Notes under the pieces: model-generated
Seen by the model: only the letters and a program-made list of their open reading frames with translations
Told to the model about the DNA's origin: nothing
Database searches by the model: none
Made by a program: the position numbers and the translations under genes
IMG/VR virus record: IMGVR_UViG_3300028393_000371
Location: 1-22,017 of that record
DNA length: 22,017 nucleotides
Strand: one strand, 5' to 3'
Source of the DNA: a virus
In this document: in pieces, positions 1-22,017 of the stretch
Layout of the letters: each line of letters begins with the position of its first letter
Position numbering within the stretch: position 1 is the stretch's first letter

Positions 1-685
1 TATATGTATTACCACGAACCAATGTTAATGTAGGATTTGCTATTTGATTAATTGCCCAACTACTTGTTCCATTATTAATAACACGATATTCAACCGAAGT
101 AGCAGTATTTTGTGCTACAACAAAATTGTAACTACCATTACGCACTAACGTCAATGTTGGGTTTGCGCCTTCATAACCACTAAAAGTATAAGCGCCGTTA
201 GTACGAGTAACTGTAAATGTTTGTTCTGTTGATATAGCAGTAGGCGCCACTGTAACTAAATCTGGACCGTCAGGTAACCAGTAATACTGGGCGTAATTAT
301 TAAACTTGTCAAAATCTACAAATGGATCCCACGAATAATATTCACTTTCAAATAATCTATCAGCTTGATCAACAATACCACCTTGTGTGCTTAACGCATC
401 AAGAATTCCAGGATAAGTGATAACATCATCAATTTTTAAATTTATTGGATTAAGAGAAACAACGCCTGGCTCGAGTTGATAATCATCACGAACTTTAGTA
501 GGTTCAATTACATAATTGTCATTGGCATTAACTCCAGGCCCAACTTTACGACCAATATAACCCTGTGTTTGTTTATAAGCTGGTTCCTGAATTAACTGGT
601 CAAGAGTAGCATTTAGAAATTGCGTGTTTACCGGAGTTTGAAATATTTCTGGTAGAAAATCAACTGAACGAATTTTTGTGGCCAT
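1..685 (-). CDS. Large virion structural protein downstream of gp6 (N-terminal part)
   Basis: The gene starts at an ATG (685-683) that overlaps the gp6 stop by one base (TAATG) and stays open to the window edge, giving 228 visible residues. The first ~150 residues (beginning MATKIRSVDFLPEIF) resemble the N-terminus of the large structural protein that follows gp6 in marine and cyanobacterial T4-like phages; that is recognition from memory, not a search. After about residue 150 come beta-rich repeats: NPTLTLVR occurs at 175-182 and again at 217-224, followed by Gly and Tyr, which looks like the edge strand of cupredoxin-like or YHYH-type domains. Coupling to gp6 suggests a baseplate or baseplate-periphery protein. 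It could instead correspond positionally to T4 gp7. The C-terminus and total length are unknown. Confidence 0.75.
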   Translation of the reverse strand, partial: MATKIRSVDFLPEIFQTPVNTQFLNATLDQLIQEPAYKQTQGYIGRKVGPGVNANDNYVIEPTKVRDDYQLEPGVVSLNPINLKIDDVITYPGILDALSTQGGIVDQADRLFESEYYSWDPFVDFDKFNNYAQYYWLPDGPDLVTVAPTAISTEQTFTVTRTNGAYTFSGYEGANPTLTLVRNGSYNFVVAQNTATSVEYRVINNGTSSWAINQIANPTLTLVRGNTY

Positions 686-3600
686 TAAATCGCTCCACTT
701 CCTGGCGCTGTTTGTAAATTAGTACTTGTTAATGAATTTATTACTTCGATATCATTTACTGTAGCACCATTTACAAAAATTTGATATGGAGCGCATTGTA
801 TTTCATATAAGTCGCCAAAACTCTTTTGTGGATTTAACGGGACTAAAACTACAGAAGCTACATAAGTGCCTATTTGTGAGTGAATATACGCTGCTAATTC
901 ACTAAAGTAAAATGTATCGCCAAAATTCCAATTAGCAATATCGAAGTATGCGTTCATAGTAGCCAATACAAGATTACGAATTTGATTGTTACTAGCATTA
1001 GTGTTAGCCGCTGGGATAACTTTTATAATTGCTCTTAATGTTTCTGGCGCTTTGCTACCAAATAATGGTAAAAATTCTACACTATTAAGAATCATGTTAT
1101 CACTAATCATTTTATAATTTTGCAACTTAGCGTATGCCGCTGTTAATTCATCAATAGTTGGTGGCAACGGCTGAGCAAGTGTATTTGTAGTATCTTGTAT
1201 CCACTTTGAATATGCTGTATAGTATTCTAATGTTACAACATATAGATCAATAATATTTGTACTACCAGGATCAATTAAATTAGTTAATGCGCTATTATGT
1301 CTGTACTGGAAATAAAGACTTTGGCGGCCTGTTTCTGCTACCCACCCGCTGGTTGAAGTTATTACTCTAGTTCCTGAAAGCGTTATTGTTAATGTATAAA
1401 ATGAATCTTCATTGTATGCGTAAAATATTTGCCCTGTTGGATATTGCTCTTTGACTTGCTCTATCTCTGCTAATGTTGGCCAATCGGTCTCAACAACGCC
1501 AGCTGGTTGTAATATGTATCTTTCTAAATTGTCAAAATCTGTAGTAAGTTGGAAAAACACATAGGGCTGTGGAGTAGTTGTATCTGCTGGTGAAACCCCA
1601 ACAATTTCTTGGAAAAAATCTGGATCTACCGGAATGCCTGTGTTATTATCTTCATACCCAACTAATACTTGATAATCATCGACTAGTCCATCAGTCTGTA
1701 CAGGTTGTCCAATAATTTTAAGAGTAAGGTCTTCTAATAATGGAGAATTACTATATGGTTGACTATTTGTCCTTAATACTTTAGTAAAATCTGAAATAAC
1801 TGTGCCGGTTCGACTGTCATAAATTGCTTGGTCAGTATCAAAGAAAAAGCGTACCTCTAGTACACTACCAAAATAATAATCAAGGCTACGAGATACTACT
1901 GTATATTGGCTACCGTCAAATGTAGCTTGAATTAACCAGCTAGCATCAAGCATACTACCAGAAGTATTGCCCGCATAAGTCTGGCTCCAAACTGCGCCAG
2001 TATCAAGATTTGCGGCCGTAATTAAATACCATGTATATGGAGTTCCTGTAATTGTGCCGGTGCTATCATATCCTAATCCAAAATTTGCTTTCAAATATAT
2101 TTGATTAACAATTGATTCTTTTAACGCAGTAGAAAACGACGACGCAAACAATGGGATAACTTGAACTGCTATAGCGCCAGTTGGAACATAAGTGTTTAAC
2201 ACTACTGGTCCTGTACCATTAGTTAAATTACCAAGGCCACCGTTAGTACCGTTGCCGTAAATTGCTGTTGGTGAAGCCCATATTACTAAATGATCGTTGT
2301 CAGCTGTTGGTATGCCTGGTTTTAATTCATTAGTAGCACTGAAATAATATCCTGTTGGAGGTATAAATTTAACCAAAGAAGTTTCTGTGATAAACTTTGC
2401 GTTGTTACTTACTGTTGGTCCAACTGGTACTGGTGTCCCACTACTGTTTTCAAAATATCCAGTAGTTTCATTTACAACTGTAGTACTCTCTTGCCAAATA
2501 TAATTTAATGTCAGTAAACTTGGACGCGGGAAATATGCGTAATAAAATTGTCTTAATGTAGCTTGAATTAACAGTGGAGTGATATCGTTCGTAATAACGT
2601 TGTTAATATCATTGGTTGTTTGATACGTAAAAGTAAATGCTGGTGTGTTATTAACATACCACAATGCCCCATCACTACCAAACACATTTGTCGAGGAGTA
2701 CTTACCTGTTGGATCAACTAGATCTAAATATCGGCTGGTTCCAATGGAACTACGATTAAGTGCTGAACTTTTAACAATGGAATTATAAGTTGTAAACGGA
2801 AAATTTGTATAATCTTCGCCGTTGACCATACGATTCTGTGTATAGTAACGAGCCGGTGCTCGTTGTTTAATCTGTTCAATAGTTTCGCGAGGGGCGGCAT
2901 TAGTTACAGGCGCGGTAATACCACAATTAAATGTAATAGTTTCAATGGTGCCAGCACGACTAACATAAGAAATAGGTATTGAAACAGATTGCATATTTTC
3001 TGGATTAATAATATATTGTAATCCATTAGATGCGCGAACATAATTTCTAAATTGACCTACTGGGATCGCTGAAAATACATTATCACCAAATACTAATGTA
3101 ATTTGATCATTAGTGCGACTTGTTACAGAGTAAACTGTTCTTAAATTTGGTGTCATTTGTTCAACAGCCGCAGCAAACACTGACTGGACCAACGTCCAAA
3201 TTTGTTTAACATTGCCAACGTTATCAAGTTGATATAACCATACATCAGTATTGTTGACACCTTCAATATTAATATCGACTGTACGATTAGAAATACTTTC
3301 TGCTAAATTAAAATCTTGATTTTGTAATACACCTTGTTTAAAATAAAAGAAATAACCAGTGTTAGCACTTGAATAACCTAATTGATCATTACGGAATAGG
3401 ACATTAAATTGTCCATTAGGCAATGGCGGTGGTTCATAGATATAAGTTTCTCCCAATGAAGTCGCATTTACTGCTTCAAATGGCATGTTAACACCGTTGA
3501 TAGTAGCAGTATATGGAATTACTGGAATATAACCAGGAACTAAGTTAATTGTATATTCTTGTGTGTCTACGCCAAGAATGTTTTGATTATTACCAGGAGA

Positions 3601-4113
3601 ACCTACATATTGTGTGTCAACCAATGACGCATTAATGATAGCTGTAAATTGTTCTTGCCAATCAAAATTACTAGGATCGGCCCAATTAATTGTAATGTTA
3701 GCAAGGTCTACCCCGTTATAATCAGTAACATTTTCTGTAGTTTGGACTGAAAATACTTTAAGATAGCCGTTAGCTTCTGTATTTCTTTGTGGTGTATAAC
3801 TTACTAAATTAGCAAGTTTAATAACACTATCACGACGTTCTGCTGTATCAATATAGTTTTCGCGAGTGTTTAAATCTGTGCGGAATGCTAATGCTTGACC
3901 CATAAAAGCCATGACATCTAATAAGGCAATAAATTCCGACGATTCAATATAATCGTTAAATGTTTCTGGGTAATACTGGCGCAAATAATCTATAAAAGTC
4001 TTGCGTAAAGTTTCAAAGTCGTAACTTTGAAAATCACCTTCGCTATAGGTTTGATAGATTCTTTTCCAATCTTCAACTCCAAATAGTACGGTTTGTCTTG
4101 TTGTTTTCGCCAT
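685..4113 (-). CDS. 6: Baseplate wedge subunit gp6, enlarged
   Basis: gp6 forms the ring joining the six baseplate wedges around the hub and belongs to the baseplate J-like superfamily. Residues ~35-115 carry the typical gp6 N-terminal block, including FIDYLRQYYPETFNDYIESS, ALLDVMAFMGQALAFRTDLN and ENYIDTAERRDSVIKLA. The C-terminal ~160 residues look like the ring-forming domain (NSVEFLPLFG, NWNFGDTFYFSELAAYI). T4 gp6 is about 660 residues; this one is 1142, the excess lying in a Thr/Asn/Tyr-rich beta-type middle region (roughly 430-970). The ATG start is supported by the N-terminal similarity and by a late promoter just upstream. Its stop overlaps the start of the next gene by one base. Assignment is secure; the role of the extra middle region is unknown. 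Confidence 0.9.
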   Translation of the reverse strand: MAKTTRQTVLFGVEDWKRIYQTYSEGDFQSYDFETLRKTFIDYLRQYYPETFNDYIESSEFIALLDVMAFMGQALAFRTDLNTRENYIDTAERRDSVIKLANLVSYTPQRNTEANGYLKVFSVQTTENVTDYNGVDLANITINWADPSNFDWQEQFTAIINASLVDTQYVGSPGNNQNILGVDTQEYTINLVPGYIPVIPYTATINGVNMPFEAVNATSLGETYIYEPPPLPNGQFNVLFRNDQLGYSSANTGYFFYFKQGVLQNQDFNLAESISNRTVDINIEGVNNTDVWLYQLDNVGNVKQIWTLVQSVFAAAVEQMTPNLRTVYSVTSRTNDQITLVFGDNVFSAIPVGQFRNYVRASNGLQYIINPENMQSVSIPISYVSRAGTIETITFNCGITAPVTNAAPRETIEQIKQRAPARYYTQNRMVNGEDYTNFPFTTYNSIVKSSALNRSSIGTSRYLDLVDPTGKYSSTNVFGSDGALWYVNNTPAFTFTYQTTNDINNVITNDITPLLIQATLRQFYYAYFPRPSLLTLNYIWQESTTVVNETTGYFENSSGTPVPVGPTVSNNAKFITETSLVKFIPPTGYYFSATNELKPGIPTADNDHLVIWASPTAIYGNGTNGGLGNLTNGTGPVVLNTYVPTGAIAVQVIPLFASSFSTALKESIVNQIYLKANFGLGYDSTGTITGTPYTWYLITAANLDTGAVWSQTYAGNTSGSMLDASWLIQATFDGSQYTVVSRSLDYYFGSVLEVRFFFDTDQAIYDSRTGTVISDFTKVLRTNSQPYSNSPLLEDLTLKIIGQPVQTDGLVDDYQVLVGYEDNNTGIPVDPDFFQEIVGVSPADTTTPQPYVFFQLTTDFDNLERYILQPAGVVETDWPTLAEIEQVKEQYPTGQIFYAYNEDSFYTLTITLSGTRVITSTSGWVAETGRQSLYFQYRHNSALTNLIDPGSTNIIDLYVVTLEYYTAYSKWIQDTTNTLAQPLPPTIDELTAAYAKLQNYKMISDNMILNSVEFLPLFGSKAPETLRAIIKVIPAANTNASNNQIRNLVLATMNAYFDIANWNFGDTFYFSELAAYIHSQIGTYVASVVLVPLNPQKSFGDLYEIQCAPYQIFVNGATVNDIEVINSLTSTNLQTAPGSGAI

Positions 4114-4133
4114 GGTCGTTCCAATGTTACAAG

Positions 4134-4141
4134 TATTTATA
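4134..4141 (-). promoter_or_regulatory. T4-type late promoter for gp6
   Basis: The minus strand reads TATAAATA, an exact match to the T4 late promoter recognised by gp55-loaded RNA polymerase. It lies 20 bases before the gp6 ATG, so transcription would begin about 14 bases upstream of the start codon. It sits in a 53-base gap that also holds a terminator-like hairpin, which supports a real transcription boundary. Confidence 0.75.
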
Positions 4142-4165
4142 CAAAAATTAAACTGGGTAGTTTAA
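4142..4165 (-). terminator. Rho-independent terminator after gp25
   Basis: Read on the minus strand, directly after the gp25 stop codon, TTAAACT pairs with AGTTTAA across the four-base loop ACCC (7 bp, AT-rich), followed by a run of five T. The stem is weak in GC, so termination is probably partial. The gp6 late promoter lies immediately downstream. Confidence 0.5.
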
Positions 4166-4166
4166 G

Positions 4167-4541
4167 TTAAACGTAACTTGCAGAACGTTGTTGCTCATTA
4201 AAAAATATAGATAGAATTTGAGCTGACGTGGTTGCTACTGTTTGCAATTCTAATTCTAATAATATGCCGTTTTGTTGGGGGTACATATTGACATTATTAA
4301 GATATAGCCTAGGATCTGCGCCAATAACTCGTTGGACTTCTTGATATACAGCCGTTTGGAGTTCTGGGGTTTGATTTTCAAACAAATAAGCCCATAAAAT
4401 AGTGCCGTATCCTGGGCGGCCGACTACTTCGCCCTGCCTAATGTTAAAGGCGTTTAGTAAATCTTGTTTTATCAATTCATAATCAACAAGTGTAAATGTT
4501 TTATTTTGATTGATTGTATTAAATCCGATGAAGGTTGCCAT
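4167..4541 (-). CDS. 25: Baseplate wedge subunit gp25 (GPW/gp25 family)
   Basis: gp25 is the conserved small wedge protein that sits between the inner baseplate and the sheath, with homologues in most contractile tails. At 124 residues it has the family's usual size (T4: 132). The core motif IRQGEVVGRPGYGTILWAYL (residues ~36-55) matches the family pattern of a basic residue, GE, then a Pro-Gly-Tyr-Gly turn and a hydrophobic helix. The following helix (ELQTAVYQEVQRVI) and paired strands (LYLNNVNMY, GILLELELQTV) complete the fold. There is no Shine-Dalgarno sequence before the ATG; an AATAAATA element lies six bases upstream. It is followed by a terminator and then gp6, its structural partner in the wedge. 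Confidence 0.9.
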   Translation of the reverse strand: MATFIGFNTINQNKTFTLVDYELIKQDLLNAFNIRQGEVVGRPGYGTILWAYLFENQTPELQTAVYQEVQRVIGADPRLYLNNVNMYPQQNGILLELELQTVATTSAQILSIFFNEQQRSASYV

Positions 4542-4547
4542 ATATTA

Positions 4548-4555
4548 TATTTATT
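4548..4555 (-). promoter_or_regulatory. Possible late promoter immediately before gp25
   Basis: The minus strand reads AATAAATA, one mismatch from TATAAATA, with exactly six bases between it and the gp25 ATG. Transcription from it would start at or next to the A of the ATG, giving a leaderless message. The same arrangement occurs before the gene at 18244. An AT-rich chance match is possible. Confidence 0.35.
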
Positions 4556-6301
4556 CTACCTAATATTAACAGCTTTAGACAGGATATTTTGCCCAGCCGC
4601 TTGAGCTTGAGCTAATATATTGTTAGATTGATTTAAAACATTAGACACAATGCCTTGTCCGGTCGCTTGAGCTTGAGCCAATAAACTCTTAGCTTGATCA
4701 ATATCTGCTGTAACACCTAACGAAGCTGGCGAAGGGAATTCATACACTGGTGGCGAAATTAATGGAGATCCTATCACTCGGTTTACAGCAGCATCAAGGA
4801 CCGCTCGATCTACTGTATTTGTAAACGCAGGAGCTGACTGAACGCCAGCAACTAAACTACTTAAAGAAAAATCACTAAAATTAACACTAAATTGTGATGC
4901 CTTACCTAATGAATCCAGTGCACTAGTTAAACTTGTTTGTGCTGAATTGAAAGCAGTTTGGGCTGAATCAGTAATACCCGATGCTAGCGATCCTAAATTA
5001 GAGCCAATACTTGTTAACGCAGAAGTTGCACTACCAGCCCATGCTGTAGCTAGTTCTGTTCCGTACTTACTACCATTTGTAATTAGTGCTCCTATGTCAC
5101 CACTGAGTGTAGACGATATTGAAGCGATTGTTCCAGATACATTTCCACCTGTTAGCCCTGCTGCTAGACCAGAAATTTGTGACACCGCCGACCCAGCAGA
5201 TGCTGTCAAGTTGTTTAGTGTGCCGGTATCAAAACCAACTGCGCCAGTTGATAAACTTGATAATGCTGAACTATATGACGCAATAGCATCTGCGCCAAGA
5301 CGTTGAATATCTGCTGGTATATCACCAAGATTTAAACTACTTAGACTTGAAAAAGCGTTGCTAATTGAACTACCTACACTTCCTAATGTACCTACCACAT
5401 CGTTATATAACGCCGTAGTTGATGATCCAGATAAGAATCCATTTATACCGCCGTTTAGGCCAACAGATAATAATGCCAATGCCGATGTTGTTGCTAATGT
5501 GCCAGCAGTATCGTATACTTGGCCGTCGTTGACTGTAGCGGCCGGAGTAGCCGATGCTGGCGGAACAATAGTTCCGTTAGATACCAATTGGCTGTAACTT
5601 TGTTGAAATAATTTGTCCTGGATAGTATTTTGCAAATCTCGATTTCCTAGTATGTCATTAACACTAGTTATTCCGTGTAAGCCAGTCCACGGGGCTGGCG
5701 ATTTCATAACTTCAACAAAATTATCAGGATTAGTTCCTGTATTTGGATCTATTCGACAATATCTTTGAGCATACCCTGGCTTCCACACACCAGCTTGTTC
5801 AAGTTGTTGTGCATTTAAAGCATATACACCAATACCATCTTGCGATAAAGTATCGGCACTAGCATTTGGATTTTGATTGGCAGTTGTTGCTAATAATGCT
5901 TGAACTTGGGTAGGAGATAATGACCCAATACCCGATGGTCCTAACCCTACTCGACCAGTAGGACTACTAGTTACCTGAATATAATCAGTTTGGTCGATTG
6001 GATTTTTAACAGGAACTTGTGCTAGAGTAGACGGTAATGTTGCTACAATCGGCAGCCCTGAAATAACTGCCAGCAATGTTTTATCATCTACTCCGGCTGT
6101 GCCCCTTTTTAATCGAGATATTCCAAATTCGTTAAGTACATCTTGTGGATGTGTAAGTCTGTCGCCTTTTTTATATCCAACAAAGGTACCAGCAGCCACT
6201 TGTTCATAAAAGATTTTATCTGCTTGTAGTTGTGTTGTACCTGTGGCCGCATTTACTTGATATTGCGAGCCTGACGGAAGTGTATATTTAAATATTGCCA
6301 T
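4556..6301 (-). CDS. Ala/Ser/Gly-rich virion structural protein, possible lytic-transglycosylase-like segment
   Basis: I do not recognise a named family for this 581-residue protein. Three parts are visible. Residues 1-~95 are a compact mixed domain (MAIFKYTLPSGSQYQVN start). Residues ~155-245 contain IGVYALNAQQLEQAGVWKPG followed by a WTG motif and a helix (LQNTIQDKLFQQSYSQLV); this order resembles a lysozyme-like segment seen in some phage tail proteins, but I see no certain catalytic residue. Residues ~265-510 are low-complexity Ser/Ala/Gly/Leu helices or strands without charge. The C-terminus carries a twofold repeat, LAQAQATGQGIVS and LAQAQAAGQNILS. It starts one base after the gp5-like stop and ends 14 bases before gp25, so it belongs to the baseplate operon and is most likely a virion protein. 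Function not assigned. Confidence 0.7.
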   Translation of the reverse strand: MAIFKYTLPSGSQYQVNAATGTTQLQADKIFYEQVAAGTFVGYKKGDRLTHPQDVLNEFGISRLKRGTAGVDDKTLLAVISGLPIVATLPSTLAQVPVKNPIDQTDYIQVTSSPTGRVGLGPSGIGSLSPTQVQALLATTANQNPNASADTLSQDGIGVYALNAQQLEQAGVWKPGYAQRYCRIDPNTGTNPDNFVEVMKSPAPWTGLHGITSVNDILGNRDLQNTIQDKLFQQSYSQLVSNGTIVPPASATPAATVNDGQVYDTAGTLATTSALALLSVGLNGGINGFLSGSSTTALYNDVVGTLGSVGSSISNAFSSLSSLNLGDIPADIQRLGADAIASYSSALSSLSTGAVGFDTGTLNNLTASAGSAVSQISGLAAGLTGGNVSGTIASISSTLSGDIGALITNGSKYGTELATAWAGSATSALTSIGSNLGSLASGITDSAQTAFNSAQTSLTSALDSLGKASQFSVNFSDFSLSSLVAGVQSAPAFTNTVDRAVLDAAVNRVIGSPLISPPVYEFPSPASLGVTADIDQAKSLLAQAQATGQGIVSNVLNQSNNILAQAQAAGQNILSKAVNIR

Positions 6302-6302
6302 G

Positions 6303-7817
6303 TTAATTTGTTTTAGTAATAGTAGTACCAGCTGGAATACTAGGTGCTCCAGGCGGAATTGTATTTGGGCCGTCTGCTAAATTAACATCATTTTTTACTC
6401 CTCGGTTATGATACGGCCAAGGTTCGTGCGTAGGAGCTCGAGTAACAATACTTTTTAATTTGCTTGAGCCTACATTCCAGCCACTGCTAGCTTTAAATGT
6501 GCTATCCGGCATAGTATATTCAGTTAGTGGCGTGGGGACTTCAGCAGTAGGAGCAGATCCAGGATTTAACTCTATAGTAGACCCTTGTAGTGTCAATTGA
6601 CCAGCTGAATTCCATGATCCACCAACACTATCTAAAACTAATTGGCCATTACTTTTAACATTAATTTTTGCTTGACTAAACAATGTTAGCGCAGCTTTGC
6701 TTGAACAAGTAAATGTTTCTTCGGCTTCAAATGTAATTCCTTTTTTACTTTTTATGTTAATATTTTCACCAGCAAAAATATTAAAATCTTTGTCTGCATG
6801 TAAATTTATAGTACCTTGTGTTCTTAAATTAATAGAATTTGTTGTATAAACATCCAATGTACCTTCTTGACCAAACTCCAGCCATACCTGTCCATTAGCA
6901 TGAGCAATATAAAAACAGTTTCCATCATCTGACATTGTGATCTGATGACCTTTAGCTGATCGAATTCGTACTAACGAATTTTTTCCACCAATATCTCCAT
7001 CGTCCATTACAAAAGAATGGCCGCCTTTTCTGCCAACAACATTAACTGCTTCCGGCGGAACCGATCCAGATGCTACTTGTTGTTGAATAGTCGAGTCTTT
7101 TAACCCGCCTTGATATACCGGGCGACCAGGTGTACTAAAACCAAAAGTATTACTAGGACTTTCCCGTTGACTAGATGAGCTTATTGATCCGCGAATTGGG
7201 TCATCAACTGTGCCTGCTTGAAACAATACGCCAGCTACATAACTATGAACTGGTTTTTTCTGATTAAAAAATTGTGGATTTTCGTTGATGGCTGTGTTCT
7301 GTTCTGCATTATTAATCTCAGTCACAGGAAGTTTAGGGCTTTTTCCAAAGTATGTTGATTGATTTTCGTTTTGTGTAGCTGCTTCAGGAGCCGCCCCAAT
7401 GGCCGGTACCATATGATTTACACCTTGCGGTGGCACAACACCTACATAAAAACCTTGATTGGGATCACCTGCGACAAAGAAGCACAATACTTGGACTCCG
7501 ATGTCAGGTGGACTAAAACTCATGCCATAACTTTGTTGATTATTAGTGGATCCGTAAGTACCTACGCCAGCCGATGTACTTGTTTTTGGTGTCGCTCCAC
7601 CAAAAGGTGGTATGTAACTAACTGTGCGCCACAATGTTTTATTTGTTTTATCCCCACCACCAAACTGTTCAATATAAACTTGTACACGACCACTACGAGT
7701 TGGGTCAACGTTGTTTACTATTTCACCAATGAAGGGACCAAAATCCGTAGGAGTGCCTCCGCGGTCAAATTTATACGGAGCTGATCTTCCTGTTGTTCTT
7801 TGTACGTTAAGTGCCAT
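6303..7817 (-). CDS. 5: Baseplate hub spike gp5/VgrG-like, without lysozyme domain
   Basis: This is the central spike, a trimer that carries the membrane-piercing needle below the hub. Residues ~27-135 form a gp5/VgrG OB-fold (FIGEIVNNVDPTRSGRVQVY, then PFGG and the PPDIGVQVLCFF strand). After a linker, residues ~262-420 are a repetitive beta-helix typical of the spike C-terminus: alternating short strands such as KGHQITMSDDG, TLDVYTTNSINLRT, GTINLHADKDFNIFAGENIN, NIKSKKGITFEAE and LTLFSQAKINVKSNGQLVLD. T4 gp5 (575 residues) has a lysozyme domain between these parts; here the linker (~136-260) shows none. The ATG overlaps the stop of the upstream hub gene by one base, and the next gene follows after one base. 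The wider VgrG/gpV family is an alternative name for the same function. Confidence 0.85.
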   Translation of the reverse strand: MALNVQRTTGRSAPYKFDRGGTPTDFGPFIGEIVNNVDPTRSGRVQVYIEQFGGGDKTNKTLWRTVSYIPPFGGATPKTSTSAGVGTYGSTNNQQSYGMSFSPPDIGVQVLCFFVAGDPNQGFYVGVVPPQGVNHMVPAIGAAPEAATQNENQSTYFGKSPKLPVTEINNAEQNTAINENPQFFNQKKPVHSYVAGVLFQAGTVDDPIRGSISSSSQRESPSNTFGFSTPGRPVYQGGLKDSTIQQQVASGSVPPEAVNVVGRKGGHSFVMDDGDIGGKNSLVRIRSAKGHQITMSDDGNCFYIAHANGQVWLEFGQEGTLDVYTTNSINLRTQGTINLHADKDFNIFAGENINIKSKKGITFEAEETFTCSSKAALTLFSQAKINVKSNGQLVLDSVGGSWNSAGQLTLQGSTIELNPGSAPTAEVPTPLTEYTMPDSTFKASSGWNVGSSKLKSIVTRAPTHEPWPYHNRGVKNDVNLADGPNTIPPGAPSIPAGTTITKTN

Positions 7818-9634
7818 TATGCGTCCTTAGCTGCCATCGATTGTGTTTCTGTAGTTATCCGTGTTCCACTCTCAGTAAAAACAACTGTTTGTCCGTTTCT
7901 TAATGCTTGTGATGTGGCACTTGCAATAGCTATTGTCGATCCAGTGTCTCCAAATACTTTCACTGCCGCTGCCGCATTTTGTGGCGGAGTAAATCCGCTT
8001 GTACCAGCTAATCCAGCAAAATAATCAAGGCCGCCGTTACTTGTTGGCGCTTCAGCAGGAGTTGCTGGTTGTATTGGCGGTGTTCCAACTGATGTAGCAG
8101 AGTTAGGGGCTGCCACTGGAGTATTATTAGGCTCGCTGTTCCATAAATTTGGATTAAGTTGATCTGCTAAACTAATACTACTACCGTTATTATCAGTGGC
8201 TAAATCAGGTAATCGTACACCTCCTTGCGGTTGATTTTCTGCTGGTTGTTTAGTATTACTAGATCCAGATGGCCTACCAGTTACACTAGCTAGCTGTGTT
8301 GGATTTAAATTCTTTAAAGCATTACCTTTTAATTCTTGCGTGAACTTGCCTTTAGAGAATGTACTTTTTACTTGAGTCGCTGTATATGCCGCACTAGCCT
8401 GTGTAGGAGAATTTGCTAAATTATTATTGTTACCTTGTGTACTCGAAGCATTTACTTCCATTAACCCTGTTCCACTGTAAGGGCCACTCGTTCCGTTACT
8501 ATAGTCACTAGGAGCATTCCAATTGACAGCAAATACTACTTGTTGAACTTCGGGGTTTACAGTACCGTCTGCATAAAATCCGCCAAATTCAAAAGCCTTA
8601 GCGGTAATACCTTTGGGTTCGCCTTGCACTAACCAAGCTGGATCTCCAATAATTTGTAAGGTTATTTCACTTTGGTCATCAAAACTATACAAATAATCAG
8701 CTAGTGTACTAGCTGGATTGTTTGCTCCATTTTCTGCCTGCTGATCACTTTGTGCTGATCTAGGAGATGGTACATTTTTTGGCAATCCTATCCCATATCC
8801 CACAGAGTTTGCTAATTGATTACCAACAGTTTGTTTTCCTTGGGTTCGAGTTTTATTACTTAATACATTTATATATTGATTATTATAGTTTTGCTCGTAA
8901 CCTAATACTTGAGTATTTTGTCCTGTAAACCAATAGTTATAAACTTTTTGTACCCCGCGGAATTGTGCTTCGGGAAAATATTGACTTTGTGCGTCGTTTA
9001 ACGCATAAGTTGATATTGTATATGTAATTTTATAAGCATAATCGTTTCGTTTTTTATCTATCTTAGGACTATTAGGTACCGCATTAACTGTTATTTTAAA
9101 CCAAGTAGTTGTTTTATTAGTTGTAGTAGAAGTACTTGGTATCGAATTACCAGTAACTTGGTCTTGTGTTACATTTAATTGATCCGTAATGTAACGACTA
9201 TTACGCATAGTTAATTCAATGAATTGTATAATTTGTGTACCTTGGGATACTGCTATATTTTTACCTTTGGTATTAAAAGTATTAGTTTCTGGAAGTACTT
9301 TACCTTTAGCTGTATCAGTTTGTTGGCTTGGTGCTAATTTTTTATCACTAGTGCCGGGCAACACAATTCCAGAACTGGCAAGACTTGCCGGGGCAAATTC
9401 TATTACATATTCATTAGCATACTCCACTGTACCTGCTTTAACTAAACTTTTTTCATAGGCATTTAATGCGTCACATAAACCAGTATATGTAAATTTGTTG
9501 TTTCCAGTAGGCGCGGCAGTAGCTTTTTCCGGGGCGGCTGATTTATTAGCATCTAGGCTGCCAGCAGACCGTACACCAGGACCAAGACCATCTTCACCAG
9601 CATAATTTCCAAACGCATCTAATATTGTTCCCAT
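7817..9634 (-). CDS. Baseplate hub protein (candidate gp27-like)
   Basis: A 605-residue protein, directly upstream of and overlapping the spike gene by one base, where a hub subunit that seats the spike would be expected. Residues ~48-80 (FTYTGLCDALNAYEKSLVKA, then YANEYVIEFAPASLA) and ~125-250 (GTQIIQFIELTMRNSRYITD, WFKITVNAVPN, YAYKITYTIS, VYNYWFTGQNTQVLGYEQNY) resemble the second half of a large hub protein seen in environmental T4-like phages, by recollection. Residues ~320-380 form another beta-rich domain (EITLQIIGDPAWLVQG). The last ~220 residues are a Pro/Asn/Ser/Thr-rich, probably flexible, tail. The ATG lies six bases after the stop of the upstream gene. Assignment as gp27 equivalent is inferred from position and size, not from a motif. 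Confidence 0.65.
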   Translation of the reverse strand: MGTILDAFGNYAGEDGLGPGVRSAGSLDANKSAAPEKATAAPTGNNKFTYTGLCDALNAYEKSLVKAGTVEYANEYVIEFAPASLASSGIVLPGTSDKKLAPSQQTDTAKGKVLPETNTFNTKGKNIAVSQGTQIIQFIELTMRNSRYITDQLNVTQDQVTGNSIPSTSTTTNKTTTWFKITVNAVPNSPKIDKKRNDYAYKITYTISTYALNDAQSQYFPEAQFRGVQKVYNYWFTGQNTQVLGYEQNYNNQYINVLSNKTRTQGKQTVGNQLANSVGYGIGLPKNVPSPRSAQSDQQAENGANNPASTLADYLYSFDDQSEITLQIIGDPAWLVQGEPKGITAKAFEFGGFYADGTVNPEVQQVVFAVNWNAPSDYSNGTSGPYSGTGLMEVNASSTQGNNNNLANSPTQASAAYTATQVKSTFSKGKFTQELKGNALKNLNPTQLASVTGRPSGSSNTKQPAENQPQGGVRLPDLATDNNGSSISLADQLNPNLWNSEPNNTPVAAPNSATSVGTPPIQPATPAEAPTSNGGLDYFAGLAGTSGFTPPQNAAAAVKVFGDTGSTIAIASATSQALRNGQTVVFTESGTRITTETQSMAAKDA

Positions 9635-9640
9635 TTATTT

Positions 9641-10939
9641 TTATCCGCTTAATAAATTAAACGCCATTCCTTCTTCGGTAGTTAAATTAATATCAGCTCC
9701 AGTTGCCATGAGGGCTGTAGGACTAACTTGAGATTTTATCGACGGTTGATTAGTTGATTCTCTGCCGGTATCGACATCAGGAACTGCAGACACACCAGTA
9801 CCAGCTAATACATCACTAACTGTTTCGCCAGTAAGTTCTATATTATACGGAATACTAGCAGTTCCTGAAGATTGACCGTATTGAAAATGTTGCGGCATAC
9901 CTTTAATTTGATATTCGATTGCTCTATTTGCCATTTTAAAATGAAATTCTGATATTCCAAATGGGTAATATCTTGTTATTGCCGCGTTAGTTATACCAGG
10001 TGTCGCGCCCGGTGTGCCTGTATTTTTTGTTGGATCTGTAATTAAATGTCCGTTAATATCCCATCCATAAAATTTAACTACCATAACATAAAATGCTAGA
10101 TTATTAGCCGCTGTGGTTTCTTGGTACAAATCACGCACAGCATTAGTAAGATTTGGCAGAAGCGTTAGTCCATTTGGTTCTGTTACCTTAAATGAAATTT
10201 CAGTAAGTGTAGATGGGCCTCCCCCGCCCAATACTGAAGTAACTTCAAAATCATCTATGTAGTAATCCAATGTAAAATATTTGTTACGACCAGAAACGGC
10301 CGAAGATTGTTGATTGGTTAAATTACCTTGCGGTGATACTCCGGCTTGTTGTGCAGCCGCGCCACCACTTTGAACTAATAACGACCATTGACTAATATCA
10401 AGTTTAGACACATTTGTAATTTCTTCAAATTGTGTTGGCTTTAACAAATACCAGCCTAAGTTATATGTATAACTAGCATATTGATCTAATATGTTTGGTT
10501 GTGGCGTAATTAAACTTCCAGGATTTGTTCCAGCATTTAATAATGCAGTAGTTCCCGAGGTGGTGTTGGATAAGCCAAAGTTATCATCGTTAGGAGCTGC
10601 CGCTCCAGGTTGTGTTGCTGCTGTTAAATTTTGAACAGTGGATCTACCGGTTCCTGTTATCCCAGCAACAATATTGGCATTAAATCCATTATTAGGATTA
10701 TTGACATCAAACCCTAGACTTGTGCCTATGGTCTGATTTGGGGCAAATAATTGAGAAGGCGTTGATTGCGTTTGTTCTGTGGTTCCAACCTTTGGATTTT
10801 CAGCTTGCCATGCATTTAATTGATTTGGGCTTGGTGAAGTGTCTGATAAAATAAAATCGCCGGTAGCTTCATTAAAATATCTATACTGTCCGGTAACGGT
10901 GTCTGGTCCTACATAACGACCAAGATTATAATTAGCCAT
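9641..10939 (-). CDS. Baseplate hub or wedge structural protein
   Basis: A 432-residue protein of the baseplate operon. The first ~140 residues are low complexity (Asn, Thr, Gly, Pro). From ~150 comes an ordered domain: ILDQYASYTYNLGWYLLKP, then FTLDYYIDDFEVTSVLGGGG, ISFKVTEPNGLTLLPNLTNA, FYVMVVKFYGWDINGHLI, and finally YYPFGISEFHFKMANRAIEY and IPYNIELTGETVSDVLAG. The alternating strands and the GWD element resemble hub-type tube folds. Its C-terminal domain and the N-terminal domain of the next gene look like consecutive parts of one longer protein in related phages. It starts one base after the gp53-like stop and has an AGG ribosome site nine bases upstream. No T4 gene number can be given with confidence. 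Confidence 0.6.
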   Translation of the reverse strand: MANYNLGRYVGPDTVTGQYRYFNEATGDFILSDTSPSPNQLNAWQAENPKVGTTEQTQSTPSQLFAPNQTIGTSLGFDVNNPNNGFNANIVAGITGTGRSTVQNLTAATQPGAAAPNDDNFGLSNTTSGTTALLNAGTNPGSLITPQPNILDQYASYTYNLGWYLLKPTQFEEITNVSKLDISQWSLLVQSGGAAAQQAGVSPQGNLTNQQSSAVSGRNKYFTLDYYIDDFEVTSVLGGGGPSTLTEISFKVTEPNGLTLLPNLTNAVRDLYQETTAANNLAFYVMVVKFYGWDINGHLITDPTKNTGTPGATPGITNAAITRYYPFGISEFHFKMANRAIEYQIKGMPQHFQYGQSSGTASIPYNIELTGETVSDVLAGTGVSAVPDVDTGRESTNQPSIKSQVSPTALMATGADINLTTEEGMAFNLLSG

Positions 10940-10940
10940 T

Positions 10941-11243
10941 TTATAAACCTAACGCAGATTTAAGTGTAGTAATTTTTGGCAAATAAATTTGAGTGCCTGC
11001 TTTAAAATCTAAGGGAGGTGCTGTTAATGTATTTGGATTGCGCTGGTAAAATACCCACCATAGATTACTATTATCATATAAGTCGTGTGCTAACAAATCT
11101 GGTCTGTATTGATATGTCGCATTTATTGTAAAATATTGATCGTCAACTAATTTTGGAATAGGACGATTAACCATTACATCCAAAAAATACTGGCTATACT
11201 GAGTCGTATAGTATGGACTAGTTTGATTATAAGAGGCTGACAT
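10941..11243 (-). CDS. 53: Baseplate wedge protein gp53-like, LysM-type C-terminus
   Basis: gp53 staples neighbouring wedges together in the T4 baseplate. This 100-residue protein carries the recognisable core YRPDLLAHDLYDNSNLWWVF followed by YQRNPNTLTAPPLDFKAGTQ and IYLPK, the pattern of small gp53/LysM-like baseplate proteins in which an NLWW helix is followed by a D-F-x-x-G-x-x-I-x-x-P strand. T4 gp53 is nearly twice as long (196), so this is the minimal form. The ATG shares one base with the upstream stop (TAATG) and is preceded by a very strong ribosome site, AAGGAGGG. LysM-like modules in this setting bind baseplate partners rather than peptidoglycan, as far as the family is known. Confidence 0.85.
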   Translation of the reverse strand: MSASYNQTSPYYTTQYSQYFLDVMVNRPIPKLVDDQYFTINATYQYRPDLLAHDLYDNSNLWWVFYQRNPNTLTAPPLDFKAGTQIYLPKITTLKSALGL

Positions 11244-12403
11244 TACCAGAACCCTCCTTTAAGTTGATTTCCATTAGCAAATTCTCTGAGGCTAAATTGC
11301 TGACTTACTTGTTGGCGAGTATTTACTGGTAACAATCTAATGGTCATGTCCATTTTAGTTGGTACATAAGTCGGAGAGCCTTGTGCTAAATTTGGCACAT
11401 TTGTTGAACCAAACGGAGTATTAGGTATAGCACCTTTAGTAGTAAATGCGTTTGCTAGTCTTTGTATACTAGAAAAAATATTATTAGTCGATACACTTTG
11501 CTGTACATTGTTCTGCGATGTTAAATTAAGACCAACTTGATTAGCAACTTGAGCTCGAATATAGTCTACATCTTCAGGAAGGTTATAACTAAAATCAGCA
11601 ATTAAACAAGGATGGCGATTAAATTGATATTGCCCCAGTCCTGATAAAAATACTAATGGCGGAGGACTACCTCGTTGAGCATCTTGACCGTAAAACATTT
11701 TTGTAGCACTACGGAAAAAATGAATTACCGCTAGCAAATAATTTGCTTGTTGTGTATCTTGTGCAGTAAAATGTGCTGTAATGCCAATATCGCCTACTTG
11801 ACTATTTTGATAAAAATAACCTCTAAAATTAGCGTGTGTTAAATCATAAGTTGAATAGTTTGCTTTATAACTAATATCAATTTTAGGAGTGTAGGGGAAT
11901 ATAATGCCATTAGTAACTTTTAATGGTTGCAATATTCCTGGTTGTGGAGCATTATACAAATAAGTTGCTCCTTGTGCTAGACTTAATTTAACTCGCCAGT
12001 CACCGCTACCCGATTCTTGCCCTAATTGTACTGCTCGCACTGGTTGTGCTCTAGCATTATCAATACCGCGTTGAATGGTTGATGCTAACGGACTACCAGA
12101 AGATGTACCTTCGCCTTCATCTACTTCAGCTGCTCTATACAATACCCCGTCTTTAAATGTATTACCCAAACTATCAGTAGTAAACCCAGGTTCGCTATCA
12201 TCATGATCAGGAGCTTGGGGAGCTCTATTAATTTCACTTTCAGGTACTATTGTTTCGCCTTGAGCTAAACTAGCTTCTGGGTCTACAGTGGGACTAACTG
12301 GAGTCTTTTTGGCTAAAAAATTATCAACCCAGACATTGTATTCAGCCTGAGTGACTTCTATTGATGGGCCGGTGGGGTTATTAGGGTCTGGTATGAACGG
12401 CAT
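11243..12403 (-). CDS. Tail tube junction / baseplate cap protein (gp48/gp54-like)
   Basis: A 386-residue protein whose ordered part (residues ~125-285) reads VKLSLAQGATYLYN, IIFPYTPKIDISYKANYST, NSQVGDIGITAHFTAQDTQQ, then the helix YLLAVIHFFRSATKMFYG and a strand pair ending in FSYNLPEDVDYIRAQ; the end contains MDMTIRLLPVNTRQQV. A helix with a FF-x-x-Y-G end and a final extended strand is the layout of tube-like cap proteins gp48 and gp54, which join hub and tail tube. Which of the two it matches is not decidable here. The N-terminal ~120 residues are acidic and low complexity. I start it at the ATG (12403-12401), with AGGAT eight to nine bases upstream, rather than at the in-frame TTG 18 bases earlier. 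It is the first gene of the baseplate operon. Confidence 0.75.
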   Translation of the reverse strand: MPFIPDPNNPTGPSIEVTQAEYNVWVDNFLAKKTPVSPTVDPEASLAQGETIVPESEINRAPQAPDHDDSEPGFTTDSLGNTFKDGVLYRAAEVDEGEGTSSGSPLASTIQRGIDNARAQPVRAVQLGQESGSGDWRVKLSLAQGATYLYNAPQPGILQPLKVTNGIIFPYTPKIDISYKANYSTYDLTHANFRGYFYQNSQVGDIGITAHFTAQDTQQANYLLAVIHFFRSATKMFYGQDAQRGSPPPLVFLSGLGQYQFNRHPCLIADFSYNLPEDVDYIRAQVANQVGLNLTSQNNVQQSVSTNNIFSSIQRLANAFTTKGAIPNTPFGSTNVPNLAQGSPTYVPTKMDMTIRLLPVNTRQQVSQQFSLREFANGNQLKGGFW

Positions 12404-12421
12404 TATTATTATCCTGTACAA

Positions 12422-12429
12422 TATTTATG
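12422..12429 (-). promoter_or_regulatory. Late promoter for the baseplate operon
   Basis: The minus strand reads CATAAATA, one base from TATAAATA, 18 bases before the ATG of the first baseplate gene, nearly the same distance as the exact promoter before gp6 (20 bases). The predicted short leader includes the AGGAT ribosome site. Confidence 0.55.
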
Positions 12430-12463
12430 GTTTAGATAATGTGCCCATATTATGTTAAATAGG

Positions 12464-12491
12464 TTGACAATAGGTTGACTTATGTTATAAT
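12464..12491 (+). promoter_or_regulatory. Strong sigma70-type promoter for gp55
   Basis: Perfect -35 TTGACA (12464-12469) and perfect -10 TATAAT (12486-12491) are separated by 16 bases, and TG one base before the -10 makes it an extended -10 as well. Start of transcription is expected near 12498, six bases before the ribosome site. AGGTTGAC is repeated at 12461 and 12472; the second copy falls in the spacer and might be an alternative -35 or an operator half-site. A host-type promoter before the late sigma factor fits early expression. Confidence 0.85.
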
Positions 12492-12503
12492 AAATAATCA
12501 CTC

Positions 12504-12519
12504 AGGAGATCATTTAGTG
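12504..12519 (+). promoter_or_regulatory. Ribosome binding site that sets the GTG start of gp55
   Basis: AGGAG (12504-12508) lies eight bases before GTG (12517-12519), in frame with gp55. The longer in-frame start, TTG at 12475, lies between the -35 and -10 elements and would not be transcribed from this promoter, so GTG is preferred. Confidence 0.8.
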
Positions 12520-13443
12520 GCCACAGCACCCGTAGTATCACAAAGAAAAGTCATTTATCTCAATAATAGAGATATCCTAAAGCAAATACACCTAAGCAAA
12601 AATACATATTGTACATACCTAGATCCCGTAAACGATCATCAATATGACATTATTTTGCCCACGGTAGAGAAGATTAATCAGCGCACAGTAGCAGAAGCTA
12701 GACGAAATCGCGCAGATCGTATTAAAAAAGAAACAGGTGTAGTTACTGATCCTAAGAAGATTCCTAATACAGATTTAGTGTTTAGAATTACTTGTTGGGA
12801 ACATATACCCATGGCTCCTAAAAAAATACCAAAATCTGCTACTACAAAAAAGAAAAAATTAGACGATATTTTTGAGCTTAATTTAATAGAAGAAGATCCA
12901 GTATTAGATCTTCCTATCCCAGAAGATGCAGATTCTGCCACAGCAAAATATGTTAGACTTCCATTCCCGCCATTTTATCATTATCGATTAGATGATAAAA
13001 AACAACCGTTTCTCGTGGGTAAAAGTCATTGGATGGGCGATTTGAAAAAAGGCGAGTTCAGCAAGGATCACGGTAATATGACACGCACTCTTGCTAATAT
13101 GTTTATTAAATTATGCGATAGATATGCTACCCGTAGTAACTGGCGCGGTTATACTTATAACGAAGAAATGCGTGGAGCGGCACTTGTACAATTAAGTCAA
13201 ATTGGGTTACGGTTTGATGAAAGTAAATCACAGAATCCATTTGCTTACTATACTGCCGCTATCACTAACTCGTTTACTCATGTACTAAATTCTGAAAAGA
13301 AAAATCAAAACATCCGTGACGATATGTTAGAAATGAACGGGCTTAATCCAAGTTGGACTAGACAAGCCGCTGGTAAAAAAGATCCAAATCTTAATTCAGT
13401 TGTTACCAATATTGACGTTTCTGAGTACAATACTGAAGAATAA
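12517..13443 (+). CDS. 55: Late-transcription sigma factor gp55, with long N-terminal extension
   Basis: gp55 binds host core RNA polymerase and recognises the TATAAATA late promoters. In this 308-residue protein the sigma-like part is in the C-terminal half: residues ~189-262 contain LANMFIKLCDRYATRSNWRG, then YTYNEEMRGAALVQLSQIGL and FDESKSQNPFAYYTAAITNS, followed by a basic segment. The D-E-x-K-x-x-NPxAYxTxA pattern matches T4 gp55 (FDETKYKNPHAYITQA). T4 gp55 is 185 residues; here ~145 residues precede the conserved part, including a Lys-rich stretch and an acidic one (residues ~108-130). The end, SVVTNIDVSEYNTEE, lacks the hydrophobic FLY clamp-binding motif of T4 gp55. It is read from a sigma70 promoter with an AGGAG site, and late promoters in the same window are its likely targets. 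Confidence 0.85.
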   Translation: MATAPVVSQRKVIYLNNRDILKQIHLSKNTYCTYLDPVNDHQYDIILPTVEKINQRTVAEARRNRADRIKKETGVVTDPKKIPNTDLVFRITCWEHIPMAPKKIPKSATTKKKKLDDIFELNLIEEDPVLDLPIPEDADSATAKYVRLPFPPFYHYRLDDKKQPFLVGKSHWMGDLKKGEFSKDHGNMTRTLANMFIKLCDRYATRSNWRGYTYNEEMRGAALVQLSQIGLRFDESKSQNPFAYYTAAITNSFTHVLNSEKKNQNIRDDMLEMNGLNPSWTRQAAGKKDPNLNSVVTNIDVSEYNTEE

Positions 13444-13452
13444 CCAGTTTAG

Positions 13453-13481
13453 TTGTAATCTACAATCTAGAAGTGTATAAT
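13453..13481 (+). promoter_or_regulatory. Possible sigma70-type promoter before gp47
   Basis: TTGTAA (13453-13458, four of six -35 bases) and a perfect TATAAT (13476-13481) are 17 bases apart in the 45-base gap after gp55. The -10 is only seven bases before the gp47 ATG, so a transcript from it would be leaderless. The AAGGA before the ATG is too close (one base) to be a normal ribosome site. gp47 could also be read through from gp55. Confidence 0.45.
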
Positions 13482-13488
13482 CAAGGAT

Positions 13489-14505
13489 ATGACAAATCTA
13501 TTCCGTAAAGTAGCAGTTTGTACTGACCTCCACTGGGGATTAAAGTCCAATAGTCTAGTACATAATCGTGATTGCGCAGCATTTATTGATTGGTTTATTG
13601 CCAAAGCTAAAGAAGAAGGTTGCGAAACCGGTATGTTCTTAGGCGATTGGCACAATCATCGTGCTAGTATCAATTTACAAACATTACAATTTAGTGTTCA
13701 AGCATTAGAAAAACTATCAAAAGCATTTGATAAGTTTTATTTTATCCCAGGTAATCACGATTTATACTATCGTGATAAACGGGATATCCACGGTGCTGAG
13801 TGGGCCAAACATATCCCAAACATTATTATTGTTAACGATTGGTTCAAAGAAGGAGATGTTGTTATTGCTCCTTGGCTAGTAGGCGACGATCATAAAAAAT
13901 TACAAAAAATGTCAGCCAAATATATGTTTGGGCATTTTGAATTGCCACATTTTAAAATGAATGCCATGGTGGAAATGCCCGATCACGGAGAAATTAGTAT
14001 AGACAGTTTTGGTGGAGTTGAAAGTGTATATTCTGGGCATTTTCATTTGCGTCAACAAAAGAAAAATATTACATATATTGGAAATTGTTTCCCGCACAAT
14101 TTTGCCGATGCTGGCGATAGTGATCGTGGCATGATGATTAAAGAATGGGGCAAAGAAGACCAGTACTTTGCTTGGCCTGGCCAGCCGTTGTACCGTGTTA
14201 TGAAGTTAAGCGACGCCATCGACAACGGTGCTAATATATTTGTACCTAATATGCATGTTCGTGTTGAATTAGACATTGATATTAGTTACGAAGAAGCTAA
14301 CTTTATTAAAGAAACATTTATTAAAGATTATAATTTGCGTGAGATGGCGTTAATACCTAGTAAGAAGACTGATATTAACACTGATTTAGCTCCAGGAGAT
14401 GTTAAGTTTGAATCTGTGGATCAAATTGTAACCGATCAGCTGACTAATATAGCATCAGAGTTTTATGACAACAAGTTATTACTAAAAATTTATCAAAATC
14501 TATGA
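13489..14505 (+). CDS. 47: Recombination endonuclease subunit gp47 (Mre11/SbcD-like)
   Basis: gp47 is the metallophosphoesterase partner of gp46; the complex resects DNA ends for recombination-dependent replication and repair. All metal-site motifs are visible: D13-L-H15 in CTDLHWG, G52-D53-W-H55 in FLGDWHNH, G88-N-H-D91 in IPGNHDLYY, GHF at 148-150 and GHFH at 183-186. At 338 residues it has the T4 length (339). The start cannot be later, because the first metal motif begins at residue 13. The stop overlaps the gp46 ATG by four bases (ATGA), so the two subunits are translationally coupled. The C-terminal ~100 residues would hold the gp46-binding region. Nothing looks damaged. Confidence 0.95.
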   Translation: MTNLFRKVAVCTDLHWGLKSNSLVHNRDCAAFIDWFIAKAKEEGCETGMFLGDWHNHRASINLQTLQFSVQALEKLSKAFDKFYFIPGNHDLYYRDKRDIHGAEWAKHIPNIIIVNDWFKEGDVVIAPWLVGDDHKKLQKMSAKYMFGHFELPHFKMNAMVEMPDHGEISIDSFGGVESVYSGHFHLRQQKKNITYIGNCFPHNFADAGDSDRGMMIKEWGKEDQYFAWPGQPLYRVMKLSDAIDNGANIFVPNMHVRVELDIDISYEEANFIKETFIKDYNLREMALIPSKKTDINTDLAPGDVKFESVDQIVTDQLTNIASEFYDNKLLLKIYQNL

Positions 14506-16265
14506 TACAAATAAAAAATTTAAGTGTTAAAAATTTCATGAGTGTGGGTAATGCTACACAAGGAATTAACTTTGATCGACAAGACTTAACCTTAGTTCTA
14601 GGCGAAAATATGGATTTAGGTGGAGATGGTAGCAGAAATGGTACTGGTAAGACCACTATTATCAATGCGTTAAGCTATGCTATGTATGGCACAGCATTAA
14701 GCAATATCCGCAAAGATAACTTAGTTAATAAAACTAACGGTAAAAATATGTTAGTATCGTTAGAGTTTACTGTTGGCAATCAAGACTATAAAATTGAACG
14801 AGGGCGTAAACCTAACTTCTTAAAATTTTATATTAATAATAAAGAAACCGAAGCAGACGACAATGCCCAAGGCGATAGTCGCGAAACACAAGATGCTATT
14901 GAAAATATTTTAGGTATGAGTCACGATATGTTCAAGCATATCATGGCGTTGAACACTTATACCGAACCGTTTTTATCATTAAAATCTAATGATCAGCGTA
15001 CTATTATCGAACAGCTACTTGGTATTACCATGCTATCTGAGCGGGCTGAAAAAATTAAAGAATTAAATCGCACTACCAAAGAAGATATCACTAAGGAAGA
15101 GTTTAGAATCCGTGCTGTACAGGATGCTAACAAGCGCATACAGGAACAAATTGAATCTTTAAAGCGCAGACAAGGATTATGGGTAACCAAACATGAAGAA
15201 GATATCAAAGAACTTGAGAAAGCACTATCGTCGCTCCAGAAAATTAATATTGAACAAGAGATACAGGCACACAAGGACCACAAAGCCTGGGATCAAAAAA
15301 GGAAGGATATCAACGATTTATCTAGTCAGATCAGTCGCACGAAAATGGATGTTACACGGGAAGACAAAACGATTTCCAAGGTATCTAAAGAAATTGAGAC
15401 TCTTGAAAAGCATGAATGTCACACATGCGGGCAGGCCTTCCACGACGGTAAGCACGAATCAGTTTTGGCGAGCAAACAGAAAGATTTGGCAACAGCTCGA
15501 CAGAATTTCGACGAACATACACAGCTCTTATCAGAATTGGAGGCTGCCCATGAAGCCTTGGGCGTGTTAGGCAAGCCTCCCAAGATGTTCTATGACACCG
15601 AAGAGCAAGCAATACAACATCGCAGTACTATTGAAGGATTAGTAACACAAATAACTGGTAAAAAAGCAGAAGTTGATCCTTATGATGACCAAATTGATGA
15701 AATGACTAATCAAGCATTAGAAGAAGTATCTTACGATGCGCTAAACGATTTAACAAAATTACAGGAACATCAAGACTTTTTGCTTAAACTATTAACAAGT
15801 AAAGATAGTTTTATTCGTAAAAAGATTATTGAACAAAACTTATCCTACTTAAATGCTCGATTAACACACTATTTAGATCGTATTGGTTTGCCACATACTG
15901 TTGTATTCCAAAATGACTTAACTGTTAGTATCGAAGAACTAGGCCGTGAGCTAGACTTTGATAATTTAAGTCGTGGCGAACGCAACAGACTTATATTAAG
16001 TATGGCATGGGCGTTCCGTGATGTATTTGAGTCACTTTACACACCAATTAATGTATTGTTTATCGATGAAATGATCGATAACGGATTAGATACACAAGGT
16101 GTGGAGTCGGCACTAGCCTTATTGAAACAAATGTCGCGGGAACGACACAAAAGTATTTGGTTAGTAAGTCACAGAGACGAGTTAGCAGGGCGAGTAGAAA
16201 ACATTCTTAAAGTAGTTAAAGAAGGCGGATTTACTAGTTATAACACAGATATTGAAACAGCATGA
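14502..16265 (+). CDS. 46: Recombination endonuclease subunit gp46 (Rad50/SbcC-like ATPase)
   Basis: gp46 is the SMC-type ATPase that drives gp47. The Walker A loop GSRNGTGKT is at residues ~43-51, in a segment rich in Gly; two long coiled-coil arms (about 185-300 and 320-450) flank a zinc hook, CHTC at 306-309; the ABC signature LSRGERNRLILSMAW is near 489 and Walker B INVLFIDEMIDNGLD near 516-530, followed by a late His (WLVSHRDE). Length 587 compares with 560 in T4. It overlaps gp47 by four bases. Codon use changes inside the gene: from about 15230 to 15610, covering the zinc hook and arm tips, CAG and AAG and G/C-ending codons are common, unlike the AT-ending codons on both sides. Confidence 0.95.
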   Translation: MIQIKNLSVKNFMSVGNATQGINFDRQDLTLVLGENMDLGGDGSRNGTGKTTIINALSYAMYGTALSNIRKDNLVNKTNGKNMLVSLEFTVGNQDYKIERGRKPNFLKFYINNKETEADDNAQGDSRETQDAIENILGMSHDMFKHIMALNTYTEPFLSLKSNDQRTIIEQLLGITMLSERAEKIKELNRTTKEDITKEEFRIRAVQDANKRIQEQIESLKRRQGLWVTKHEEDIKELEKALSSLQKINIEQEIQAHKDHKAWDQKRKDINDLSSQISRTKMDVTREDKTISKVSKEIETLEKHECHTCGQAFHDGKHESVLASKQKDLATARQNFDEHTQLLSELEAAHEALGVLGKPPKMFYDTEEQAIQHRSTIEGLVTQITGKKAEVDPYDDQIDEMTNQALEEVSYDALNDLTKLQEHQDFLLKLLTSKDSFIRKKIIEQNLSYLNARLTHYLDRIGLPHTVVFQNDLTVSIEELGRELDFDNLSRGERNRLILSMAWAFRDVFESLYTPINVLFIDEMIDNGLDTQGVESALALLKQMSRERHKSIWLVSHRDELAGRVENILKVVKEGGFTSYNTDIETA

Positions 16266-16308
16266 TGAAATTTTTAAGTACCACAATATCAGCGATAACT
16301 ATTAGTCC

Positions 16309-16737
16309 ATGTCTTGGCTTTATGAAAATCAAACTATCGAAGTATTACCAGAAGACTGTATTGGGTTCGTTTACTTAATTACAAATACACTTTCTGGCCG
16401 GAAATATGTAGGAAAAAAATTAGCAAAATTTAGTAAAACAACATATAAAGTAGTAAAACTTAAAAACGGTAAAAAGAAACGCAAGAAAATCAAAAGTAAA
16501 ATAGATTCAGACTGGCAACAATATTATGGCAGCAATATAGAGTTAAACAAAGACATCAAACAACTAGGCAGCGAAAATTTTACAAGAGAAATATTATACT
16601 ACTGTAGGTCCAAGGCTGAATGTAGTTATATTGAAGCTCGTGAGCAATTTAATAGAAAAGTACTAGAAACTAAAGACTATTATAACGGACATATACAAGT
16701 TCGTGTACATGGTAGTCATATAATCAACAAAATTTAA
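16309..16737 (+). CDS. GIY-YIG family endonuclease, free-standing
   Basis: A 142-residue protein with the core of a GIY-YIG nuclease: GFVYLI (19-24) in place of GIY and KYVGKK (32-37) in place of YIG, followed by a Lys-rich insert (~43-66), DSDWQQYYGSN, and a candidate metal-binding Glu in SYIEAREQF near residue 110. Similar small proteins are common in T4-like phages and are usually annotated as putative endonucleases; whether they home, degrade host DNA or act in repair is not known. The gene lies 43 bases after gp46 on the same strand, without a clear ribosome site, and is the last plus-strand gene before the non-coding region. No DNA-binding C-terminal module is present. Confidence 0.75.
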   Translation: MSWLYENQTIEVLPEDCIGFVYLITNTLSGRKYVGKKLAKFSKTTYKVVKLKNGKKKRKKIKSKIDSDWQQYYGSNIELNKDIKQLGSENFTREILYYCRSKAECSYIEAREQFNRKVLETKDYYNGHIQVRVHGSHIINKI

Positions 16738-17111
16738 TCATCATTGTAAGGCATCATTAAGACAATGTTTGGTCGAGGTAGCTCGACTCGCAAGGAGGAA
16801 CGGTGAGATACCCGGTCTGGATGAGCTTGTGTGTCAAAGGCAAATGCTAACTTAAGGCATCAAATGGTTTGGGCAACGTGAAACAGATACGACCCATGCT
16901 TATAGGACTTGGATTTATTATTGGGTCACTAGGGTTCCGTTGATATGTGAAGCTAGAGTAAGGGGTACCGGTCAACCGCCTCTGCGTCGTAAGACAATCT
17001 CTTTATAATAAATGACTGTGCAACTCAGATGAAGTTTGTAACAATCATGTTTGCCGTTTATACGGTGAATTGTGACCGATTAATCTAGATGAAGTATTCA
17101 AAAACAAAAAT
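16738..17111. ncRNA. Candidate structured RNA in the convergent intergenic region (unidentified)
   Basis: No open frame worth calling exists between the converging genes at 16737 and 17162, yet the region is less AT-rich than its neighbours and dense in possible hairpins. Plus-strand examples: CATTGT/ACAATG around a 14-base loop (from 16742); GTCGAG-GTAG-CTCGAC near 16773-16788; TGGG..CGT/ACG..CCCA near 16868-16896; alternatively GACCCA/TGGGTC; GTC-GTAA-GAC (GNRA loop) near 16986-16995; and GTAACAAT..CCGT-TTAT-ACGG..ATTGTGAC near 17038-17078. AAGGCATCA (16748, 16854) and AGATGAAGT (17028, 17086) are each repeated. The pattern suggests an RNA gene, but the strand is undecided and no known family could be matched: it is not a tRNA, tmRNA or complete riboswitch that I recognise. 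Confidence 0.4.
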
Positions 17112-17154
17112 AAGACGAGCTGTTAAGCGAGTCTTAGATTAGCTACGCTAATCT
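17100..17154 (-). terminator. Terminator for the gp26 operon
   Basis: Eight bases after the last minus-strand stop codon, the minus strand forms two adjacent hairpins: AGATTAGC/GCTAATCT with a three-base loop, then AAGAC-GC/GC-GTCTT with tandem G-A mismatches and a six-base loop, followed by ATTTTTGTTTTTG. The second hairpin plus T-tract is a convincing rho-independent terminator. On the plus strand only TTTC follows, so it is a poor terminator in that direction. Confidence 0.75.
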
Positions 17155-17161
17155 TTCAATG

Positions 17162-17374
17162 TTAGAAGAACGGCATGCCCGACTTCTTAGTTGTTTCCAT
17201 ATTGTCTTTAATAATTTGTCCAATAAGTCTTCGTTCTGAAATACTTAAATGTAATGCTTGGTCGTAGAGTAATCCACCACGCATATACCAAGACATTCGT
17301 AACGCCTCTGCTCTAATCTCGTTTATTTCTTCATCCATGCCGTCAACATATTTGGCGACACCGTCAGAGTCCAA
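17162..17374 (-). CDS. gp51-like tail assembly protein, probably made as a -1 frameshift extension of gp26
   Basis: A 70-codon open frame whose product (IRAEALRMSWYMRGGLLYDQ, ISERRLIGQIIKDNMETTKK, ending GMPFF) resembles the small protein encoded after gp26 in T4-like phages, in the position of the hub-assembly factor gp51. Its only start near the beginning is TTG at 17374, with no ribosome site; the first ATG would lose 12 residues. The frame is -1 relative to gp26, open from 17424 on, and passes through a slippery TTTTTTC at the gp26 end. Frameshifting there would add six residues (RARLLT) and then this frame, giving a 351-residue gp26 fusion. Independent TTG initiation remains possible. 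A tail-chaperone role is inferred from its location beside gp26 and the tape measure genes. Confidence 0.7.
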   Translation of the reverse strand: MDSDGVAKYVDGMDEEINEIRAEALRMSWYMRGGLLYDQALHLSISERRLIGQIIKDNMETTKKSGMPFF

Positions 17375-17376
17375 GG

Positions 17377-18216
17377 TTAGGAGGCGGGCCCGAAAAAACT
17401 TGTCATATCCAATGTAATATTTTGTTTATATTCATTTTCACATTGCCCACATTTGATATTAACAGGCTGCATTTCTGCTTGAGTTTTGTGCCCAATTACA
17501 TATTCTTGAATACGATTAAACAGTCCACGGTCGCAGTTTTTCATAAATTCAGAAATATACTCAGGTTCACTTACCATAGCTTGTGGAGTCTTAATTGTAA
17601 GTATACTTTGCGACAACGCCATAACTGTCATTTCAGTCATCTTTTTAAGGGCTTGTGACATAGCAGCAATTTGCTGTGTGTCTACATTACCGTCAGTTGG
17701 TATAGACTGAAAAATTCGTTGTTCATCAAATTGTATTTTATTATTATCTGACAAATTTTTATAAGTCATTGGTTTAAAATAAATTTCAATATCACCTTGT
17801 TTAATAGCTTCGCTGTAATCAGGAGATTTAATTTTATCAATAACTGAACGCAAATCAACAGCATAATCATCGGTGGTATTACATTTTGGACATTGGGTAG
17901 CAAACTCCATGTCGTGTCCGTAACTGGCAATGCGAATAGCTACTAAAATAGTATCAATATCGATAGAAGGGATAGCCCACGCATCTTTGATGTTTGGTAC
18001 ACAACTTTGAATAACATTGATAACAGCTTGTCCACTGAACAATGCATCTGGTGTGCGATAAGTGATTTCATCGATGGCAGTCATGGGTAAAACCGGCAAT
18101 TCCCCATTTTGGGGCATTTCCAATGCGCCAGGTGGGTAATAATTACCTTGGCTAGGCAATTTAATATAAATTGCCGGTTGTCTAAAATATTGGCTTAACG
18201 GGTTGTTCGAAATCAT
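17377..18216 (-). CDS. 26: Baseplate hub assembly protein gp26
   Basis: T4 gp26 is required for hub assembly and is thought to correspond to tape measure chaperones of other myophages. This 279-residue protein has the typical N-terminal block (YFRQPAIYIKLPSQGNYYPP, then LPVLPMTAIDEITYRTPDAL and FSGQAVINVIQSCVPNIKDA), as in T4-like gp26 (T4_baseplate family). It also carries a probable zinc ribbon, with C109/C112 (CPKC) and C256/C259 (CGQC). The ATG has AAGGA seven bases upstream. The gene is divergent from the tape measure gene, with only 27 bases between the two starts. Its last codons, TTT TTC GGG CCC GCC TCC TAA, hold a slippery heptamer five codons before the stop. Confidence 0.85.
   Translation of the reverse strand: MISNNPLSQYFRQPAIYIKLPSQGNYYPPGALEMPQNGELPVLPMTAIDEITYRTPDALFSGQAVINVIQSCVPNIKDAWAIPSIDIDTILVAIRIASYGHDMEFATQCPKCNTTDDYAVDLRSVIDKIKSPDYSEAIKQGDIEIYFKPMTYKNLSDNNKIQFDEQRIFQSIPTDGNVDTQQIAAMSQALKKMTEMTVMALSQSILTIKTPQAMVSEPEYISEFMKNCDRGLFNRIQEYVIGHKTQAEMQPVNIKCGQCENEYKQNITLDMTSFFGPAS
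17392..17398 (-). other. Predicted -1 ribosomal frameshift site, T TTT TTC
   Basis: In the gp26 frame the heptamer reads T TTT TTC, the X XXY YYZ pattern at which both tRNAs can re-pair after slipping back one base. The -1 frame is open here and continues into the gp51-like frame, with stop codons in that frame only further upstream (last at about 17424-17426). No clear stimulatory hairpin or pseudoknot was found by eye; a GC-rich CGGGCCCG lies right after the site. Confidence 0.7.
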
Positions 18217-18229
18217 GTATTTTTCCTTG

Positions 18230-18237
18230 TATAAATA
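18230..18237 (+). promoter_or_regulatory. T4-type late promoter for the first tape measure gene
   Basis: An exact TATAAATA lies six bases before the ATG at 18244. With the usual T4 spacing transcription would begin at about 18243-18244, producing a leaderless message. No purine-rich ribosome site exists between the element and the start codon. Confidence 0.7.
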
Positions 18238-18243
18238 TTAATT

Positions 18244-20517
18244 ATGGCAGATCAACTCGACCCAAAAGATATTCAAGACATTGTCGACACTTATACTGAG
18301 CACTTAGCCCAAGGTATTCCAATTTCTGAAGAACTTGCTCAAAAAATGAAAGATGCTTCTACGGGCATCAAAGATTATACTAAAAATTTAAAAGCCAGCA
18401 AAGAAGCTTTGATGGGCAGTTTGAAATCCCTTGGTATGTCCATGGTCAATGGCGAATCTGGGGCCGCAGTTTACAACAATGCTATTAATGCTGGTGCTAA
18501 AACTTTTAGTAGTTGGGCAAAGAAAATTCCTATTGTTGGTAATGCTCTAGGTAAGGTAGCAGAAGCAGCAGCCACTTATGAAAATGCTGTTGCTGAACAA
18601 GCAGATGCATTATTTAAAAGTTATCAAGACATAAGTCGTTCTGGTATTGCTACCGGAATGCAAGATGCGTTTAAAAATTTACAAGACGCTGGATATACAA
18701 TGAAAGAAATTGGCCAATACGGTCAATTAATGAAAGAAAATTCTGCAGTACTTGCGACCATGGGTGGCACCACTGCTCAAGGAGCAGCAGAGTTTGCTAA
18801 AGTATCAAAAAACATTAAAAATTCTCAATTAGAAACACAGTTCATGCGTATGGGTATGACTGTTAATGATATCAACAGTGGTATAGCAAACTATGTAAAA
18901 ATACAGCAATTAAGTGGGTCAACATTACAACAAAATGACAAACAAATTGCAGCCAGTGCCGCTGAATATATTTTAGAACAAGATAAAGTAACTAAAGTAA
19001 CAGGCCTTACAGCTGATCAACAAAATAAAATTTATGAAGGCGCTCTAGCTCAGGAACAATTTGCGGCTAAAACATTTCAATTACAGCAAGCGGCGGCAGC
19101 AGGTGACGAACAAGCAAAAGCTGAACTATCAAGAAATAGACAGTTAGTTGAATTTGCCATGGCCAAAGGCGGGCCCGAAGCAGCTAAACAAGCTCAGCTA
19201 TACATAGCTGGAGCTGTCAATACAAAAGGTTATCAACAATTCCAAAGAAGTTTTGCTCAAACTGCCGACTACATAGATAAAGGCGGCACCGATGTAGGTA
19301 AAGCACAAAATTTATTAGTTAATGATGCTAAAGTGTTAGTCAAAGATCAAGCAAGATTAGGTCAATTTGGAGCATTCAATACCACATACACTCCAATACA
19401 AGAAGCAGGAAAATTAGCGGCAGCTTCGGTAAAAGATTATGCCGTAGCTAATAAAGATGCCGCTGAGCAACAGCAAAAACAAATAAAAGCTACCGACGAA
19501 GCTACTGGCGCCATGGTTGATACGACTATGGATCAACGGGACATAACTCAATCGGCTGATCATGTAATTAACAAAGGTGTCCCAGCAGTTACTAAAGGAT
19601 TATCTGGATTATCTAGTGTCACACAACAATTAACCAGTGTGTTTGGACAGTTAGCTGGCAAACAAGGACAAATTGGTGGAGGTACAACACTACTGAATAA
19701 AATTGGTATAGGCGGAGCAGCTGCTCCGTCCGCAGCAGGTGGAGCGGCAGCAGGTGGAGCGGCAGCAGGTGGAGCGGCAGCAGGCGGAGCGGCAGCAGGC
19801 GGAGCGGCAGCAGGCGGAGCGGCAGCAGGCGGAGCGGCAGCAGGCGGAGCGGCAGCAGGCGGACCATCGGGCGTAGCAACTCCACCAGTGGTTACACCAA
19901 TTACTCCACCTGCTGGAAAAGAAGGAGCGGCCAATGTAGATGCCCTTATAAAGTTTACTGGTGGCACAGGAGACAAAACGCATTTTCAACAATTAAATCC
20001 TTCGGTATTGAATAGTTTTGTTCAGATGGCTAGTGCTTATTTTAATAGTACCGGCAAAAAATTACAAGTTAATTCAGCTTTTAGATCGGTGGAAGAACAA
20101 GCTAATGTTAATTCTGGGACTAATCCCAAAGCTGCTCCTGGAAAAAGTTTACATAATTTAGGTAAAGCAGTGGATATTAATTCAAGCCAAGTTTCTGAAT
20201 TACAATCCTCGGGATTGTTGGGTCAGCATGGTTTTAGTCCACTAGCAAACGATCCACCGCATATACAAATGCCCTCCGCAGCATCGGGTGGAATACTAAG
20301 TGGTCCAAAAAGCGGCTATCAAGCTATGCTTCATGGCAACGAAGCGGTAGTGCCATTACCCGACGGTAAAACAATACCAGTACAAAACAGCGGTGGCAGT
20401 GGATCGTCGGAACAAACTAATTTGCTTGCTATGGAATTAGGAAAATTAGAATCATTGCTTGGAGTTATGCAAAAGCAAAACGATATTACCAACAAAATAT
20501 TAGCAAAACAAAGTTAA
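18244..20517 (+). CDS. Tape measure-like tail protein with M15-type peptidase domain
   Basis: A 757-residue, mostly helical protein with very Ala/Gln/Lys-rich residues ~1-470, then a Gly/Ala linker (~495-540), a peptidase-like domain (~565-680) and the C-terminal motif [34 protein letters not shown], which is characteristic of tape measure proteins. The domain shows VNSAFRS (R614), [11 protein letters not shown] (H637, D644) and DPPH (D670, H673), the arginine, H-x6-D and [DE]-x-x-H pattern of zinc peptidases of the M15 (VanY/DD-carboxypeptidase) group. It would set tail length and help cut peptidoglycan during DNA entry; the substrate bond cannot be told. The start is fixed by alignment to the paralogue downstream. 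It is next to gp26, its likely chaperone. The position could correspond to T4 gp29. Confidence 0.8.
19732..19862 (+). repeat. 15-bp tandem repeat encoding a GGAAA linker
   Basis: Eight exact copies of GGAGCGGCAGCAGGY occupy 19741-19860, preceded by a partial copy. The first copies end in T, the last six in C, so the later copies have been homogenised by recent expansion. The unit is five codons, and the array encodes a (GGAAA)n hinge between the helical region and the peptidase domain of the tape measure protein. Confidence 0.95.
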
Positions 20518-20527
20518 GGCATAACAC

Positions 20528-22017
20528 ATGGCAAAATTTAGTCTAGATGAAGCAACATCAATTGTTGATGAATACAATAGAAAATTAAATGCAAATGAAC
20601 CTATTTCTGACGATTTAGCCAAGGCTATGAAAGATGCCTCGACAGGCATTAAAAATTATACTGATAATTTAAAAGCTAGTATTGATCAGTTAAAAGACAC
20701 AACATTAAAAATGGGCAAGTCCTTAGTCCAGGGCGAATCTGGACTTAGTGTTTACAATGATACAGTAGAAGCTGGCGGTCAAGCCATGGGTGCGTGGGCT
20801 GAAAAAATTCCTATTGTAGGTGGAGCACTAAGCAAAGCCGCTAAAGCAGCAGCTAAAGCCATTGTATTAATTAACAAACAAGCTGATACTTTATTTCAAA
20901 ATTATCAAGATATAAGTCGTTCTGGTTTAGTTACTGGAATGGGAGACACATTTAAAAATTTACAATCGGCTGGATATACTGTAGCTGAAATTAAAGAGTA
21001 TGGCACTTTAATGAAACAAAATGCCACTACTTTAGCAACATTTGGTGGCACAGCAGCACAAGGTGCTAAAACATTTGCTGAAGTTGCTGAGTCAATACAA
21101 AAATCAGATTTGCAAACTAATTTTATGAACATGGGCATGACTGTTGGGGATATTAACAGTGGTGTTGCTAATTATATAAAAATTCAACAGTTAAGTGGTT
21201 CCACTAGGTCAGAATCTAATACAGAATTAAAAGAAAGCGCACAAGAATTTATAATGCAACAGGACAGGTTAACAAAACTAACCGGTTTAAATGCTGAGCA
21301 ACAAAATAAAGTAATGGAACATGCTTTAGCAATGGAGCAATTCAATGCTAAAACACAAGAACTACAGCAAAAAGCAGATGCCGGTGACGAGTCTGCCAAA
21401 GCAGAAATAGCTCGTAATAAAGAAATTCTTGCGTTTACAGCATCTAAGTTTGGCCAAGCTACAGCAGATGACGCAGCACAATTTTTGGCAGGAGCAGTTA
21501 ATAGCCCTGGATATCAAAGATTTCAAAGGGCATTACCGGAAGCCGCTAAATCAATAACTAACGGTGTAAAAAATGCCGGAGTAATCCAACAACAATTAGT
21601 AGAAGGAGCCAAAAAAACTGCAACTGAACAATCAACACTTGGTACAGTAGGTCAGTTTAGTAAAACTTTTGGTAATATGGCTGAATTTGTAAAAGCTGCT
21701 AGTTCTTCGGTTAATAAAGTGACTAAATCTAACGCTGTTATTACTAAACAAACAGAAGATCAAATAAAAGCTGTAGATGGTTCGGTTGGTAGTAGTGTTA
21801 AGTTAAGACAAAATCAAAGAGACACAACACAATCATTAGATAAGTTGACTAATGTAGGCGTTACTCCTGTAGCTAAAACTTTTTCTGCGTTGACTCGTGT
21901 AGCACAACAGTTAGCCAGTGTTGGCGGGCAAATGGCTGGTAAAGAAGGACAAATGGGTGGCGGAACTACTTTAGCAAATAAAGTTGGAATAGGAACACCA
22001 CCTAGTGCCGCAGCGCC
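20528..22017 (+). CDS. Second tape measure-like protein, paralogue of the preceding gene (truncated by window)
   Basis: The frame is open from ATG 20528 to the window end (496 codons). It aligns to the upstream protein over its whole visible length without large gaps, at roughly half identical residues by eye. Shared blocks include [45 protein letters not shown] and KIQQLSGST, and it ends where the first gene enters its Gly/Ala linker (GGGTTLANKVGIG). So it is a tandem duplicate of a tape measure-like gene. It starts ten bases after the first stop, with AAGG eight bases upstream, so both are on one message. Whether it carries a peptidase domain and the tape measure C-terminal motif lies beyond the window. 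Confidence 0.85.
   Translation, partial: MAKFSLDEATSIVDEYNRKLNANEPISDDLAKAMKDASTGIKNYTDNLKASIDQLKDTTLKMGKSLVQGESGLSVYNDTVEAGGQAMGAWAEKIPIVGGALSKAAKAAAKAIVLINKQADTLFQNYQDISRSGLVTGMGDTFKNLQSAGYTVAEIKEYGTLMKQNATTLATFGGTAAQGAKTFAEVAESIQKSDLQTNFMNMGMTVGDINSGVANYIKIQQLSGSTRSESNTELKESAQEFIMQQDRLTKLTGLNAEQQNKVMEHALAMEQFNAKTQELQQKADAGDESAKAEIARNKEILAFTASKFGQATADDAAQFLAGAVNSPGYQRFQRALPEAAKSITNGVKNAGVIQQQLVEGAKKTATEQSTLGTVGQFSKTFGNMAEFVKAASSSVNKVTKSNAVITKQTEDQIKAVDGSVGSSVKLRQNQRDTTQSLDKLTNVGVTPVAKTFSALTRVAQQLASVGGQMAGKEGQMGGGTTLANKVGIGTPPSAAA

Follow-up and report, generated by a model that had tools for sequence, protein, structure and literature searches.

Phage lambda G/GT and phage P2 E/E' are tail genes that are expressed with a ribosomal frameshift. 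In the excerpts available of a T4 review, gp26 and gp51 are described as chaperones of hub assembly whose mode of action is unclear (PMC3004832), and the idea that they form a tail assembly chaperone pair has been published by Vladimirov et al. (2022), as reported by papers that cite them. Excerpts of the PRFect paper cite that work for T4-like phages that have a short gene and a long fusion gene and no frameshift (PMC10885494), and excerpts of the Adele paper cite it for poly-T signals known in the short-form genes of T4-like phages (PMC12846349). Since poly-T signals have already been reported in T4-like phages, the frameshift site described here belongs to a known kind, of which it is a real and well-supported case.

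The DNA that we analyzed is a 22,017-nucleotide stretch of virus sequence (IMG/VR record IMGVR_UViG_3300028393_000371), referred to here as the window. We conclude that its gp26 homologue is very probably made with a -1 programmed ribosomal frameshift and that the two products are most likely the short and long forms of the tail assembly chaperone of a T4-like contractile phage.

The end of gp26 and the open -1 frame

The gp26 gene of the window (Table 1) starts at an ATG with AAGGA upstream, and its 3' end reads TTG GAT ATG ACA AGT TTT TTC GGG CCC GCC TCC TAA. The first-pass annotation had placed a T TTT TTC in the gp26 frame five codons before the stop, and the minus-strand ORF confirmed this: the heptamer stands in the X_XXY_YYZ phase ahead of the zero-frame stop, TAA is the fifth codon after TTC, and the short form ends in GPAS. 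A sequencing error as the origin of the heptamer was ruled out, because many different contigs and isolates have the same heptamer.

On the minus strand, the open stretch of the -1 frame extends from 17425 to 17165. Read from the slip onward, it encodes RARLLTLDSDG...KKSGMPFF, 76 codons in all, which together with 275 gp26 residues would therefore give a fusion of 351 residues; the open frame and the fusion had been claimed with the right coordinates and counts, as translation of the window showed. A listed 70-codon ORF that begins with TTG (17162-17374) is this same frame. In seven minus-strand genes of the window, the alternative frames hold 6806 overlapping stretches of 76 codons, and none of these was open, so that the open -1 frame is longer than chance would leave it. 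A scan of positions 16700-18400 for promoters and terminators found no more than were found in shuffles, and a DNA search of an annotated phage collection with positions 16900-18260 gave no match.

Table 1. Positions of the features discussed, numbered from the first letter of the window
Feature	Position	Strand	Basis or remark
SegE GIY-YIG homing endonuclease family ORF, 142 aa	16309-16737	(+)	PF19835, E 1.2e-31
Conserved 424-nt noncoding stretch	16738-17161, core 16795-17092		DNA matches in relatives
-1 frame domain, 76 codons, gp51-like position, read after slip	17165..17392	(-)	Stop 17164-17162; all-helical model
3' arm GAGGCG of proposed stimulatory stem	17303..17308	(-)	Glu-Ala codons 29-30 of -1 frame
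Zero-frame stop TAA of gp26	17377..17379	(-)	Sequence
gp26 homologue, short form, 279 aa	17377..18216	(-)	PF12322 T4_baseplate, phrog_150 baseplate hub
5' arm CGCCTC of proposed stimulatory stem	17381..17386	(-)	5 nt after heptamer
Slippery heptamer T TTT TTC, gp26 frame	17392..17398	(-)	Sequence and synonymous constraint
Divergent neighbor, 757 aa, tape-measure-like	18244..20517	(+)	Position and weak similarity; family matches endolysin/VanY-type
Next ORF, cut by window end	20528..22015	(+)	Weak tape measure match, phrog_10613, E 5.3e-4

Beyond the end of the -1 frame lies a conserved noncoding stretch. DNA matches to it, of varying length and 74-100% identity, were found in 29 loci, and its core is 78-85% identical as DNA in five loci (L028, L031, L032, L033 and L037) whose gp26 is ~60% identical as protein. 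An alignment of 14 sequences gave 65 consensus pairs, 15 of them with compensatory changes; the window copy alone folds no better than shuffles (z -0.88), and Rfam searches of the whole window and of 16650-17250 gave no match. The SegE-like ORF adjoins this stretch and occurs in at least 11 of the loci compared. In our reading, a structured RNA of about 300 nt that has escaped annotation probably lies here, next to the homing-endonuclease-like gene.

Conservation of the heptamer and selection on the -1 frame

A scan of IMG/VR with the window's gp26 yielded 42 loci, of which 40 reach the site (L039 and L043 end before the heptamer and were left out); with the window itself these make a window clade of 41 sequences, one of which (L002) has a gp26 identical to the window's and may be the same virus. 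TTTTTTC is present in phase in all 41. In 39 of them the -1 frame can be followed to its natural stop, L019 and L029 ending before it. Counted from the first T, the gp26 stop comes after 19 nt in most loci and after 10 nt in L040 and L041. A second set, called cyanophage-type here, was collected with Synechococcus phage Sf-FS3 as the query; in the best 80 of its 591 confirmed loci, TTTTTTC stands 10 nt before the gp26 stop without exception. Two further scans gave four loci, all with the heptamer, two of them being the query phages 121Q and Atu_ph07.

Annotated phages extend the range. Nineteen of 24 records (chosen for spread, plus T4) carry the site, 17 of them as TTTTTTC, Xanthomonas phage XacN1 as TTTTTTT and Rhizobium phage RL38J1 as TTTTTTG. 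Besides these two, the carriers are Agrobacterium Atu_ph07, Sinorhizobium Phosso, Pseudomonas PAC2, Escherichia 121Q, Klebsiella RaK2, Salmonella PHA46, Erwinia phages 47 and Kaldavass, Xanthomonas XaC1 and XbC2, Salicola SCTP-2, Vibrio 2.275.O, Cronobacter GAP32, Pectobacterium CBB, Synechococcus Sf-FS3, Rhizobium IC12 and Aeromonas phiAS5. The five records without it are T4, RB32, Shigella phage 006, Pseudomonas Cygsa01 and the uncultured phage LR756508. Comparison of the gp26 3' ends of related phages thus came out mostly as the first-pass annotation had predicted, with heptamer and open -1 frame both kept. As a separate observation, LR756508.1 (locus L066) has no such domain in the -1 frame after gp26; a helix-like domain is open in the +1 frame instead, possibly a different recoding or an artefact.

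Conservation of the heptamer extends to synonymous sites. We called a codon column well informed if its informative pairs exceeded half of the highest count in any column. Among 32 distinct window-clade gp26 sequences, the two Phe codons of the heptamer are the only 2 of 164 such columns without a synonymous difference, whereas TTT and TTC are mixed in six other conserved Phe columns; the codon before them encodes S, N or T, yet its third base is T in 32/32. In 63 cyanophage-type sequences the two Phe codons are again the only columns (2 of 160) without synonymous change, and in 14 jumbo-phage isolates they are among 6 of 84. This synonymous constraint rules out that the heptamer is kept by chance or by amino acid conservation alone.

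A run of T residues could also act one step earlier, at transcription. If RNA polymerase slipped on the T6 run, which every site contains, mRNAs with one extra U would result, and one added U also gives the -1 frame. Six T residues are short for transcriptional slippage, however, and a longer run, which would suit the polymerase better, is found only in XacN1 among the sites compared. Furthermore, the C after the run is kept in the 41 window-clade and 80 cyanophage-type sites with the codon phase fixed, and a fixed C and a fixed phase are what tandem tRNA slippage needs; the constrained RNA downstream, at a spacing of 5 nt (see below), likewise fits the ribosome. We therefore consider polymerase slippage highly improbable, and we infer that it is the ribosome that slips.

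The -1 frame past the gp26 stop is under purifying selection in both large groups. Median dN/dS came to 0.155 for the window clade, from 46 of 325 pairs, and to 0.129 for the cyanophage-type group, from 341 of 1275 (pairs were dropped if dS was outside 0.1-1.5 or not computable), and the changes fall mostly at third positions of the -1 frame.

Selection for a protein leaves the question of how its translation begins, and the small frame had been described in the first-pass annotation as lacking both an ATG near its beginning and a ribosome site. This is true of its beginning in the window, where the first -1-frame ATG lies 41 nt past the gp26 stop and the 14 nt before it hold no Shine-Dalgarno-like sequence, but it is not true of some relatives, in which starts exist. 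Nine window-clade loci have a -1-frame ATG or GTG inside gp26, 64 or 73 nt before the stop, L025 and L031 have an ATG and a GTG, respectively, just after the stop, and, among 26 distinct window-clade sequences, 25 have an ATG at -1 codon 19 and 20 have a start-capable codon 33, before which stands GAGG. In the cyanophage-type loci, the fourth -1 codon is ATG in 80/80. The second frame of Sf-FS3 is annotated as a separate baseplate hub assembly catalyst; Cygsa01 has no heptamer, and its small-frame ATG overlaps the gp26 stop. All of this would suit a separate gene, started independently or by translational coupling, beside which the heptamer would be incidental. We judge such a gene to be improbable, given that the heptamer is frozen at synonymous sites and that the RARLL.. 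residues between the slip and the window's first ATG are conserved. In addition, the possible starts in the window clade are scattered from locus to locus, and, among the start contexts of the seven sequences examined, only codon 33 is preceded by a Shine-Dalgarno-like sequence; a start there would halve the -1 domain, and codon 33 is not start-capable in 6/26. A frameshift at the heptamer is the reading that we carry forward.

RNA downstream of the slippery site

In the window clade, the RNA after the heptamer contains a candidate stem, first spotted by eye and tested afterwards. It is GC-rich, has 5 or 6 bp, starts 5 nt past the heptamer and closes a 72-nt region. In 25 of the 26 distinct sequences, -1 codons 3 and 4, which supply the 5' arm, are CGC and CTC (this arm sits where two reading frames overlap), and on the 3' side -1 codon 29 is GAG in 23 of the 25 sequences that have Glu there, as against 97 of 424 Glu codons in gp26. 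The core GCCTC..GAGGC can pair in 22/26 sequences, whereas 2000 synonymous permutations gave 9.6 on average and 17 at most, and among 16 representatives below 80% identity it pairs in 13, a number that none of 5000 permutations reached. When 7660 column pairs were scanned, the proposed helix ranked first, followed by its own shifted versions.

Folding calculations agreed with the pairing counts. The helix has a pair probability of >0.5 in 23/26 sequences, with a mean of 0.87 against 0.35 for permuted sequences, although in 7/26 the permuted versions also form the helix with a mean probability of >0.5. The 100 nt past the heptamer fold better than synonymous permutations in 26/26 sequences (mean z -2.46), whereas ten other windows of gp26 and the -1 frame gave z values between -0.90 and +0.24. 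Some sequences depart from the scheme: L040 is missing CGCCTC and folds a different long stem at the same place, and L032 and L042 also fold otherwise than proposed. With 110 nt, some minimum-energy folds drop the stem, the core pair probability being about 0.8. For the window alone, the downstream fold was not exceptional against dinucleotide shuffles (z -0.97).

An RNAalifold consensus over 99 columns did not return the proposed stem and gave only an inner hairpin of 5 pairs, three of which show compensatory changes. The proposed stem itself shows no compensatory change, and its outermost (sixth) pair forms in 16/25 sequences. Within 50 nt downstream, no local hairpin was seen in the window clade (mean z -0.11), and a Shine-Dalgarno-like stimulator upstream was found in 0/27 of its sequences. 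The GAGG of the 3' arm was considered as a Shine-Dalgarno sequence and set aside: codon 33 is start-capable in only 20/26 sequences, and we therefore prefer the pairing. Thus, the stem is a candidate frameshift stimulator of the window clade on the evidence of synonymous constraint and folding rather than of covariation.

Other groups differ in layout. Most of 27 aligned cyanophage-type sequences have a 7-bp hairpin 8 nt past the heptamer, with nine both-side changes at one pair, more than in any of 500 shuffles, and a consensus GGAGG lies 10 nt before the heptamer; this arrangement of GGAGG upstream and hairpin downstream is known from E. coli dnaX. The jumbo isolates were mixed, 15 of 19 chosen records folding better than permuted sequences over 100 nt (mean z -1.27).

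The mechanism that we propose for the window is as follows. Ribosomes translating gp26 would reach AGT TTT TTC and be held up there by the RNA stem 5 nt downstream, in which CGCCTC would pair with GAGGCG 72 nt further on. A minority, as we envisage the efficiency of the event, would slip back one base, both Phe-tRNAs re-pairing with TTT TTT, and would continue through CGG GCC CGC.. to make the gp26-gp51-like fusion of 351 residues; the remaining ribosomes would stop four codons later, having made 279 residues.

Relation to T4 gp26 and gp51 and the role of the two products

The first-pass annotation had taken gp26 and the gp51-like frame for the T4-type version of a chaperone pair. The family assignment stood: window gp26 matches PF12322 (T4_baseplate) with 57.8 bits against a cut-off of 24.5, and T4 gp26 and T4 gp51 both match the family profile over the whole of its length, gp51 being ~48 residues longer; the two T4 proteins are PF12322 paralogues. 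When 57 cyanophage-type and related fusions were made into a profile, its alignment with T4 gp51 passed through the junction (E 6.5e-12, two-sequence search), and that with T4 gp26 reached as far as the junction. The link from the window's extra domain to T4 gp51 is less direct. The window-clade profile alone gave no significant match to T4 gp26 or T4 gp51, and the window's 76-residue domain gave no significant direct match to T4 gp51 or to the cyanophage-type domains. The window-clade -1 domain did match the jumbo-phage domains (hhalign 99.3%, E 4e-19; tblastn with the window domain, Atu_ph07, E 7e-9), and the cyanophage-type -1 domains aligned with the end of T4 gp51 (E 2.2e-5, probability 51.5%). 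The window domain's tie to T4 gp51 would accordingly run through position and intermediate phages.

The number of family members per genome varies with the site. We counted PF12322 in 24 records comprising 17 phages and 7 window-clade contigs, some possibly incomplete. The family occurs once in 20 of them and twice in T4, RB32 and Shigella phage 006, all without the site; Salicola SCTP-2, which has the site, gave no PF12322 match at E <= 0.001. Of the 20 records with a single member, seven of which are possibly incomplete contigs, 19 carry the site, the exception being Cygsa01. One PF12322 gene with the site, two without it, and the overlapping ATG of Cygsa01 therefore suggest that the same two proteins are obtained by different routes, namely frameshift, gene duplication and perhaps reinitiation. 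The frameshift may be ancestral for the T4-type chaperone pair, from cyanophages to jumbo phages, with T4 having lost it by duplication and the window clade driving it with a long-range stem; we give this history an even chance.

Predicted structures gave little guidance. The model of gp26 (pLDDT 81.8) had no Foldseek match at E <= 0.001 and matched no solved tail assembly chaperone fold; its best VIA match was a serine recombinase (Z 6.0, 55 residues, rmsd 3.4). The model of the -1 domain of the window is all helix (mean pLDDT 85.6), and its fold comparison returned nothing usable, the best Z being 3.2 of 17 chains. A sequence search of solved structures with gp26 and T4 gp51 found nothing relevant.

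Beside gp26 lies the tape-measure-like gene of Table 1, whose protein is weakly similar to a structural protein beside gp26 in 121Q (E 1e-7 in a two-sequence comparison) and shows no similarity to the gp26 neighbor of PAC2. In the annotation of Erwinia phage 47 and RaK2, the counterpart next to gp26 is called a tape measure protein or is said to resemble one. The window protein also has a VanY-type carboxypeptidase domain and a long Gly-Ala repeat.

A frameshift could be real and its products could still serve otherwise, gp26 and the long form being hub components or catalysts of some other role. Excerpts of the T4 review call the hub evidence contradictory and cite support for gp26 in the hub (PMC3004832), and no fold match ties gp26 to known tail assembly chaperones; the tape-measure-like gene, moreover, is divergent instead of lying downstream on the strand of gp26, and the families that it matches are endolysins. 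We nonetheless think a role of that sort unlikely in view of the architecture of a short and a long form with a frameshift at the 3' end, the tape-measure-like neighbor, and the publication of the T4-like genes as such chaperones (Vladimirov et al. 2022, via citing papers). Judged from the literature and the gene position, the two products most likely serve as the tail assembly chaperone pair known for T4-like phages. By analogy with lambda G/GT, the tape measure protein would be held and coated by the short form, and the extra helical domain of the long form would recruit the tube subunit or the baseplate hub.

In the jumbo-phage and cyanophage records examined, the second frame has been omitted, started late, or called hypothetical or a separate gene. 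If the frameshift is real, this frame contributes the second half of a protein essential to assembly in T4. The locus then offers a one-gene system for studying the action of the hub assembly factors gp26 and gp51 of T4, and its candidate long-range stimulator is open to a simple reporter test. What may be new is how widely the site occurs and, more than that, the long-range stem; we know of no stimulator of this shape from phage tail frameshifts, and the titles, abstract openings and excerpts searched contained no mention of it, which does not prove its absence from print.

Compared with lambda G/GT and P2 E/E', the window differs in having its tape-measure-like gene on the other strand. It is like the chaperone locus of the Vandenendeviridae and Andersonviridae, in which a conserved poly-T -1 site ends the short form and the -1 frame is open across the clade; those phages belong to other virus families, their motif is GTTTTT, and the excerpts available of the paper mention no stimulatory stem (PMC12846349). 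In T4 itself, two separate and divergent genes stand in place of the window's one gene with a frameshift, and the heptamer is missing, the Phe codons being TTC TTT. PF12322 is nevertheless shared by window gp26, T4 gp26 and T4 gp51, the T4 short form ends in ..EFFELL where the window slips, and T4 gp51 is colinear with the cyanophage-type fusion across the junction.
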